Assembly (NCBI RefSeq): GCF_003856835.1
Contig: NZ_CP034145.1
Span: forward strand, 1,674,001 to 1,738,000
Reading direction: 5' to 3'
From: Haloplanus aerogenes
GTDB lineage: Archaea; Halobacteriota; Halobacteria; Halobacteriales; Haloferacaceae
Length of the DNA stretch: 64,000 bases
Part shown: piece after piece, positions 1 to 64,000 of the stretch
Layout of the letters: each line of letters opens with the position of its first letter
How positions within the stretch are numbered: the first letter of the stretch is position 1
Translations under genes and position numbers: made by a program
Notes under the pieces: generated by a model
The model's input: the letters and a program-made list of their open reading frames with translations, nothing else
Database searches by the model: none
Told to the model about the DNA's origin: nothing

Positions 1-958
1 CCGCGTCCGGCCACCGCTCGTAGAAGCGGTCGACGAAGTTGCGGTTCTGCTCGGTCGGAATCTCCTGCATGTAGTTGACGCCGACGTACATGTTCGCGAG
101 CGCGGGTGGGTCGAAGCGCAGGTGTTCGTACCCCTGCGCCATGTTGACCGTGGTGTTCATCGGCACTTCGAGGCCTGCGGCGTTCTTCTGGTTGTAGAAG
201 GACGCGTGGTTCGAGCCGACCAGCAGGGTGACGAGGAAGTCGGGGTCGGCTTCCTGAATCCGGTTGATCGTCGACCCGAACTGGGAGACATCGAGCGGGA
301 TGAACTCCTCGTTCATTACGTTCGCGCCGATCTCGTTGGCGATCTTTCGGTACCACGCGGCGGTGATCTGCCCGAAGTTGTAGTCGGCCGCGATGGTGTA
401 GAAGTTGTCTCCGAACTCGTCGGTGAGAAACTCCAGCGTCGTCGAAATCTGCTGTTCCGGGACTGCTCCGGTACACCACGTGTACGTGTCGCAGACGCCA
501 CCCTCGTACTGGTTGGTGTAGAAGTACAGTTGCTGGTTCTCGTCGACGATGGGACGGATCGCCTCGCGAGAACTGCTGGCGAACCCGCCGAAGAGCACGT
601 CGACGTTGTCTCGGTTGATGAGCCGTCGGGCGAGTTCTTGGTACCGCTGGTTGTCGGACTGTGGATCGGGAGAGATCATCTCGATCTCCTGTCCGTTGAT
701 GCCCCCCTCGGCGTTGATCTCCTCGACGGCCAGCGTCTGGGCGTGGTATTTCTGGATGCCCGTCAGCGCGAAGTTGCCCGATTGGTCCTCGAGGACGCCC
801 ATCTTCAGCGTATCGGAGCCGCTACCGCCCCCCATGCTCGAACAGCCTGCGGTGAGGACGAGTGCTCCGGCCGCGCCCGACGCTTGGAGGAACTGCCGTC
901 GGCTCGCTCGCCTGGTCGTCCGCTCGCTCGACTGTTTCGCCGTCGTATCGTTCTGCAT
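1..958 (-). CDS. ABC transporter substrate-binding lipoprotein, urea/amide type (3' end cut by window edge)
   Basis: I read 319 uninterrupted codons from the ATG at 958 to the left edge; the C-terminus lies outside. The N-terminus carries a Tat signal (SRRQFLQ), a short hydrophobic stretch and a lipobox ending LTAGC, so the product should be exported folded and lipid-anchored outside the membrane. The mature part has the layout of Leu/Ile/Val- and urea/short-chain-amide-binding proteins: KMGVLEDQSGNFALTG near the start, then GGINGQEIEMISPDPQSD and LINRDNVDVLFGG. The adjacent, divergent formamidase gene suggests an amide or urea ligand, but this is inference. Permease and ATPase genes would lie to the left of the window. 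Confidence 0.85.
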   Translation of the reverse strand, partial: MQNDTTAKQSSERTTRRASRRQFLQASGAAGALVLTAGCSSMGGGSGSDTLKMGVLEDQSGNFALTGIQKYHAQTLAVEEINAEGGINGQEIEMISPDPQSDNQRYQELARRLINRDNVDVLFGGFASSSREAIRPIVDENQQLYFYTNQYEGGVCDTYTWCTGAVPEQQISTTLEFLTDEFGDNFYTIAADYNFGQITAAWYRKIANEIGANVMNEEFIPLDVSQFGSTINRIQEADPDFLVTLLVGSNHASFYNQKNAAGLEVPMNTTVNMAQGYEHLRFDPPALANMYVGVNYMQEIPTEQNRNFVDRFYERWPDA

Positions 959-1223
959 CTGTGTCACAGAGTATCTCAGTCAGTAGGGGTAATTATACCT
1001 TTCCCTAGGTGGCCAATAAATAGTCACCAATTGGAAGAATAATTAACCGATCATGAGTCTATATCGGGTTCATCTCCTACAAATGGCAATGTTTGTTCCG
1101 GAACATGAGGATTAATACTGAAGATCAGCACATTTTTCTCCATTTGACTATTATCGGGGAGGTCTTTTTCTTTTAATCTTTTTGTTCCATATGTGTTTGT
1201 AGTCGGGTGATTTAGCAAAAAGA

Positions 1224-1233
1224 TTTAATTATA
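1224..1233 (+). promoter_or_regulatory. TATA-like element upstream of the formamidase gene
   Basis: TTTAATTATA sits about 28-32 nt before the GTG at 1261, the distance expected for a near-leaderless archaeal transcript. The whole 959-1260 interval between the divergent amide-binding-protein and amidase genes is AT-rich, unlike the flanking genes, and contains nothing else I recognise. It must carry both promoters. Confidence 0.5.
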
Positions 1234-1260
1234 CAGTCGCCAGATGCTGTACCGATTATC

Positions 1261-2184
1261 GTGACCACACACGAACTAACGGAAGAGATGCAGGGCGAGT
1301 ACCACTACACCGTCGGGCCGTATCCCGACCCCGTGCTAGAGATCGACCCCGGCGACACCGTCGTAGCCGAGACCCACGATGCCTTCGAGGGAGCCATCGA
1401 GACGGAAGACGACCTGCCCAGCGAGGTTCTCGGCGACTACCTCAACCCGCAGAACGGCCCCATCTACGTCGAGGGGGCCACGCCAGGTGACGCGCTGGCC
1501 ATCACCATCGAGGATATCGAACCCCGCGGGCCACAGCCACGGGGGACGACCTGCACGGTCCCGTACTTCGGCGGTCTCTCCGCGACGGACCGGACGGCGA
1601 TGCTCCACGACCCGTTGCCGGAAATCGTCAAGAAACTGGAGGTGACCACCGACGGCACCGTCTGGAACGACGACATCACCATCCCGTACGAACCCTTTAT
1701 CGGGACGATCAGCACGTCGCCGAAAATCGACTCCGTGAACGCCCTGACACCGTTCAAACACGGCGGGAACATGGATCTCCCGGACGTGCGACCGGGGAAC
1801 ACCATCTACCTGCCCGTCGAGGTGGAGGGAGGGTACGTCTATCTCGGTGACTGCCACGCGGCGCAGGGTGACGGTGAACTCTGCGGTGTCGCGCTCGAAC
1901 ACCCGACGAATACGACCATCACGGTCGATCTGATCGAGGACTGGGAACTGGAGTGGCCGCGACTCGAATCGGACGACTTCATCATGAGCATCGGAAGTGT
2001 CCGCCCGATGGAGGACGCGGCGCGCGCGGCGTACGCCGATCTGGTGACGTGGATGGCCGACGACTACGGCTTCGACGAGATGGAGGCGTACATGCTCCTG
2101 ACGCAGGTGGGACACGTCCGCCTCGGCAACATGGTCGACCCGAACTACACGATCGGTGCCGGCATCGACAAGGCGTACCTGTAG
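1261..2184 (+). CDS. fmdA: Acetamidase/formamidase family protein
   Basis: Hydrolyses short amides such as formamide or acetamide to ammonia and the acid; cytoplasmic. The 307-residue protein matches the FmdA_AmdA family over its full length. Recognisable stretches are GDTVVAETHDAFEG near residue 30, NPQNGPIYVEGA, the HPLP/EPFIGTI region, KHGGNMD, YLGDCHAAQGDGE around residue 200 and the C-terminal QVGHVRLGNMVDP. The start is a GTG placed just below a TATA element; an in-frame ATG at 1288 is a weaker alternative. The divergent amide-type binding protein suggests uptake and hydrolysis of amides as a nitrogen source. Confidence 0.88.
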   Translation: MTTHELTEEMQGEYHYTVGPYPDPVLEIDPGDTVVAETHDAFEGAIETEDDLPSEVLGDYLNPQNGPIYVEGATPGDALAITIEDIEPRGPQPRGTTCTVPYFGGLSATDRTAMLHDPLPEIVKKLEVTTDGTVWNDDITIPYEPFIGTISTSPKIDSVNALTPFKHGGNMDLPDVRPGNTIYLPVEVEGGYVYLGDCHAAQGDGELCGVALEHPTNTTITVDLIEDWELEWPRLESDDFIMSIGSVRPMEDAARAAYADLVTWMADDYGFDEMEAYMLLTQVGHVRLGNMVDPNYTIGAGIDKAYL

Positions 2185-2382
2185 CGTTCGAAGCGTCGCA
2201 CGTGTGCTATCTCGACAGACACTAAAATCGGTGTCGTCCCAGTCCCCCAGCACCCCGATGCCCTCCTTCGGTTGCGTCGGTTTACCGTGCGACGTGCTAT
2301 CGAATCCGGCAACTATTACACCTCATAATTCATGACAATCGGGGGACGGCGGCGAGGGTGGGTTCACCTCCGAACGTAGGAG

Positions 2383-2388
2383 TTATAA
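2383..2388 (+). promoter_or_regulatory. TATA box fixing the start of the FAD/Fe-S dehydrogenase
   Basis: TTATAA is centred 26 nt before the ATG at 2412. This favours a leaderless mRNA starting at that ATG and argues against an upstream in-frame start at 2358. Confidence 0.6.
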
Positions 2389-2411
2389 CCGCCGAGTTCG
2401 GTGTGCGACTC

Positions 2412-5400
2412 ATGGCCATTGATGAACAATCAACGGGATTAGAGACCTCGGCGGATTCGCTGGGGCACGAGCATCCCGACGCTGACGAATACAAAGCACT
2501 CGCCGAAGACCTCCGGACCGGCGTCCAGGGTGACGTCTCCTTCGACGAGTACGCGCAGGTGTTGTACGCGACGGACGGGAGCATCTACCAGGCCAAGCCC
2601 GCGGGCGTCGTACTGCCGAAGACGGTGAGTGACGTGCAGCATACGGTCGAGACGGCGGCCGAACACGGCGTGCCGATCCTGCCGCGCGGCACGGGATCGT
2701 CACTCGGCGGCCAGACGGTCGGACCGGGCTGTGTCGTCGTCGACTTCACGCGCTACATGGACGACATCGTCGACGTGGACCCCGACGGGCAGCGCGCGGT
2801 CGTCCAGCCCGGGGTGGTGCAGGACCACCTCGACAACCACCTCGAACAGTACGGCCTGAAGTTCGCCCCCGACCCGGCCTCGTCGAACCGGTCGACCATC
2901 GTGGGCGGCATCGGCAACAACTCCACTGGCGCCCACTCCGTCCGCTACGGCATCACCGACGCCTACACGGAGGAACTCGACGTGGTGCTCGCGGACGGCT
3001 CGCTGATCCACACCGAGGAGATCGTCCTCGACAGCGACGAGTGGGACGAGAAGGTGTCCGGCGACGATCTGGAGGCCCAGATCTACGAGACGACCCGCCA
3101 GCTGGTGGAGGAACACGAGGAGGAAATCGAGGAGAAGTATCCCGACCTCAAGCGCTCGGTGTCGGGCTACAACCTCCAGAAGGTCATCTACGAGAACGAT
3201 GCGGGTGAGGAAGTCATCAACCTCTCGAAGCTCTTCGTGGGTGCGGAGGGGACGCTCGGCGTCATCGTCGAGGCCGAAGTCTCCCTGGTCACGCTCCCCG
3301 AGGAAACGGCGCTCGTCCTCTACTGTTTCGACGACCTCGTCGAGACGATGGAGGCGGTGCCGGAGGCGCTCCAGTTCGACGTGGGCGCGGTCGAGTTGAT
3401 GGACGACGAGGTGTTCCAACTCGCCGCCGACTCGACGGAGTACGCCCAGTACGTCGAGATGATCCCGGAGGGGACGAAGGCGGCGCTGATGCTGGAGTTC
3501 GACTCCGAACTCGTCGACGACTTCCACGACGCCATCGAGGAGACCAACGAGTACTTCGTCGAGAACGGCAACGCCTTCCACGCCATCGAGGCCTACACCG
3601 AGGAGGATCAGGCCGACATCTGGAAGCTCCGAAAGGCCGCCATTCCCCTGCTGATGGGGATGAAAGGCGACCCCAAACCGTACCCGTTCATCGAGGACGC
3701 GACGGTGCCGCCGGAGGAACTGGCCGAGTACGTCTTCGAGTTCGAGGAGGTGTTGGAGGACCACGGCACCTCCGCCGCCTACTTCGCCCACGCGGGCAGC
3801 GGGACGCTCCACATCCGACCCATCCTCAACCTCAAAGAGGCGGACGGCATCGAGAAGATGCACTCCATCACGGAGGACGTGACCGACCTCGTGCTCGAAC
3901 ATTACGGGTCGTTCTCGGGCGAACACGGCGACGGGATGGCGCGGACCGAGTTCAACCCCAAGATGTACGGGCCGGAGCTCTGGAAGGCGTTCAAGGAACT
4001 GAAGACGGCGTTCGACCCCGACTGGCACATGCATCCGGGCAACGTCGTCTACCGCGACGGCCCCGAAGACATCGGGCCCGACTCGGACCGCGGCGTCGGC
4101 GCCGACATGCGCGAGAACCTGCGCTACGGCGTCAACTACCAGTCGGTCGAGCCCCAGACCACGCTCGACTTCGAGGACGAGGGCGGCTTCTCCCACCTCG
4201 TCGAACTCTGTAACGGCTGTGGCACCTGTCGCCAGACCGACTCCGAAGTGATGTGCCCGACCTACCGCGCGAGCGAGGAGGAGATCCAGACGACGCGAGG
4301 GCGCGCCAACATGCTCCGTGCCGCCATCAGCGGCAACCTCGACGAGGACGAAATCTACTCCGACCGCTTCCAGGAGGAGGTCATGGACCTCTGTGTCGGC
4401 TGTAAGGGCTGCAAGAGCGACTGCCCGACCGGCGTCGACATGGCGAAGCTGAAGACGGAGGTCAAACACCAGTACCACCAGGAGGAGGGCATCAGCCTGC
4501 GCGAACGCGTCTTCGCCAACATCGACACCCTGTCGAAGCTCGGGTCGATGACGGCGCCCATCTCCAACCTCGCGCCGAAGATTCCCGGTGCACGCGCGGT
4601 GATGGAGGAGGCACTCGGCATCTCCCGCGAGCGCGAACTCCCCACCTTCGCGAGCGAGAGCCTCGAAGCGTGGTTCGAGCGCCGCGGTCGGTGTAAGGTC
4701 GCGCCGAGCGACGCGCGCGATCAGGTGTTGCTGTTCCCCGACACCTACACGAACTACATCTATCCCGAGGCGGGGAAGGCGGCCATCGAGGTGCTCGAAG
4801 CTGCGGACGTGTACGTCCGCATCCCCGAGGACGTGGCGCCCTCCGGGCGCGCGGCCTTCTCGTCGGGCATGCTCGATCTGAGCCGCGAGCGTGCCGAGCA
4901 GAACGTCTCGGCGCTCCGCGAGGACGTGGATAACGGCTGGTCGGTCGTGTTCATCGAGCCGTCCGACGCCGTCATGTTCCAGGACGAGTACCGCGACCTG
5001 CTCTCCGGCCCGGCGGTCGAGGCCGTCTCCGACGCCGCCTACGGCATCATGGAGTACGCGGACGTGACGGGACTGGCCGAGGTGGCCGACTTCGGCTCGC
5101 CGCGGCAGTCGCTGTCCTACCACGGCCACTGCAACCAGAAGGCGACGAACAAGGACCACCACGCCGTCGGCGCCCTGCAGGGCGCGGGCTACGACGTGGA
5201 CACGCTCAACACGACCTGCTGTGGGATGGCTGGCTCCTTCGGCTACCACGAGGAGCATTACGACATCTCGCAGGCTATCGGGAGCCTCCTGTTCGAGGAA
5301 GTCGAGAACAGTCCGGGCGATCAGGTGACCGCCCCCGGCGCCTCGTGTCGCTCGCAACTCGGCGACGAGTACGACGAGCACCCGCCCCACCCGGTCGAGA

Positions 5401-5423
5401 TGCTCGCGGACGCGCTGAACTAA
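2412..5423 (+). CDS. FAD-linked oxidase fused to Fe-S/CCG domain (D-lactate/glycolate dehydrogenase type)
   Basis: A 1003-residue fusion of GlcD-like and GlcF-like modules, oxidising a 2-hydroxy acid such as D-lactate or glycolate and passing electrons towards the respiratory chain. In order: PCMH-type FAD-binding domain with RGTGSSLGG near residue 91 and the NNSTGAHS loop; FAD-oxidase C-terminal domain to about 540, with FSGEHGDGMAR; two 4Fe-4S motifs, CNGCGTC near 600 and CVGCKGCKSDCP near 660; then a CCG-type domain with TCCGMAGSFG near 936. The organisation matches haloarchaeal D-lactate dehydrogenases. The exact substrate is not determinable from sequence. A T-rich stretch at 5437-5441 may end the transcript. 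Confidence 0.88.
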   Translation: MAIDEQSTGLETSADSLGHEHPDADEYKALAEDLRTGVQGDVSFDEYAQVLYATDGSIYQAKPAGVVLPKTVSDVQHTVETAAEHGVPILPRGTGSSLGGQTVGPGCVVVDFTRYMDDIVDVDPDGQRAVVQPGVVQDHLDNHLEQYGLKFAPDPASSNRSTIVGGIGNNSTGAHSVRYGITDAYTEELDVVLADGSLIHTEEIVLDSDEWDEKVSGDDLEAQIYETTRQLVEEHEEEIEEKYPDLKRSVSGYNLQKVIYENDAGEEVINLSKLFVGAEGTLGVIVEAEVSLVTLPEETALVLYCFDDLVETMEAVPEALQFDVGAVELMDDEVFQLAADSTEYAQYVEMIPEGTKAALMLEFDSELVDDFHDAIEETNEYFVENGNAFHAIEAYTEEDQADIWKLRKAAIPLLMGMKGDPKPYPFIEDATVPPEELAEYVFEFEEVLEDHGTSAAYFAHAGSGTLHIRPILNLKEADGIEKMHSITEDVTDLVLEHYGSFSGEHGDGMARTEFNPKMYGPELWKAFKELKTAFDPDWHMHPGNVVYRDGPEDIGPDSDRGVGADMRENLRYGVNYQSVEPQTTLDFEDEGGFSHLVELCNGCGTCRQTDSEVMCPTYRASEEEIQTTRGRANMLRAAISGNLDEDEIYSDRFQEEVMDLCVGCKGCKSDCPTGVDMAKLKTEVKHQYHQEEGISLRERVFANIDTLSKLGSMTAPISNLAPKIPGARAVMEEALGISRERELPTFASESLEAWFERRGRCKVAPSDARDQVLLFPDTYTNYIYPEAGKAAIEVLEAADVYVRIPEDVAPSGRAAFSSGMLDLSRERAEQNVSALREDVDNGWSVVFIEPSDAVMFQDEYRDLLSGPAVEAVSDAAYGIMEYADVTGLAEVADFGSPRQSLSYHGHCNQKATNKDHHAVGALQGAGYDVDTLNTTCCGMAGSFGYHEEHYDISQAIGSLLFEEVENSPGDQVTAPGASCRSQLGDEYDEHPPHPVEMLADALN

Positions 5424-5488
5424 CCGGATAGCCCGCTCTTTTTCGCCTTTCCCCCGGATATATAGCCGTCCGCATCGACGACCCCACC

Positions 5489-5875
5489 ATGTCCGAGGCA
5501 GACTTCGTCGTCACGGTCGACGGTACCGACATCGAAGCCACGTGGGTCGACGAGAGTCCCGAGACGCGTTCGGCTATCGCAGAGGCCCTCCCCGTCGAGG
5601 GCGAGGCGACGCGCTGGGGCGACGAACTGTACTTCCGGATTCCGGTCGACACTCCCGCGGAGGCGAACGCCCGGGCTGAGGTCGAACCGGGGACGGTCGC
5701 CTACTGGCCACAGGGGAACGCGCTGTGCCTGTTCTGGGGCCCGACACCGGCGAGTACGGGGTCCGAGCCGCGTGCGGCGTCGCCGGTCAACGTCGTCGCT
5801 CGCCTCGACGACATTGCTCCCCTGTCAGGCCTCCCTGACGGGGGTGGCGCAACGGTCCGAATCGTGGATTGCTGA
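5489..5875 (+). CDS. Cyclophilin-like fold protein (DUF369/DUF3830 type)
   Basis: A 128-residue acidic protein. The pattern VEGEATRWGDELYFRIPV followed by a V.PG.VAYWPQGNALCLFWGPTP segment is typical of the small cyclophilin-like beta-barrel family whose structural prototype is TM1367. These proteins lack the prolyl-isomerase active site, and no function is established. It follows the FAD/Fe-S dehydrogenase by 65 bp on the same strand. Family assignment is good; the role is unknown. Confidence 0.7.
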   Translation: MSEADFVVTVDGTDIEATWVDESPETRSAIAEALPVEGEATRWGDELYFRIPVDTPAEANARAEVEPGTVAYWPQGNALCLFWGPTPASTGSEPRAASPVNVVARLDDIAPLSGLPDGGGATVRIVDC

Positions 5876-6088
5876 CACGTTTCGACTGACCGTCCCTGTT
5901 CTCCTCCGCGCTTGAGCCCCGCGAATTCGACGTTTGCAGGTTTGTCTATCCGCTTATTCGTTCAAAAACGTAAACGCGCTGGCATGCATCGATGATTATT
6001 TATGATATGACAAACCTGGATAACATGGATCGCACAGACGATGGTAGCATGACCCACGAAGTATGATCCCGCGAATCAAGGGGAGATT

Positions 6089-7822
6089 ATGACAGACGAC
6101 CACGACGAACCAAAAGTAGAAACCGACGGCGGCCTGACCGAAGACGACATCTTCACGACAGCCGAAGTCGGGGAACAGTATCGTGCGACGGTGTATCGTG
6201 ACGTTGACTACGACTCGCTCGATGTCGCGCCAGAGACGAGCGAGTACCCGAGCACCGACGGCAAATGGGGCTACCGGAAATACGACCTGCCCAAAGTGCC
6301 GAAGGTGTCTCACATCGTCGGGCCGAGCGCGATCATGCTCGGCGCGTCGCTCGGGAGCGGCGAGACGATGTTCTGGCCGACGCTCGTCGCTCAGAACGGC
6401 TGGGGTCTGTACTGGGCGTTCTGGGTCGGCGTGATCACCCAGTTCTTCATCAACACGGAGATTCAGCGGTGGACGATTGCCACTGGCGAGAGCATCTTCC
6501 GAGCGTTCGACCGGTTGAACAGCTTCTGGCCGTGGTTCTTCCTCGTCGCCGGCTTCTTCCACGTCGGATGGCCCGGCTGGGCGGCCGGCGCCTCAGAGGT
6601 GTTCGCCGCGTGGACGGGCGTCGTCCCGCGTGAAGACTGGGCGATCATCGGCGTCATCACGATGGTGCTGATCTGGCTCAGCTACCAGGCCGGTCCGATC
6701 CTGTACAACGCTATCGAGAAGGCTCAGTTGGTCATGATGTTCGTCGCCATCTTCGGCGCGGTCATCCTGGCGTTCATCGCCGGCTCGATCGGCCAGTTCG
6801 CTAGCATCCCCGCGGGCGCCGTCAACTTCGGCGCGCTCCCGCAGAACATGGACATCGCGACGTTCCTCGGCGGCCTCGCGTACGCGGGTGCCGGGGGGTA
6901 CGTCAACCTCGCACAGGGCGTCTGGGCCCGCGAGAAGGGATACGGCATGGGCTCCTACCAGGGCCGCATCAAGAACCCGCTCCGTGGTGCAGAGCCGGAA
7001 GAGGTTCACGGTGGCTTCACCTTCGAACCGAGCGAGAAGAACCTGCGCCGCTGGAAGGCGTGGTGGAAGATCACCCAGCAGGAACACTTCCTGACGTTCG
7101 TCATTGGCCTGCTCATCGTCGCGACGGTCGCGATGACGATCACCGCCGAGTACGCCGCCGGGACCGATCAGGGCGCCATCAACATGTGGCTCGACGTGGT
7201 CATCCCGCAGCTCGGTGCGGTCCAAGGCCAGCTGATGTACGTGGTGATCTTTATCGCCCTGTTCAGCACGCAGTACGCCATCCTCGAAGCGTTCGTCCGC
7301 AACAGCGTGGACATCATCTTCGAGGGGTACGGACGTTCGGCCGGCTGGGACCTCTCGCGGGTCTTCCTCGGCCTGCTCACGCTCTTCACGCTGTGGGGCA
7401 TTCTCATCATCGTCGCGCAGTTCCAGCAGCCGTGGATCCTGCTGGTCATCGGTGCCGCCATCGCCGGTGCGATGATGTGGCCGTACAACGCCTTGGTGAC
7501 CATCCTGAACACGACGCGCCTGCCCGAACACACCCAGCCCGGCTGGGGTCGCGTCCTCGCCATGTGGTGGGCGACCGGCTTCTTCGGGTACTTCACCATC
7601 CTGCTGATCGGTGGTGTGCTCAACTCGCCGGAAGCCTACGGACTGAGCTTCCCGATGTTCGAGACGACGGTCGGCGTCGTCGGAAGCGCACCGGGTGGCT
7701 ACGCGCTGTGGGTCTTCGCACTCGTCGTGCAGATCTACACGATGTACCGCTCGGCCACCGCGAAGCTGAACGCCTCCGGCACCGTCGACGGGGCGGACGC
7801 CGCCAAAGGCTTCCTCTCGTAA
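6089..7822 (+). CDS. Nramp-fold membrane transporter lacking canonical metal-binding motifs
   Basis: A 577-residue integral membrane protein with roughly eleven hydrophobic segments after an acidic cytoplasmic N-terminus of about 75 residues. The first membrane segment reads GPSAIMLGASLGSGETMFWP (about residues 75-95), where true Nramp metal transporters have the DPGN motif. The later MPH motif is also absent: that region reads AGAGGYVNLAQGVWAREKG. The fold is therefore Nramp/LeuT-like, but the substrate is unlikely to be Mn or Fe bound in the usual way. A hydrophilic insert (about residues 290-330) lies between membrane segments. A TATA-like ATTATTTATG near 5993 and GGGGAG just before the ATG suggest a leadered transcript. 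Confidence 0.75.
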   Translation: MTDDHDEPKVETDGGLTEDDIFTTAEVGEQYRATVYRDVDYDSLDVAPETSEYPSTDGKWGYRKYDLPKVPKVSHIVGPSAIMLGASLGSGETMFWPTLVAQNGWGLYWAFWVGVITQFFINTEIQRWTIATGESIFRAFDRLNSFWPWFFLVAGFFHVGWPGWAAGASEVFAAWTGVVPREDWAIIGVITMVLIWLSYQAGPILYNAIEKAQLVMMFVAIFGAVILAFIAGSIGQFASIPAGAVNFGALPQNMDIATFLGGLAYAGAGGYVNLAQGVWAREKGYGMGSYQGRIKNPLRGAEPEEVHGGFTFEPSEKNLRRWKAWWKITQQEHFLTFVIGLLIVATVAMTITAEYAAGTDQGAINMWLDVVIPQLGAVQGQLMYVVIFIALFSTQYAILEAFVRNSVDIIFEGYGRSAGWDLSRVFLGLLTLFTLWGILIIVAQFQQPWILLVIGAAIAGAMMWPYNALVTILNTTRLPEHTQPGWGRVLAMWWATGFFGYFTILLIGGVLNSPEAYGLSFPMFETTVGVVGSAPGGYALWVFALVVQIYTMYRSATAKLNASGTVDGADAAKGFLS

Positions 7823-7870
7823 CGACCACCGACCAACCGTTTTTATTTATTTGCGTCGTCAACTGAGCCT

Positions 7871-8314
7871 ATGGCATCCGAGACGCGCCCGTCAGGGCGT
7901 CCGTTCGAGACGCTACTGCGCTTTCTGGTCGCCTATCGGCTGTTCGTCTATCTCGGTGGGCTGATCGCCATCGGCATCCCACTCGCACTCCGGCGGGCCT
8001 TCGAGATAGGACTCTCTCCGGGTGCGCGGACCGCCATCGTCGTCGCGAGTCTCGCGGTGATGATCGTGACGTACATCGGGGAACGGCGGGTCGGCCGCGA
8101 CCACGCGGAGGCCGGCACCGGCGCCGACGACCCGACGGAGTCGTACTCGCTCCGCCTCCGTGCGTCCGTCGCGACCGCCGTCTTCGGGCTCGCCGTCGGC
8201 ATCTACGTCGCCCTCGAGGTCAGTCGGGGTGCCGGCGTGTTCTTTATCCTCGGTGCATTCCTCTTCGCGTACATGGGCTACCGCACCGAACTGGAGGGCG
8301 CGAATGGCATCTGA
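7871..8314 (+). CDS. Small four-helix membrane protein, unknown
   Basis: A 147-residue protein with four hydrophobic helices, at about residues 24-42, 54-70, 97-113 and 117-135, joined by a charged loop. I do not recognise the family. A TTTATTTATTTG stretch near 7843-7854 sits about 23 nt upstream and could serve as its TATA box. Its stop overlaps the start of the next gene by 11 bp, so the two are very probably cotranscribed and translationally coupled. Confidence 0.7.
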   Translation: MASETRPSGRPFETLLRFLVAYRLFVYLGGLIAIGIPLALRRAFEIGLSPGARTAIVVASLAVMIVTYIGERRVGRDHAEAGTGADDPTESYSLRLRASVATAVFGLAVGIYVALEVSRGAGVFFILGAFLFAYMGYRTELEGANGI

Positions 8315-8873
8315 CTCCGACGACGTCGACGCTGTGGAGTTCGAGAATCCCGAGGTCGACGACGCCCACCCCGACGAGTTCGAGGATCTGCCGTCGACCG
8401 ACATCGAAACCGAACTCCACGTTCACTTCGGTATGGCTGGCTCCTTCCCGCTTCGTCTCGTCGATATGTTCTTCGCGGACGACGGCCTCCACATCGCGGA
8501 GTACAGCTACATCACGCCGATGTTCGGGCTTGGATTCAAGAAACACCACCGCGAGGCCAGTGCGATGCAGCAGGTGTACGACGTCCACGGCATCGACGAG
8601 GTGCTCCTCCAGGCCGACACCGTCCACTGGCTGAACTACGAGGCGATCGATCGAGTGGTCCTCCACCGCGGCGGATTCATGGGCCGGCCGAAACTCACCG
8701 TCTATCCGGCCGACGGGTCGCGCTCGCACGCGATCAGGCTCCACGAAGAGGACGACCCCGACTCGCTCGCCGAGTCGCTTCGGGAAGTCGCCGAGGGGCG
8801 GCCTTTCGACGTCGTCGTCGAGGCTGGCTCCGGCCTCGATCCGCGCGAGAACGTCGAGCGATTCTTCAGCTAA
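8304..8873 (+). CDS. Haloarchaeal conserved protein, unknown
   Basis: A 189-residue soluble, very acidic protein. The first 35 residues are almost all Asp, Glu, Ser or small residues. The rest looks like a folded alpha/beta domain: HVHFGMAGSFPLRLVDMFFADDGLHIAEYSYITPMFG, then a basic FKKHHREAS patch and a C-terminal VVVEAGSGLDPRENVERFF. The start was placed at the ATG overlapping the preceding membrane-protein gene, because upstream in-frame codons overlap that gene heavily. Probably works with that membrane protein; function unknown. Confidence 0.65.
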   Translation: MASDSDDVDAVEFENPEVDDAHPDEFEDLPSTDIETELHVHFGMAGSFPLRLVDMFFADDGLHIAEYSYITPMFGLGFKKHHREASAMQQVYDVHGIDEVLLQADTVHWLNYEAIDRVVLHRGGFMGRPKLTVYPADGSRSHAIRLHEEDDPDSLAESLREVAEGRPFDVVVEAGSGLDPRENVERFFS

Positions 8874-9504
8874 CCCACCGCTCGCGGGCGCGAAGCCACC
8901 CGTGGGCGAGTGCCCCGAGACAGACACCGACGACGTAGAGCCCGATCAGCACGAGCGAGAGGGTCGCCCGCTGGCCGCGCCCCGTCGCCGCTCGCCGCCG
9001 GTCGGCGAGGGAGCCACAGCGGTCGACCAGCCCACGGACGAGGCGCGTCGGGACTGCCTCCGGGTGGCGGTCGAGCGTCGCCGCGATGGGGGGACTCGTC
9101 GCGTCGTAGACGCGGAGCAACGTCCGCCCGGTGGGGGAGGGCCGCATCACGTCGGCACGGAACCCTCGGAGCGAGTCGAGCGTCGGCCCCTCGCCGGCGG
9201 TCGCCGTCGTGATGAAACAGTTCGAGTGGTGCTGGGTGATCTTGACGCGGCCGATGTTCTCCTTCCGGTAGCGCGTGGTTTCGGACGCCGGAAACTCGTG
9301 ATCCTCGCAGACGAGATACTCCGTCTCGGTGTGGCGGATAAACACATCGTCGTGGTCGATCTCTTTGCCGCTCTCGGTCACCAGATGGATGTGTTTGTCC
9401 CGTCCGTCGCCGACGCCGATCTCCGAGAGGGGACGGTCCCCGTCGTCGTCGGCGTCCGCTGACTCCGTTCCCGTGTCCGTCTCCGACCCGTCCTCAGTGC
9501 TCAT
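8866..9504 (-). CDS. CFI-box domain protein with C-terminal membrane helix
   Basis: 212 residues from the ATG at 9504. The N-terminal 35 residues are acidic and low-complexity. A small domain with a Cys and several His (YLVCEDHEF ... ITQHHSNC) leads into CFITTATAGEGPTLDSLRGF, which matches the CFI-box C-terminal module (C-F-I-A-T-A-A-x-G, then LR.FRD..L..S..GR.F...Y...SP). Here the motif is CFITTATAG, followed by MRPSPTGRTLLRVYDATSPP. A terminal hydrophobic helix (LSLVLIGLYVVGVCLGALA) should anchor it. The function of CFI-box proteins is not known. It converges on and overlaps the 8304-8873 gene by 8 bp. Confidence 0.65.
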   Translation of the reverse strand: MSTEDGSETDTGTESADADDDGDRPLSEIGVGDGRDKHIHLVTESGKEIDHDDVFIRHTETEYLVCEDHEFPASETTRYRKENIGRVKITQHHSNCFITTATAGEGPTLDSLRGFRADVMRPSPTGRTLLRVYDATSPPIAATLDRHPEAVPTRLVRGLVDRCGSLADRRRAATGRGQRATLSLVLIGLYVVGVCLGALAHGWLRARERWVS

Positions 9505-9597
9505 AGGTAACACACGATCCGGTGGGGTTATGAGCCATTGGTTTCCGCGCCGACCGCCGGCGGATTTTTGTTGTTCGCACACCAACATGGGACGAAT

Positions 9598-9774
9598 GTG
9601 AGCGCATTTAACGTCCTCTTGGGCACCCTCCTCTTCCGGACGATACTCGTCGCCGCTGTCCTGCTGATTCTGAAGTACATCTACGAGGGCGTCTTCATGA
9701 TGGCAGGGATGCTGTTGCTCGCGCTCTCCTTTTTCGCCTATCTCTCCTTCACCGAAGCGCGGCTGATGGATTGA
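9598..9774 (+). CDS. Two-helix small membrane protein
   Basis: A 58-residue protein starting at GTG 9598, with two hydrophobic helices (VLLGTLLFRTILVAAVLLILKYIY and VFMMAGMLLLALSFFAYLSF). The nearby ATG at 9596 is immediately followed by a stop, so the GTG is preferred; a T-rich stretch about 28 nt upstream fits a promoter. Function unknown. Such short membrane proteins are common in haloarchaea. Confidence 0.6.
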   Translation: MSAFNVLLGTLLFRTILVAAVLLILKYIYEGVFMMAGMLLLALSFFAYLSFTEARLMD

Positions 9775-9816
9775 CGCGTCGCGAGTGAAAAGGGGACCCC
9801 CGTTTACGGCGCCACG

Positions 9817-10851
9817 CTACAGGTAGCCGTTCTCGTAGAGCAGTTCGCCGTTCAGGACGCTGGCGCCCGCGGCGCCGCGGACGGTGTTGTGCGCGAGGCA
9901 GTTGAACTTGACACCGCGGCGGGTGGACTGCACGCCGCCGACACAGATCTGCATACCCTGACCCCGCATCCGGTCCATCCGGGGCTGGGGGCGTTCGGGT
10001 TCGTCGAAGACGTGGATGAGCTGGTTGGGGGCGCTCGGCAGGTCGACGCCGGGGAACTCCCGCATCGCCTCCTCCACCTCGTCAACGTCGGGCTCGTCCG
10101 CGAGGTCGACGAAGGCGTTCTCGAGGTGGCCGTCGAGCGTCGGAACGCGGTTACAGGAGGCCGCGACCTCCACGTCGTGCCACGCGATCTCCGCGCCGTC
10201 GAACTCGCCCAGCAGTTTTCGGGATTCGGTCTCCATCTTGTCCTCCTCGCCGCCGATGTGTGGGAGGACGTTGTCGATGATCTCCATCGACGTGACGCCG
10301 GAGTAGCCCGCGCCGGAGACGGCCTGCAGGGTGGAGACGTTGACGCGGTCGAGACCGAATTCGTCGAGGGCCGCGAGCGGCGGGATCATCGTGATCGTCG
10401 AACAGTTCGGGTTCTTCACCAGCGCGCCGTCCCAGCCACGCTCGTCCCGCTGGACCTCGATCAGGTCGAGGTGTTCGGGGTTGATCTCCGGGATGGTGAG
10501 GGGCACGTCCTCCGCGAGGCGGTCGTTCGAGGAGTTCGAGGAGATGACGTAGCCCGCGCGGGCGAAGTCTTCCTCCACGTCCACGGCGACGCTAGAAGGC
10601 AGCGACGAGAAGAGGAGATCGACGTCGTCCGGCACCGCCTCCGGGTCGGTGCGACGGACCGTCATCTCGGCCACGTCGACCGGGATGGGCGAATCGACCC
10701 GCCACTTCGCCGCCTCGCGGTAGGGCTTGCCCGCGCTCTCGTCACTGGCGGTGAGCGCCGCGAGTTCGAACGTGGGGTGGTCGTCGAGAAGCTGGATGAA
10801 TCGCTGTCCAACCGCACCGGTCGCACCGAGAATGCCGACTTGTACTGACAT
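9817..10851 (-). CDS. asd: Aspartate-semialdehyde dehydrogenase
   Basis: Reduces aspartyl phosphate to aspartate semialdehyde with NADPH, the branch point for Thr, Met and Lys synthesis. The 344-residue protein has the N-terminal Rossmann motif GATGAVGQRF, the catalytic cysteine in NPNCSTI near residue 149, SGAGYSGV, and the archaeal/fungal-type C-terminal signature GMQICVGGVQ followed by FNCLAHNTVRGAAGAS. Length and motifs are complete. A TATA-like CCTTATGTG (10872-10880) lies about 26 nt upstream, consistent with a leaderless start at 10851. It stands alone rather than in an amino-acid operon. Confidence 0.95.
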   Translation of the reverse strand: MSVQVGILGATGAVGQRFIQLLDDHPTFELAALTASDESAGKPYREAAKWRVDSPIPVDVAEMTVRRTDPEAVPDDVDLLFSSLPSSVAVDVEEDFARAGYVISSNSSNDRLAEDVPLTIPEINPEHLDLIEVQRDERGWDGALVKNPNCSTITMIPPLAALDEFGLDRVNVSTLQAVSGAGYSGVTSMEIIDNVLPHIGGEEDKMETESRKLLGEFDGAEIAWHDVEVAASCNRVPTLDGHLENAFVDLADEPDVDEVEEAMREFPGVDLPSAPNQLIHVFDEPERPQPRMDRMRGQGMQICVGGVQSTRRGVKFNCLAHNTVRGAAGASVLNGELLYENGYL

Positions 10852-11077
10852 TGGTTACCCGTGTGGGACTCTCACATAAGGCCGTTTGGATTCGGGAACA
10901 GTCCAACCCAACCAATAATTTGACTAACGACGATATAATCCCAATTAGCTACCGATATTTGAACTTTTCTCGCCCACTACGGCATATTCGGTCCCGAACT
11001 GTGAAACACCTGTCTCGAACGTCCGTATCTGTTCTCCGACCGATACACTAACGGGGTAATTGTTCGTACACGGGGAC

Positions 11078-12874
11078 ATGTTCAGGAAGGTTCTCGTCGC
11101 CAACCGGGGCGAGATCGCGGTGCGTGTCATGCGGGCCTGCGAGGAACTGGGCGTTCGGACCGTCGCCATCTACAGCGAGGCCGACAAGCACGCGGGTCAC
11201 GTCCGTTACGCCGACGAAGCGTACAACGTCGGTCCGGCGCGGGCCGCGGATTCCTATCTCGATCAGGACGCCGTGCTGGAGGCGGCCCGCAAGGCCGACG
11301 CGGACGCGATCCATCCCGGCTACGGGTTCATGGCGGAGAACGCCGACTTCGCCGCCCGCGTCGAGGATAGCGAATGCACGTGGATCGGGCCGCCATCCGA
11401 CGCGATGGAGCGGCTGGGCGAGAAGACGAAAGCGCGCAAGGTGATGCAGGGTGCCGACGTGCCGGTCGTGCCGGGGACGACCGATCCCGTCGAGGACCCG
11501 GCGGAGGTCGAGGCGTTCGGCGAGGAGAACGGCTACCCGATCGCCATCAAGGCCGAAGGTGGCGGCGGCGGGCGCGGCATGAAGATCGTCGAGAGTCCCG
11601 ACGAGATCGAAGACCAACTCGCCGCGGCCAAACGCGAGGGCGAGGCGTACTTCGACAACGACTCCGTCTACCTCGAACGATTCCTCGAAGCCCCGCGACA
11701 CATCGAGGTGCAGATTATCGCCGACCACCACGGCAACGTCCGCCACCTCGGCGAGCGCGACTGCTCGCTCCAGCGCCGCCACCAGAAGGTGATCGAGGAG
11801 GGACCGAGTCCGGCGCTCTCCGACGACCTGCGCGAACGCATCGGCGACGCTGCCCGCCGCGGCGTGGGCGAGACCGACTACACCAACGCCGGCACCGTCG
11901 AGTTCCTCGTCGAGGACGGCGAGTTCTACTTCCTCGAAGTCAACACGCGCATCCAGGTCGAACACCCCGTCACCGAGGAGATCACGGGCATCGACATCGT
12001 GAAAGAACAGATCAAGGTGGCCGCGGGCAACGAGATCGGCTTTGCACAGGACGAGGTGGAGATCGAGGGACACGCGATGGAGTTCCGGATCAACGCCGAG
12101 AACGCGGCCCGCGATTTCGCCCCCGCGACCGGCCGCCTCTCGACGTACGATCCGCCCGGCGGGATCGGCGTCCGCGTCGACGACGCGGTGCGACAGGGCG
12201 ACGACATCGGCGGCGACTACGACTCGATGATCGCCAAACTGATCGTCCGCGCGAGCGACCGCGACGAGTGTCTCGCCCGCGCCGAACGCGCCCTCCGCGA
12301 GTTCGACATCGAGGGGTTCCACACCGTCATCCCCTTCCACCGACTGATGGTGACGGACGAGCGGTTCACCGAGGGCACCCACACCACGAACTACCTCGAC
12401 GAGGAACTCGACCACGAGCGCATCGAACGCGCCGTCGAGCGCTGGGGGCCGGAGGAGACGGACGCCGACGACGGGGACGAGGAGGTGACCGAACGCGAGT
12501 TCACCGTCGAGGTCAACGGCAAGCGCTTCGAGGTGAATCTGGAAGAACGCGGCGCCCCCGCTATCCCGACCGGCGGCACGAAGTCGAGCGGCGGGGGCGG
12601 TATGCAACGCCCCGATGCCGCCACGAACGACGACGGCGGCGGGACGGTCGCCGCCGGCGACGGCGAGCGGATCAAGGCCGAGATGCAGGGGACCATCCTC
12701 TCGGTCGACGTGGAACCCGGCGACGAGGTGGCGCCCGGCGACGTGGTCCTCGTCCTCGAAGCCATGAAGATGGAGAACGACATCGTCGCCGAGAGCGGCG
12801 GGACGGTCAGCGAGGTGCTCGTGAGCGAGGGCGAGAGCGTCGACATGGGTGACCCGCTGATCGTGCTGGAATGA
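11078..12874 (+). CDS. pccA: Acetyl-/propionyl-CoA carboxylase alpha subunit (biotin carboxylase + BCCP)
   Basis: ATP-dependent carboxylation of biotin, then transfer to acetyl- or propionyl-CoA with a separate beta subunit not seen here. 598 residues: biotin carboxylase N-terminal domain starting [18 protein letters not shown]-grasp domain with [10 protein letters not shown] near residue 165; [15 protein letters not shown]; biotin carboxylase C-terminal domain; a Gly-rich linker; and a biotinyl domain with EAMKMEN near 562, whose Lys is the biotinylation site. The size matches haloarchaeal PccA/AccC fusions. The ATG at 11078 is preferred over the in-frame ATG at 11060 because homologues begin M-F-x-K-V. 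The biotin-protein ligase gene overlaps its 3' end. Confidence 0.93.
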
Positions 12875-13803
12875 GCGACACGCGCCGCTCGCTCCTCCGG
12901 ACGCTCGCGGACGCCGACGGACCGGTGTCCGGACCGACGCTCGCCGACGAACTCGGGGTCTCGCGCGCGGCCGTCTGGAAACACGTCGAGGCGCTCCGCG
13001 ACGAGGGATTCGTCGTCGAGAGCGACGCCGACGGCTACACCGTCCGTTCCGTCCCCGACTACGGCGGCGACGCCATCGCGTTCGGCCTCGACGCTCCCTA
13101 CGCCGTCGAGTACCACGACAGCCTCCCGAGCACGAACGATCGGGCGCGGGAACTGGCGGTCGCGGGCGAGGCGGAGGTCCTCGTCGTCGCCGGCGAGCAG
13201 ACGGGTGGCCGCGGCCGTCTCGACCGGCCGTGGTCGTCGCCGCCCGGCGGCGTCTACGCCAGTCTCTTGTGTCGCCCGGACCGTCCCCCGGCCCACGCGC
13301 CCGTCTTCACGCTCGCGGCCGCCGTCGCCGTCACGCGCGCCTGCCGCGAGGCGGGCGTCGAGGCCGTCATCAAGTGGCCCAACGACGTGCTCGTGGCGGG
13401 GTCGGAGGGGAAACTCGCGGGCATCCTGACCGAGATGGAGGGGGAGGCCGACCGTATCTCGTGGCTGATCGTCGGCGTCGGTGCGAACGTCGACGTGAGC
13501 GCGGCCGACCTGCCCGAGAAAGGGGCGAGTATCCGGACGGCAGGCGGCGACGCCGACCGTCGTCGCTTCTGCCAGCGGGTCGTCGAAGCGTTTCACGACC
13601 TCCGGGCCGACCCCGACTCGATTCTGCCGGCGTGGCGCGACTACGCCGTCACCCTCGGTCGCGAGGTGCGGGTCGACACGCCCGGCGGCGTCGTCGAGGG
13701 CGAGGCGGTCGACGTGACGTTCCCCGGCGCCCTCGTCGTCCGGACGGCCGACGGCGAACGGACCGTCCACGCCGGCGACTGCGAGCACCTCCGGCCGGCG
13801 TGA
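12871..13803 (+). CDS. birA: Biotin-protein ligase with N-terminal HTH (BirA type)
   Basis: Activates biotin to biotinyl-AMP and attaches it to the carboxylase biotinyl domain. The 310-residue protein has a winged HTH at residues 1-65 ([20 protein letters not shown]), the ligase domain with [10 protein letters not shown] near 113, KWPNDV near 167 and KLAGILTE, and a C-terminal SH3-like cap. Its ATG overlaps the carboxylase stop as ATGA, so enzyme and substrate are co-produced. The HTH suggests it may also repress biotin-related genes, as in bacteria; that is inference. The central biotin-binding motif has RLDRPW where bacterial enzymes usually have RxGRxW. Confidence 0.93.
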
Positions 13804-13804
13804 C

Positions 13805-14254
13805 TCACTCGCTGCCGACCGGGACCGTCGTCACCGGTATCGACGACGCCCGGATGACCGACTCGGCGACGCTCCCGAGCAACAGGCGGTCGATCCCGCC
13901 GCGGCCGTGGGTGCCCATCACGACGAGGTCACAGTCCACTTCCTCGGCGTAGCGAACGATCTCTCGGCTCGGCTTGCCTTCCACCACCGCCGTCTCCACG
14001 CTGACGGTCGAATCCACCGTCTCGGCGATATCGCGGACGCGCGCGACGGCCTTCTCGGCGTCTTCCCGGAGCAAGCGGTCGACGCTCTCCCACGACGACT
14101 CCATCGCCAGCCCCGCGTACGCGTCCGTACTCAGGACGTAGATTCCGTGGACTTCGGCGTCGTTGATCGCGGCCACCTCGATAGCGTGCTCGATCGCCTG
14201 CTCCACGCCGTCGGAACCGTCGGTCGGAACGAGAATCCGTTCGTACGCGCCCAT
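13805..14254 (-). CDS. Universal stress protein (UspA family)
   Basis: A single Usp domain of 149 residues starting MGAYERILVPTDGSDG. The ATP-binding signature G-x2-G-x9-GS is present as GTHGRGGIDRLLLGS near residue 113, so it is probably an ATP-binding Usp that dimerises. It converges on birA with a 1-bp gap, so it has its own promoter. The start at 14254 was chosen because an upstream in-frame M adds residues not typical of the family. Confidence 0.9.
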   Translation of the reverse strand: MGAYERILVPTDGSDGVEQAIEHAIEVAAINDAEVHGIYVLSTDAYAGLAMESSWESVDRLLREDAEKAVARVRDIAETVDSTVSVETAVVEGKPSREIVRYAEEVDCDLVVMGTHGRGGIDRLLLGSVAESVIRASSIPVTTVPVGSE

Positions 14255-14295
14255 GTGTAATGGTAGCACACTCCATCACATAACTCTTCACACGC

Positions 14296-15309
14296 TCACA
14301 GCACGACGCGGTCCACGTCGTCGACGCCTGCCCGGCGGACCACCGCGCGAACCGGATCACGGACGCCGGCGAGGTTGTCGGAGTCGCCGTCGAGGACGAG
14401 GAGTTTCGCCGCGCGGCCGGGTTCGATCAGGCCGCAGTTCAGGCCGACGAGTTCGGCGCCGTTGACCGTCGCCATCCGCAGTACGTCGACGGCGCCGACG
14501 CCACCGACTTTCGCCGCGAACTCCATCTCGCGGAACATCGACGGGCTGTTGAGCATGACGTTGTCGGTACCCAGTGCCACCGTGGTCCGGTCGAGCAGCT
14601 CGGCCATCGGTGGCACCCCGACGCCGGTGACGAGGTTCGACCGCGGGCAGACGACGACCGGTACCCCGCCGCGCTCGATCCGCTCCAGATGCGCGGGTTC
14701 GGGGTGGACGACGTGGACGAGGAAGGTGGGATCGAGGTCGAGCGCGGGGGTGAGATCCTCGGCATCCCGTTCGCCGGCGTGGATGCCGAACGGCTTGCCC
14801 GCCTCGCGGGTCGCGGCGCGCTCGGCCGTGAAGTCGGCGTCGCGGGCACCGCTGGCGCCGAAGCCGTCGCCCGCCTCCATCGCCGCCGTCGTCTCGCGGC
14901 CGAGGACCGTCGCCTCGATGTCTAGCCCCTGCAGTGCCTCACGGATCGCTTCGACGCCCTCGACGCCACCCTCGCGGAACTCGACGGTCGCTGCGGTGCC
15001 CGACCGCTCCATGAATCGGAGCGACCGCCGCATAGCTGCGACTTTCTCCGCGGTCGAGGCGTCGCGAAGCAGGCGGTGTTTGAGGCCGTCCGGCGGCGCG
15101 ACGAGTTCGTCGAGCGAGAGGTCCCGGCCGGCCTCCTTGGCGATGGAGTCGCCGATGTGGGTGTGGGCGTTGACGAAGGCGGGGCAGACGATGGCGTCGG
15201 CGTCCGTGGTCGTCTCCTCGACGGCGACGATTTTGCCGTCCTCGACGACGACGCGTCCCTCGATCGGTTCGAACGCCCGGCCCCGCAGAACGGTTCCTTC
15301 GACCTCCAT
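14296..15309 (-). CDS. Metal-dependent amidohydrolase (cytosine/adenosine deaminase-like)
   Basis: 337 residues with the amidohydrolase layout: short beta-sandwich N-terminus, first metal motif AFVNAHTHIGDS near residue 48, FGIHAGERD, HVVHPEPAH, VCPRSNLVTGVGVPP and the final metal Asp in ALGTDNVMLNSP, then GLIEPGRAAKLLVLD. The HxH, His, His, Asp set is complete. It resembles the SsnA/MtaD/adenosine-deaminase branch that deaminates or dechlorinates ring substrates; the natural substrate is not evident. It lies 30 bp downstream of the HD-hydrolase gene on the same strand, which suggests cotranscription. Confidence 0.8.
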   Translation of the reverse strand: MEVEGTVLRGRAFEPIEGRVVVEDGKIVAVEETTTDADAIVCPAFVNAHTHIGDSIAKEAGRDLSLDELVAPPDGLKHRLLRDASTAEKVAAMRRSLRFMERSGTAATVEFREGGVEGVEAIREALQGLDIEATVLGRETTAAMEAGDGFGASGARDADFTAERAATREAGKPFGIHAGERDAEDLTPALDLDPTFLVHVVHPEPAHLERIERGGVPVVVCPRSNLVTGVGVPPMAELLDRTTVALGTDNVMLNSPSMFREMEFAAKVGGVGAVDVLRMATVNGAELVGLNCGLIEPGRAAKLLVLDGDSDNLAGVRDPVRAVVRRAGVDDVDRVVL

Positions 15310-15339
15310 ACTGGATGAGGGAGGGCGCAATCCTTCAAC

Positions 15340-16563
15340 TTACCCGAACTCGTCGAGCGTCGTGTCGAGGCCACCGCGAACCTCGGTGATCGGCGCGCCG
15401 TCCACGTCGAGTCCGAGTGCCCGGACGGCCGCTCGGCCGACGCGGTCGACGGCGCCAGCGGGGGCGTAGACGCCGAGGCGCCACTGGTTGCGGCCGGCGA
15501 CCCGGAGCGCGCTCACGAGCGGCGACTGCCGATCCAGACGTCTGATCTCGCCGTTGACGACCACCCGCGACGACGACTCGCGGATCTCCGGCGGCGGCGG
15601 CACGTCGACGACGACCGAATCGGGGTCGAGGTCGGCGGCCGCCGCCACCTCGCGTTCGAGTTCGCGAATTCGCTCGTGGTCGGCCTCCAGCAAGTCCTCG
15701 GGCACGTCGGGGAGTTCCGCCCACACCGCCCGCTTGAACAGGTCACGCGTCGACAGACGGTCGGCGAAGTCGGCGGTCGCGTCGGTACGCCGGAGCGTCG
15801 CTAGCAGGTCGGCGTCGTCCCACCGGCGCACCGTCTCGGCGTCGTATCCAGCCTCGCGGATCAGCCGCTCCGTCGCTCGCCGGAGCATCGCCTTCCCGAT
15901 GCGTGCGACGTGATGCCGGTAGACGGTCGGGTTCATCAGCGCCCGCGCGAGCAGGAGGCTCTCCGCGGTCTGAACGTTCCCCTCCGCGAGGACGAGTTCG
16001 CCGTCGACGAACGTCAGCTCTCGGACCAGTCGCCCGTGGTCGATAGTGCCGTACGGGACGCCGGTGTGGTGGGCGTCGCGGACGAGGTAGTCCATCCGGT
16101 CCACGTCGAGTTCGCCGGAGACGAGTTGGCCGTAGCGCCCCTCGCCGGCGACGAGGCCCGCGACGGTGTCGGGGTCGAGGTCGTGTTCCCGGAGGACTGC
16201 CCCCACACGTCCGTCGGCGAGGAGGTCGGCCACGTCGTCGTGATACTTCCCCGTGTGCCGGTAGAGGAGTTCCTCGACGTTGTGGCTGAACGGGGGGTGG
16301 CCCACGTCGTGTAGGAGGGCGGCGGCGCGGATACGTTCGGCCGTCCGCCCGGCCACGCCGAGATGATCGAGCGTCTCGCTCGCGAGGTGGTAGACGCCGA
16401 GGCTGTGCTCGAAGCGGGTGTGGTTGGCCGACGGGTACACCAGCGAGACGGTGCCGAGCTGGCGGATGCGGCGGAGCCGTTGCATCGCCGGCGTGTCCAG
16501 CAAGTCCTCGGCGACGCCCGTCACCTCGATGTGGTCGTGGACGCTGTCCTTGATCGTCGCCAT
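15340..16563 (-). CDS. HD-domain phosphohydrolase (dNTPase-like)
   Basis: 407 residues from the ATG at 16563. The N-terminus KDSVHDHIEVTGVAEDLLDTPAMQRLRRIRQLG, then HTRFEHSLGVYHLA (near 50) and LLHDVGHPPFSH (near 86), are the H...HD...D signature of SAMHD1/dGTPase-like enzymes, so hydrolysis of nucleotides or a related phosphoester is likely. A C-terminal segment of about 130 residues covers the cap region common to archaeal members. An open frame continues upstream to 17136, but it overlaps the divergent DJ-1 gene and lacks family similarity, so the internal ATG is preferred. Confidence 0.85.
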   Translation of the reverse strand: MATIKDSVHDHIEVTGVAEDLLDTPAMQRLRRIRQLGTVSLVYPSANHTRFEHSLGVYHLASETLDHLGVAGRTAERIRAAALLHDVGHPPFSHNVEELLYRHTGKYHDDVADLLADGRVGAVLREHDLDPDTVAGLVAGEGRYGQLVSGELDVDRMDYLVRDAHHTGVPYGTIDHGRLVRELTFVDGELVLAEGNVQTAESLLLARALMNPTVYRHHVARIGKAMLRRATERLIREAGYDAETVRRWDDADLLATLRRTDATADFADRLSTRDLFKRAVWAELPDVPEDLLEADHERIRELEREVAAAADLDPDSVVVDVPPPPEIRESSSRVVVNGEIRRLDRQSPLVSALRVAGRNQWRLGVYAPAGAVDRVGRAAVRALGLDVDGAPITEVRGGLDTTLDEFG

Positions 16564-16617
16564 GGTGACACCTTCGCTGGCATGGGGTATATACTCGGGG
16601 CTCGCTTCCACTCCGCT

Positions 16618-17226
16618 ATGCCGACGACTATCGACATCCTCGTCTACGACGGCTTCGACGAACTGGACGCAGTCGGTCCCTTCGAGGCGTTCGAGATGGC
16701 GGCCGACGCGGGCGCCTCCCTCGACACGTCGCTCGTGACGCTCTCGGCGCAGGAGCGCGTGACCGCCGCCCACGGCCTCCGGATCGACCCGGACGGCACG
16801 CTGTCGGTCGACGACCCGCCGGACGTGGTCGTCGTCCCCGGCGGTGGGTGGAACGACCGCCGGCCCGAGGGGGCGTGGGCGGAGGCCGAGAAAGGAGCGA
16901 TTCCCGACGCCCTCGCCCGCCTCCACGACGCGGGGACGACGCTCGCGGCGGTGTGTACGGGCGGGATGCTCCTCTCGCGCGCTGGCGTGCTTTCCGGTCG
17001 GCCTGCGGTCACCCACGGCGGCGCGCTCGACGACCTGCGCGCCACCGACGCCGACGTGGTCGACGCGCGCGTCGTCGACGACGGCGACGTACTGACCGCT
17101 GGCGGCATCACGTCGGGGCTGGACCTCGCGCTCCACCTGATCGAGCGGCTCGCCGACGCCGAGACGGCCGAGTCGGTGGCGACGGATCTAGAGTACACCC
17201 CACAACGCGATCGGTGGGTGTCGTAG
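16618..17226 (+). CDS. DJ-1/PfpI family protein
   Basis: A 202-residue class I glutamine-amidotransferase-like domain. IDILVYDGFDELDAVGPFEAF is the typical N-terminus; VVPGGG and the nucleophile elbow AAVCTGGMLLSRAGVL (Cys near 113) and VTHGG follow. The layout is closest to the isonitrile-hydratase/ThiJ branch and to the sensory domain of AraC-type GlxA regulators, here without a DNA-binding domain. Divergent from the HD hydrolase and convergent with the MFS gene. Substrate unknown. Confidence 0.85.
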   Translation: MPTTIDILVYDGFDELDAVGPFEAFEMAADAGASLDTSLVTLSAQERVTAAHGLRIDPDGTLSVDDPPDVVVVPGGGWNDRRPEGAWAEAEKGAIPDALARLHDAGTTLAAVCTGGMLLSRAGVLSGRPAVTHGGALDDLRATDADVVDARVVDDGDVLTAGGITSGLDLALHLIERLADAETAESVATDLEYTPQRDRWVS

Positions 17227-17227
17227 G

Positions 17228-18409
17228 TCACCGCGTCAGCAACGCCAGTCGGCCCAGCAACAGCGCCGCGACGCCGACACCCGCCGCGAGCGCCAGCCAC
17301 CCGGTCGTGTAGCCCGCGGTGTCGACGAGGTAGCCGAACGTCGGCGGCGCGATGAGGCCGCCGGCGTTGATGGTGAGTTGCCCGCCGGCGGTCGCTTCGC
17401 CCACGCGATCCGAGGGTACCAGCGCCGTCATGCAGGCGTAGTAGGTGGCGGGAATCCCGAAGACGAACAGGCCGAGGACGGCGAAGCCGACGGCGGCGAC
17501 GAGCGGCGTGTCGACGGCAGTGACGGCCACGAGACAGGCGACGCCGAGCGCCGACTGCCCGACGAGGACGAGCGCGCTCGCCCGCGCGTCGTCGAGCGGC
17601 AGGCGGTCGACGAGGGCGCCGCCGCCGATACGGCCGGCGCTCCCCGTGAGTTGCACGAGCGCGAGGACGGTCCCCGCGACGCCGGCCGCCGCGCCGACGG
17701 ATTCGGTGAGATAGAGGACGACGTAGGCCGTCGTGGTCAGGATGGCGGCGCCGTAGAAGAAGCCGGCGGCGACGAGCAGTCGGTAGTCGGGACGGGCGAG
17801 CAGTCCCCGCACGTCGGGCAGGCCCATCGAGCCGGTGCCGCCGTCGCCGCGGTACCAGTAGCCGAAAGCGAGGGCGACGCCGACGCCGACGGCAGTGGCG
17901 ACGAAAAATCCCCCGCGCCACCCGACGCGCGTGGCGGCCATCCACGTGACGAGGATGGCGCCCAGCCCACTCCCGACGGTCACGCCGACCTGTTTGATGC
18001 TCATGGTGAGGTTGCGCCGGCCGGGCGGCGCGACGGCGAGGACGGCCCGGTTGGTGGCAGGCATAGCCGTCGCGTACGCGCCTCCGAGCACGAGGAGGGC
18101 GAGGAGGAGCAAGGGATAGGAGGGCGCGATAGCGACGCCGGCGGCGCCGACGGCGAGACCGAGGAGACCGCCGACCATCACCCGTCGCTCGCCGTAGCCG
18201 TCGACGGCCGCCCCCATCACGAACAGCAGGAGCGTATAGCCGAGCATCGTGACGGTGATGGTGACGCCGACGAGGGTGCGCGAGAGGCCGAAATCCGAGC
18301 GGAGAAACGCCGTCGCGGCGAAGATGGCGTAGAAACAGAGGCTGGCGACGGTCTGCCAGCCAGCGACCAGTCCCACGCCGTGCCAGCCACGCATCGCCCG
18401 ACCGTCCAC
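17228..18409 (-). CDS. MFS transporter (12 TM)
   Basis: 393 residues, nearly all hydrophobic helices, with the MFS loop 2-3 type motif GAAVDGYGERRVMVGG and a central loop near residue 195. It resembles MFS carriers of the oxalate/formate or CynX type with no identifiable substrate. I chose the GTG at 18409: a GATAGATA element lies 25 nt upstream, fitting a leaderless start. The ATG at 18396 is an alternative. Confidence 0.82.
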   Translation of the reverse strand: MDGRAMRGWHGVGLVAGWQTVASLCFYAIFAATAFLRSDFGLSRTLVGVTITVTMLGYTLLLFVMGAAVDGYGERRVMVGGLLGLAVGAAGVAIAPSYPLLLLALLVLGGAYATAMPATNRAVLAVAPPGRRNLTMSIKQVGVTVGSGLGAILVTWMAATRVGWRGGFFVATAVGVGVALAFGYWYRGDGGTGSMGLPDVRGLLARPDYRLLVAAGFFYGAAILTTTAYVVLYLTESVGAAAGVAGTVLALVQLTGSAGRIGGGALVDRLPLDDARASALVLVGQSALGVACLVAVTAVDTPLVAAVGFAVLGLFVFGIPATYYACMTALVPSDRVGEATAGGQLTINAGGLIAPPTFGYLVDTAGYTTGWLALAAGVGVAALLLGRLALLTR

Positions 18410-18509
18410 GACCCCGACGTAAGTCCCTATCTATCCGCTCGCAGCCCTGTGGGACGTGTTACCGTACGTTTCCTCAAAGCTTAACAGCGTGCCGATACAT
18501 CATCTGTGT

Positions 18510-18515
18510 GGAGGT
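18510..18515 (+). promoter_or_regulatory. Strong Shine-Dalgarno before superoxide dismutase
   Basis: GGAGGT ends 6 nt before the ATG at 18522. Most genes in this window look leaderless, so this consensus SD is noteworthy and fixes the start of sod. Confidence 0.7.
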
Positions 18516-18521
18516 TACACC

Positions 18522-19121
18522 ATGAGCTACGAACTTGATCCACTGCCGTACGACTACGACGCCCTCGAGCCGCACATCTCGGAGCAGGTACTGACCTGGC
18601 ATCACGACACCCACCATCAGGGCTACGTGAACGGCTGGAACAGCGCCGAGGAGACGCTTGAAGCGAATCGTGAAGGCGGAGACTTCGGCTCCTCGGCCGG
18701 CGCGATTCGGAACGTCACCCACAACGGCTGTGGGCACATCCTCCACGACCTCTTCTGGGACTGCATGTCGCCGGAGGGTGGCGACGAGCCGAGCGGCGAC
18801 CTCGCCGCCCGGATCGAGGAGGACTTCGGTTCCTACGAGGCCTGGAAGGGCGAGTTCGAGGCTGCTGCCGGCGCTGCCGGCGGCTGGGCGCTGCTGGTCT
18901 ACGACAGCTTCTCGAACCAGCTCCGCAACGTCGTGGTCGACAAGCACGACCAGGGCGCGCTCTGGGGCTCCCACCCCATCCTCGCGCTCGACGTCTGGGA
19001 GCACTCCTACTACCACGACTACGGCCCGGCCCGCGGCGACTTCGTCGACAACTTCTTCCAGGTCGTCGACTGGGAGGAGCCGAGCGCCCGCTACGAGCAG
19101 GCCGTCGAACTCTTCGAGTAA
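18522..19121 (+). CDS. sod: Superoxide dismutase (Mn/Fe family)
   Basis: Cytoplasmic dismutation of superoxide to peroxide and oxygen. 199 residues, normal length. The four metal ligands are visible: His in the N-terminal helix (EQVLTWHHDTHHQGY), His in HILHDLFWDCM, and Asp/His in ALDVWEHSYYHDY. Haloarchaeal enzymes of this type use manganese. Preceded by a consensus SD. Confidence 0.95.
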   Translation: MSYELDPLPYDYDALEPHISEQVLTWHHDTHHQGYVNGWNSAEETLEANREGGDFGSSAGAIRNVTHNGCGHILHDLFWDCMSPEGGDEPSGDLAARIEEDFGSYEAWKGEFEAAAGAAGGWALLVYDSFSNQLRNVVVDKHDQGALWGSHPILALDVWEHSYYHDYGPARGDFVDNFFQVVDWEEPSARYEQAVELFE

Positions 19122-19260
19122 GCGCACGCGGCAGTCGTAACGCGCGACTCGGCCGATCCGACATTTCTTTCGACGCCCGCCGGACCAGTGGCGACGCCAC
19201 GCTGACAGTTTCGATAACCCAACCAGACGGTACAAGCCGGGCGGCGGCGTACGGACTGAC

Positions 19261-19845
19261 GTGACACGAACATCGCTCACCCGACGGCGCCTCGTCGTCG
19301 CCGCGGGCACGCTGACGGCCGCGCTCGCCGGCTGTGCCGGTGGGACGGACGACGCGGCCGAGCCGACGTCCACGGCGACCCCGACCGAACAGTCGGTCGC
19401 TCTCACCGATCCCGCGCCCATCCCCGAGGACGCGTCGTGTGCCGTCTGTAATATGATGCCGGCGAAGTTCCCGGACTACAACGCCCAGTTGACCGTCGAG
19501 GTGGGCGACCGCGCGTTCTTCTGCTCGTCGGGCTGTCTGGCCGCCTACTACGTCGACCCCGGCAACTTCGAGCCGTCTCACGAGGGCGCGACGTTCGCGG
19601 GGCTCTGGGTCCACGACCACGAGACGAAAGAACTGATCGACGCGCGGTCGGCGTGGTTCGTCCGCGAGACGAACGCCGAACGGGTGGACGACCCGATGCA
19701 GCGCAACCCGTTACCGTTCGCGGCCGAGAGCGACGCGCAGGCGTACGTCGCCGAGTACGACGACCTCTCCGAGTCGGATATCCTCCGCCTGACCGACTTC
19801 GACATGGATCTGGCGACGTTCTACCGTGGCCGCTTCTTCGAGTAG
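19261..19845 (+). CDS. nosL: NosL-like copper-binding Tat lipoprotein
   Basis: 194 residues, GTG start. A Tat-type N-terminus (TRRRLVVAAG) and lipobox LAGC predict a lipid-anchored protein outside the membrane. The body has the NosL hallmarks CAVCNMMPAKFPDYNAQ near residue 60 and FFCSSGCLAAYY, then the two-lobed ESDAQAYVAEY region. NosL delivers Cu(I) to nitrous-oxide reductase in denitrifiers, but no nosZ, nosD, nosF or nosY lies nearby, so the client may be another copper protein. The low-complexity DDAAEPTSTATPTEQS spacer after the lipid Cys is usual in haloarchaea. Confidence 0.85.
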   Translation: MTRTSLTRRRLVVAAGTLTAALAGCAGGTDDAAEPTSTATPTEQSVALTDPAPIPEDASCAVCNMMPAKFPDYNAQLTVEVGDRAFFCSSGCLAAYYVDPGNFEPSHEGATFAGLWVHDHETKELIDARSAWFVRETNAERVDDPMQRNPLPFAAESDAQAYVAEYDDLSESDILRLTDFDMDLATFYRGRFFE

Positions 19846-19885
19846 GTTCGGTACCGTTTACGGGGCCGACCGTCTATCCCTCCCT

Positions 19886-20155
19886 ATGCCCCGACCCAAA
19901 GAGTCGTTCGACGGCATCTACCCCTGCGATTTCTACACGCCCGAGGAGTTGCTCGACCCCGACCAGATGTACACCATCTACGAGATTGCGCGCCTGCTCC
20001 AGGGCCTAGAGCCCGACGCCGACATCGACGAGGGCACCGAGGCCGTCCTCGTCGACTGGGCGGTGCCGTGGGTGATGAAAAACGCCGACGACCTCGTGAT
20101 CGGCGAACCGCCGACGGACGACGATCCCGGGTACTACGGCCTGAAAGACGACTAA
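19886..20155 (+). CDS. Short conserved haloarchaeal protein, possibly DUF5827
   Basis: 89 residues starting MPRPKESFDGIYPCDFYTPEELL and ending GYYGLKDD. It is acidic, soluble and mostly helical by appearance. I associate this pattern with a small haloarchaeal family (DUF5827), but I cannot confirm it. It follows nosL by 40 bp, and its stop overlaps the convergent metallo-hydrolase stop by 4 bp. Confidence 0.6.
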   Translation: MPRPKESFDGIYPCDFYTPEELLDPDQMYTIYEIARLLQGLEPDADIDEGTEAVLVDWAVPWVMKNADDLVIGEPPTDDDPGYYGLKDD

Positions 20156-20730
20156 AATCGTCGCGCCGCCTGCCCCGCGCGCTCGATGGTTTCGTACGCG
20201 CCGTCGGTCACGCTCGGTCCGTGACCGGTGTGGAGTGCGACGAGGTCCGGGTCGACGAGGTCGAGGAGGGCGTCGATGCTCCGGATCAGCGTCTCCCGAT
20301 CCCCTTCTTCGAGATCAGTCCGTCCGAAGGCGCCGTCGGCGAACACCAGATCGCCCGCGAAACACACCTTCGCGGCCGGCGCGTAGAGGCAAACGTGGTC
20401 GTCCTTGTGTCCCGGCGTGTGGAGGACGGTGAAGTCGTGATCGCCCACCTGGACCGTCTCGCCGAGTTCGGTGTCGACGGCGGGGTGGCTGGGATCGTAG
20501 CCGACCGTCTCGACGTCGAAGGTGGATCGGACGGCGTCGACGTTGCCGACGTGGTCGCGGTGGGTGTGCGTGAGGACGACGGTGTCGAGGTCGTCGACCC
20601 GGGACTCCGCCGCTCCGACCACGTCGAAGTTGGCGCCGGTGTCGACGAGTGCAGTCCGCTCGCCGGTCACGAGGAAGACGTTGCTGGTGAACGCCTGCAC
20701 GCCGGCGGCGAGGTTCTCGATGTCGGTCAT
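20152..20730 (-). CDS. MBL-fold metallo-hydrolase (glyoxalase II-like)
   Basis: 192 residues with a metallo-beta-lactamase fold: strand SNVFLVTGERTALVDTG, zinc motif THTHRDHVGN near residue 54, HTPGHKDDHVCLY, AGDLVFADG and a final HTGHG. All expected metal ligands of the two-metal site are present. It is short, like stand-alone MBL hydrolases rather than full glyoxalase II, and the substrate is unknown. Confidence 0.85.
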   Translation of the reverse strand: MTDIENLAAGVQAFTSNVFLVTGERTALVDTGANFDVVGAAESRVDDLDTVVLTHTHRDHVGNVDAVRSTFDVETVGYDPSHPAVDTELGETVQVGDHDFTVLHTPGHKDDHVCLYAPAAKVCFAGDLVFADGAFGRTDLEEGDRETLIRSIDALLDLVDPDLVALHTGHGPSVTDGAYETIERAGQAARRF

Positions 20731-20798
20731 ACGACTTCCTATCGGCGCCGGAGGCTTGACCCTTAACGTTTAGGTAGTCCGGGTACCCCCTCGAAGCC

Positions 20799-21542
20799 AT
20801 GGAGGTCACACTGCTCGAAGCGACGCCCGATCCGGAGCGAGTCGTCTGCACGGCAGCGCGAAACGACTACCTCTCGGACTTCGTCGGCGACATCTCGTTC
20901 GAGGAGGCGATGGACGGTATCGAGGGGGAGACGATAGAGGAGAAGAAGCGAACGCTCATCGGACACCTGCTCGATCACGGGCACTTCGGCCCGTTCGAAC
21001 ACCCACAGGCTACCTTCGCGATCAAGGGCGTCAGCCGGTCGTGTATGGCCCAGATCACCCGCCACCGGCACGTCAGTTTCGACATCCAGAGCATGCGTTA
21101 CGTCTCCTTCGACGACGTCGATCCGGCCGAGGTCGAGGAGGGGGCGATGGTGGTGACGCCACCCTCCGCGATCGACCCCGACTGGGTCGGCCGCAATCAG
21201 TCCAGCGGCGCCGTCGACGAGGAGACCGTCGCGGAACGCGAACGCATCTTCCGCGAGACGGTGCGCAACTCGGTGGAGTCGTATCAGGAACTCCTCGATC
21301 TGGGGATGCCCCCCGAGGACGCCCGGTTCGTCCTCCCCATCGGCACCGAGGTCAACATCGTCATGTCGATGAACGCCCGGATGCTGATGCACGTCGCGGA
21401 CATGCGCGCCGCCGCCGACAGCCAGTGGGAAATTCGCGAGATGACCGAGTCCGTCCTCGACCTGGCCGCCGAGTGGTGTCCCATCACGTTCGAGCACTAC
21501 GAGGAACACATGAAAGGGCGGAAGAACCGGCTGGCGCCGTAG
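20799..21542 (+). CDS. thyX: FAD-dependent thymidylate synthase ThyX
   Basis: Makes dTMP from dUMP using methylene-THF, FAD and NADPH. 247 residues with the ThyX signature RHRHVSFDIQSMRY near residue 88 (RHRxxSxxxxSxR), HGHFGPFEH upstream and the C-terminal NARMLMHVADMRAAADSQWEIRE active-site helix. Complete and of normal length. Many haloarchaea use ThyX in place of ThyA. Confidence 0.95.
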   Translation: MEVTLLEATPDPERVVCTAARNDYLSDFVGDISFEEAMDGIEGETIEEKKRTLIGHLLDHGHFGPFEHPQATFAIKGVSRSCMAQITRHRHVSFDIQSMRYVSFDDVDPAEVEEGAMVVTPPSAIDPDWVGRNQSSGAVDEETVAERERIFRETVRNSVESYQELLDLGMPPEDARFVLPIGTEVNIVMSMNARMLMHVADMRAAADSQWEIREMTESVLDLAAEWCPITFEHYEEHMKGRKNRLAP

Positions 21543-21592
21543 AATCTGTCACGCCCACAACACCTTTCCGTCTATGTGTGCTATCGAATGGC

Positions 21593-21802
21593 ATGGTTAA
21601 CCGACCGGTCACGCCCGGCGAGACGCACGTCCTCGCCATCGAAGAACTCGGGTCCGAGGGAGACGGTGTCGGATACGTCGACGATTTTGCCGTCCTCGTC
21701 GACGGCGCGTCGCTCGGTGAGACGGTGCAGGTCGAGATAACCGACGTGGGCGACAACTACGCCCGCGGCGACATGGTCGACGCGGAGTTCGGGTTCGACT
21801 GA
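21593..21802 (+). CDS. TRAM-domain protein
   Basis: A 69-residue stand-alone TRAM domain: PVTPGETHVLAIEELGSEGDGVGYVDDFAVLVDGASLGETVQVEITDVGDNYARG. TRAM modules bind RNA, and in archaea single-domain members act as RNA chaperones or cold-response factors. Its TGA stop provides the first base of palindromic repeat copy A, so the repeat forms the 3' end of this mRNA. Confidence 0.85.
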   Translation: MVNRPVTPGETHVLAIEELGSEGDGVGYVDDFAVLVDGASLGETVQVEITDVGDNYARGDMVDAEFGFD

Positions 21803-21883
21803 TACGGATTATTGTAACTGTGTCCCGGTGGTTCGCCAAGACGGTCCGGCGAATCACCGGTATAGACTTACAATAAACCGTAT
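21802..21883 (+). repeat. 82-bp palindromic element, copy A
   Basis: Begins ATACGGATTATTGTAACT and ends with the near-reverse complement (18 nt, 2 mismatches). An inner arm pair GGTGGTTCGCC / GGCGAATCACC surrounds a loop containing GACGGTCC. Copies B (47641-47722) and C (45392-45472) have the same length and layout. The first base is the A of the TRAM gene stop codon. No ORF lies inside. Confidence 0.85.
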
Positions 21884-21933
21884 GACGCCGTCCCGACCGA
21901 ACCGCTTTCCACGCCGCCGACCGACGCTGGTCC

Positions 21934-22674
21934 ATGCGCCTCACTTTCCTCGGCACCGGAAGCGCCATGCCCCTCCCGGACCGCGCCCAGACCGGTTTGT
22001 TGCTCGAACGCGACGACCGTCGTCTGCTGGTCGACTGCGGCGCGGGCGTCCTCCACCGCCTCGCCGCCACCGACCCCGGCTACGAGGGCGTCTCGACCGT
22101 CCTCCTGACGCACCACCACCTCGACCACGTCGCGGACCTCCTGCCTCTCCTGAAGGCGCGGTGGCTCTCCGGCGACGACCACCTCGAAATCGTCGGCCCG
22201 AGCGGGACGAAAGCGCTCGTCGACGACCTGTTCGACGCCTTCGACTACCTCGACGGTCGGGCCGACGTGCGGATTCGTGAGGTCGGCGCCTACGACTTCT
22301 CGGTCGCGGGCTTCGACGTGTCGGCCCACGAGACGCGGCACTCGGTCGACGGCCTCGCCTACCGATTCGGGGGTGAGGATGGCGACCTGACGATCAGCAG
22401 CGACACCGAGGCGTTCGAGGGACTGGCCGCCTTCGCCGACGGATCGGCCATCTTCGTCCACGACTGTTCGTTCCCCGACGACGTGGACGTGTCGAACCAC
22501 CCGACGCCGGCGAAACTCGGCGACGTTCTCGCCGGCCACGACTACGGCCGCGTCTACCTGACCCACCTCTACCCGCACACGGAGGGTCGCCACGAGGAGA
22601 TGCTGGACGCGATAGAGCGACGGTACGACGGCGACGTGCGCTTCGCGCGTGACGGGTTGCGCGTGGAGTGTTAG
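21934..22674 (+). CDS. RNase Z-like MBL-fold hydrolase
   Basis: 246 residues: MRLTFLGTGSAMPLPDRAQTGLLLE is the RNase Z/ElaC-type start, then THHHLDHVADLLPL, HETRHSVDGLAYRF and HDCSFPDDVDVSNHPTP, ending with a YLTHLYPH metal-ligand segment. It belongs to the RNase Z/arylsulfatase-like branch but lacks the long flexible exosite arm of tRNase Z, so a role in tRNA 3' processing is uncertain. Confidence 0.8.
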   Translation: MRLTFLGTGSAMPLPDRAQTGLLLERDDRRLLVDCGAGVLHRLAATDPGYEGVSTVLLTHHHLDHVADLLPLLKARWLSGDDHLEIVGPSGTKALVDDLFDAFDYLDGRADVRIREVGAYDFSVAGFDVSAHETRHSVDGLAYRFGGEDGDLTISSDTEAFEGLAAFADGSAIFVHDCSFPDDVDVSNHPTPAKLGDVLAGHDYGRVYLTHLYPHTEGRHEEMLDAIERRYDGDVRFARDGLRVEC

Positions 22675-22684
22675 CGCCGAGACG

Positions 22685-22957
22685 CTAAATCACGTCGTTG
22701 GGGTCGTGTTCGGCCGCCATGCGCTGTGCTTCGGTCGCGTACGCTTCGCGGTCTTCGGGGTCCGTCGAACCGAGGTTCTCCGGGTCGGCGTCGACGGCGG
22801 CGGTCGTGTCCCGAACGTCGCTGAACGAGGTGAGCGAACGCTCCTTCCGGAAGTACTGCTGGCCGTCGGTCGTCGCGTACGTGAGGATGATGATGTTCTG
22901 TTCGTCGTCGGAATAGGTGCGCTCGACCAGCCAGACGCGGACGGTGTCGTCGGTCAT
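22685..22957 (-). CDS. Short haloarchaeal protein, unknown
   Basis: 90 residues, acidic, no Cys. It begins TDDTVRVWLVERTYSDDEQNIIILTYATTDGQQYFRKERSL, which looks like a small beta-rich domain, then a charged helix TEAQRMAAEHDP. I do not recognise the family. It ends 10 bp from the convergent RNase Z-like gene. Confidence 0.55.
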   Translation of the reverse strand: MTDDTVRVWLVERTYSDDEQNIIILTYATTDGQQYFRKERSLTSFSDVRDTTAAVDADPENLGSTDPEDREAYATEAQRMAAEHDPNDVI

Positions 22958-23006
22958 CGTCGGACCGTAGTCCCGCCCGACGCTTGAGTACCCGGGCTAT
23001 GCCACG

Positions 23007-23366
23007 CTACGCCGCCCGTCCCCGGTTCAGTTCGACCGACCCGTCCGCGTCGATCACCACGTCGAGTTGGTTGAACCACTCGGTCGACTGGAACGCCGTG
23101 GCGATGACTGGCTCGCCATCGAGGCGGACCGTCACCCGGTAGCGGCCGCGCCGCCACGGCGTCGTCCCGAGTTCGGCGACCTCGCCGGCCGCCACCTCGA
23201 CCGTATTCGCGACGCGGAGTCGGTCGTTGTTGGCGACCCACAGCGTCACTGTGTGGGCCGTGTCGTCCTGATTGACCGCGAGCATCGTGATCGGGTCGCC
23301 GGGGCCGCCGGTACAGCCGGCGAGCGGAAGCGCCCCGAGAAGCGCGAGAAGGCGACGGCGGCGCAT
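23007..23366 (-). CDS. Small secreted lipoprotein
   Basis: 119 residues starting MRRRRLLALLGALPLAGC, a lipoprotein signal with the lipid Cys near residue 18. The mature part is a beta-sandwich-like domain (NQDDTAHTVTLWVANNDRLRVANTVEVAAGEVAEL ... GRYRVTVRLDG), as in other small haloarchaeal surface lipoproteins. Downstream of ipk by 13 bp on the same strand, so probably cotranscribed. Function unknown. Confidence 0.65.
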   Translation of the reverse strand: MRRRRLLALLGALPLAGCTGGPGDPITMLAVNQDDTAHTVTLWVANNDRLRVANTVEVAAGEVAELGTTPWRRGRYRVTVRLDGEPVIATAFQSTEWFNQLDVVIDADGSVELNRGRAA

Positions 23367-23379
23367 CACGAGGCCCCCA

Positions 23380-24111
23380 TCACCCGATGCGCGTTCCCGG
23401 TTCGCCGCCCGAGAGGAACGCCGAGAGGTCGTCGGCGCCGAAGACGTAGGCCGGGGCGTCCAGATCGAGGAGGGTGCGCACCTTGCCGGCCATGCCGCCG
23501 GTCACGTCGGTGGCGTCGCTGCCGCCGAGGGCGTCCGCCACGGCGTCGAAGTCTTCGATGTGGTCGATCACGTCGCCGTGTTCGTCGTAGACGCCGTCGA
23601 CGGTCGAGCAGAGGCCGATTCGGTCGGCGTCCAGTCCCTCGGCGAAGCGCACGACCACCTCGTCGCCGGAGATGATCGTCGCTCCGTGGTCCTCGTGGGC
23701 GATCACGTCGCCGTGGCTGACGGGGACGAATCCCTCGCCGAGCATCGTCCGCACCGCCGGGATGGGCATGTCGAGGGCGGCGTCGGCGTCGCGCCCGCCC
23801 GCCGAGAGCGGGTGGACGGGCAGGGCGGACACGTCGCGGTCGTGCAGGCGCGAGAGGACGAAGCGGTTCAAGGTCGTCATCGACCCGTGGATTTCGAGGG
23901 CGTCGCCGGCATCCGTCGTCCCCTCGGTCACGCTCACGCCGTGTTTCTCGGCGTAGTGGTGGCCGAAACTCCCGGCGCCGTGGACGAGGGCGAGGTCGTC
24001 CCGACACTCCGCGATGGCGTCGGCCGCCGCGGACAGCGCCGTGCCGTCCAGCGTCTCCGCCCGTTCCTTGTCGGTGATGAGACTCCCACCGAGTTTGAGC
24101 ACCGTCGTCAT
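23380..24111 (-). CDS. ipk: Isopentenyl phosphate kinase
   Basis: Phosphorylates isopentenyl phosphate to isopentenyl diphosphate, the last step of the archaeal mevalonate pathway that feeds ether-lipid and carotenoid synthesis. 243 residues of the amino-acid kinase fold: VLKLGGSLIT at the N-terminus, HGAGSFGHHYAEKHG with the catalytic His near residue 51, SHGDVI and STVDGVY, TGGMAGK. The start overlaps the mevalonate kinase stop by 4 bp, so the two act in one operon. Confidence 0.93.
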   Translation of the reverse strand: MTTVLKLGGSLITDKERAETLDGTALSAAADAIAECRDDLALVHGAGSFGHHYAEKHGVSVTEGTTDAGDALEIHGSMTTLNRFVLSRLHDRDVSALPVHPLSAGGRDADAALDMPIPAVRTMLGEGFVPVSHGDVIAHEDHGATIISGDEVVVRFAEGLDADRIGLCSTVDGVYDEHGDVIDHIEDFDAVADALGGSDATDVTGGMAGKVRTLLDLDAPAYVFGADDLSAFLSGGEPGTRIG

Positions 24112-25130
24112 TCCAGCCTCCGCACGCCGTCGGTGGTCAGTTCGGCGCGGAACGCCTCCTCGCAGCCGGGGGTGAAGCGAAGCGCCGTCAGAGTCTCTGG
24201 CGTGGGGTCGAGCGCGGCGATACAGCCGCCACCGCCCGCGCCGGTAAGCTTCGCGCCGTGGGCACCCGCCTCACGCGCCGCCCACACCATGCTGTCGAGC
24301 GACCGTGAGGAGACGCCCAGCGACTCCAGTAGGCCGTGGTTGAAGTTCATCAACTGTCCCACCTCCGCGATGCGGTCCTCGACCGGGATTTCGGCCTCTG
24401 GATCGTCGGGGTCGGGGTCGAGGAGGCGTTCGCCGGTGCGGACGATGTCGCCGATAGTGGCGAGCGTATCGTCCGCGAAGCTGTACTGCTCTTTGAGCGC
24501 GCGGACGCCGGCGACGAGTTCGCCGGTGTCACCCGCGCCGCCGTCGAAGCCGATGACGATGGGGAGATCCGGCGCCTCGATACTCCGGCAGTCGTCACCC
24601 TCGACGCGGACGGCGCCGCCGACGGCCGAACAGAAGGTGTCCGCCCGCGACGCCTGTCCGTTCTGGACCTCGGCCTCGGCGCGATAGGCGCGGTCCGCGA
24701 CTTCCTCGGGTGGGAGTGGCTGGCCGAGTTCGCGTGTCGCGGCGTCGATGCCGGCGACCGTCACCGCGGCCGAGGACCCCAGCCCCGCGCCGAGCGGAAT
24801 CTCGCTCTCGACGGTGATGTCGAAGCCGGCGTCGGGTCGATCCGCGGCGTCGCGGGCCTGTTCCACCGCGGCGTCGATGTAGCCCATCGCTGCCTCGACC
24901 AGCGACGCGGGCACGTCCACGTCCGGTCGGTCGTCGGTCGACCCCGCGTACTCGACGGTGAAGCCGTCGAGGCTGAGGTCGGACGCCGAGACGCGGACGT
25001 GGTCGTCGTCGCGGGCCTCGACGCTGACCGTCGCTCGTCGTTCGATGGCACAGGGGATGGCGGGTTCGCCGTAGACCACGGCGTGCTCGCCGAAAATGTA
25101 CACTTTGCCCGGTGCGCTCGATACCGTCAT
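24108..25130 (-). CDS. mvk: Mevalonate kinase
   Basis: ATP-dependent phosphorylation of mevalonate to 5-phosphomevalonate. A 340-residue GHMP kinase: SSAPGKVYIFGEHAVVYGEPAI at the N-terminus, the ATP loop PLGAGLGSSAAVTVA near residue 118, and the C-terminal KLTGAGGGGCIAAL. Complete and typical. First gene of an operon with ipk. Confidence 0.95.
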   Translation of the reverse strand: MTVSSAPGKVYIFGEHAVVYGEPAIPCAIERRATVSVEARDDDHVRVSASDLSLDGFTVEYAGSTDDRPDVDVPASLVEAAMGYIDAAVEQARDAADRPDAGFDITVESEIPLGAGLGSSAAVTVAGIDAATRELGQPLPPEEVADRAYRAEAEVQNGQASRADTFCSAVGGAVRVEGDDCRSIEAPDLPIVIGFDGGAGDTGELVAGVRALKEQYSFADDTLATIGDIVRTGERLLDPDPDDPEAEIPVEDRIAEVGQLMNFNHGLLESLGVSSRSLDSMVWAAREAGAHGAKLTGAGGGGCIAALDPTPETLTALRFTPGCEEAFRAELTTDGVRRLE

Positions 25131-25171
25131 ACCCGCCCTATGCCACGGCCGTCGCTTAAGCGGTCCGGATA

Positions 25172-25462
25172 CTACGCTTCGTCCTCGTCGAGGTCCGCGA
25201 GGTCTTCGAGTTCCTCCAGATCCTCGCCGCCGCCGAGGACCTTCTTGACGCCGAGGGTGAGGAGGACGAGAACGGCGAGGACGACGAGGAGTTTGCCGGC
25301 CTTGCGCATCGGGCAGGCGCCGCCGTCCTCGCTCTCGTCCGGATCCTTCTGCTCCGGTTCGGTTATTTCGTTCGCCGACTCGTCGCCGATGGTCGCGGGA
25401 CCGATCTGTACCGTGCCGTCGCCGAGGTGGAGTTCCAGGAGGGTGAACTTCTTGTCTGCCAT
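25172..25462 (-). CDS. Single-helix acidic membrane protein
   Basis: 96 residues. The N-terminal half (KKFTLLELHLGDGTVQIGPATIGD) looks like a small folded segment. Then come a Glu/Asp-rich linker, one Cys (GGACPMRKAGK), a membrane helix LLVVLAVLVLLTLGVKKVLGGG and an acidic tail DLEELEDLADLDEDEA. I recognise it only as a conserved haloarchaeal type. It lies upstream of mvk on the same strand with a 41-bp gap and may be cotranscribed. Confidence 0.6.
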   Translation of the reverse strand: MADKKFTLLELHLGDGTVQIGPATIGDESANEITEPEQKDPDESEDGGACPMRKAGKLLVVLAVLVLLTLGVKKVLGGGEDLEELEDLADLDEDEA

Positions 25463-25546
25463 ACTGACTGTAGTGCCACCCGCGTCTTAGCGGTTGTGTC
25501 TTCCCGCCCCCATAGCTATTTTTGCATCGCGTCTGTGGGGTGGACT

Positions 25547-25735
25547 ATGACGCACTGTCCGCACTGTCAGGAGGAGATGAAGGCTCCAAACGGTGACCGG
25601 CTCCGTGTATCGGAGTTCTTCACTGAGGAGGCGGGAGACGTCGAGATCAGTGCACAGGAACACATCCAACTCGAGTGTCCGAACTGCGAGGCGGTCCTCG
25701 GGTATCTCGCCGTCGGAGCGGCGGCAGGGGGGTAA
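25547..25735 (+). CDS. Mini zinc-ribbon protein, first of a tandem pair
   Basis: 62 residues with CPHC near the N-terminus and CPNC in IQLECPNCEAVLGYLAVG, a four-Cys zinc ribbon. A CTATTTTTG element centred about 27 nt upstream supports a leaderless start at this ATG. The next gene encodes a paralogue with the same ending. Possibly an RNA- or protein-binding module; no function known. Confidence 0.72.
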   Translation: MTHCPHCQEEMKAPNGDRLRVSEFFTEEAGDVEISAQEHIQLECPNCEAVLGYLAVGAAAGG

Positions 25736-25736
25736 C

Positions 25737-25940
25737 ATGGAGTGCCCCGACTGCGGCGTGGAAAACGACTACCCCGAGACTAAGCGGTTGCTACTGGACG
25801 ACGTCTTCGAGGGACACGTCGACGTCGACGCGGGGGCGCAGGAACACGTCCAGTTGGAGTGTCCCGACTGCGGTGCGGTTCTCGGTTACCTCGGATCAGC
25901 CGCGGCCATCGGGTCGTCGAACGTCCGCGGCTACTACTGA
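25737..25940 (+). CDS. Mini zinc-ribbon protein, second of a tandem pair
   Basis: 67 residues: MECPDCGVENDYPETKRLLLDDVFEGHVDVDAGAQEHVQLECPDCGAVLGYLG. Two CPDC pairs form the predicted zinc ribbon. The segment AQEHVQLECPDCGAVLGYLG closely matches AQEHIQLECPNCEAVLGYLA in the upstream neighbour, only 1 bp away, indicating tandem duplication and joint expression. Confidence 0.72.
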   Translation: MECPDCGVENDYPETKRLLLDDVFEGHVDVDAGAQEHVQLECPDCGAVLGYLGSAAAIGSSNVRGYY

Positions 25941-26102
25941 GGGCTACGATACGGCGCCGCCCGGAAGCGACCTGTCGCATGCTGGCTCCGGGGCTTGACT
26001 CCATGGACCATCGGAACGCCATCCTCCGATACGGCAGGGCGCCCCCAGCACGGTGATCGGCACCCCACAACCCACTTGGTCGTCCGCCCCTTTCTTCCGT
26101 CG

Positions 26103-28835
26103 ATGGATCGGGCCGACGAGGATACGTCGCTGGCGGGCGTGGACGACGACGTGGTCGCCGAGGCCGTCGACGCCGACGTCCTCTCCCTCCTCGACCCCGC
26201 CGTCCGCGAGTGGTGGGTCGACCAGTTCGGCGCCTTCGTCCCCGAGAACGGCGGTTTCTTCACGCCGCCTCAGCGCGAGGCCATCCCGCTCGTCCACGAG
26301 AGGGAGAATGCGCTGATCTGTGCGCCGACGGGGAGCGGCAAGACCCTCGCCTCCTTCACTGCGATCATCAACGAGTTGTTTCGCCGGGAGCGCGCCGGGG
26401 GTCTCGAAAACGCGGTGTACTGCCTCTACGTCTCGCCGCTGAAGGCGCTCGCCAACGACGTACATCGCAACTTAGCCGAACCGCTGTCCGGCATCCGGGA
26501 CCGACTCGCGGACCGCGGCGAATCGACGGAGGTGCGCCACGCCACCCGCCACGGCGACACCGACGACGCCACTCGCCAGCGGATGCTCACGGAGACGCCG
26601 CACGTCCTCAACACGACGCCGGAGACGCTCGCCATCCTGCTCAACTCCCCGAAGTTCCGGGAGAAACTGCGGACGGTGGAGTACGTCGTCGTCGACGAGA
26701 TTCACGCGCTCGCGGCGAACAAACGCGGCACGCATCTCTCGGTGTCGCTGGAGCGACTGGAGAATCTGGCCGACGGCTCGCCCACCCGCATCGGCTGTTC
26801 CGCGACGGTCGAACCGCTGTCGACGATGGCGGACTTTCTCGTCGGCCGCGAGGGTGACGAGCCCCGCGACTGCGAGATCGTCGACGCCCGCTTCGCCCGC
26901 GAGTTCGACCTCGAAGTCGACTGCCCGGTCGACGACCTCGTCGGGACGCCGAACGAGGTCGTTCGGAGCCGGTTCTACGAGCAACTGCACGACCTGATCG
27001 ACGCCCACACCAACACGCTGGTCTTTACGAACACGCGGTCAGGCGCGGAGCGGACGCTACAGGCCCTCCGCGAGCGGTTCGATTACGACGACGCGAACTC
27101 GGCGTGTCACCACGGCAGCCTCTCGGCCGACCGCCGGCAGGCGGTCGAGGAGGGCCTCAAGGGCGGCGACTTCGACGTGGTCACTACCTCGACCAGCCTC
27201 GAACTCGGCGTCGACATGCCTCACGTCGACCTGGTGGTGCAGGTAGGGTCGCCCAAATCCGTGGCGGCGCTCCTCCAGCGAGTCGGCCGCGCGGGCCACC
27301 AGGTCGGGCAGGTGGTCGAAGGGCGGGTGATCACCCTCGACCGCGACGACCTCGTGGAGACGGCGGTGATGGTCCGCAGGGCGGAGTCGGGGTTCGTCGA
27401 CCGCGTGTTCGTCCCCGAGAACGCCTACGACGTGGCCGCGCAGCACGTCTACGGGATGGCGATCAACGGCGTTCGGCGCGAAGCCGACGTGAAGGCGACG
27501 CTTCGCCGCGCCTACCCCTACCGCGACTTCTCGGAGGAGCAGTTCGAGACGCTCCTTCGCTACCTCACCGCCGACTACGACGGGCTAGAGGAGCGCAACG
27601 TCTACGCGAAGGTGTGGCGGGACACGAACGACCCGCCGGACGGCGAGCACCACTACCCCGAGTTCGAGGTGGGCGAGCGCCTGATCGGCAAGCGCGGCCG
27701 CCTCGCCCGGGTGATCTACCTCACCAACGTCGGCACCATCCCCGACTCCTTCTCGTGTGACGTGTTCGTGCGCGGCGGGGACGAGTGGGTGGGCGAACTC
27801 GACGAGGACTACCTCGACACCCTCGATCCGGGCGACGTGTTCGTCATCGGCGGCGAGCGCTTCGAGTTCCGCTACCGCCGCGGATCGAAGGTGTACGTCG
27901 ACCGCACGAGCGAGCGCCCGACGGTGCCGTCGTGGTACTCCGAGCGGCTCCCCCTCGCGTACGACCTCGCCCGCGAGATACTGGCCTTCCAGCGCGACTT
28001 GCTGGAGCGCCTCGACGCCGGCGGTTCCCCCGGCGTTCGGGTCTGGCTCCGCGAGTCGGCGCTCTCGGAGCGAGCGGTGCGCGCGCTCACCCGCCTCTAC
28101 GACCAGCAGGTCGCGTTCGCCGGCCCGGAGAGCGTGTCGACGCCGACCCGCATCACGGTCGAGGAGGTGCGGGACCGCGAGGAGTACCGCCGTCGCTACT
28201 ACGTCCACTCCCTCTACGGCCGGCAGTTCAACGACGGCCTCTCCCGCCTGCTCGCCGCGGCGTGTGCGAGCGAGTCGAACGCGAGCGTCACCGTCGCCGT
28301 CGCGGATCAGGGCTTTGTCCTCTCGATGCCGCTCAACCGCCGCGTCGACGTGCCCGGTCTGCTCCGGGGCCTCGCTCCCGACGACGCCCGGGTTGACCTC
28401 CGGTCTGCGCTCCGGGGGACCGACCTCCGGCAACGCTACTTCCGTATCAACGCCACGCGCTCGCTCATGATCCTGAAGCGGTACAAGGGGCACGAAAAGT
28501 CGGCGGCCCGTCAGCAGGTCGAGAGCGAGACGTTGCTCTCGCTCGCGGACGATCTGGACGATTTCGCCGTCGTCGAGGAGACCGACCGGGAGTTGCTGGA
28601 GGACAAACTCGACGTCGCGGGCATCGAGGATGTGTTGGCGCGAATCCGGGACGGCGACATCGAGGTGGTCGAACGGACGGTCGAGACGCCGACGCCGCGG
28701 GCGTTCGGGTTGGCGACGCTCGCCGCCACCGACACCGTCCTCGCGGAAGACGAGAGCGCGGCGCTCCGCGAGTTCCACGAGCGGGTGCTGGCCGAAATCG
28801 AGAGCGAGGGCGACGACTCCCCCCTCGACGAGTAG
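26103..28835 (+). CDS. lhr: Lhr-type SF2 DNA helicase
   Basis: 910 residues. Walker A APTGSGKT near residue 73, SPLKALANDVHRNL, motif II VVDEIHALAANKRGTH near 197, SATV, STSLELGVDM and VGRAGHQVGQ define the Lhr branch (long helicase-related, DNA repair). The C-terminal half is the Lhr-specific winged-helix/beta-barrel region (LIGKRGRLARVIYLTNVGTIPDSFSCDVF, GGERFEFRYRRGSKVYV). An N-terminal extension of about 30 acidic residues precedes the helicase core. The 25941-26102 gap before it holds nothing I can identify. Confidence 0.92.
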   Translation: MDRADEDTSLAGVDDDVVAEAVDADVLSLLDPAVREWWVDQFGAFVPENGGFFTPPQREAIPLVHERENALICAPTGSGKTLASFTAIINELFRRERAGGLENAVYCLYVSPLKALANDVHRNLAEPLSGIRDRLADRGESTEVRHATRHGDTDDATRQRMLTETPHVLNTTPETLAILLNSPKFREKLRTVEYVVVDEIHALAANKRGTHLSVSLERLENLADGSPTRIGCSATVEPLSTMADFLVGREGDEPRDCEIVDARFAREFDLEVDCPVDDLVGTPNEVVRSRFYEQLHDLIDAHTNTLVFTNTRSGAERTLQALRERFDYDDANSACHHGSLSADRRQAVEEGLKGGDFDVVTTSTSLELGVDMPHVDLVVQVGSPKSVAALLQRVGRAGHQVGQVVEGRVITLDRDDLVETAVMVRRAESGFVDRVFVPENAYDVAAQHVYGMAINGVRREADVKATLRRAYPYRDFSEEQFETLLRYLTADYDGLEERNVYAKVWRDTNDPPDGEHHYPEFEVGERLIGKRGRLARVIYLTNVGTIPDSFSCDVFVRGGDEWVGELDEDYLDTLDPGDVFVIGGERFEFRYRRGSKVYVDRTSERPTVPSWYSERLPLAYDLAREILAFQRDLLERLDAGGSPGVRVWLRESALSERAVRALTRLYDQQVAFAGPESVSTPTRITVEEVRDREEYRRRYYVHSLYGRQFNDGLSRLLAAACASESNASVTVAVADQGFVLSMPLNRRVDVPGLLRGLAPDDARVDLRSALRGTDLRQRYFRINATRSLMILKRYKGHEKSAARQQVESETLLSLADDLDDFAVVEETDRELLEDKLDVAGIEDVLARIRDGDIEVVERTVETPTPRAFGLATLAATDTVLAEDESAALREFHERVLAEIESEGDDSPLDE

Positions 28836-28917
28836 GGTGTCCGGCGCGTCGGGAACGAGCAACGCATCCCTCCGACAGGCACGGCGTGGCTGGCCTCGTC
28901 GCATCGCTGCCGAAACC

Positions 28918-28927
28918 TTTTGAGATA
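28918..28927 (+). promoter_or_regulatory. TATA box of the ketoacyl reductase
   Basis: TTTTGAGATA, preceded by a BRE-like CGAAACC, is centred about 25 nt before the ATG at 28947 and sets a leaderless start there. It rejects the in-frame ATG at 28920, which would overlap the TATA box. Confidence 0.6.
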
Positions 28928-28946
28928 TGGTAACACACCTACAAGT

Positions 28947-29684
28947 ATGGGCTCGAAAACCTGTGTGGTCACAGGGGCATCGAAGGGGATCGGACGGGGC
29001 ATCGCCGAGCGACTCGGGTCGGACGGCTGCGACGTCGTAGTAAACTACCGAAGTTCCGAGGCGGCGGCCGCCGAAACCGTCGAGCGAGTCGAGGCGGCGG
29101 GTGGTTCGGCGCTCGCGATTCAGGCCGACGTGACGGACCTCGACGCGGTCGAGGCGATGCGCGACGAGGCACACGACGCGTTCGGACCGGTGGACGTGGT
29201 GGTGAACAACGCCGGCATCACGCAAGACGTTCGGTTCAAGGAGATGTCTCACGAGGAGTGGGACGTCGTCCTCGACGTTCACCTCGACGGGGCCTTTCAC
29301 TGTACACGGACGTTCTACGACGACCTGGCCGACGCCGACGAGGGACGACTCGTCAACATCTCCAGCATCATCGGCAAGGAGGGCAACTTCGGTCAGGCGA
29401 ACTACGCGACGGCCAAGGCCGGCATCTTCGGGTTCACCCGGACGTTGGCGCTCGAACTCGCGCGGACGGGGTCGACCGCCAACTGCGTCGCCCCCGGATT
29501 CGTCCTCACAAGCATGGTCGAGGAACTCCCCGACGACATCAAGGACACCATCCGCGCGGACACACCGCTCGGCCGACTCGGGACTGTCGAGGAGATCGCC
29601 GAAGTCGTCGCGTTCCTCGCCAGCGACCGGTCGTCGTTCATCACGGGCGAAATCATCGACGTGAACGGCGGCAAGGACCTCTAA
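28947..29684 (+). CDS. phaB: SDR 3-ketoacyl reductase (PhaB/FabG-like)
   Basis: 245 residues, classical short-chain dehydrogenase: TGASKGIGRG cofactor loop, NNAG, Ser in NISSI, active-site YATAK near residue 152, VAPGFVLTSM and FITGEIIDVNGG. The closest pattern is that of acetoacetyl-CoA reductases for polyhydroxyalkanoate synthesis and FabG proteins. No phaC, phaE or ketothiolase is in the window, so the acyl-CoA substrate is inferred from family resemblance only. The stop overlaps the convergent Dna2-like gene by 4 bp. Confidence 0.82.
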   Translation: MGSKTCVVTGASKGIGRGIAERLGSDGCDVVVNYRSSEAAAAETVERVEAAGGSALAIQADVTDLDAVEAMRDEAHDAFGPVDVVVNNAGITQDVRFKEMSHEEWDVVLDVHLDGAFHCTRTFYDDLADADEGRLVNISSIIGKEGNFGQANYATAKAGIFGFTRTLALELARTGSTANCVAPGFVLTSMVEELPDDIKDTIRADTPLGRLGTVEEIAEVVAFLASDRSSFITGEIIDVNGGKDL

Positions 29685-32350
29685 CGTCGCGCCCAGTCCA
29701 GCATCCGGGCGTAGAACGGCTCCGATTTCAGCGCCGCGGCGTCGCCCACGAGGACGAGCGCCTTCTTCGCCCGTGTGAGCGCGACGTTCACCCGGCGGGT
29801 GTCCTCGAAGATGGGGCCGTCCAGATCACCCGTGGCGACGAAGGAGACGACGACCACCTCGGCGCTCGATCCCTGGAACCGATCCACCGTGTCCACCGCC
29901 ACGTCCACCCGCCGGCTGATCTCGGCCACCTGCGCCCGGAAGGGGGCGATCACCACCACGTCGTCCGGGTCGACGCCCGCGTCGAGGTACTCCTGTACCA
30001 CCGCAGCGACCCGGTCCGCTTCGACGGGGTTGGCGTTGCCCTCGCGGTGGCCATCGGGGTCGACGAAGCGGACGCCCTGACGGAGGTGGTCGGGGAGCGG
30101 ATCGGCGACGCTCGGCAGGTCGGCGAGCGTCCCGCCCGCCACCGCCGGCGTCGCGGGGCGAAGCGCGCCGTCGTAGAACTCCCGGGAGGCGAACGCCTGA
30201 ATCCGCTGGCTCATGCGGTACTGGCGGTCGAGCATGACCGCCGCCTCGGGATGCTCGTCGTGCAGGCGTTCGAACAGCGACCGCGAGAGGCGTTCGTCGC
30301 CCGACTGGACGACCGGCGGGAGTTGCTGGTGGTCGCCCACGAGGACGAACCGATCCGCGCGGTTGATGGCGGCGAGCGTGCCCGGTTCGGTCAACTGGGA
30401 CGCCTCGTCGACCACCGCCACGTCGAAGCCCTCCTCGCGGAGGACGCGGGAACCGCAGGTGGCGGTCGTGGCGGCGACGACGGGCGCCGACCGGAGCGCC
30501 GCCGCCCGCTCGTTCGGATCGCCCCGCTGATCGAGGCGCACGTCGAGCATGTCCTCGCGGACGCCGGTCAGCGTGCCCACACGGGCCACGTCCTCGAAGC
30601 CCTGATCGCGGAGGGCGTCGAGAGCGTTGTCGACCGCGCGGTTCGTGAAGGCCGAGAGCAGGACGCGGTCGCCGCGCTCGACCAGTTCGCGGACGAGGCG
30701 GGCGATGGTGTACGTCTTCCCGGTTCCCGGCGGGCCGTGGACGAGCGCGAAGTCCTCCGCGCCGACTACCCGCTGGACGGCGTCGTTCTGTGCCTCGTTG
30801 TTGTCGATGAACGTCTCCTCGACCGTCTCGAACGCCGGCGACCGCCGGCCGAAGAGCACGTCCTTCCGGTCGGGATCACCTTTCAGGAGCGCGTCGTGGA
30901 GCGCCGTCAGCTGTCTGGATACCGATATTTCGGACGGATACACGTCCAGACGCCGCAGGTCGAGCGGTTCGTCCGTGTGGACGACCACCTCCTCACCCAG
31001 CGACTGGATGCGGCCGAGTTCGGCGTCGCCGTGGATCGGATCACCGTCGCTGGCCAGCGCCACGTCGCCCTCGCGGAGTTTCGACACCGCGCCGTCGGGC
31101 AGGCGCGCGCGGAGTTCCCAGTCGCCGCCCGGCAACTGCCGGCGGCCGAGGGGTTCGAGGTCGATCAGCGCGCGGTCCGCGTCGGCGCGCTCCTCGGGGC
31201 TTTGCTCCCACAGTTTCCGGTACTCGTCGTGGACGGCGCGGCGTTCGTCCTCGATGGCGCGGTAGAAGGCCTCGAAGTAGTCGCGTTCGTCCTCGGGAAT
31301 GGCGGTGCCGACCTGTCCGGCCTTCGACTCCTGATCGAGGCGCCCGGAGACGACCATGCAGGTGTCCTGCTCGAAGCAGTACTCGCATTTCGCGTCCGCC
31401 TCGTATCCCGTCGGGACGCCGCGGTCGGCCTCCATCGCCGCGATTTCGTTGCGCGTGCGGACGACGAACTCCAGCAACCCGCGGCCGACCGAGAACTCCT
31501 TCGCGGGCGAGAGGTCGCCCGTCTCCTCGTTCCTATCCAGCGCCGCGTTCTTCGTGTAGAGGAGCGTGCCCGTGTCGGGCGGGTCGCCCGACTCTCCCAG
31601 CAACAGGGCGTACGACGCCGCCTGAATCTTGTCCTGAAACCGCGGCTCGCGGTTCGTGTTCTTCCCCGTCTTGAGTTCGACGGGCATCCCACGCCGGAGG
31701 GCGTCCGCCCGACCCTTGATGCCGAACGTGGGACTGATGAGCGTGTACTCCGAGCGCCAGTCGTCCTCTTCGGTGAGGGTGCCCTGTGCCAACCACCCCT
31801 CGATGGCGGCGGCGTTGCGCCGCACCTCGTCGCGCACCTCTTTCGATTCGCGGCCCAGCAGTCCGAGTTCGAGACCTGCGGCCTCGACGTGGTCCGCGAC
31901 CGCCTCGTCCAGGTCCCGCCCGCGCAACAGGTCGCCGAACACCTCGTGGACGATGGTCCCTTTCACCACCGGATAGGCGAGGGGGACGCCCGAGAGCTTG
32001 TTCAGATAGTACATCCGCGGACACTGCACCCACGAGCGCACGTCGGTCACGTCGACGAGGAAGTCGGGTTCGAGGACGACGTAGGAGTCCCCGGAGGTGG
32101 CGTAGCCACGCTCCCCCCGGAACTCGGTTTCCTCCACCTCGGTCACGAGGAGATCCATACCTGCGGCCGCGTGGTCGGCGGTGTGGGTCCACTTGCCCCA
32201 GAGCGTGACGGTGACGGCGTCGTCGCCGTCGGCCGCCATCGCTCCTGTCTCGTCCGGCCGGACGCTCACCTCGACCAGTTCACGCTCGCCGTACCGCGTC
32301 GAGACGGCGCGCACCTCGCCCACGTCCAGAATCGTCCCGCGGAGAGTCAC
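29681..32350 (-). CDS. Dna2-like nuclease-helicase
   Basis: 889 residues. An N-terminal OB-like domain (TILDVGEVRAVSTRYGERELVEVSV, VTVTLWGKW) is followed by a RecB-type nuclease with the Dna2 Fe-S cysteines: first Cys in VQCPRMYYLN near 110, the last three in CEYCFEQDTC near 321. GRADALRRGMPVELKTGKN supplies the nuclease Asp/Glu/Lys. The SF1B helicase has GPPGTGKT near 538, VVDEASQL, GDHQQLPP, QYRM and VALTRAKK. It probably processes flaps and DNA ends. The start is a GTG. This order (OB, nuclease, helicase) is found in haloarchaeal Dna2 homologues. Confidence 0.9.
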   Translation of the reverse strand: MTLRGTILDVGEVRAVSTRYGERELVEVSVRPDETGAMAADGDDAVTVTLWGKWTHTADHAAAGMDLLVTEVEETEFRGERGYATSGDSYVVLEPDFLVDVTDVRSWVQCPRMYYLNKLSGVPLAYPVVKGTIVHEVFGDLLRGRDLDEAVADHVEAAGLELGLLGRESKEVRDEVRRNAAAIEGWLAQGTLTEEDDWRSEYTLISPTFGIKGRADALRRGMPVELKTGKNTNREPRFQDKIQAASYALLLGESGDPPDTGTLLYTKNAALDRNEETGDLSPAKEFSVGRGLLEFVVRTRNEIAAMEADRGVPTGYEADAKCEYCFEQDTCMVVSGRLDQESKAGQVGTAIPEDERDYFEAFYRAIEDERRAVHDEYRKLWEQSPEERADADRALIDLEPLGRRQLPGGDWELRARLPDGAVSKLREGDVALASDGDPIHGDAELGRIQSLGEEVVVHTDEPLDLRRLDVYPSEISVSRQLTALHDALLKGDPDRKDVLFGRRSPAFETVEETFIDNNEAQNDAVQRVVGAEDFALVHGPPGTGKTYTIARLVRELVERGDRVLLSAFTNRAVDNALDALRDQGFEDVARVGTLTGVREDMLDVRLDQRGDPNERAAALRSAPVVAATTATCGSRVLREEGFDVAVVDEASQLTEPGTLAAINRADRFVLVGDHQQLPPVVQSGDERLSRSLFERLHDEHPEAAVMLDRQYRMSQRIQAFASREFYDGALRPATPAVAGGTLADLPSVADPLPDHLRQGVRFVDPDGHREGNANPVEADRVAAVVQEYLDAGVDPDDVVVIAPFRAQVAEISRRVDVAVDTVDRFQGSSAEVVVVSFVATGDLDGPIFEDTRRVNVALTRAKKALVLVGDAAALKSEPFYARMLDWARR

Positions 32351-32439
32351 GCTCCAGCGTCGGTGACCGGTAGCGAAAAACCCTGTGTTGCCTATAGGGA
32401 TTATCGGAAGTCATCCATGGCCAGTTACGATAATCCCTA

Positions 32440-33144
32440 CTACCCCTCGTCCCGCACGTCGCGAAGCCGGTCGACCGCCTCGTCGTCGTCGTCCGCCGCC
32501 GACACCGCGGTTCGGCCGCCCCGTGTCGATGCCTCGGCGTCGCCGTTTCCGCCGGTGGGTACCACGTCCGTCGACCGACAGAGCGGGCACGGCTCGCTCG
32601 GATCGTCGACGGCGGTGCCACAGACCGAGCACGCGAAGGCGGCGTCTCCCGATTCCTCATGGTCGTCGGCCGTCGTGTCGGGGGTCGGAGCCAGTTCCTC
32701 CTGCTCGTTCGCCGTCGAATCGGCCGCGTCAGTGGTCGTCGACGCCGACTGATCGGCTGTCGGTTCTGCCCGCTCCCGCTCGCTCGCCGTCGGTGTCGTC
32801 TCGTCGGTCGACGCTCCGGTCGTCGCCTCGGCGTCGGGAATGGACACCGGCTCCGTCGCCGAGTCGTCGCCGCTGTGAGGGGTCTCCGCGTCCGTCGATT
32901 CGGCGTCGGGGATGTCGACCTGCGGCGTGGCCGCCGACTGTGATCCGGGCGCTGGCGGGTCGGTCCGGTCCATCGTACTCGGCGTCTCCAGCGGGCGGTC
33001 GTCGCGGTGGACGACCCGGGGCGGCGATTGCTCGGATTCGGACGCCGAGACGGTATCTGTGTCCGCTGTGCCGTCCGCTTCGTCCGTCCCGCTGCCGAAG
33101 ACCGACCCGAGCCACGCCCGCAGTCGGCCGAACAGCCCCGTCAT
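32440..33144 (-). CDS. Acidic Ser/Thr-rich protein with C-terminal zinc ribbon
   Basis: 234 residues. Residues 1-16 (TGLFGRLRAWLGSVFG) form a basic amphipathic helix. About 130 residues of Ser, Thr, Asp and Glu low-complexity sequence follow, with a repeated DIPDAES / SIPDAEA motif. A zinc ribbon CSVCGTAVDDPSEPCPLC comes near 170 and the tail is acidic. This looks like a tethered or disordered adaptor whose helix could sit at the membrane surface. Its start overlaps the upstream gene stop by 4 bp. No family recognised. Confidence 0.6.
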   Translation of the reverse strand: MTGLFGRLRAWLGSVFGSGTDEADGTADTDTVSASESEQSPPRVVHRDDRPLETPSTMDRTDPPAPGSQSAATPQVDIPDAESTDAETPHSGDDSATEPVSIPDAEATTGASTDETTPTASERERAEPTADQSASTTTDAADSTANEQEELAPTPDTTADDHEESGDAAFACSVCGTAVDDPSEPCPLCRSTDVVPTGGNGDAEASTRGGRTAVSAADDDDEAVDRLRDVRDEG

Positions 33145-33638
33145 CGGTAGTGCTTGAACAGGAGGGCCTTCACGTCGTCTTTGGTCCGCACCTGCTCGGT
33201 GGAGCCGTCAGGCAACTCGACCTCGTAGCGCTCGTCACCCGAGGATTCGCCCCACTTGTCGTCGTGGGTGTCGAGCAGGCTCATCATCTCGTTCAGCATG
33301 GCATCGTCGCCGCCGCTCCCGTCCGTCGGGTCGCCGTCTTCGGTGACGACCCGCGCCGTCGCGCCGCCGTCGCTGTCGGACACGTCGTCGGATGCGTTGT
33401 CGGCCTCCGACTCGCCCGAGCCGTCGTCGACTGTCTCCGCGTTGCCGTTCTCGGCCGCGGGGGATGCCACCGATGCGTCGCCGTCCGTGGATTCGTCCGA
33501 TTCGTATCGGTCGAGGAGATACTCCACGGCGTCGCGCGGCCGGACGTGACCGTACTTCCCGACCACGTCGCGCGCGAGGTCCTCCTGTAACTCGCGCAAC
33601 CGCTCCTGCTGTTCGGGCGTGATCTCGATTTCGGGCAT
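33141..33638 (-). CDS. Haloarchaeal acidic protein with N-terminal helical domain
   Basis: 165 residues. The N-terminus PEIEITPEQQERLRELQEDLARDVVGKYGHVRPRDAVEYLLDRYE is a predicted helical unit. The middle is a Ser/Asp/Gly-rich disordered stretch, and the C-terminus (DERYEVELPDGSTEQVRTKDDVKALLFKHYR) is a small structured motif. It is the first gene of a coupled pair with the zinc-ribbon protein. Function unknown. The ATG at 33638 is favoured over 33668, whose extra residues look non-conserved. Confidence 0.6.
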   Translation of the reverse strand: MPEIEITPEQQERLRELQEDLARDVVGKYGHVRPRDAVEYLLDRYESDESTDGDASVASPAAENGNAETVDDGSGESEADNASDDVSDSDGGATARVVTEDGDPTDGSGGDDAMLNEMMSLLDTHDDKWGESSGDERYEVELPDGSTEQVRTKDDVKALLFKHYR

Positions 33639-33730
33639 TGGCCGAGTTTGCGCCGCCCGGCGTATCAATGTATAGGGCTATGGCCGATGCGACCGACACA
33701 CTCACCTGAGTCGACACCCAACGCGCACCC

Positions 33731-34282
33731 ATGCGGGTCAGAGATTGGCAGGACATCCTCGACGACGTGACCGACGCGAACGCCGATCCGGACGGCTGGC
33801 GGGCTATCGCTGGGCAGCGGCGGAACGGTGTCGGGGAGGACCTCTATCTCGGCCACACCGGGGTCGGCGTCTACCACCTCAAGACGTACGCGAAAAATCC
33901 CTACGACGTGCGCGGTGTCGGCACGAAAATCGCCCGGAAGATCGATGACGAGATCGATCCCCACCTCCCGAACGAGGAACTCCGCCGGCGCTTCGCCGTC
34001 CAGTCGCCGCCAGAAGACGAGGAGGAGGCCGAATCGAAAGCCCGGCGACTGGAGGAAACGGTCAAGGTCCACGCCGAGGCGCCGACGACGCCAGACGATC
34101 TGTTCCGGGATATGATGGACGCCCTCGACAGCCCCGCCTACGGGCCGATGGAGTACGAACTCTCGGAGCGGCCGGACGACCTCGACGCCCTCTCGGAGAC
34201 GTTCGACGAGGCCGAAGAACTCCTGACCGAAGAACTCGACGACCTCATCGAACGCGACGAGGTCGACCGCGGCTTCCAGTAG
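33731..34282 (+). CDS. Conserved haloarchaeal protein, unknown
   Basis: 183 residues, acidic. The N-terminal half contains WQDILDDVTDANADPDGWRAIAGQRRNGVGEDLYLGHTGVGVYHLKTYAKNPYDVRGVGTKIARKIDDEI, which looks like a compact folded domain. The C-terminal half is helical and Glu-rich. I believe it belongs to a haloarchaea-restricted DUF but cannot name it with certainty. Convergent with tfb, whose stop is adjacent. Confidence 0.6.
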   Translation: MRVRDWQDILDDVTDANADPDGWRAIAGQRRNGVGEDLYLGHTGVGVYHLKTYAKNPYDVRGVGTKIARKIDDEIDPHLPNEELRRRFAVQSPPEDEEEAESKARRLEETVKVHAEAPTTPDDLFRDMMDALDSPAYGPMEYELSERPDDLDALSETFDEAEELLTEELDDLIERDEVDRGFQ

Positions 34283-35263
34283 TTAGCGCGCGTCCGCTTC
34301 CGCTTTCGCTTCCAGCAGTTCCTTGTACCGGTTGCGGATAGTGACTTCGCTGATGTTGGCCACCTCGCTGACCTCGCTCTGGGTCACCGTCTCGTTGGTG
34401 AGGAGGGCGGCGGCGTAGACGGCCGCGGCGGCGAGGCCGACGGGGCTCTTGCCGCTGTGGACGCCACGCTCGCGCGACGAGCGGAGGAGTTCGCGGGCCT
34501 GTCGGGTCGCCTCCTCGGAGAGGTCGAGATCCGAGGCGAAGCGGGGGACGTACTGCTCGGGATCTGCGGGCTGGATTTCGAGTTTGAGTTCGCGGACGAC
34601 GTAGCGGTACGTCCGGGTGAGTTCCATCTTGTCGACGCGGGAGACGGTAGCGATTTCGTCGAGCGAGCGGGGCGTGCCCGCCTGCCGGGCGGCGGCGTAC
34701 AGCGCGGCGGTGGCGACGCCCTCGATGGAGCGGCCGGGGAGCAGGTCGTCGGCGAGGGCGCGGCGGTAGATCACCGACGCCGTCTCGCGGACGTTCTCGG
34801 GGAGACCGAGCGCGGAGGCCATCCGGTCGATTTCGCCGAGAGCCTGCTTCAGGTTGCGTTCTTTCGAGTTCCGCGTGCGGAAGCGCTCGTTCCAGGTGCG
34901 CAGGCGCTGCATCTTCTCGCGTTGACGGGACGAGAGCGTCTTGCCGTAGGCGTCCTTGTTCTGCCAGCCGATGTTCGTCGACAGGCCCTTGTCGTGCATC
35001 ATCGTCGTCGTCGGGGCGCCGACGCGTGACTTGGAGTCGCGCTCACTGGAGTCGAAAGCGCGCCACTCGGGGCCGTGGTCGATCTCGTCTTCCTCGACGA
35101 CCAGTCCGCAGTCCGCACACACCGTCTCGCCGTGTTCCTCGTCGGTCACGAGGTTACCGGTACACTCCGGACAGGTGGGTGTAGTTTCGGTTTCTGCTTC
35201 ACTTTCCGCTCGCTCCTGCTCGCTTTCGGCCGTTTCCGTGTAGTAGGTCGTGGTGTCGCTCAT
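34283..35263 (-). CDS. tfb: Transcription initiation factor TFB
   Basis: Archaeal TFIIB, which bridges TBP at the TATA/BRE and RNA polymerase. 326 residues: acidic N-terminal tail of about 30, zinc ribbon CPECTGNLV...CADCGLV near 31-55, B-finger with GPEWRAFDSSERDSKSRVGAPTT, then two cyclin repeats (RSIEGVATAALYAAARQAGTPRSLDEIA and KSPVGLAAAAVYAAALLTNETVTQSEVSEVANISEVTIRNRY). Haloarchaea carry several TFB paralogues. The ATG at 35263 is preferred over a GTG two codons earlier. A TTTATAAA box at 35347-35354 would imply a leader of about 60 nt. Confidence 0.95.
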   Translation of the reverse strand: MSDTTTYYTETAESEQERAESEAETETTPTCPECTGNLVTDEEHGETVCADCGLVVEEDEIDHGPEWRAFDSSERDSKSRVGAPTTTMMHDKGLSTNIGWQNKDAYGKTLSSRQREKMQRLRTWNERFRTRNSKERNLKQALGEIDRMASALGLPENVRETASVIYRRALADDLLPGRSIEGVATAALYAAARQAGTPRSLDEIATVSRVDKMELTRTYRYVVRELKLEIQPADPEQYVPRFASDLDLSEEATRQARELLRSSRERGVHSGKSPVGLAAAAVYAAALLTNETVTQSEVSEVANISEVTIRNRYKELLEAKAEADAR

Positions 35264-35477
35264 TGTCACTTTCGAGGCACCACCGCCGCGGGAGAAGAGC
35301 CGAGACGAACGGCGGAGGCGTCCTTACCAGAAGTACGCACGCAACATTTATAAACATACCGGCATTGAAACGGGCGCTCTCGGGTCTATCACGGTCGAAT
35401 ACGTGGGTTATCCGGGTTTCCGAGATGTGGTCGAGGCGTGGGTGTGGAACATATATATGTTGCGGTGCACGGTACCG

Positions 35478-35894
35478 TTACCCAAGGCGCTTGATCTCGA
35501 CGCGGTGCGGGCCCGAACCGGTGGGGAGGTCGACGGCGTCGACGACGGCTTCCCGGACGCCCGCCCGCCAGTCGCGGACGGCCGCGGCGTGGCGGTCGTG
35601 GTGCCGGTCGGTGGTGTACTTGCCAGCCTCTCGGAGACGGTCTGCCGTCTCGTCGGGATCGGGATACGGCGGCGGATCGGCGACCAGAGCAGTCGGATCG
35701 AGGTGGATGGCACCGGTCGTCTCGTCGCCGTTCGGTCGGTGGAGACGGGCGCGCATCCGCCCGGAGAACGGCGGCGTGATCCGCAGGACTGTCCGGTGGT
35801 CGCTCCGCCGCGTCGATTCGAGAGCGGTCACGACGTCGTCGACGGTCACCGCGATGGAGCGGATGGCTGTCGGATCGGCGTCGGCACTGTCCAT
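35478..35894 (-). CDS. Conserved haloarchaeal protein, unknown
   Basis: 138 residues, no Cys. VDDVVTALESTRRSDHRTVLRITPPFSGRMRARLHRP is the best-structured part, followed by IHLDPTALVADPPPYPDPDETADRLR and a basic end RVEIKRLG. I do not recognise a named family. It lies 39 bp downstream of the zinc-ribbon minigene on the same strand, so both probably share one promoter. Confidence 0.6.
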   Translation of the reverse strand: MDSADADPTAIRSIAVTVDDVVTALESTRRSDHRTVLRITPPFSGRMRARLHRPNGDETTGAIHLDPTALVADPPPYPDPDETADRLREAGKYTTDRHHDRHAAAVRDWRAGVREAVVDAVDLPTGSGPHRVEIKRLG

Positions 35895-35933
35895 TCATCC
35901 GTCACAGGCCCGCTACGGAGGAAAGCGTGTCGA

Positions 35934-36050
35934 CTACTGTACCGGCCGCCGGCGCAGGGTACCGCCGCAGTCCGGACACGACGCCCGGTACGAGATGGGA
36001 CTCACGCGCTGGTTGCAGTACTCACATTCGAACGACGACCGTTCCAACAT
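35934..36050 (-). CDS. 38-residue rubrerythrin-like zinc-ribbon minigene
   Basis: Read directly: MLERSSFECEYCNQRVSPIS begins it, then YRASCPDCGGTLRRRPVQ and TAG. Two CxxC pairs make a minimal zinc ribbon of the rubrerythrin-like type common as micro-proteins in haloarchaea. A CCTTTAAC element at 36076-36083 is centred about 29 nt upstream, supporting a leaderless transcript. It is easily missed by gene finders because of its length. Confidence 0.75.
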   Translation of the reverse strand: MLERSSFECEYCNQRVSPISYRASCPDCGGTLRRRPVQ

Positions 36051-36111
36051 CGAATACTCGTATGGTGTGGGGTGTGTTAAAGGTTACCACGAACGGCCGC
36101 TCGACGCGGTG

Positions 36112-37236
36112 TCAGGCGTCGTCGAGGTCCATCCCCGTTATTTCGAAGCGGGCGCCGCCCGCCTCGCTCTCGGTGATGCCGATGGACCAGCCGTGGGCGT
36201 CGACGATTTCCCGAACGATGTCGAGGCCGAAGCCGGTCCCGTTCTCGTTCGTCGAGTAGCCCGCGTCGAACACGTCGTCGCGCTCGGACGCCGGAATCCC
36301 GGGACCGTCGTCGGCGATGTACACGCCGTCGGGCAGTGGTCCGACGATGATGGTTACGCCGGTGTCGCCGTTCGTGGAACCGTGTTCCACGCTATCCCCG
36401 CGAGCGTTCGAGCGGGGAGTGGTCGAGCCGTGCTCGACCGAATTCCGAAACAGATTCTCGAACAACTGGGTCAGTCGGCTGGTGTCGGCGGTGACGGTCC
36501 CGCTCACGTCGACGTGGAGGTCGCTCGCCGGTGCCTCCACGCTCCGCCAGGCCGATCGGGCGATCTCTCCGATATCGACCGCCTCTGTCGCGTCGACGGC
36601 CTGCCCCTCACGGGCGAGGACGAGAAGGTCACCGACGAGTTCCTCCATCCGATCGAGGGCTTTGGCGGCCTCGTCGAGATGCTCGCTCGTCGACGCCGTG
36701 GGTTCGACGTGGTCCAGGCGTCCCTTGGCGACCTGTAACGGATTGCGGAGGTCGTGGCTGACGATGCTGGCGAACCGTTCCAGTCGCTCGTTCTGGCGCT
36801 CCAGCCGTCGCTCCTGCCGGTGTCGTTCCAGTGCGTATCGGATGGCGCGTTCGAGGAGTTCGCCCTCGAGGTGGTCTTTCAGGAGGTAGTCCTGCGCGCC
36901 CTCCTGAATCGACCGGAGCGCCGTCTCGTCGTCGGTCAGGCCGGTCAGGACGACGATGGGAAGCGGTGAAATATCACCGTCGTCGATCCGGTCGTTCAGC
37001 CGCTCCAGCGTCTCGATTCCACGACTGTCCGTGAGGCCGAGATCCAGCAACACGAGGTCGTAATCCGCCGTGGTGAGGTTGTCGACGGCGGCGTCGAGCG
37101 TCTCGACGTGGGTCACCGTTGGAGTGGTGAACGTACTGCTGGTGTCCGATCGGAGATGGTGGCGAATCAGACGCGCGTCACCGGGGTTGTCCTCGACGAG
37201 GAGAACGTGTAAATCGTCCGTGAACTCCGCCCCCAT
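36112..37236 (-). CDS. Receiver-histidine kinase hybrid (REC-HisKA-HATPase)
   Basis: 374 residues, no membrane segment. N-terminal receiver domain (LHVLLVEDNPGDARL, phospho-Asp in LVLLDLGLTDSRG, Lys in YLLKDHL), a coiled linker, H-box FASIVSHDLRNPLQVAKGRL near 172, then HATPase with NLFRNSVEHGS (N-box), ADDGPGIP and GTGFGLDIV. The N-box is followed by an inserted repeat in which SVEHGST recurs. The receiver probably gates the kinase. It starts 2 bp after the upstream response regulator stop. Confidence 0.88.
   Translation of the reverse strand: MGAEFTDDLHVLLVEDNPGDARLIRHHLRSDTSSTFTTPTVTHVETLDAAVDNLTTADYDLVLLDLGLTDSRGIETLERLNDRIDDGDISPLPIVVLTGLTDDETALRSIQEGAQDYLLKDHLEGELLERAIRYALERHRQERRLERQNERLERFASIVSHDLRNPLQVAKGRLDHVEPTASTSEHLDEAAKALDRMEELVGDLLVLAREGQAVDATEAVDIGEIARSAWRSVEAPASDLHVDVSGTVTADTSRLTQLFENLFRNSVEHGSTTPRSNARGDSVEHGSTNGDTGVTIIVGPLPDGVYIADDGPGIPASERDDVFDAGYSTNENGTGFGLDIVREIVDAHGWSIGITESEAGGARFEITGMDLDDA
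36373..36439 (+). repeat. Three perfect micro-hairpins inside the kinase N-box region
   Basis: CGTGGAAC-CGT-GTTCCACG (36373-36391) and GGTCGAGC-CGT-GCTCGACC (36421-36439) are perfect 8-bp stems with the same 3-nt loop. Between them CCCCGC/GCGGGG (36396-36417) pairs around 10 nt. In the protein they encode two SVEHGST units and the linker between. Confidence 0.75.
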
Positions 37237-37238
37237 AC

Positions 37239-37676
37239 TCACTCCGGAGGTAGTTTCACGACCTGCAGCCAGAACTCCTCCAGTTTGCCCACCACGTCGA
37301 TGAAGCCGCTGAAGTCGACGGGTTTCGTCAGGTAGGCGTTCGCGTGGAGTTCGTACGACCGGAGAACGTCTTCCTCGGCTTCCGAACTGGTCAGGACGAC
37401 GACCGGAATCCGCTTGAGGTCGTCGCTCTTTTTGATATCTTCGAGGACTTCGCGGCCGTCCTTCCGCGGCATGTTGAGGTCGAGGAGCACCAGGTCGGGC
37501 CGTGGGCGGCCCTCGTACTCGCCCTCGCCGCGGAGGAACTGCATGGTTTCGACGCCGTCGTTGACGACGTGGAGGTTGTTCGCGAGGCGGCCTTTCTCCA
37601 GGGCCTTCCGTGTCAGTTTCACGTCGCCGGGATTGTCCTCCGCGAGAAGGATTTCGACGGGCTCCCGCTCTGGCAT
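37239..37676 (-). CDS. Single-domain response regulator (Rcp1 type)
   Basis: 145 residues with a receiver fold only: ILLAEDNPGDVKLTRKALEKG, phosphoacceptor Asp in DLVLLDLNMPRKDG, Thr in VVVLTSSEAEEDV, Lys in AYLTKPVDF. This is the Rcp1-like type with an insertion GEYEGRPRPD before the Asp. No output domain, so it likely shuttles phosphate between the flanking kinases. The ATG at 37676 is preferred over a GTG at 37697. Confidence 0.9.
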   Translation of the reverse strand: MPEREPVEILLAEDNPGDVKLTRKALEKGRLANNLHVVNDGVETMQFLRGEGEYEGRPRPDLVLLDLNMPRKDGREVLEDIKKSDDLKRIPVVVLTSSEAEEDVLRSYELHANAYLTKPVDFSGFIDVVGKLEEFWLQVVKLPPE

Positions 37677-37714
37677 AGCCGGGGGTTTCGACCCCACCCT
37701 GTTGACTGTTGCGG

Positions 37715-39190
37715 CTACCGTTTCGGGAAGGATACGTAGAACGTGGCACCCTCCCCTTCCGCCGATTCGACCCAGATGTCACCCTCGTGCCGGTCGACGA
37801 TCCGCTGACAGATGGCGAGGCCGATGCCGGTCCCCTCGTCGTCGCGGTCGGACTGCTCGAAGATTTCGAAGATGCGCTCCTGCTGTGCCGGGGGGATGCC
37901 GGGACCGTCGTCGGCGACGGAGAACACCACCGCGTCGTCGCGGTCCTCGCCGCTCACGTGGACCGACGGCGGGTCGTCGTCGCCGGCGTGTTCGATCGCG
38001 TTCGAAATCAGGTTCTGGAACACCTGTCCGAGTTGATCCTCGTCGGCGACGACAGCCGGCAGGTCGTCGTGGGTGACCGTCGCGTCCCGTTCGTCGATCA
38101 GGAGTTCGAGGTTACGCAACACCCGTTCGAGGACGGTCTCGGCGTCTACCTCCTCGAACGATTCGCCCTGCGTGTGGACTCGCGAGTACGTGAGGAGGGC
38201 GTCGATCATCGCCTGCATCCGCTGGGCGCCGTCGACGGCGAACTCGATGTACTCGTCCGCCTCGTCGTCGAGTTCGCCCTCGTACTCCGTGGCGAGCAGG
38301 TCGACGTAACTGGAGACCATCCGGAGCGGCTCTTGCAGGTCGTGCGAGGCGACGTAGGCGAACTGCTTGAGCTGTTCGTTCGAACGTTCGAGCTGTTCGA
38401 CCGTCCGTTCGAGTTCCGCCTCCGCCTCCCGAATCTCCGTTACGTCCTGATAGAGGACGTAACTCCGGGTGTGTTCCTCACTCGTGCCGTACGGGACCAG
38501 TTCGACGACGAAGTGTTTCCGGCCGTCAGGAGCGTAGTGGGTCGTCTCCGTGGTGTGTCGCTCGCCGGCTGCCGTCGCCGCCCGGAACGTGTCCATCGTC
38601 TCCGCATCGACGCCGGGGAGCGTCGGCTCGATCTCCTCTCCGCCGTTCACTCTTCCGAACTGCGCCTCGTACTCCGGGTTGGTCGCTTCGACGACCAACC
38701 GACCATCGTCGAACCGGAGGTCGACGATGGCCGCCGGGTCGTTCTCGAACAGCGACTCGAAGCGCTCCTTCCGACGCTGGCTCCGGTCACGCGCCCGTTC
38801 GACCCTCGCGGTGTTGTGTCCGACGAGCAGTCCCGCCCCCGCGCCGACGACGGTCGTCTGGAGGACGATGATCCACGGTTTCAGCTCGTTCTGGAGGCTC
38901 TGGATGCCGACCACCCAGCTCACGAGAAGCACCGTCGTCAGGGCGCCCGCGACGGTCCACGTCGCCACGGACGAGACGAACGCGTCGTCGTACGCGCCGT
39001 TTCGGAGGTTCCACACCGCGTAGAACAACCCCGACAGGAGCACGAACGGGAGCGCGTTCTCCCCCGCCGTCGAGACGAGCGTGTTCCCCTGGACCACCCA
39101 GTCCTCGTACACGTCGAACAGCAGGACGCTGGTCAACGCGGCCCCGATCCCCGACAACACGGCCAGCGACACTCGCCGGTTCAGTCGCAT
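37715..39190 (-). CDS. Membrane-bound PAS histidine kinase
   Basis: 491 residues. Four hydrophobic helices within the first 130 residues form a membrane domain. A PAS domain (FESLFENDPAAIVDLRF ... YVLYQDVTEIREAEAE) follows, then a coiled coil ELERTVEQLERSNEQLKQF, H-box FAYVASHDLQEPLRMVSSYV near 275, and HATPase (QNLISNAIEHAG, VADDGPGIP, GTGIGLAICQRI). It is the first gene of a three-gene cluster with the response regulator and the hybrid kinase. Signal unknown. Confidence 0.9.
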   Translation of the reverse strand: MRLNRRVSLAVLSGIGAALTSVLLFDVYEDWVVQGNTLVSTAGENALPFVLLSGLFYAVWNLRNGAYDDAFVSSVATWTVAGALTTVLLVSWVVGIQSLQNELKPWIIVLQTTVVGAGAGLLVGHNTARVERARDRSQRRKERFESLFENDPAAIVDLRFDDGRLVVEATNPEYEAQFGRVNGGEEIEPTLPGVDAETMDTFRAATAAGERHTTETTHYAPDGRKHFVVELVPYGTSEEHTRSYVLYQDVTEIREAEAELERTVEQLERSNEQLKQFAYVASHDLQEPLRMVSSYVDLLATEYEGELDDEADEYIEFAVDGAQRMQAMIDALLTYSRVHTQGESFEEVDAETVLERVLRNLELLIDERDATVTHDDLPAVVADEDQLGQVFQNLISNAIEHAGDDDPPSVHVSGEDRDDAVVFSVADDGPGIPPAQQERIFEIFEQSDRDDEGTGIGLAICQRIVDRHEGDIWVESAEGEGATFYVSFPKR

Positions 39191-39319
39191 TCGGTGTACC
39201 CTTTCGGTAGAGTCACTTAGTCCTTCGTCGTCCGGTTCTCACGGCTGGTAATTCTCGGTGTATCGCCCCGGCCGACCGAACCGGGAACGAATATACCGGG
39301 GCGGACCGTAGCGAAGGGC

Positions 39320-40159
39320 GTGACCGAACACGACTCCGCGGGCTGGTTCGCCGCGGTCGATACCGACCTCGACGGTGCGCGCGAAGCCATCGAGGGAGGG
39401 TCGGCCGACGAGCCACGCGACTGGCCCGCCCTCGCCGTCGATGCCGGATTCGCCGACGACGAGGACGACTACTACGACCGACTCCACGAGGCGACCGTCC
39501 GTGCGACCCGCGAGGCGGTCCGGGAGCGCGAGCGAGCGGACGACCAGCAACTCGTCCACGCCGTTCGAAGCATGGACGACGCCGAACGCACCGCCAACGA
39601 ACTCGCCGAACGCGTCGCCGAGTGGGCGGGCGCGCTGTTCGACGACGCCGGCACCGGCGTCTCTGGCGCGCGCGAGGTGGCCGAACGTGATCCCACCACT
39701 GCCGCCGAGCGTCGCGTCGTTTCGCTCGCCGAACGGGTCGTCGACCTCGCCGACGAAGCCGACGACTGCCGGGCGTTCGTCGAGCGGACGGCACCGGCCG
39801 TCGCGCCCAACCTGAGCCGGATGGCGGGTGCGGTGCTCGCCGCGCGGCTGATCGCCCTCGCCGGCGGCCTCGGCGATCTTGCGAAGAAACCGTCGGGGAC
39901 GGTACAGGTGCTCGGCGCCGAGGACGCCCTCTTCGCCCACCTCTCGGGGCGCGCGCCCTCGCCGAAACACGGCGTCATCTTCACCCACGACTACGTCCGC
40001 AACACGCGGCCGGAGGACCGGGGGTCGGCCGCCCGGGCGCTCGCCGGCAAACTCGTCATCGCCGCCCGCATCGACCACTACGCCGGCGATCTGCGCCCCG
40101 AGATTCACGAGGAACTCGACGACCGCATGGCGACCATCCGCGCGAGGGCCGAGTCGTGA
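39320..40159 (+). CDS. nop5: Nop5 (Nop56/58) C/D-box RNP protein
   Basis: 279 residues with GTG start. Core of the archaeal C/D sRNP that guides rRNA and tRNA 2'-O-methylation; bridges L7Ae-bound sRNA and fibrillarin. The Nop domain signature LSRMAGAVLAARLIALAGGLGDLAKKPSGTVQVLGAEDALFAHLSG and SPKHGVIFTHDYV are intact. The N-terminal segment is shorter than in eukaryotes. Its stop overlaps the fibrillarin start by 4 bp. Confidence 0.94.
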   Translation: MTEHDSAGWFAAVDTDLDGAREAIEGGSADEPRDWPALAVDAGFADDEDDYYDRLHEATVRATREAVRERERADDQQLVHAVRSMDDAERTANELAERVAEWAGALFDDAGTGVSGAREVAERDPTTAAERRVVSLAERVVDLADEADDCRAFVERTAPAVAPNLSRMAGAVLAARLIALAGGLGDLAKKPSGTVQVLGAEDALFAHLSGRAPSPKHGVIFTHDYVRNTRPEDRGSAARALAGKLVIAARIDHYAGDLRPEIHEELDDRMATIRARAES

Positions 40160-40794
40160 GCCTGCCTGACGGCGTCGACCGGCGAACCTTCGACGGTCGC
40201 GAACGTCTCGCCACCCGCGGCGATCCGGTGTACGGCGAACCGACCGACGGCCCGTGGCGGCTGTGGGACGCCGGGCGATCCAAGCTGGGGGCGATGCTGG
40301 AACTCGGCCTCGATACCGGCCTCGCGGGCGGCGAGGCGGTCCTCTATCTCGGGGCCGCGAGCGGGACGACGGTGAGCCACGTCGCCGACTTCTGTGGCCC
40401 GACCTACGCCGTCGAGTTCGCGCCCCGGCCTACGCGTGACCTCGTCGACGTGGCCGAGAACCGACCGAATCTCTTTCCGCTCCTGAAAGACGCCCGCAAG
40501 CCGGCGACGTACGCTCACGTCGTCGAGTCGGGGCTGGACGTGCTGATTCAGGACGTCGCCACCCGCGGACAGGCGCGCGTGGCCGCCCGCAACCGGCAGT
40601 TCCTCCGGGACGACGGGCGCCTCCTCGCCGCGATCAAGGCGCGAAGCGAGGACGTGACGGCCGATCCCGACGCGGTCTTCGAGGACGTGCTCGACGACCT
40701 CCGAGCGACGTACGAGGTGCTGGAGACGGCACGGCTGGACCGCTACCACGACGACCACCTCGCCGTCGTCGCTCGACCGCGAACGACCGACTGA
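40156..40794 (+). CDS. flpA: Fibrillarin-like rRNA/tRNA 2'-O-methyltransferase
   Basis: SAM-dependent methyltransferase of the C/D sRNP. 212 residues, GTG start in a GTGA overlap with nop5. VLYLGAASGTTVSHVADF is the SAM loop, YAVEFAPRPTRDLVDVAENRPNLFPLLKDARKP and DVLIQDVATRGQARVAARN the conserved middle, LLAAIKARSEDVT the catalytic Lys region. Complete. Confidence 0.95.
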   Translation: MSLPDGVDRRTFDGRERLATRGDPVYGEPTDGPWRLWDAGRSKLGAMLELGLDTGLAGGEAVLYLGAASGTTVSHVADFCGPTYAVEFAPRPTRDLVDVAENRPNLFPLLKDARKPATYAHVVESGLDVLIQDVATRGQARVAARNRQFLRDDGRLLAAIKARSEDVTADPDAVFEDVLDDLRATYEVLETARLDRYHDDHLAVVARPRTTD

Positions 40795-40873
40795 GCGCGG
40801 TCGTCGCGGATGACGATAACCCCCTAGTACAACCCGGAAAAGATTCATTGAGTGAGGGGTTCGACTCTTCCGT

Positions 40874-41542
40874 ATGGCCTTCACCGACGACCTCCACCCT
40901 GTCGCGGAGGCGCTGTGGGACGACATCGTCGCCCACCCGATGGTGTCGCAGTTGGGTGACGGGAGCCTCGACACGGCGCCGTTCGAGTACTGGGTGCGTC
41001 AGGACTACGTCTACCTGATCGACTACTCGCGGGTGTTCGCCCACGGCGCGGCCGCGGCGCCGACGCTGGAGCATATGGGAACGTTCGCCGAACTGCTCCA
41101 CGAGACGATCAACACGGAGATGGACCTCCACCGGGCCTACGCCGCGGAGTTCGGGATCGGCGAGGCCGAACTGGAGGCGACCGAGCCCTCGCCGACGACG
41201 CAGGCGTACACCGACTTCCTCGTGCGGACGGCCGCGACGGGGACGTTCGGTGACCTCGTCGCCGCCCTCCTGCCCTGCATGTGGGGATTCAACGTGACGG
41301 CGAAACGGCTCGAAGCCGACGGGATGCCGGACGACGACCGCTACGCCGAGTGGATCCGAACCTACGCGGGCGAGGAGTTCTCGGAGCTCACGACGTGGTG
41401 CAAAGAGCTGATGGACGAGGTAGCGGCGGACGCGACGGAATCGGACCGCGAGCGGTACCGCGGCCTCTTCGTCACGTCCGCGCGCTACGAGTACCGGTTC
41501 TGGGACGCCGCGTGGCGACAGGAGACGTGGACGGTGGGCTGA
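40874..41542 (+). CDS. tenA: TenA-family thiaminase II / aminopyrimidine hydrolase
   Basis: 222-residue all-helical TenA. Hydrolyses degraded thiamine pyrimidines for salvage to HMP. Seen: YWVRQDYVYLIDYSRVFAHGAA, HETINTEMDLHR, and the nucleophile Cys in LVAALLPCMWGFN near residue 135, plus the C-terminal FVTSARYEYRFWDAAW. No thi box could be recognised in the 79-bp leader. Its TGA overlaps the next ATG. Confidence 0.9.
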   Translation: MAFTDDLHPVAEALWDDIVAHPMVSQLGDGSLDTAPFEYWVRQDYVYLIDYSRVFAHGAAAAPTLEHMGTFAELLHETINTEMDLHRAYAAEFGIGEAELEATEPSPTTQAYTDFLVRTAATGTFGDLVAALLPCMWGFNVTAKRLEADGMPDDDRYAEWIRTYAGEEFSELTTWCKELMDEVAADATESDRERYRGLFVTSARYEYRFWDAAWRQETWTVG

Positions 41543-41832
41543 TGGACGAGGACCTCCGCGACCTCCACGAGCACCTCGAAGCGACCGAGGAACTGCCGGT
41601 GCGACCGGCCGCGAGCGTGTGGCTCGGCGAGGCGGCGGCAATCGCGGCGGACCTCGTCGACGCCGACCTGCCCCGCGCCGTCGTCGTCGAGCGAGTGCAG
41701 CGGGTGGCGACGCTTCTGGACGAAATCGAAACCACGGACAACGACCGGGCCGACGAACACGTCCGCGCCGCCGAGCGTGTCGCAGCGCGGATCGTCGAAA
41801 CGGCAGAGGAAGACGTAGAGCGTGACAGCTGA
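41542..41832 (+). CDS. Small helical acidic protein coupled to TenA
   Basis: 96 residues, mostly helix: RDLHEHLEATEELPVRPAASVWLGEAAAIAADLVDADLPRAVVVERVQRVATLLDEIETT. Start and tenA stop share one base, so translation is probably coupled. I do not recognise the family; a role linked to TenA is only guilt by association. Confidence 0.6.
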   Translation: MDEDLRDLHEHLEATEELPVRPAASVWLGEAAAIAADLVDADLPRAVVVERVQRVATLLDEIETTDNDRADEHVRAAERVAARIVETAEEDVERDS

Positions 41833-41951
41833 GCGGCGCCCGCGCACAACTGCCAGCAATTGATGCTGGTAGAACGCATACCGAATCTGCCGCGTTAGGC
41901 ACGCTGCCGGCCGGGATTCCTCCTATCCCGGTGTACGCGGCACGTTTTTCG

Positions 41952-42257
41952 TCAGGCCGGTGTCGCCTCTTCGATCAGGTCCGAGACGTACTGGTTCTCC
42001 CACTCCCGACGTGCCTCCAGTTCGCGTCGCCCCCGACGTGTCAACGTGTAATAGTTGGTTCGTCGGTCCCGTTGTCCCTTGTCGATGAGGCCTTTCTCGA
42101 CGAGCGTGTCGAGATTAGGATACAGTCGGCCGTGGTGAATTTCACTCTCGTAGTAATCTTCGAGTTCCTCTTTGATCGCGAGGCCGTGGGGTTCGTCGAG
42201 GCCGGCGATCACGTACAGGAGATCTCGCTGGAAGCCGGTCAGGTCGTGCATCGTCAC
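41952..42257 (-). CDS. PadR-family transcriptional regulator
   Basis: About 101 residues: HDLTGFQRDLLYVIAGLDEPHGLAIKEELEDYYESEIHHGRLYPNLDTLVEKGLIDKGQRDRRTNYYTLTRRGRREL is a full PadR winged helix. Two TATA-like elements lie upstream. CATATAAGC at 42279-42287 suits a leaderless start at the GTG 42257; the alternative is the ATG at 42251. Target genes unknown. Confidence 0.85.
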   Translation of the reverse strand: MTMHDLTGFQRDLLYVIAGLDEPHGLAIKEELEDYYESEIHHGRLYPNLDTLVEKGLIDKGQRDRRTNYYTLTRRGRRELEARREWENQYVSDLIEEATPA

Positions 42258-42724
42258 TCTCCCTTTATATCTCGATGCTTATATGTCTGTCGTGGAGGGA
42301 CACGATTGCGCCCACCCAAACGCATATCGCCACGAGGCGGTGCCCCGGCGCGGAAATCCCCGTGATACTTGCGAGATGCTGTCACACCGTACAGCGGTTC
42401 GACGACGGAACGTCACCGTGCGCTGATACTGATAAATTCGATAGTAAATGAGATCGTAACGAAAGGATCGGCCGACGGGCGTGTGTCGGCCGTGTCGCCC
42501 CGTCGAGAAGCGGGTCGCTGGCATTATGTCAGAGGCACGCCGTTGCCATCGACCGACAGCGTGTACGTAGTATTATACGATAATATTACCGATTCATTCC
42601 CCGGTCGTCTCGGCCGAATCTCGGTCGACCGTGGACGGTTATTGCCGACGACGCGACAGGTTCGCCGGCCGTCCTCCGGCTCGGTCCACGACTTATTTAG
42701 TCGGCGGTACCGAACGGTGCGCCG
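42258..42724. other. 467-bp intergenic region between PadR and gshA
   Basis: Divergent promoter region. Next to PadR are ATATAAAG and CATATAAGC elements. An AT-rich patch CTGATACTGATAAATTCG is near 42425 and TTATTTAG (42691-42698) about 30 nt before gshA. I found no convincing ORF or structured RNA in it. Confidence 0.4.
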
Positions 42725-43804
42725 ATGGATCTCGGCTCCCGGGACGCGTTCGCGCGGATGGGTACGCTCGGTATCGAGGAGGAGTTCTACGTCGTCGACG
42801 AGGCGGGGCGGCCGACCGCCGGCATCGACGACCTGATCTACGGGAGCGAGCCGCCGGAACCGCTGGTCGACCGCCTCGATCACGAACTGTTCAAGTTCAC
42901 GATCGAGACGCAGACTCCGCTGATCGAACGGCCGTCGGACGCGCGCGGGGAACTGTCACGGATTCGGTCGGCACTGGTCGACCACGCGACCGACCACGGG
43001 TACCGCATCGCTGCCGCCGGGTTGCACCCGACGGCGAAGTGGCGGGAACTCGACCACGCGACCAAGCCCCGGTATCGCGCGCAACTCGACCGCATTCAGT
43101 ACCCCCAGCACCGCAACACGACCGCCGGCCTGCACGTCCACGTCGGCGTCGACGACGCGGACAAGGCGACCTGGATCGCCAACCAGTTGCGCTGGTATCT
43201 CCCGCCAGTCCTCGCGCTCTCGGCCAACTCGCCGTTCTGGAACGGGTTCGACACCGGTCTCGCCTCTGCCCGGGCGAAGGTGTTCGAGAACCTCCCCAAC
43301 ACCGGGATTCCGACCGCGTTCGAGGATTTCGACGCCTACCAGACGTTCGAGCGTCGCATGGTCGAAACGGGGTCGATCAACGACCGGGGCGAACTCTGGT
43401 ACGACGTGCGCCCCCACACCGGCCACGGAACCGTCGAGGTGCGCACCCCGGACGCACAGGCCGATCCCGACCGCGTCCTCGCCATCGTCGAGTACGTTCA
43501 CGCCCTCGTGCTGGATCTGGCCGACCGCTACGCCGACGGCGAGTCCCGACCCTCGCTCCGACGCGAATTCCTCGACGAGAACAAGTGGCGCGCCATACGC
43601 TACGGCCACGATGCCGAGTTCGTCACCCGCGACGGGGACGGCACGGTGTCGCTCGGCACGTTCGTCGACCGCGAGTGCGACCGCCTCGGCATCGACGGTC
43701 TCCGCGACCTGTACGAGGTGCCGAGCGGTGCCGCGACCCAGCGCCGAATCCACGAGGACGGTGGAAGCGACGCGCTCCGGGAGTCCCTGCTCCTCCCTCG
43801 CTAA
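42725..43804 (+). CDS. gshA: Glutamate-cysteine ligase (haloarchaeal GshA type)
   Basis: ATP-dependent formation of gamma-glutamylcysteine, the main low-molecular-weight thiol of haloarchaea. 359 residues of the GCS2/carboxylate-amine-ligase fold: [74 protein letters not shown]. Complete. Gene alone, no gshB nearby, as expected since these organisms stop at gamma-glutamylcysteine. Confidence 0.9.
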
Positions 43805-43852
43805 CCGGGAAAACCTTTTGTCCGGTGCGTTCTGACCTATTGGAGAGAACAT

Positions 43853-44386
43853 ATGTCTGATAACGGGTCCGAGAGCCTCGATAGCGACGAGGAACTGGAC
43901 GACGAGAGCGAGGAGCTAACTCCCTCGGAAGCCGACGAGAACGTGTCGGCGCGCGAGCGACTGGAGGCCGAAGCCGATCGGGCGGTCACGGAGTTCGACG
44001 AGGGGGTCGTCGATCTGCTGGCCTGGGTCCTAGATACGGAGACCCGGGCTCGCATCTACGTCTACCTCCGACAGCACCCGAACTCGACGAGCGACGAGGT
44101 GGCCGAGGGGACGGGACTCTACCCCAGCACGGTACGCGAGGCGCTGGCCCAGCTCCACGACGAGGGAACCGTCGACCGGCACAAACGCGAGAGCGCGGGC
44201 GCCGGCAACAACCCCTACGAGTACGAGGCCATCGCGCCGAGTTCGCTGGTCCGGGGCGTCGTCGGACAGGTGCAAGAGCAGTTGAACGCCGTGTTCAACC
44301 TCGACCGACGGCTGGGTGAGGACGGGGACGACGACCGACCGGACGCCGAACCCGTCCGCATCACCGTCGAGGACGACGAGGAGTAA
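43853..44386 (+). CDS. Winged-helix transcriptional regulator
   Basis: 177 residues. The N-terminal 50 are acidic and disordered. The wHTH reads DTETRARIYVYLRQHPNSTSDEVAEGTGLYPSTVREALAQLHDEGTVDRHKRESAGAGNNPYEYEAIAPSSLV, similar to TrmB/ArsR-type regulators of haloarchaea. It is followed by a helix and an acidic tail. Target unknown; downstream of gshA by 48 bp on the same strand and possibly related to thiol stress, but nothing shows that. Confidence 0.75.
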   Translation: MSDNGSESLDSDEELDDESEELTPSEADENVSARERLEAEADRAVTEFDEGVVDLLAWVLDTETRARIYVYLRQHPNSTSDEVAEGTGLYPSTVREALAQLHDEGTVDRHKRESAGAGNNPYEYEAIAPSSLVRGVVGQVQEQLNAVFNLDRRLGEDGDDDRPDAEPVRITVEDDEE

Positions 44387-44442
44387 GGAGCGCCGTCCCG
44401 CTTTCGTGACCCTTTAAGTCGCGTCAATTCGTGGGCCCGGAT

Positions 44443-44925
44443 ATGCAGGTCGCCCTCGGTGGCACGTTCGACCCCGTTCACGATGGACACCGGGCGCTGT
44501 TCGAACGGGCGTTCGAACTCGGGGACGTCACCGTCGGCCTCACCAGCGACGAACTCGCTCCCGAGACGCGCCAGGTTCCCCGGCGTGTCCGTCCGTTCGA
44601 GGAACGGCGGGCCGCCCTCGAAGCCGAACTCGAACCGCTCGCGGCCGACGCCGGCCGCGAGTTCGAGGTGCGGAAACTCGAAGAACCGACCGGGATAGCG
44701 ACCGAACCCGGATTCGACGCCATCGTCGTCTCGCCCGAGACGCACGCCGGCGCCGAACGCATCAACGAGATTCGCGAGGAACGGGGGCTCGACCCGCTTC
44801 GAATCGAGGTTGTCGATCACGTCCCTGCCGAGGACGGCGAACGCATCTCCTCGACCCGGATCGTCCGCGGCGAAATCGACCGCCACGGCAACCTCACGCC
44901 GGAACGGACGCCCGAAACCGAGTAG
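44443..44925 (+). CDS. coaD: Phosphopantetheine adenylyltransferase (archaeal CoaD)
   Basis: Transfers AMP to 4'-phosphopantetheine in coenzyme A synthesis. 160 residues: nucleotidyltransferase motif ALGGTFDPVHDGHRALF, VSPETHAGAERINEIR and the ISSTRI motif. Leaderless start supported by TTTAAG centred 27 nt upstream (44413-44418). Confidence 0.92.
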   Translation: MQVALGGTFDPVHDGHRALFERAFELGDVTVGLTSDELAPETRQVPRRVRPFEERRAALEAELEPLAADAGREFEVRKLEEPTGIATEPGFDAIVVSPETHAGAERINEIREERGLDPLRIEVVDHVPAEDGERISSTRIVRGEIDRHGNLTPERTPETE

Positions 44926-45003
44926 TCGGGATGGTCGGCCGTCACGAGTGCTCCCGCCGGATCGTGAGGGCGGGAAGCGACCGGCAGGGACGACGAATCC
45001 CGA

Positions 45004-45312
45004 CTACCACTCAGGCGGCTGGAACCCCGACTCCTCCAGCAGCGCCTTCCAGCGCCCCTGCACGCTCAGTCGGGTCACGTCCATCGCCGTCGCGACCGAC
45101 CCCTGTGACCGTTCTTCGCCCGCGATCAGCGCCCCGGCGTAGAGACTCGCGGCGGCGACGGCGGGTTTCGAGCGCTCCTCGTCGGGCACGTTCGAGAGGA
45201 AGAGGTCGACGGCGTTCGAGCGTGCCTCGCTCCCCAGATCGAGGCCGTCGGCCGCGCGGGTCAGGCGGGCCACCCACTCTTCGTTGTCGACCCGGTCGCG
45301 TGCCCGATACAT
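45004..45312 (-). CDS. Truncated TFB-like protein with one cyclin repeat
   Basis: 102 residues. The part RSKPAVAAASLYAGALIAGEERSQGSVATAMDVTRLSVQGRWKALLEE matches the second cyclin repeat of TFB, including its HTH. The zinc ribbon, B-finger and first repeat are absent, so it cannot act as a complete initiation factor. It might bind BRE-type DNA or be a regulator; the small size is not obviously due to decay, since the frame is clean and starts properly. Confidence 0.72.
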   Translation of the reverse strand: MYRARDRVDNEEWVARLTRAADGLDLGSEARSNAVDLFLSNVPDEERSKPAVAAASLYAGALIAGEERSQGSVATAMDVTRLSVQGRWKALLEESGFQPPEW

Positions 45313-45391
45313 GGTCGACTCGACGGGGTCGAGGTATTTAAATCACCGTCGCCGGAGCGACAGCTACTTGACCGTCTCGGCAGCAACGTCG

Positions 45392-45472
45392 ATACGGATG
45401 GGTGTAACGATCATCGGTGATTCGCTACGGCGGTCCGGCGAATCACCCGCTCCGACTTACAGCCGTCCGTAG
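45392..45472 (+). repeat. 81-bp palindromic element, copy C (diverged)
   Basis: Starts ATACGGATGGGTGTAAC and ends near CCGTAG. Inner arms GGTGATTCGC / GCGAATCACC pair perfectly around a loop with the shared GGCGGTCCG. It lies between the promoter side of the TFB-like gene and tRNA-Leu. Outer arms changed together (GGGT opposite a complementary AGCC) compared with copies A and B. Confidence 0.7.
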
Positions 45473-45478
45473 TGTCGA

Positions 45479-45562
45479 GCGCGGGTAGCCAAGCCAGGAA
45501 AAGGCGCAGCGCTTAGGACGCTGTCCCGTAGGGGTCCGCCGGTTCAAATCCGGTCCCGCGCA
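45479..45562 (+). tRNA. tRNA-Leu (anticodon UAG)
   Basis: 84 nt class II tRNA. Acceptor GCGCGGG pairs with CCCGCGC at 45555-45561, discriminator A at 45562. Anticodon stem CAGCG/CGCTG encloses the loop CTTAGGA, so anticodon TAG. A variable arm TCCCGTAGGGG and the T arm CCGGTTCAAATCCGG follow. CCA is not encoded. No intron. Confidence 0.95.
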
Positions 45563-45674
45563 CTGACTGAGTTTTCGAGCGAAGCGAGAAAACGAAGGAG
45601 GGAGCAGGAGCGGATTTGAAGCAGACGAGACGAGCGAAGCGAGTCTCGGCCCGGTTCAAATCCGGTCCCGCGCA
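45539..45674 (+). repeat. Duplicated 3' end of tRNA-Leu (putative att direct repeats)
   Basis: The last 24 nt of the tRNA, 45539-45562 (starting CCGGTTCAAATCC, ending CCCGCGCA), recur without change at 45651-45674, offset 112 bp. A perfect duplication of a tRNA 3' end is the usual trace of integrase-mediated insertion. The segment between is too short for an element, so this is a remnant or an empty second site. Confidence 0.8.
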
Positions 45675-45984
45675 TAGCGAGACACGAACGGCGAGCAGAG
45701 CGAGCCGTGAGTGCGAGGAGAACGAACGTGAGAGGCGCATCGAGCTTTTGCGCTGCGGGCTGCCTCCGGTAGCCCTCGGCAAAAGCTCGACCATCGCCAG
45801 AACGCGGAGCGTTCTGGCTGTTCAGCCAGAAATCTTCGATTTCTGGCGACAAAAACACTCCGCGGTCGCTTCACTTCGTTCCGCTCACTCGTCGGCCCGA
45901 GCGCCGCAGGCGCTCGGTGAACGGCTTCGCTCGCGTTCTCCGAACCGCTCGCTTGTCGTTGCTCGTAGAGAGATTGGATTAGCG
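45563..45984. other. Non-coding tract of interlocking micro-hairpins downstream of tRNA-Leu
   Basis: No supportable gene. Perfect stems with short loops: GCCAGAACGC-GGA-GCGTTCTGGC (45796-45818), TCTGGCTG-TT-CAGCCAGA (45813-45830), GCCAGAAATC-TTC-GATTTCTGGC (45825-45847), CCGAGCGCC-GCA-GGCGCTCGG (45897-45917), CGAGCTTTTGC/GCAAAAGCTCG (45741-45789). Two further hairpins share the loop GAGCGAAGCGA: GTTTTC/GAAAAC (45571-45593) and CGAGAC/GTCTCG around 45628-45648. Confidence 0.75.
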
Positions 45985-46197
45985 TTACTCGCGTGCTGTA
46001 TCCACACCCAACACCCGATTCAACCCACAGAAACACGTGACAGCGTTGAACCCGAGTCCCAGCGCACCGACTCCTGCGAGCAGGCCGACCGTCCGATTCC
46101 CACCCCGAAGCGACCGAATCGCGACGATAGTGAGCACGACGGCCAATGCGGCACGGACGAGGCGGTCACGACCGCCGACGTTCGATTCGAATTCCAT
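45985..46197 (-). CDS. DUF2892-type small membrane protein
   Basis: 70 residues. NVGGRDRLVRAALAVVLTIVAIRSLRGGNRTVGLLAGVGALGLGFNAVTCFCGLNRVLGVDT has the NxGxxDRxxR start, two helices and the CxxC-like FCGL end of the YgaP-tail/DUF2892 family, often associated with rhodanese or sulfur metabolism in bacteria. Alone here. Confidence 0.78.
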   Translation of the reverse strand: MEFESNVGGRDRLVRAALAVVLTIVAIRSLRGGNRTVGLLAGVGALGLGFNAVTCFCGLNRVLGVDTARE

Positions 46198-46277
46198 ACG
46201 CCGTCATTGGCACCACACGCCGTTGTACGTTCCGCCCCCGCCGGAACCCTCAAAAGGAATCACGCCCCACGTCCGGT

Positions 46278-46838
46278 ATGCGTCTGTTTCGGTCGAGCGA
46301 ACTCCTCGGTATCGCCCGGGAGACGCTGGATTTCGTCCTCGAAGCCAGCGAGGAGACCCACCCCAACGAGTACATGGGCTTTCTCCGGGCGGAGGACGCG
46401 CGGAAACTCGGCCTCGACCGGAGCGGACAGGTCATCACGAACGTACTCGTGATTCCGGGCACCACCTCGAACCCGGTCAGCGCGACGGTGCGCTCGGAGA
46501 TGAAACCGAACGACGTGCAGTCGGTGGGCTCGGTTCACTCCCACCCGAACGGCGTCCTCCGGCCGAGCGACGCCGACCTCGCCACTTTCGGGCAGGGTGA
46601 GGTGCACATCATCGTGGGCGCGCCCTACGAGCGGGGTGACTGGCGAGCGTTCGACAATGGGGGCGAGCCGACGACCCTCGACGTGATCGACGTGGACCTC
46701 CCCGAGGAGCGCTTCTTCGATTTCACGCAGGCTGACATCGACGCCGAACTGCTGGAGGAGGGGCGGCGCGGCGGCGTGGTCGACCCGACGAACCACGACG
46801 ACGACGACAGCGGCGGCTTCCTCTCGTGGCTCCGGTGA
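46278..46838 (+). CDS. JAMM/MPN metalloprotease (possible desampylase)
   Basis: 186 residues. Catalytic Glu in NEYMGFL near 31, zinc motif SVHSHPNGVLRPSDAD near 84 (H-x-H-P...S-x2-D) complete. Archaeal JAMM proteases cleave ubiquitin-like SAMP from targets. The C-terminal tail is Asp-rich and ends GGFLSWLR. The next gene starts within its stop (GTGA), giving a coupled pair with a YgjP-like protein. Confidence 0.85.
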   Translation: MRLFRSSELLGIARETLDFVLEASEETHPNEYMGFLRAEDARKLGLDRSGQVITNVLVIPGTTSNPVSATVRSEMKPNDVQSVGSVHSHPNGVLRPSDADLATFGQGEVHIIVGAPYERGDWRAFDNGGEPTTLDVIDVDLPEERFFDFTQADIDAELLEEGRRGGVVDPTNHDDDDSGGFLSWLR

Positions 46839-47557
46839 GCGACGACGCAGCGGGGCAATCGCGGTATCACGTCGGGGTGACGGCCATCCCGTACACGGTC
46901 GACCGCGAGTCGGGACGGGAGACTATCGACCTCTCGCTGACCGGCGACGCGGAACTCGTGGTCCGGGCGCCGGTGGACGCGACGACGGCGGACGTGGCGG
47001 CGGCACTGGACGACCGGCGAGCGTGGCTGCTCGACTCGCTGTACGGCCGCGCGGACCCGGACCACGTCCGAGCGTTCACGAGCGGCGAGAGCCTCCTCTA
47101 CGGCGGCCGTCGTCGCCCGCTCCGCGTCGCGGAGAGTCCGATCGACGATCCATCGCTCCAGTTCGACGGGAGTCGGTTCGTGCTCCGGGTGCCCCGCGAC
47201 GGCGACGCGGGGTCGGCCGACCGACGCCGGGCCGTCGTCGACTGGTACCGGACCCGTGCGGCCGAGCTGCTCCCCGACTGTGCGCGGGGAGTCGCTGGCG
47301 ACCGACCAGTGCCGAGCCTCACCGTCGACGACGTGGGACGGCGCTGGGTACGGATCCACGGCGACCGTCTCCGTCTCCACTGGCGACTCGTCCTCGCACC
47401 ACGGCCGGTGGCGGCTTACACCGTCGCCCACGCGCTGGTCCGTCGTGACCACGACCCCGACGAACCGGCGTTCTGGACGGCCGTCGACGCGCTCGCTCCG
47501 AACGCCCGGGCGAGCGAGCGATGGCTCCGACTCAACGGGGCACGGCTGCACATCTGA
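46835..47557 (+). CDS. YgjP/DUF45-like metallopeptidase fold, active site degenerate
   Basis: 240 residues, GTG start overlapping the JAMM stop. The beta-rich N-terminus and the segment VGRRWVRIHGDRLRLHWRLVLAPRPVAAYTVAHALVRRDHDPDEPAFW follow the YgjP/WLM pattern, in which active members have WGSC, a HELxH motif, and NHSxxFW. Here WGSC is WVRI and HELAH is HALVR, so the catalytic Glu and second His are gone. The protein probably has a non-enzymatic role or binds a partner, perhaps the JAMM protease. Confidence 0.65.
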   Translation: MSDDAAGQSRYHVGVTAIPYTVDRESGRETIDLSLTGDAELVVRAPVDATTADVAAALDDRRAWLLDSLYGRADPDHVRAFTSGESLLYGGRRRPLRVAESPIDDPSLQFDGSRFVLRVPRDGDAGSADRRRAVVDWYRTRAAELLPDCARGVAGDRPVPSLTVDDVGRRWVRIHGDRLRLHWRLVLAPRPVAAYTVAHALVRRDHDPDEPAFWTAVDALAPNARASERWLRLNGARLHI

Positions 47558-47640
47558 TTCCTTGGGGCTGCTGTCCCTGTGTCCGGTGTACCACCATCCG
47601 TCCGGCGGCACATCTGGACTGACGTACTGCGATCCCTCTC

Positions 47641-47722
47641 ATACGGATTATTGTAACTGTTTATCGGTAGTTCGCCGAGGCGGTCCGGCGAACTACCGGT
47701 AATGACTTACAGTAAACCGTAT
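47641..47722 (-). repeat. 82-bp palindromic element, copy B
   Basis: Same length and termini as copy A: ATACGGATTATTGTAACT at one end, ACTTACAGTAAACCGTAT at the other. Inner arms GGTAGTTCGCC / GGCGAACTACC pair perfectly. Its last base on the + strand is the stop codon of the DUF502 gene, the same position relative to a TGA stop as in copy A. It sits between convergent genes. Confidence 0.85.
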
Positions 47723-48588
47723 CAGTCGGTGTCGTGGTTGCGATTTCGGCGGCCGTCTTCCACGTCGTCGTCCTGCTCGTCAGTTTGAGCTTTGGAGCGG
47801 GCGGCCGCCACCGTCTCGCGGGCCGTCTCCTCCAGTTCCTCGATGCCGACCATCACGTCCGCGGCGTCGAGGCGACGCTCGAACCGGTCGAGCATCCCCT
47901 CGGTGAACTCCTCGTCAGAACGCTGGCCGGTGGCGACGCCGCTGGTCACGATGGACTGGATGCCCTCCTCGACGGTCATGTCCACGTCGAAGACGTGTTT
48001 CTCGGCGACGTGGAGGACGTACCCGCCCATCACGGGGTTGGGTGCCATCGGGAGAAAGACCGTGATCATCTCCCCGTCCTCGTCGGTTGCGTCACGCACC
48101 ACGTCGGGCGTATCGGCGGTCAGGAAGGCGAAGGTGTACGAGCCCTGATCGGGGAACTCGACGAGTTTCACCTCCTGGAAGCTGTCGGTGTCGCTGTCGA
48201 GGAGGAGGCCGCTCATCTCGTCGATGCTCTGGTACAGCGAGCCCACACCGGGGATGCGCGAGACGAGCGTATCGAAGAAGGCGCCGAATCCCGAGCGATT
48301 CGGCCGTCGCTCGGTCCAGACGCCGATACAGAAAATCGCCGCAAGAAGCGCCAAGACGGTGATAAGCTTGAGGGCCATCTGGGAGACGGAGCGTAGCCCG
48401 GTCACCGACGTGAACAGGCCGACGACCGGGTTGAGTTGCTGGGAGATGAAGTCGATGACGGCCCCGAGGACGACGAGCGTGACGATGAGCGGCAGGGTCA
48501 CTGCGGCGCCGGTGACGAAGGCCTGCCGGGCGAACCCGCGCACGCCGTCGTACTCCTCGAAGGCGTCCATCTCGCTGGGGCGGGACAT
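47722..48588 (-). CDS. DUF502-family membrane protein
   Basis: 288 residues. Two hydrophobic helices at about 29-53 and 73-95, then the characteristic ISRIPGVGSLYQSIDE-like block (here VSRIPGVGSLYQSIDEMSGLL), VKLVEFPDQGSYTFAFLTAD and FLPMAPNPVMGGYVLHV typical of DUF502. The C-terminal 40 residues are charged and disordered. Found in bacteria, archaea and plants (the LIKE COV family); function unclear. Confidence 0.85.
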   Translation of the reverse strand: MSRPSEMDAFEEYDGVRGFARQAFVTGAAVTLPLIVTLVVLGAVIDFISQQLNPVVGLFTSVTGLRSVSQMALKLITVLALLAAIFCIGVWTERRPNRSGFGAFFDTLVSRIPGVGSLYQSIDEMSGLLLDSDTDSFQEVKLVEFPDQGSYTFAFLTADTPDVVRDATDEDGEMITVFLPMAPNPVMGGYVLHVAEKHVFDVDMTVEEGIQSIVTSGVATGQRSDEEFTEGMLDRFERRLDAADVMVGIEELEETARETVAAARSKAQTDEQDDDVEDGRRNRNHDTD

Positions 48589-48685
48589 ACGGTTACGTCG
48601 GCCGCGTCGGCGGAAAACGTTCTGGCGGGTGGGACGGCGCACACGGGCCACATCGCCTAAGTGGCTCACGAGTCACGCCTCGCCC

Positions 48686-48913
48686 ATGGACGAAGCACTC
48701 GAAGTCGTCGACGTACTCGCCGACTCGGGGCTCGAAGGGGCGATCACGTGGCTCCTTCGGCTGATCGGGCTCGTCGCGGTGCTCGCCGGACTCGGACTCT
48801 GGCTGCTCACCGACGCGGGCCTCCTCGTCCTCCCCGCCGTCCTGATCGTCGTGGGGCTCGTCTTGCTCGTCGCCCCGAGCATCCTGCTCGCCCTGTCCGA
48901 ACTCGCGGGGTAA
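48686..48913 (+). CDS. Two-helix small membrane protein
   Basis: 75 residues, two hydrophobic helices (ITWLLRLIGLVAVLAGLGLWLLT and LLVLPAVLIVVGLVLLVAPSILLAL) after an acidic N-terminus. Divergent from the DUF502 gene and 38 bp before the acyl-CoA ligase. Unknown. Confidence 0.6.
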   Translation: MDEALEVVDVLADSGLEGAITWLLRLIGLVAVLAGLGLWLLTDAGLLVLPAVLIVVGLVLLVAPSILLALSELAG

Positions 48914-48951
48914 TCGCGGGGCTTTATCGGCGTCCTGCCGTACGGTAGCGC

Positions 48952-50589
48952 ATGACGGGCCACGCACAGACGCTCCGGCCGTTTCTGTCGCGAGCGGCAC
49001 AGCTGTACCCGGACCGCGAACTCGTCGCTCGCACCGGCGACGGGACGGTCCGGTACACGTACGCGGACTACGCCGAGCGCGTGGGGCGGCTGGCGAGCGC
49101 CCTGCGGGCGGCGGACGTCGGTCGCGGCGACCGCGTCGCGACGGTCTGCTGGAACCACCACTACCACGCCGAGGCGTACTTCGCGGTACCGACTCTGGGC
49201 GCGCAGTTGCACACGATCAACCCGCTGTTGCCCGCGGACGACGTGCGCCACATCGTCGCGGAGGCCGCGGATCGCCTCCTGATCGTCGATGCGTCCCTCG
49301 CCGAGACGCTGGCCGCGGCGTACGACCCGGATGCGTTCGAGAGCGTCGAGCAGGTGGTGGTCGTCGGCGGGGAGACGCCGGACCTCCCCTTCGACGCCGT
49401 CGTCGACGCCGACGCCTTCGTCGCGGAGCACGACCCCGACCCCGACTATCCGGCTCTGGCCGGCGACGACCCCGCCGGCCTGTGTTACTCCTCGGGAACG
49501 ACGGGACGGCCGAAAGGCGTCCAGTACACCCAGCGGATGCTCTGGAGTCACACCATGGCGATTCTGACGCCAGCCGGCCTCGACATCGCGGATAGGGACG
49601 TGGTGATGCCGGTCGTTCCGATGTTCCACATCAACGCGTGGGGGCTCCCGTACGCGGCGACGGCGGCGGGCGCGAAACACGTTTACCCCGGTCCGTCGCC
49701 CGATCCGGCCGACCTCGTCGACCTGATCGAAGCCGAGGGCGTCACGCTCACCGCGGGCGTGCCGACCGTGTGGCTCGGTGTGCTGGAGTACCTGCAGGAC
49801 CACGACGCCGACCTCTCCACGCTCGAACGCATCGTCATCGGCGGCGCCGCCCCGCCGGAGCGCCTGATACGGGCGTTCGACGACCGGGGCGTCGAGGTGG
49901 TCCACGGGTGGGGCATGACCGAGACGGCGCCCGTCGGGGCGGTCTCACATCTCAAACCCGACTTGCGCGACGCCGACTACGAGACGCAGTTGAGTAAACG
50001 GACGAAACAGGGGTTGATCCTTCCCGGACTGGAGTTCCGGGTGGTCGACGATTCTGGCGAGTTGGTCCCCCACGACGGCGAGTCGATGGGCGAACTGCTG
50101 GTTCGCGGGCCGTGGGTCACCACCGCCTACTACGGCCGCGAGGACGACGAGGCGTTCGAGGGGTCGTGGCTCCGTACTGGCGACGTGGTCACCGTCGACG
50201 GCGACGGATACGTCGAACTCGTCGACCGCGCGGCCGACGTGATCAACTCCGGCGGCGAGTGGATCTCGTCGCAGGCGCTGGAGAACGCGATCATGGACCA
50301 CGGCGACGTGCGCGAGGCGGCCGTCGTCGGCGTGCCCCACGACCGCTGGGGTGAGCGACCGGTCGCCTACGTCGTCGCCGACGCCGACGACCGCGAGGCG
50401 CTGATAACCGACGCGTGCGCCCGGATTCGAGAGGCGTACCCCGACTGGTGGGTGCCGGATCGCTTCGAGTTCGTCGAGAGCGTTCCGAAAACGGCGACGG
50501 GGAAGTTCGACAAGGTGGATCTCCGAGACAGGTTCGAGGGCTCGCTCGACGAGACGGTGGACGCGACGCCGCCCGACGAGGCGGAGTAA
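48952..50589 (+). CDS. AMP-forming acyl-CoA synthetase (fatty-acid ligase type)
   Basis: 545 residues, ANL superfamily. P-loop YSSGTTGRPKGV near 180, HGWGMTET near 325, SWLRTGDV, the hinge INSGGEWISS and the catalytic Lys in PKTATGKFDK. The pattern PMFHINAWGLPY is shared with medium/long-chain fatty-acid ligases. Substrate uncertain. A short lipoprotein follows in the same direction. Confidence 0.88.
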   Translation: MTGHAQTLRPFLSRAAQLYPDRELVARTGDGTVRYTYADYAERVGRLASALRAADVGRGDRVATVCWNHHYHAEAYFAVPTLGAQLHTINPLLPADDVRHIVAEAADRLLIVDASLAETLAAAYDPDAFESVEQVVVVGGETPDLPFDAVVDADAFVAEHDPDPDYPALAGDDPAGLCYSSGTTGRPKGVQYTQRMLWSHTMAILTPAGLDIADRDVVMPVVPMFHINAWGLPYAATAAGAKHVYPGPSPDPADLVDLIEAEGVTLTAGVPTVWLGVLEYLQDHDADLSTLERIVIGGAAPPERLIRAFDDRGVEVVHGWGMTETAPVGAVSHLKPDLRDADYETQLSKRTKQGLILPGLEFRVVDDSGELVPHDGESMGELLVRGPWVTTAYYGREDDEAFEGSWLRTGDVVTVDGDGYVELVDRAADVINSGGEWISSQALENAIMDHGDVREAAVVGVPHDRWGERPVAYVVADADDREALITDACARIREAYPDWWVPDRFEFVESVPKTATGKFDKVDLRDRFEGSLDETVDATPPDEAE

Positions 50590-50630
50590 CGGGGAGAAAA
50601 CACTTACAGGCGGGCGACGCAGGGCCGCCC

Positions 50631-51134
50631 ATGCGGTCCCGGCTTGCCCTTCCCGCGATACTGGTCCTCGCGCTCGTGATGGCCGGCTGTACCGGCGCGC
50701 CGGCGGACGGATCGACGGCGACGGCGACGGCGACGACCGACACGCCGACCGCCACACCTCCTGACACATCCCCTCCGTCCGGCGACATCGACTTCCCCGA
50801 CGGCCCGAAAGAACGCCCCGACCGGCCGTCGACGCTGAACGAATCTGCCGTGCGCGAGTACGTCCGGACCTACGAGTACCGCTACGCCTACAACTCGCTG
50901 TGGATGAACGAGTACACCGACGTGACGCTGGACTGCCGCGTCGACGACGTGAGCCGACGCGAGTGGGGCTACGAGGCCGTCGTCACGTGTACGGGCTACT
51001 CGAACACGCGGGCGCCCGAGAACGCGACGGTGACGGCCGGCCCGCACGCCGACTGGTTCACGCAGTCGTTCCGCTACCGCGTGAGCGAGGAGGCGACCGA
51101 GCGGGTCAGGGTGGAGAACCGCGACCCAGTTTAG
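50631..51134 (+). CDS. Secreted lipoprotein, unknown
   Basis: 167 residues. Lipoprotein signal LALPAILVLALVMAGC (lipid Cys near 20), a Thr/Ala/Pro-rich spacer, then a domain with two Cys (DCRVDDVSRREWGYEAVVTCTGYSN) that could form a disulfide outside the cell, plus LNESAVREYVRTYEYRYAYN. This pattern is frequent in haloarchaeal surface lipoproteins. Its stop overlaps the convergent ADH by 4 bp. Confidence 0.65.
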   Translation: MRSRLALPAILVLALVMAGCTGAPADGSTATATATTDTPTATPPDTSPPSGDIDFPDGPKERPDRPSTLNESAVREYVRTYEYRYAYNSLWMNEYTDVTLDCRVDDVSRREWGYEAVVTCTGYSNTRAPENATVTAGPHADWFTQSFRYRVSEEATERVRVENRDPV

Positions 51135-52363
51135 GACCGACGCGGACTGTCCGGCGCGAGGGCGTCGTCGTAGATGGTGACGTAGAGGTCGGCAATCTCG
51201 TCGCGGGTCGGCTTCCGCGGGTTGTTGTCGGGCGACCCGGAGTCGATGGCGTCCTGTGTCATGTCGTCGACGACGGCGAGGTACTCGTCCCGCGAGGGCA
51301 CCTCGCCGAAGTCGTCGAGGTAGCCGGTGAGGTCAACGTCCCGACAGAGACGGAGGATGCCCTCGGCGGCGGCGTCGGCGGCCTCGCGGGTCGGCGTGTG
51401 GGCGTCCGCGACGCCGAGGATGCGCGCCACTTCGGCGTACTTCTCCGGCGCGGCCATCGACGAGAAGTCGACGACGTAGGGGAGGATGAGGCCGTTCGCC
51501 AGTCCGTGCGGGATGTGCAGTTGGGCACCGAGCGGGCGGGCGAGGCCGTGGACGAGGGCGACGGAGGCGTTGGTGAAGGCCTGTCCCGCCTGCAACTGCC
51601 CGACCATCATGTCGGCGCGGGCGTCGAGGTTGTCGCCGTTGGCCCACGCGACGGGGAGCGAGCGAGCGATGCGCTCCATCGCCTGTTCGGCGTAGCCGTC
51701 GGGGACGCTGTAGGATTTCACCGAGACGTACGCCTCGATGGCGTGGGTGAGCGCGTCGATGCCCGTGAAGGCGGTGTGGCTCTTGGGCAAGGAGACGGTC
51801 AGTTCGGGGTCCTCGATGGCCACGTCGGGAACGACGTTCGCGGAGACGATGAGGAACTTCGTCGACGTGGACTCGTCGCTGACGACGACGGATCGGGTGG
51901 CCTCGCTGCCCGTTCCGGCGGTCGTGTTGACGGCGATGAGCGGCGGTGTCGGGTTGGGAACTCCCTCGTAGCCCGCGCGGTCGACGCCGAAGTCACGGAT
52001 CGACCCCTCGTTGGTGGCGAGGATGCCGACGCCTTTCCCCGTGTCGATGGAGGACCCGCCGCCGAGCGTGACGATCATGTCGCAGTCGTGGCGCTCGTAG
52101 AGGTCGTGAGCGGTCTCGATGTTTTCGACGGTCGGATCGGGCCGCACGTCGGTGTAGACGGCGGCCTCGACGCCCGCGGCTTCGAGACGGTCGACGACGG
52201 CCTCGCCGTGGAACTCGAAGATCTGTTCGGTCGCGACGACCAGTGCCGTGTCCCCGTAGCGTGCGGCGTGGTCGCCGATCGTCTCTATCGCCCCGACGCC
52301 GAGTTCGATCCGGCCCGGCGAGACGACCGTCCGCGTCTCGCTCGACAGTACGGTGTCGTGCAT
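51131..52363 (-). CDS. Iron-containing alcohol dehydrogenase (group III)
   Basis: 410 residues. NAD loop LGGGSSIDTGKG near 100, NTTAGTGSEATR, metal ligands D/H in GIDALTHAIEAYV and the two later His in ALVHGLARPLGAQLHIPHG. All ligands present, so a functional metal-dependent ADH oxidising or reducing a primary alcohol/aldehyde is expected. The start at 52363 gives the usual length. Divergent from the flavin reductase-like gene. Confidence 0.9.
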   Translation of the reverse strand: MHDTVLSSETRTVVSPGRIELGVGAIETIGDHAARYGDTALVVATEQIFEFHGEAVVDRLEAAGVEAAVYTDVRPDPTVENIETAHDLYERHDCDMIVTLGGGSSIDTGKGVGILATNEGSIRDFGVDRAGYEGVPNPTPPLIAVNTTAGTGSEATRSVVVSDESTSTKFLIVSANVVPDVAIEDPELTVSLPKSHTAFTGIDALTHAIEAYVSVKSYSVPDGYAEQAMERIARSLPVAWANGDNLDARADMMVGQLQAGQAFTNASVALVHGLARPLGAQLHIPHGLANGLILPYVVDFSSMAAPEKYAEVARILGVADAHTPTREAADAAAEGILRLCRDVDLTGYLDDFGEVPSRDEYLAVVDDMTQDAIDSGSPDNNPRKPTRDEIADLYVTIYDDALAPDSPRRS

Positions 52364-52461
52364 ACCACCACTGAAATCGGACGTGTCGGTCTTATAATCT
52401 CGGTCGCGGTCGTGGATCGTGAGTCGTCGAAGGTTTATTCCTCCCGACCCTGAATCGACGT

Positions 52462-53085
52462 ATGCCACAGGTCACCGTCGACGCCATCGAGGAAGTCGGT
52501 ACGCGGACCGTCGCGCTCGAACTCGAGACGCCCGAAGGCTTCGACGCCGAACCCGGTCAGTTCCTGCTCGTCCGGGCAACCGTCGATGGCGTCGAGGAGA
52601 CGGGCTACTACACGCTCTCGTCGCCGGACGTGGAGGGCACGATGGAAGTGACCGTCGAGTACGTCCCCGAGGGGACGCTCGCGCCGTGGTTGGCCGAGCG
52701 CGAACCCGGCGACGAGATAGAGATCGAAGGGCCGTTCGGCGACGTGCGGTACACGGGCGACGGCGACGCGCTCGTCGTCGCCGAGGGACCGGGCATCGGT
52801 CCCGCCGTGGGGATCGCCGAACGCGCCCAGCGCGAGGGGTACGACGCGACGGTCGTCTTCTGGGGCGAGGAGCCGCCCCACCGCACCCGCCTCGACGCCC
52901 TCGAAGACGGCGGCGCGACGGTACTGCTCGTCGGGTCGCTCGACGAGGCCGCCGACACGCTCGCCGCGGCCGGTGACGCCACGGTGTACGTCTTCGGTTT
53001 CGAGTCGTTCGTCAGGGACGCGAAGACCGTCGCCGACGCCGTCGGCGTCGAGAACGTCCGCGCCGAGAGCTTCGGGGCGCGGTAA
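52462..53085 (+). CDS. FNR-like FAD/NAD(P)-binding oxidoreductase
   Basis: 207 residues. FAD-binding barrel with GQFLLVRATVDGVEETGYYTLSSP and PEGTLAPWLAEREPGDEIEIEGPFG; nucleotide-binding part AEGPGIGPAVGIAERA. Ferredoxin-NADP reductase/benzoate-dioxygenase-reductase-like but without a 2Fe-2S domain and shorter than typical (about 240). The usual RxYS FAD motif is changed to YYTLS. Flanked by two ADHs; may supply electrons to or from a partner ferredoxin. Confidence 0.78.
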   Translation: MPQVTVDAIEEVGTRTVALELETPEGFDAEPGQFLLVRATVDGVEETGYYTLSSPDVEGTMEVTVEYVPEGTLAPWLAEREPGDEIEIEGPFGDVRYTGDGDALVVAEGPGIGPAVGIAERAQREGYDATVVFWGEEPPHRTRLDALEDGGATVLLVGSLDEAADTLAAAGDATVYVFGFESFVRDAKTVADAVGVENVRAESFGAR

Positions 53086-54300
53086 TCACCACGCCGCGTC
53101 CAGCACCGCCCGCACGTCGTCGACCGTCGGGTCCAGTCCGTCGGGAACCGTCCCCATCAGCGCGTCGTCGATAATTCGCTCCGCCACGTCGTCCAGATCC
53201 GACCGTGCGAGGCCGTCGATGGTCCGCAGGCGAGCGGGGAGACCGAGATCGTCGCGCACGTCGGCCACTGCGTCGACGACGGCCTCGGCGGTCGCGCCGG
53301 CATCCAGCCCCGCGGTGTCGACGCCCAGCGCCTCCGCTAGCAGGTCCCGGCGGCCGTCGACGTGTTCGAACAGGTAGCGCAGGACGTGCGGGGCGACGAT
53401 GCCGTGGACGACGCCCTGATGCGCGTCGTAGTTGCGCGAGAAGCCGTGGCCGAAGGCGTGAACGATCGAGAGTTTGTACGCGCCGGGCTCCGAGATGCCG
53501 TACTGGACACAGACGATGCCGGCCAACACGTCGTCGAGGTCGTCGGCGTCCATCGGGTCCTCGCGCAGGGTGGAGAGACCGGATCGCAGGAGTCGGAGTC
53601 CCCGGGCTGCGGTCCCGTCGGTGACTGGCGTCGAGTTGCTGGTGTAGAGCGCTTCGATCCCCTTGTCGAAGCCGTTCATGGCCGACGCCGTGAGGATGGA
53701 CTCGGGCGTCGTCCGGTAGAGATCGGCGTCGTAGCACAGTGCGGCGGGCATGAGGCGGTCGCCGCCGACGCCGCCGCTCGCCGGTCGTTCCGCGTCGGCG
53801 TCGAGCGCGAACGTCACGCCCGCGACGGTCGACAAGTCGGCGCCAGCGAGCGTCGTCGGCACGGCGACGACGGGAAGCGGCGTGCCCGACTCGAGCGAGA
53901 GCGACGCCTCCGCGACTGCCCGCTCTCCAACCGTCTCGGGGTCGTCGTCGTGGGTCGTCAGCGTCGCCATCACTTTCGCTACGTCGAGCGAACTCCCGCC
54001 GCCGACGGCGACCAGTACGTCGGCGTCGACGGCACGGGCGCGCTTTACGCCCTCGACGGCCGTGCCGAGGTACTTCTCGGGCGTCGTCTCGTCGAAGACG
54101 CCGGCTAGCCGGTCGCCCAACCCCTCGCGAATCGGGTCCATCACTGCCGGCGTCGAGCCGACGGTGGTGCCACAGACGACGAGCGCGCGCTCCCAGCCGT
54201 GACGTGCACAGATGGACGACAGGTCGGCCACACAGCCCGGCCGACACACGATGTCGCCCGGTCGGTACGCGAACTCGAACCGTTGCCGGTCGCGGGTCAT
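53086..54300 (-). CDS. Iron-ADH-family dehydrogenase with altered metal site
   Basis: 404 residues, maleylacetate-reductase/GldA-like: VAVGGGSSLDVAKV near 96, VPTTLAGADLSTVAG. Later His ligands are kept in SIVHAFGHGFSRNYDAHQGVVHG. At the first metal motif the sequence is NGFDKGIEALY, where relatives have a His (for instance ALxHAxEALY), so one or two ligands are lost. Substrate not predictable. Convergent with the FNR-like gene with no gap. Confidence 0.78.
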   Translation of the reverse strand: MTRDRQRFEFAYRPGDIVCRPGCVADLSSICARHGWERALVVCGTTVGSTPAVMDPIREGLGDRLAGVFDETTPEKYLGTAVEGVKRARAVDADVLVAVGGGSSLDVAKVMATLTTHDDDPETVGERAVAEASLSLESGTPLPVVAVPTTLAGADLSTVAGVTFALDADAERPASGGVGGDRLMPAALCYDADLYRTTPESILTASAMNGFDKGIEALYTSNSTPVTDGTAARGLRLLRSGLSTLREDPMDADDLDDVLAGIVCVQYGISEPGAYKLSIVHAFGHGFSRNYDAHQGVVHGIVAPHVLRYLFEHVDGRRDLLAEALGVDTAGLDAGATAEAVVDAVADVRDDLGLPARLRTIDGLARSDLDDVAERIIDDALMGTVPDGLDPTVDDVRAVLDAAW

Positions 54301-54685
54301 GCCCCCGATAGTCCCGCGGAGACCAAGAAACCTCCAGCCGGGAAGCTGCGCTTCGATTCCGATTAATCTACGATTTGAAGGTATTCTTTAAATCTTATGA
54401 TTTTATTTTGTCAGAAATGACAGTTAATAGATATCGGCCATTTGAGCCGCTAATTCGTCCCTCTGTACGAGATTTTCGGGTCATGCGGACAGCTCCGAAT
54501 ATATTCGAGTAGACTAGTATAAATACTCTAAAAGGGCTATCAGCGACGTTCAGACGTTTTTGGAGTATTCGACAGATTTATTTGATATTTGACTATTCGA
54601 TCAATACGTACAAAATCTGCTTATTTTGATCCCCCTCGTCCCTACGCCGCCAACGTATATGTAGGTCCTTCCCGCACGGTGTGGT
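54301..54685. other. 385-bp AT-rich intergenic region
   Basis: Clearly lower GC than the rest of the window, with runs such as TTCTTTAAATC, ATAAATACTC and TTTATTTGATATTTG. It must hold promoters for the divergent ADH and the small membrane gene (AACGTATATGTAG about 30 nt before 54686). No ORF, tRNA or clear repeat was found. AT-rich islands of this kind may reflect past insertion. Confidence 0.4.
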
Positions 54686-54928
54686 ATGAGCGAGCGGATC
54701 AAGCCCCTACAGTTCACCTGGCTCAAGCGGGCGGTCGTGCTGGCGGAGGTGGTGCTGGGATCGCTCCTGCTCGCGTGGGTGACCGCTCTGATCTTTCAGT
54801 CTATCGTGGCCGGGCCAAGCGCTACGGGTGCCGAACTCGCCGACCTCACCCGGACGTTCGGTCTCATGCTCCTGATGGGTACGATCCTCTTTCTGGATGG
54901 GTTGCGCCGCGGGCGTCGCTGGATGTAA
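54686..54928 (+). CDS. Two-helix small membrane protein
   Basis: 80 residues: basic N-terminus SERIKPLQFTWLKR, helix VVLAEVVLGSLLLAWVTALIF, loop, helix TFGLMLLMGTILFLDGL, basic end RRGRRWM. Positive ends inside, so both termini are probably cytoplasmic. Unknown function; ends 4 bp from the convergent MalK-type gene. Confidence 0.6.
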   Translation: MSERIKPLQFTWLKRAVVLAEVVLGSLLLAWVTALIFQSIVAGPSATGAELADLTRTFGLMLLMGTILFLDGLRRGRRWM

Positions 54929-54932
54929 CCGA

Positions 54933-56048
54933 TCAGCGCAGGAGGGCGTCGCCGGTCGTGGGATCGAACAGGTGGATGTTGGCGGGATCGATGGTCACGT
55001 CGACCACGTCGCCATGTTCGATATCCATGTCCTCGTCGACGACGGCCTTGACGCGGATGTCGTTCTCTTCGAGGTGGAGGATGAGTTCGTCGCCGGCGGT
55101 TTCGACGACGACGACTTCGATCTGCCCCGCGAGTTCGCCGTCGGTCGTGCCGTGTTCCGAGACGAGAAGGTTCTGGGGCCGGATACCGAGCGTGTAGGCG
55201 CCGCCGTCCGTCGTCGCGTCACGGATGGCACTGCCGGCCACCGTATCGACGGGCACTTCGATGTCGAACACCGCGTTGGCGAGTCGCACGGCGCCGTTCT
55301 CGTGGAACGTCTCCACGTCGAGGAAGTTCATGCTCGGCGTGCCGATGAAGTCCGCGACGAACTGGTTGGCCGGGTTCCGGTAGAGTTCCTGTGGCGCGGC
55401 GAGTTGCTGGATGGTCCCCTTGTCGAGGACGGCCACCCTGTCGCTCATCGTCATCGCTTCGATCTGGTTGTGGGTGACGTAGACGGTCGTCACGCCGAGT
55501 TCGCGCTGCAGTTCGACGAGCGTCGCCCGCATCTCCGTCCGCAGTTTGGCGTCGAGGTTGGCGAGCGGTTCGTCGAGCAGGAAGACTTCGGGGTCGCGGA
55601 CGATGCTCCGGCCGAGCGCGACGCGCTGTTGCTGACCGCCGGAGAGTTGCTGCACGTCACGGTCGAGGAGTTCCTCGATCTGCAGGAGATCCGCCGCATC
55701 CTCGACGGACGCCCGACGCTCGTCGGCGTCGACGCCCTGCATCTTCAGGCCGAACTCCATGTTCTCGCGCACCGTCATGTTGGGGTAGAGCGCGTAGTTC
55801 TGGAACACCATGGCCACGTCGCGTTCCTGTGGCGGCACGTCCGTCACGTCCTTCTCGCCGAACAGGATTCGCCCCTCAGAGGCGGTGACGACGCCCGCGA
55901 GCATCCGGAGGATGGTGGACTTCCCGCTCCCCGACGGCCCGACCAGCGTGACGAAATCACCGTCCTCGATTTCCAGTGAGACGTCGTCGACGGCCAACAC
56001 GTCCCCGTCGTATCGCTTCACGATGTCCTCGAGAGTGACTTTTGCCAT
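54933..56048 (-). CDS. MalK/UgpC-type ABC transporter ATPase
   Basis: 371 residues. Walker A GPSGSGKST near 40, Q-loop, LSGGQQQRVALGRS signature, Walker B VFLLDEPLANLD, H-loop VTHNQIEAMTM, then the C-terminal TOBE/OB domain with LGIRPQNLLV. This is the type powering sugar or polyol-phosphate uptake. No permease or binding protein genes are adjacent, so it must serve transporters coded elsewhere. A TATAAAAT-like box at 56073-56080 is 28 nt upstream of the ATG at 56048. Confidence 0.92.
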   Translation of the reverse strand: MAKVTLEDIVKRYDGDVLAVDDVSLEIEDGDFVTLVGPSGSGKSTILRMLAGVVTASEGRILFGEKDVTDVPPQERDVAMVFQNYALYPNMTVRENMEFGLKMQGVDADERRASVEDAADLLQIEELLDRDVQQLSGGQQQRVALGRSIVRDPEVFLLDEPLANLDAKLRTEMRATLVELQRELGVTTVYVTHNQIEAMTMSDRVAVLDKGTIQQLAAPQELYRNPANQFVADFIGTPSMNFLDVETFHENGAVRLANAVFDIEVPVDTVAGSAIRDATTDGGAYTLGIRPQNLLVSEHGTTDGELAGQIEVVVVETAGDELILHLEENDIRVKAVVDEDMDIEHGDVVDVTIDPANIHLFDPTTGDALLR

Positions 56049-56117
56049 GGCAACCAATGACAGTCACCGGCATATAAAATCATTGTGAACGGCGTCGGGT
56101 CGCCGTGACTCCTGTTG

Positions 56118-57773
56118 TCAGGGCGACTCGCTGACCGTCACGTCGATGCCGGAGATCACGTCGTCGATGCGGAGGATGGTGGTTGCGGCGCCTGCGGCGG
56201 TGTGGATCGATCCCCGTTTGAACGCCGCTGGCTCGACGACGCCGGCGTCGAGGGCGCTCCCGAGTTCGCGCTCCAACCCGAGGACGCCGGCGTCTCGCTC
56301 GCCCCGGCTGTGCGCGGTCCGGAGGTCGAGAATCGCGTCGGTCGGGTCCATCCCCGCGTTGCGCGCGAGGAGGCGCGGGACGGCTTCGACGGCGTCGGCC
56401 ACCGCCTCGATCACCATCGACTCCCGGCCGCCGACGCCGGGTGCGGCGTCCCGCAGGTGCTGTGCGATGGCCATCTCGGCCGCGCCGCCACCGGGGACGA
56501 CCTGCCCCGTCTCCAGCGCCGAGGCCACGGACGCGACGGCCGCGTTCACGTTGCGCTTGGCCTCCCAGCCCGCCATCCACGTACTGCCGTGGAGGAGGAC
56601 CGAGGCGAGGTCGCCCGGCAGGTCCCGGAAGAAGACGACCTCCTGTTCGACTTCGGGGTACTCGCGCCGGGTGATCGACCCGACCGACCCCGCGTCGTCG
56701 GGGTCGAACGCGCCGAGGTGGGGGAGGAGCGTCCCGCCGGTCGCCCTGGCCAGTGCCTTCAGCCGCGCCTCGTCGGCGTTGCGGACGACGGCGATCCCCG
56801 CGCGGTCGAGGCGGGCGACGGTCGCCTCGTCGACACGGTTGGCTGCGAGGAGTACGTCGACGCCGGCGTCGACGAGCGGGCGAACCGACTCCTCGACCAG
56901 TTCGCGTTCGCGGTCGGTGAACCGCTGGAGGTCGTCGGCCGTCTCGGCCGCGATGGTCAGCGACTGACTCGTCCCGGCGTCGGCCCCAGCCTCCGACTCG
57001 ATCCGGTCGTTCACCTGCTGGGACGCGGTGACGGCCTGTGTCGTCATCGCGATCGTGGCGTCCGTCAGCGACTCGGGCACGTAGTTGCCCGCGAACGACT
57101 TCTTGAGGACGAGGCCGTCGACGAACTCGCTGTCCGCCAGACTACCCGCACGCAGCGACTCGGTGCGGACGGCGTCGGGATCTAGGTGCCCGTCTGCGGC
57201 CGCGTCGCGGAGCCACGCCACGAGGGTGTCGGCGAGGGGTTCGGTGACGGTGCCGCCGAGCGTGGTGTGGACGAGGTCGGCGATCCGATCCTCGTCGACG
57301 GGGACAGCGGCCTCGTCGATGGCATCACCGGCGAGGGGGACGGCCGCGTCGATGCCGTTGATGACCGTCCGCGGGTGGAAGCCCCGGTCGATCAGGTCGG
57401 CCGCCGCCTCCAGCATCCGCCCGGCGTACACCGTCGCGGTGGTCGTACCGTCGCCGTGGCGGTCGTCCTGCGCCGCGGCGACGCGGGCGACCATCGATGC
57501 CGCCGGTGATTCGAACGGGACCTTCTTGAGGATGTACGCCCCGCTGTTCGTCACCTGGAAGTAGTCGTCTAACCCTTCCTCCTCTTTCTCTGGCTTGCGG
57601 TAGACGATCTTGTCCCGGCCGTGGGGACCGAGCGTCGTCTCGACGAGGTCGGCCACCGTCGCGGCCGCCGTGGCGTTCGCCTCGACGACGCTCTCCCGAT
57701 CCGCGCCGGTGGCCTGCCCCTCGGCCATGATCCCGTCGACTCCCGTCTGGGTTCGTCCCCCGTCGTGACTCAT
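56118..57773 (-). CDS. Thermosome/TCP-1 paralogue with degenerate ATPase residues
   Basis: 551 residues, group II chaperonin fold from end to end: EANATAAATVADLVETTLGPHGRDKIVY, GDGTTTATVYAGRM, VPGGGAAEMAIAQHL, and the C-terminal ILRIDDVISG. Functional subunits have GPKGMDK, TNDGATIL and DDAL at the nucleotide site. Here these read GPHGRDK, TNSGAYIL (near 73) and VNAAV (near 408), removing two catalytic Asp. It lacks the usual GGM tail. It may be a structural or regulatory subunit. Start chosen at 57773. Confidence 0.8.
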   Translation of the reverse strand: MSHDGGRTQTGVDGIMAEGQATGADRESVVEANATAAATVADLVETTLGPHGRDKIVYRKPEKEEEGLDDYFQVTNSGAYILKKVPFESPAASMVARVAAAQDDRHGDGTTTATVYAGRMLEAAADLIDRGFHPRTVINGIDAAVPLAGDAIDEAAVPVDEDRIADLVHTTLGGTVTEPLADTLVAWLRDAAADGHLDPDAVRTESLRAGSLADSEFVDGLVLKKSFAGNYVPESLTDATIAMTTQAVTASQQVNDRIESEAGADAGTSQSLTIAAETADDLQRFTDRERELVEESVRPLVDAGVDVLLAANRVDEATVARLDRAGIAVVRNADEARLKALARATGGTLLPHLGAFDPDDAGSVGSITRREYPEVEQEVVFFRDLPGDLASVLLHGSTWMAGWEAKRNVNAAVASVASALETGQVVPGGGAAEMAIAQHLRDAAPGVGGRESMVIEAVADAVEAVPRLLARNAGMDPTDAILDLRTAHSRGERDAGVLGLERELGSALDAGVVEPAAFKRGSIHTAAGAATTILRIDDVISGIDVTVSESP

Positions 57774-57846
57774 TGTGAGTGCCCGATACTGTGTTCCGCC
57801 CCCTGAACTTTGTGGTTGCTGGGGCGACACGTTCGCCTCGACGGTA

Positions 57847-57856
57847 GATTTATACC
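57847..57856 (+). promoter_or_regulatory. TATA box of the SDR gene
   Basis: GATTTATACC is centred 28 nt before the ATG at 57880, consistent with a leaderless transcript. Confidence 0.6.
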
Positions 57857-57879
57857 CGTCACCTCGGACACTTGGCAGT

Positions 57880-58662
57880 ATGGATTTGCAGGACACGCGA
57901 GCCGTCGTGACGGGCGGCAGTCGCGGCATCGGAGAAGCGATCTGTCTCGAACTCGCCAGCCGAGGGGTCGAAATCGCCATCGCCGACATCGACGAGGACG
58001 GCATGGCCGACACCGTCGACCGGATCGAGACCGAGACCGACAGCACGGCCGAGTGGTACTACGTCGACCTCGCCGACCCGGACCTCGTCGACGAACGGAC
58101 CGACGAAATCCTCGACGACCTCGGCGGCGTCGAGATTCTGGTCAACAACTCCGGGATCATGGGGCCGACGGCGCCCCTGGAGGACGTGACCGTCGAGGAG
58201 TGGGACCAGATGATGCACGTCAACCTCCGCGGGCAGTTCCTGATGTGCCGGGCCATGTTGCCGACGATGAAAGACGCCGGCTTCGGCCGCATCGTCAACA
58301 TCGCCTCCATCACGGGCAAGGCCCCGCTGTACAACCGCGCGCCTTACGCCACCTCGAAGATGGGCGTCATCGGCCTGACGCGGACGCTGGCCGACGAGGT
58401 GGGCGAGGACGGCATCAACGTGAACGCCATCTGCCCCGGGTCGGTCGAAGGGCCGCGCATCCAGCGCGTGTTCGAGAAGCAGGCCGAAGCGCGCGACGTA
58501 CCCTACGAACAGGTCGAGGAGGAGGCGAAGGCGGAGAGTCCGATCGGCCAACTCGTCCAGCCCGAAGACGTCGCGGGCGTCGTCGCTTTCCTCTGTACGT
58601 CCGACGCCGACCGCATCACCGGACAGGACCTCAACGTCTCCGCCGGCCGCGTGATGTACTAG
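57880..58662 (+). CDS. Short-chain dehydrogenase of the HisD/MFS/IclR module
   Basis: 260 residues. TGGSRGIGEA cofactor loop, an acidic residue at the end of strand 2 (ADIDEDG) suggesting NAD, NNSG, catalytic Ser (NIASI), YATSK and CPGSVEGPR, plus a helical insertion near 205-225 (VFEKQAEARDVPYEQVEEEAKAES) typical of polyol or sulfonate SDRs. Neighbour of MFS, HisD-like and IclR genes. Substrate unknown; see findings. Confidence 0.85.
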   Translation: MDLQDTRAVVTGGSRGIGEAICLELASRGVEIAIADIDEDGMADTVDRIETETDSTAEWYYVDLADPDLVDERTDEILDDLGGVEILVNNSGIMGPTAPLEDVTVEEWDQMMHVNLRGQFLMCRAMLPTMKDAGFGRIVNIASITGKAPLYNRAPYATSKMGVIGLTRTLADEVGEDGINVNAICPGSVEGPRIQRVFEKQAEARDVPYEQVEEEAKAESPIGQLVQPEDVAGVVAFLCTSDADRITGQDLNVSAGRVMY

Positions 58663-59894
58663 TCCCGCCAGGCCACGTAGATCACGGCGACGCCGCCCAC
58701 ACCCGTCGCGACGGCGACCACCAACACGGTCCACCGGAGCGACGCGACGAACCCGCGTCCGGGCGAGAGGAGGGCGATGGCCGCGCCGGTGACGAGCGGC
58801 CCGACGCTGTTCGAGAGTCGGATGATCGACTCCCCGATGCCGACGACGCCGCCCCGGAGTTCCGCGTCCACCCGGTCCGTGACGACGTTTCGCAGGAGTG
58901 AGAAGGAGAGGCCGAAGCCGACGCCGACACAGCCGACGGCGAGGACGGCGACCGGAATCGAGGGGGCCAGCGCGAACAGTCCGAGGCCAACCGCCAGCGC
59001 GACGTTCGCCGCGACCAGCGGGCGGAAGGCGCCGTCGGTGGCCGCGGTGACGCGTCCCGCCTGACTCGCCGTCGTCGCATTGACGAGGCTCAACACGGTC
59101 AGGAGCGCGCTCGCGTACAGCGGCGAGTGGCCCAGGACTTCGACGACGAAAAACGAGTTGTAGGTGAGGAACGTGATCCAGACGAACGCCGGGACGCCGA
59201 GGGCGAGGAGGACGGCGCCGAGGCGGGGACGAGCGACCGCCGACAGCACCGCGCGGACGTACGCGCCGGTGTCGCGGGTCGCCGGTCGGCCGCCGTCGGA
59301 CCGGGGAGTCGACGACGGTTCCTCCAGCCCGACGTACACCAGCCCCGCGATGGGGAACGCGACGGCGAAGAGGAGGAAGGGGAAGCGCCAGGAGAGCGCG
59401 GCGAGGGCACCGGCGAACGCGGGGAAGACGGCCTGCGAGAGCGCCGAGGAACTGAACCGGAGGCCGTGGGCCGCCGTCTCCTCCGCGTCCGCGTACACGT
59501 CGCCGATGCTCGTGATGACGACGGGGATGATGCCCGAGTAGCCGACGCCCTGCACGCCCCGGAGCGCGAGAACGACGGTGTAGTTCGTCGTGAACGCGAG
59601 CGCGGACCCGCCGGCACCGAACAGGAGCAGCGACGCGATCAGGACGGGCTTGCGGCCGTAGCGGTCGGCGATGGCGCCCGCCAGCGGGATGCCGACGATG
59701 CTCGGCGCGGTGAACGCCGACATCATCAAGCCGAGACTGGCGCCGTCGATGCCGTACGGTCCCGCCAGCCCCTCCAGCACTGGCGAGACGACCACCGCGC
59801 CGATGGCACCGTTGATGTTGGCGAGGACGAGGAGGCGGAAGGTGGTATCGTCGAGGACCGACGCGCCGTCACCGAAGGCCCGTTCGAGGCTCAC
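58659..59894 (-). CDS. MFS transporter of the HisD/SDR/IclR module
   Basis: 411 residues with 12 hydrophobic helices. The loop motif GAIADRYGRKPVLIAS is the MFS motif A. I chose the GTG at 59894 because AAAATAAAA on the + strand (59916-59924) gives a TATA centred 26 nt upstream; a TTG at 59906 is less likely. Transports an organic substrate, presumably that degraded by the adjacent dehydrogenases. Its stop overlaps the SDR stop by 4 bp. Confidence 0.85.
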   Translation of the reverse strand: MSLERAFGDGASVLDDTTFRLLVLANINGAIGAVVVSPVLEGLAGPYGIDGASLGLMMSAFTAPSIVGIPLAGAIADRYGRKPVLIASLLLFGAGGSALAFTTNYTVVLALRGVQGVGYSGIIPVVITSIGDVYADAEETAAHGLRFSSSALSQAVFPAFAGALAALSWRFPFLLFAVAFPIAGLVYVGLEEPSSTPRSDGGRPATRDTGAYVRAVLSAVARPRLGAVLLALGVPAFVWITFLTYNSFFVVEVLGHSPLYASALLTVLSLVNATTASQAGRVTAATDGAFRPLVAANVALAVGLGLFALAPSIPVAVLAVGCVGVGFGLSFSLLRNVVTDRVDAELRGGVVGIGESIIRLSNSVGPLVTGAAIALLSPGRGFVASLRWTVLVVAVATGVGGVAVIYVAWRD

Positions 59895-59937
59895 ACTCCT
59901 CGTCAAACCGGCGCCAAAATAAAACCGGGTGCCCGCG

Positions 59938-61215
59938 TTACTCGTCTTCGTCGTCGCGGCGGCGCGCCTCGGCCGAAAGCTGGTGGGCGTGTGTCCCCTC
60001 GATTTCGCAGACGGCCGCGGCGTGTTCGGCCAATCGCGCCGCGCCTTCCGGCGTCGCCTCCTGGTGGGTGAGCACCTTGAGGTAGGTGCCGACCCAGATC
60101 CCGCCGCTGTACTTGCTGATCTCTAGGGTCGGGAGGCTGTGGTTGGTGCCGGCGCTCTTGTCGCCGAAGACGACGGGCGAGCCCTCCCCGAGGAACAGCG
60201 ACCCGTAGTTGTGGAGGTCGTCCATCAGCGCCCGCGGTTCCTCGGTCATCACCTGCAGGTGTTCCATCGCGTAGTCGTTGGTCAGGTCGACCGCCTCGGC
60301 CATCGTGTCCGCGACGATGACCTCGCCGTTCTGGTTCCAGCACTCGCGGGCGACCTCCTCGGTCCGGAGGTCGGGCAACTGGGCGTCGAGTTCGGCCATC
60401 GCCTCCCGGGCCAGCGTCTCGTCGGTCGTGATGAGGACGGGTCGGGAGTTGGTGTCGTGTTCGGCCTGCGCGAGGAGGTCGGTCGCGACGAGTTCGGGGT
60501 CCGCCGTCTCGTCGGCGAGGATCAACACCTCGGTCGGGCCGGCGAGGAAGTCGATGCCCACGTTGCCGTACACCTGCCGCTTGGCCTCGGTGGTAAAGAC
60601 GTTGCCGGGGCCGCCGACGTGATCGACGGCGTCGATACTCTCGGTGCCGTACGCCATCGCGCCGATGGCCTGTGCGCCGCCGACGCAGTAGATTTCGTCC
60701 GCGCCCGCGGCGTCCATGGCGTACAGTTGCGCGGGCTGGATGCCGCCTTCGTCGGTCGGGGGTGCGCAGGCGACGATCCGATCCACGCCGGCGATGACTG
60801 CGGGGACGATGGTCATGGCCGGCGAGGCGACGAGCGGGTAGCGCCCGCCGGGGATGTAGACGCCCGCGGACTCGACGGGAACGACTCGCTGGCCCATGCG
60901 GACGCCGGGGTGGAACTCCTTCTCGAAGCCTTCGATGTGGTCTCGCTGTTCCTCGTGGAACGCGCGGACGTTCTCGACGATCTGGTCGATGGTGTCGCGT
61001 TCGTCGTCGGTGATGTCCTCGCGGGCGGCCTCGATCTCCGCGTCGGTGACGCGGATCGACTCGCGGTCCACGCCGTCGAACCGCTCGGTGAACTCGCGGA
61101 CGGCGTCGTCACCGCGCTCCCTGACGGCGGACAGGATGTCGTCGACGGCCTCGGTCACCTCGTCGCTGATCTCGATGGACGGTCGCTCCGTCTCCTTGAG
61201 GTACTCGTGTCCCAT
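59938..61215 (-). CDS. HisD-family NAD-dependent alcohol dehydrogenase, probably not histidinol dehydrogenase
   Basis: 425 residues. The zinc set of HisD is retained: QAEHD near 248, EHLQ near 320, Asp and His in GDKSAGTNH near 350, His near the end (EGTHAHQLSA). However, PGGRYPLVASPAMT and GTNHSLPTLEISKYSGGIWVG differ from the biosynthetic HisD consensus (GTxxYPSSVLMN, GxNHVLPTxGxA) and resemble the sulfopropanediol-dehydrogenase (HpsN) branch. No his genes nearby. TATAAATC (61240-61247) fixes a leaderless start at 61215. Confidence 0.85.
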   Translation of the reverse strand: MGHEYLKETERPSIEISDEVTEAVDDILSAVRERGDDAVREFTERFDGVDRESIRVTDAEIEAAREDITDDERDTIDQIVENVRAFHEEQRDHIEGFEKEFHPGVRMGQRVVPVESAGVYIPGGRYPLVASPAMTIVPAVIAGVDRIVACAPPTDEGGIQPAQLYAMDAAGADEIYCVGGAQAIGAMAYGTESIDAVDHVGGPGNVFTTEAKRQVYGNVGIDFLAGPTEVLILADETADPELVATDLLAQAEHDTNSRPVLITTDETLAREAMAELDAQLPDLRTEEVARECWNQNGEVIVADTMAEAVDLTNDYAMEHLQVMTEEPRALMDDLHNYGSLFLGEGSPVVFGDKSAGTNHSLPTLEISKYSGGIWVGTYLKVLTHQEATPEGAARLAEHAAAVCEIEGTHAHQLSAEARRRDDEDE

Positions 61216-61256
61216 ACGTCGGCGCACGACCCTGTGGGGTATAAATCTCCGTGAAC

Positions 61257-62057
61257 TCACAGCACCTCCTCGCTCAGATCGAGCGTCTCGTAGTTCACCT
61301 CGCAGATGTTCGCGGTCTGGATGACGAGTTCCGGAATCTCGGATTCGAAGCGCTCGCCTTTCAGCCGCCCGGTCGGCCCGGAGACGGCGACGGCGCCGAG
61401 GGCGTTCCCGTCCGATCCCCGGATCGGCGCGCCGACGGCGCGGAGACCTTGCAACTGCTCTTCCTCAGCGACCGAGTAGCCCCGCTGACGAATCCGTTCG
61501 AGTTCGTCGAGGAGGGTGTCGCAGTCGGTGATCGTCTGGGGCGTGTTTGGCGGCAGGCCCACTTCGTCGATGATCTCCGCGACGCGGTCGTCGGGCGTGT
61601 ACGCGAGGATGGCCTTCCCGGCGGCGGTACAGTGGAGGTGTTTCACCGGTTCCTCCCGTTTTCGGTTGTGGTACTCGACGGCGACGGCGTTCTCACCGAA
61701 CCGCTCGTAGATGGGGACGAGGCGGCCGTCGTGTTCGGTCAGCAGATGGACACACTCCCCGCACTCGTCGGCGAGGTCCTCGATCTCCTCCTTGGCCGCC
61801 TGGTAGAGGTCGGAGTGGTTTCGGACGAACTCCCCGAGCGTGAGAAACCGCGGTCCGAGTCGGTAGCCATCCTCGCTCTGCACGACGAGGCCGTGATCCT
61901 TGAGCGTGGCCAGATGTGTGTGGACGGTCCCGGGCGCGAGATCCAGGTCCGCGGCCAGATTCGACACGGTCGCCTCTCCCCGTTCCCGGAGTAATTTGAC
62001 GAGCCGACACGTCGTATCCACCGACTTGATCTTCCGGTGACCGTGTTTTTCGGGCAT
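61257..62057 (-). CDS. IclR-family transcriptional regulator
   Basis: 266 residues. N-terminal winged helix KSVDTTCRLVKLLRERGEATVSNLAADLDLAPGTVHTHLATLKDHGLV, then the IclR effector domain (FLTLGEFVRN..., HLHCTAAGKAILAY, AEEEQLQGLRAVGAPI). It lies 41 bp upstream of hisD-like on the same strand and is the likely local regulator of the module. The start could also be the GTG at 62066. Confidence 0.9.
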   Translation of the reverse strand: MPEKHGHRKIKSVDTTCRLVKLLRERGEATVSNLAADLDLAPGTVHTHLATLKDHGLVVQSEDGYRLGPRFLTLGEFVRNHSDLYQAAKEEIEDLADECGECVHLLTEHDGRLVPIYERFGENAVAVEYHNRKREEPVKHLHCTAAGKAILAYTPDDRVAEIIDEVGLPPNTPQTITDCDTLLDELERIRQRGYSVAEEEQLQGLRAVGAPIRGSDGNALGAVAVSGPTGRLKGERFESEIPELVIQTANICEVNYETLDLSEEVL

Positions 62058-62398
62058 ACCGTCCACGTACGATCGGGGGGGAGTTACCTTTTGGGTATGT
62101 CAAAAACGACCGTGTAGAATTCGGTCGGTAGGTCGGCTGACAGCCCACCAACTCTCCTATCGGCCATGTTGATCACTCACGTGGCCAAAAGTTTTGACAC
62201 TCTCAAACAATATGGGAATACGTCGGTAGCGGGGCTGTACTGGCTGTTCGAGCTACCGACGGTCGGGTCGATTGCGCGCACACTCGAAAACACAAACACA
62301 CGTACGCGTGTTATGAATCGCCGACCGACTCGCCCTGACTCGGACGGTAGCACGCCACACTCGTTTGATGATCTCAAAAACAGATGGCAGTCAGTCGA
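62058..62398. other. Region upstream of IclR gene; one doubtful small ORF
   Basis: Contains the IclR promoter and an imperfect palindrome TTTGACACTCTCAAA (around 62192-62206) plus a GTCAAAA near 62099, possible operator-like sites. An open frame 62166-62402 (+) has no recognisable content and its end overlaps the acs-like gene. Its C-terminal part (from ATG 62313, 29 residues) is the only plausible coding piece. I would not call it a gene. Confidence 0.35.
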
Positions 62399-64000
62399 TT
62401 AGCGCGCGGCCTCGATCTCGTCGAGAACGTCGGGGTTCTCGATGCTGCTCATGTCGCCCAGATCCTCACCGCGGTAGATCGACTCGATGGCCCGGCGGAT
62501 GATCTTCCCGCTCTGGGTCTTGGGGAAGGCGTCGACGAACAGGACCTCGCGGGGGCGGAACGGCTTGCCGAGTTCCTCGCCGACGGTGTCGCGGATCGCC
62601 TCGCGTAGTTCCTCGCTCTCCTCCTCGCCCGCTTCGAGGACGGTGTAGAGGACGACGGCGGTGCCGGTCGTGTCGTCGGGCACGCCGACGGCGGCCGCCT
62701 GATTCACCGCGTCGTGTTCCATCGCCGCACCCTCGACTTCGGCGGGGCCGACCTTCCGGCCCGCGACGTTGAGGGCGTCGTCCGCGCGGCCGTGGAGGAA
62801 CCAGAAGCCGTCCTCGTCCTTCTGGGCCCAGTCACCGTGGTCCCAGAGGTCCTCCCACGAACTCCAGTACTCGTCCAGATAGCGCTCGTCGCCGCTCCAG
62901 AGCGACTTGGTCATGCTCGGACAGGAGTCACGCGCGACGAGGAAGCCGCGTTCGTGCGTGTCCGCGATGGAGTCGCCGTGGCGGTCGACGATGTCGATGT
63001 CCATCCCCAATCCCGGCCCGCCGAGGGTGCAGGGCTTGAGCGGCGTGATCGGCATGGGCATGAGGAAACACCCCATGATCTCCGTGCCTCCGGAGATGTT
63101 GATGATCGGCGTGTCGCCGCCGCCGACCTCCTCGTGGAACCAGAGCCACGACTCGGGGTCCCACGGTTCGCCCGTGGATCCCAGCAGGCGGAGGCTGGAG
63201 AGGTCGTAGTCCTCGACCCACTCGTCGCCCCGCTTGCGGAGCGCCCGGATCGCCGTCGGGGAGATGCCGAACTGCGTGATGCCGTGGTTGTCGATCAACT
63301 GCCAGAAGCGGTCGGGTTCGGGGTGGTCCGGCGCCCCCTCGTACATGACCATCGTCCCGCCGTGGGCGTGGGTGCCCATCAGCGTCCACGGGCCCATCAT
63401 CCACCCGATGTCGCTGACCCAGAAGAAGCGGTCGGAGGGCTTGAGATCCATCCCGAAGTACACCTCCTTGGCGGCCTGCATCAGCGCGCCGGCGTGGGTG
63501 TGGACGATGCCTTTCGGCTTCCCCGTCGTCCCCGACGAGTAGAGGAGCATGGACTCCTGACTCGCGTCGAGGGACTTGGTGTCGTAGTCGTCGTCCGCCT
63601 CGCCGACCGTCTCCGCCCAGTGTTCGTCCCGGTCGTCGTCCCACGGAATCTCCTCGGCGCTCGCGAGGCCGAGGCGGTCGTACACCACCGTGTGTTCGAC
63701 GTGGCCCGCCTGTGCGATGGCGTCGTCGGCCGCCTCCTTCAGCGTGACGTGACTCCCGCGGCGGTAGAACCCATCGCCCGTAAAGAGGACCGAACACTCC
63801 GCGTCGCCGATGCGGGTCGCGGTGGCGTCGACGCCGAACCCCGAGAAGATGGGGACGGCGATGGCGCCCACTTTGAAACAGCCGTAGAGGATGGAGATGA
63901 CCTCGGGTACCATCGGCATGTAGAGGCCGACCGTATCGCCCGTTTCTATCCCCCTGGATTCGAGGTAGTTCGCCACCCGGTTCGACTGCCGGGCGAGTTC
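62399..64000 (-). CDS. AMP-forming acetyl-/acyl-CoA synthetase (5' end beyond the window)
   Basis: 534 codons to the right edge; roughly 100 N-terminal residues missing. P-loop LLYSSGTTGKPKGIVHTH, WVSDIGWMMGPWTLMGTHAHGGTMVMYEG, INISGGTEIMGCFL, the hinge LNVAGRKVGPAEVE and FPKTQSGKIIRRA (catalytic Lys). The ACS-specific layout is kept, but SGGTEIMGCFL and similar loops indicate a broader acyl substrate than acetate, possibly propionate. Member of a large haloarchaeal ACS family. Confidence 0.88.
   Translation of the reverse strand, partial: ELARQSNRVANYLESRGIETGDTVGLYMPMVPEVISILYGCFKVGAIAVPIFSGFGVDATATRIGDAECSVLFTGDGFYRRGSHVTLKEAADDAIAQAGHVEHTVVYDRLGLASAEEIPWDDDRDEHWAETVGEADDDYDTKSLDASQESMLLYSSGTTGKPKGIVHTHAGALMQAAKEVYFGMDLKPSDRFFWVSDIGWMMGPWTLMGTHAHGGTMVMYEGAPDHPEPDRFWQLIDNHGITQFGISPTAIRALRKRGDEWVEDYDLSSLRLLGSTGEPWDPESWLWFHEEVGGGDTPIINISGGTEIMGCFLMPMPITPLKPCTLGGPGLGMDIDIVDRHGDSIADTHERGFLVARDSCPSMTKSLWSGDERYLDEYWSSWEDLWDHGDWAQKDEDGFWFLHGRADDALNVAGRKVGPAEVEGAAMEHDAVNQAAAVGVPDDTTGTAVVLYTVLEAGEEESEELREAIRDTVGEELGKPFRPREVLFVDAFPKTQSGKIIRRAIESIYRGEDLGDMSSIENPDVLDEIEAAR

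Follow-up and report, generated by a model that had tools for sequence, protein, structure and literature searches.

A hairpin element with a spare tRNA 3′ end, apparently undescribed, downstream of haloarchaeal tRNA genes

Mini-hairpins of the d(GCGAAGC) type are extraordinarily stable in DNA, and in the attC sites of integrons the outer arms are formed by the boxes R′′ and R′ and the inner arms by L′′ and L′. Such attC sites are recognised by IntI as folded DNA hairpins (PMC11641012). In archaea, passages of a review of tyrosine recombinases describe tRNA 3′ ends as the preferred attachment sites, with T-stem loops among the sequences used (PMC8371274), and passages of a survey of Haloquadratum describe the mobile repeats MITE, PATE and SMR as short and transposase-free, the PATEs being palindromic near their ends (PMC3119063).

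The tract considered here occupies positions 45563-45984 of a 64,000-nucleotide stretch of the Haloplanus aerogenes genome (the window, to which coordinates refer). Its first part, 45563-45674, is one copy of a repeated haloarchaeal element, in general of ~90 to 140 bases, in which the tRNA tail is followed by a hairpin segment (H1), an inverted T-loop arm (A′), a second hairpin segment (H2) and a new copy (A) of positions 53-73 of that same tRNA. A keyword search of the open literature, subscription journals lying outside its scope, returned no prior description, and a keyword search did not find the element in the Haloquadratum survey (PMC3119063), in the recombinase review (PMC8371274) or in a study of archaeal tRNA-gene fragments. 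The element is thus apparently undescribed. It is conserved, strong and general, and stands on almost half of one organism's tRNA genes within a class of archaea.

Two joined elements in the tract after tRNA-Leu

Stems counted as perfect if they were purely Watson-Crick, 7 bp or longer and closed by a loop of 3-8 nt, and 500 dinucleotide shuffles of the tract served as the null. The tract has four such stems, of 8-10 bp, where the shuffles averaged 0.39 and never exceeded 3 (a ~10-fold excess); three of its stems reach 9 bp or more, where the shuffles averaged 0.036 and gave at most 1. The four are:

45796-45818, perfect stem, loop GGA
45812-45831, perfect stem, loop GTTC
45825-45847, perfect stem, loop TTC
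45897-45917, perfect stem, loop GCA

A preliminary description of this DNA had counted at least seven stems, several of them perfect, at a density above that of random DNA; the excess over shuffles bears this out and four stems are indeed perfect, but the remainder carry mismatches. The stem that it placed at 45813-45830, overlapping both neighbours, is recovered as 45812-45831, which shares arms with both. The folding z-scores that it called for are −5.8 for the whole tract as RNA and −5.2 as minus-strand DNA. Perfect-stem density by itself does not make the tract unique in the window, as a region near 52650-53070 holds six perfect hairpins in 422 bp and exceeds the four reported here.

Two hairpins with unrelated arms (45577-45587 and 45632-45642) have the tip GAGCGAAGCGA, which had been described as one loop shared between unrelated arms. 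The pair exists, but the supposed 11-nt loop is in fact a GAA triloop on a stem of 2 bp that follows a tandem G.A/A.G mismatch step, and a third hairpin of the G.A type with two tandem G.A steps (45683-45713; CAC-GA-ACGGC-GA-GC-AGA-GC-GA-GCCGT-GA-GTG) had been overlooked. The genome scan for this motif grammar, also proposed at the outset, gave 12 G.A-type hairpins on both strands of a 400-kb sample of the same genome (genome-wide counts for the source genome being based on sampled stretches and pattern searches) versus three in the 422-bp tract; 3 of the 12 have a tRNA call no more than 600 bp away. The grammar was rejected as a general trait of intergenic DNA because it is so rare elsewhere. 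A separate hairpin, TCCCCGCGAGCGTTCGAGCGGGGA, at 36395-36418 of the window has near-identical counterparts at two other sites of the 400-kb sample, away from tRNAs.

A coding gene, which would have overturned the preliminary reading, was rejected since none of the four longest ORFs of the tract has a Pfam match. In an Rfam scan tRNA was the sole family, with no family for the hairpin element, and a weak hit to a microRNA, at 21.5 bits against a cut-off of 70, was judged to be chance. The ORFs adjoining the array are a TFIIB-repeat, a YgaP-like and a JAB-domain ORF; a 102-aa ORF with a TFIIB repeat (PF00382) lies upstream of the tRNA at 45004-45312 on the minus strand.

What had been presented as a single tract comprises two unrelated elements joined together, and both the direct and the inverted copy of the tRNA's own 3′ end had been missed. 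The features are, in order:

45479-45562, + strand, tRNA-Leu gene (ARAGORN; Rfam RF00005, 54.1 bits)
45542-45562, + strand, tail A0, tRNA positions 53-73, GTTCAAATCCGGTCCCGCGCA, part of the tRNA-Leu gene
45563-45611, + strand, H1 segment (hairpin call and unit layout)
45567-45597, H1 hairpin, 10 Watson-Crick pairs, two tandem G.A steps, GAA triloop
45611-45620, − strand, A′, inverted tRNA T-loop and 3′ T-stem, CGGATTTGAA, the reverse complement of TTCAAATCCG (inverted-repeat search)
45621-45653, + strand, H2 segment with hairpin 45626-45648, CGAGACGAGCGAAGCGAGTCTCG
45654-45674, + strand, A, second copy of the tRNA-Leu tail, 21 nt exact (direct repeat, 0 mismatches)
45675-45739, + strand, probable decayed second unit, with hairpin 45683-45713, ending in GCGCA as the tRNA does
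45740-45790, + strand, separate dispersed palindrome u2, 12-bp outer arms TCGAGCTTTTGC/GCAAAAGCTCGA and an inner GCTGCC/GGTAGC hairpin
45794-45849, + strand, 56-bp double hairpin u3, TCGCCAGAA..TTCTGGC TGTTCA GCCAGAA..TTCTGGCGA
45850-45960, + strand, rest of the dispersed element, including perfect hairpin 45897-45917, 93% identical to congener G009 over 104 bp

A′ is exact in the own-genome census, and the direct-repeat block that contains A has 24 matching bases. Folded as DNA, A′-H2-A gives a z of −4.4 on the plus strand and −2.8 on the minus strand. As the cassette sits at the mature 3′ end and ends with a new tail copy, the tRNA gene stays intact. The comparison with relatives that had been suggested found that G009 is 172 bp shorter at this tRNA-Leu: both the first unit and 45675-45739 are missing, and the flank (TCGACC) resumes directly after the GCGCA of the tRNA end.

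The rest of the tract, 45740-45960, is a separate, composite, dispersed palindromic element. It is present in 7 of 12 genus genomes, and no plasmid match was found for 45735-45960. DNA folding gave z values of −4.3/−5.0 for u2 and −6.9/−7.2 for u3. G009 lacks u3 at the orthologous site, and G004 has it in reverse orientation within an unchanged context. Relatives of u3 (L368, L371, L373, L375 and L379) occur in 1-2 copies in a few genomes of the family, with the arms GCCAGAA/TTCTGGC conserved and complementary tips variable; the relative at L371 appears inside reading-frame-like DNA.

Occurrence, edges and exchange of the element

In the source genome, the gene's own tail recurs no more than 900 bp downstream at 19 of 45 tRNA loci, and 16 loci show the full layout; for own-tail copies in two congeners the counts are 21 of 43 and 20 of 44. 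In the cross-isotype control the tails of other tRNAs matched in 3.5% of cases. About 16 isotypes carry the element. Copy number of the own tail per tRNA ranges from 0 to 3 among the three congeners, and tandem arrays reach four units at constant spacing (111 bp in G049). Two other arrangements were encountered: at a tRNA-Phe (L053, G000) three exact tail copies have as spacer a different, longer palindrome, CTTTTTGC...GCAAAAAC, which is also found after tRNA-Pro and constitutes a second type of tRNA-tail element, and on a smaller contig of G009 (G009:C3:161109-162673) ~11 tRNA-like matches are crowded into 1.6 kb, possibly a tRNA array of a plasmid or virus.

The edges of the copy are sharp. 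Over tRNA positions 53-73 (G53 to the discriminator base 73), identity between copy and tRNA is 0.85-1.00 in 129 complete cases, many of which came from a pattern search that itself prescribes some of the layout. At the first base outside, it falls to 0.79 on the left and 0.58 on the right, and further out it is mostly 0.12-0.5, except for 0.91 at position 48. Given this drop at both edges, the copy includes neither the base that precedes it nor anything past the mature 3′ end. The edges are the safer part of this count because the right-hand ones lie outside the pattern. A′ covers positions 54-62 and fades at 63-64; the acceptor strand, outside A′, is as conserved in the copy as the T-loop, which is expected if the copy must be able to replace the tRNA end.

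The 9-bp arms of A′ and A are paired in 1951 of 2070 cells. At the variable R57, A′ is matched to its own tRNA (T-A 135 and C-G 73, versus 22 mismatched), and A′ follows the local tRNA at variable positions elsewhere as well, for example at tRNA-Lys (A′ GGAGTTGAA, tail TTCAACTCC), tRNA-Gly(ccc) (GGAATTGAA and TTCAATTCC) and tRNA-His (AGAATCGAA and TTCGATTCT). Across an unbiased set of 57 units, (T/G)CAGGGA...GACCGTG is the commonest H2 base, and 28 of 57 H1 segments start with TTTT, CTTC, TTCT or TTTC directly after the tRNA.

A strict consensus, GATTYGAANCAGGGA-N5-35-GACCGTGGTTCRAATC, was found in 11 of 12 genomes of the genus; within the class it occurs in 31 of 59 genomes, representing 20 of 32 genera. 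In other classes of the phylum it was found in 0 of 101 genomes, the same search recovering 11 of 19 own-class genomes, and a reversed-pattern control had zero matches in the genus, class and phylum searches. A scan of 84,980 species genomes gave at least 120 matching stretches; among the matches listed, the 80 titles are haloarchaea or haloarchaeal-type MAGs, one of them labelled only 'Euryarchaeota'. A called tRNA on the same strand lies just upstream of 149 of the 158 strict units, with a median of 50 bp from tRNA end to A′. A relaxed search left 11 outliers: four with enough flank adjoin a tRNA missed by ARAGORN, three are further array units, and the others border a tRNA remnant or the end of a contig; none of these outliers was a unit several kb from its tRNA, as true att sites of an element would be. 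A viral origin was rejected, the strict unit occurring in one of 2.9 million viral contigs, where it adjoins a host-type tRNA-Glu. As judged from these searches, the element appears haloarchaea-specific, being both class-wide and class-limited.

Orthologous tRNA sites of congeners are found empty or filled, precisely to the base, with size differences of 115 bp (Arg-tcg), 101 bp (Glu-ctc), 133 bp (Thr-ggt), 98 bp (Leu-caa) and 495 bp (Pro-tgg), and their flanks align from base 1-3 after the tRNA end at 83-95% identity. The modules of the units are shuffled. In G009, H2 is identical at Ala-cgc, Ala-ggc and Asp-gtc, with H1 of the Asp unit only 0.47 alike; at Ser-tga of G006 and G009, H1 is 0.97 and H2 0.62 alike. 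One H2 module is thus shared by several tRNAs or replaced at a given tRNA between species, with A′ and A in each case matching the tRNA they stand beside.

A probable structure of the DNA strand and its possible origins

In the tRNA stems of the same loci, used as positive control, G.T pairs number 62 and A.C pairs 5. The element stems hold 52 and 47 (43 and 32 in A′/A, 7 and 12 in H1, 2 and 3 in H2); with G.T not in excess over A.C, unlike in the tRNA stems, the helices are not kept via G-U wobble, the intermediate by which structured RNAs keep theirs. A first pooled count (G.T 68, A.C 21) looked RNA-like, and its excess, tentatively put down to the conserved T.G that adjoins A′ within the H2 base, was gone once H1, H2 and A′/A were separated. 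Mismatches point to the tRNA-sense strand: the tandem mismatches of H1 are GA/AG in 78 cases versus TC/CT in 6, and of the 228 mismatches counted in H2 tips 173 are G.A or A.G, with GNA triloops in 39 of the 62 tips of the mismatch-bearing class. To a second class of H2 tips, with pure Watson-Crick stems and pyrimidine loops (TTC, TTT, TCT), the strand argument does not apply. T stretches are the main haloarchaeal terminator (PMC7237163), thus after a T-rich H1 start the tRNA transcript is expected to end before A′-H2-A.

That the element acts as RNA, as a structured trailer co-transcribed with the tRNA and controlling its termination, 3′ processing or stability, is quite unlikely. The specificity for the tRNA-sense strand would suit such a trailer, as would compensatory stem changes between genera (for example in tRNA-Val H1 of Natrialba, Natronococcus, Natronorubrum and Natrinema) and the ability of hairpins to terminate transcription in Haloferax volcanii (PMC7237163). 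It is disfavoured, however, by the wobble counts and the T-rich start after the tRNA, and further by the half of tRNAs that have no unit, by the variability among congeners and by the missing Rfam family. The structures are real, recurrent across the class and under constraint, and we read the element as a probable structure of the tRNA-sense DNA strand. Of the two origins offered in the preliminary description, template switching at hairpins or an RNA-level structure, the first is half right, as templated copying or recombination of DNA fits better, and the evidence speaks against the second.

For 45563-45674 itself, a non-coding, DNA-level 'tRNA-tail hairpin cassette' exchanged at the tRNA T-loop is a reading that we hold as an even proposition. 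The tRNA-sense strand, once single-stranded during lagging-strand synthesis or in a transcription bubble, would fold, and A′ would pair with A and so re-create the T-loop duplex. Recombination or templated copying would then take place at the T-loop core, with its left edge at G53/T54, the constant start of the sequence copy, and cassettes could be added, removed or swapped with A′ and A kept matched. A tyrosine recombinase recognising the folded strand is the leading guess for the enzyme; neither a recombinase nor an excised form of the cassette was found in this analysis. It weighs against the cassette that it carries no gene and that no units were seen several kb from their tRNA. Moreover, A′ is tRNA-specific at positions 57 and 59, where a carried-over cassette should mismatch, so that in-place rewriting or old vertical descent is needed. 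Precise loss could also come about by ordinary recombination between the 21-bp direct repeats, and the growth of tandem arrays by unequal exchange. A special process is then required only for the first gain, at an empty tRNA, which recombination between those repeats cannot produce.

A by-product of replication, in which template switching and slippage at hairpin-prone tRNA tails give rise to the inverted and direct copies with no dedicated enzyme or function and H2 hops between tRNAs via microhomology at the near-universal TTCRAATCC core, is conceivable but rather improbable. It would account for A′/A matched without wobble bias, for the replacement of H2 between A′ and A with H1 retained, and for the tandem arrays and stable hairpins; a neutral by-product should not, however, keep the 14 bases of the H2 base (T/G)CAGGGA...GACCGTG across families (31 of 59 class genomes), the insertion edges are constant, and the 101 genomes of other classes have tRNA T-loops too, yet none has the unit. 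Very unlikely is a graveyard of attachment sites, that is, attR scars left behind when ordinary elements that had integrated at the tRNA T-loop were deleted. The copy does start at the T-loop edge, passages of the recombinase review have archaeal elements favouring tRNA 3′ ends, T-stem loops included (PMC8371274), and putative integrase-like genes, recognised by eye from translation, abut tRNA-Leu in two genomes (G002 and G003; L010, L014). Scars of different elements, however, should not share the H1-A′-H2 layout in all families; in G002 the tRNA-Leu element appears to own a longer att repeat reaching towards the anticodon, with the hairpin units seemingly beyond the far att copy, as host sequence (L032); and the single viral contig with a strict unit has it next to a host-type tRNA-Glu. 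Chance, or a low-complexity artefact of a GC-rich genome, for which the common occurrence of GAGCGAA-like words near these tRNAs might be cited, has been refuted by the shuffles and by the cross-isotype and reversed-pattern controls, and is scarcely credible.

Comparison with known systems

The tips GAGCGAAGCGA hold GCGAAGC inside tandem G.A pairs and so resemble the d(GCGAAGC)/cGNAg mini-hairpins; the latter are known mainly as a curiosity of DNA stability and as an aptamer tool, unlike the recurrent genomic part seen here. The 56-bp u3 resembles REP/REPIN (BIME) palindromes in pairing two related hairpins whose arms are conserved and whose tips vary, but has only 1-2 copies per genome. CRISPR arrays combine identical repeats with unrelated spacers, and here the intervening segments share the H1-A′-H2 layout and the H2 base. 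With the MITE, PATE and SMR repeats, as described in parts of the Haloquadratum survey (PMC3119063), the cassette shares being short, transposase-free and haloarchaeal; those repeats are dispersed, whereas the cassette is tRNA-bound and carries a tail copy (149 of 158 strict units are beside a tRNA, the rest forming no clear exception). Nor are there terminal inverted repeats of the MITE kind, the left edges varying (TTTT, CTTC, TGAT ...) and the right edge being GACCGTG.

The attL/attR sites of tyrosine integrases have in common with the element a direct repeat of the tRNA 3′ end and a reconstituted gene. Unlike them, the element has ~75-115 bp between the repeats, with neither genes nor an integrase and with an inverted T-arm inside, and its layout is identical at ~16 isotypes across the class. 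For annotation this means that a partial tRNA copy in a haloarchaeon need not be the scar of an integrated virus.

Like attC, the element is a one-strand hairpin site by its sequence, with paired outer arms (A′/A corresponding to R′′/R′), mismatched inner pairs (L′′/L′) and a variable terminal hairpin, whose tips vary on a conserved CAGGGA/GACCGTG base; like integron cassettes, it forms tandem arrays at a fixed acceptor, with the copy edge at G|TT. It differs in that the acceptor is a tRNA gene, the arms are specific to each tRNA, no gene is carried and the occurrence is limited to haloarchaea. Its arms, GGATTYGAA and GTTCRAATCC, agree with the RYYYAAC/GTTRRRY core sites of attC only in GTT, and no IntI-type integrase was found among the genes beside the tRNA-Leu array. 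By this analogy, haloarchaea might own a system for recombining single-stranded DNA hairpins, comparable to integron attC and of separate origin, with tRNA acceptors and gene-free cassettes of 100 bp that bring a spare tRNA end, although this is unlikely. The element provides DNA hairpins by the hundred, a natural collection in which stems, loops and mismatches show constrained variation, together with clean empty and filled sites, and makes testable both base-precise gain and loss at archaeal tRNA ends and the use of folded single strands as recombination substrates in archaea. Among known systems, integron cassettes are the closest in anatomy and att-site scars the closest in position, each departing from the element in at least one defining trait.
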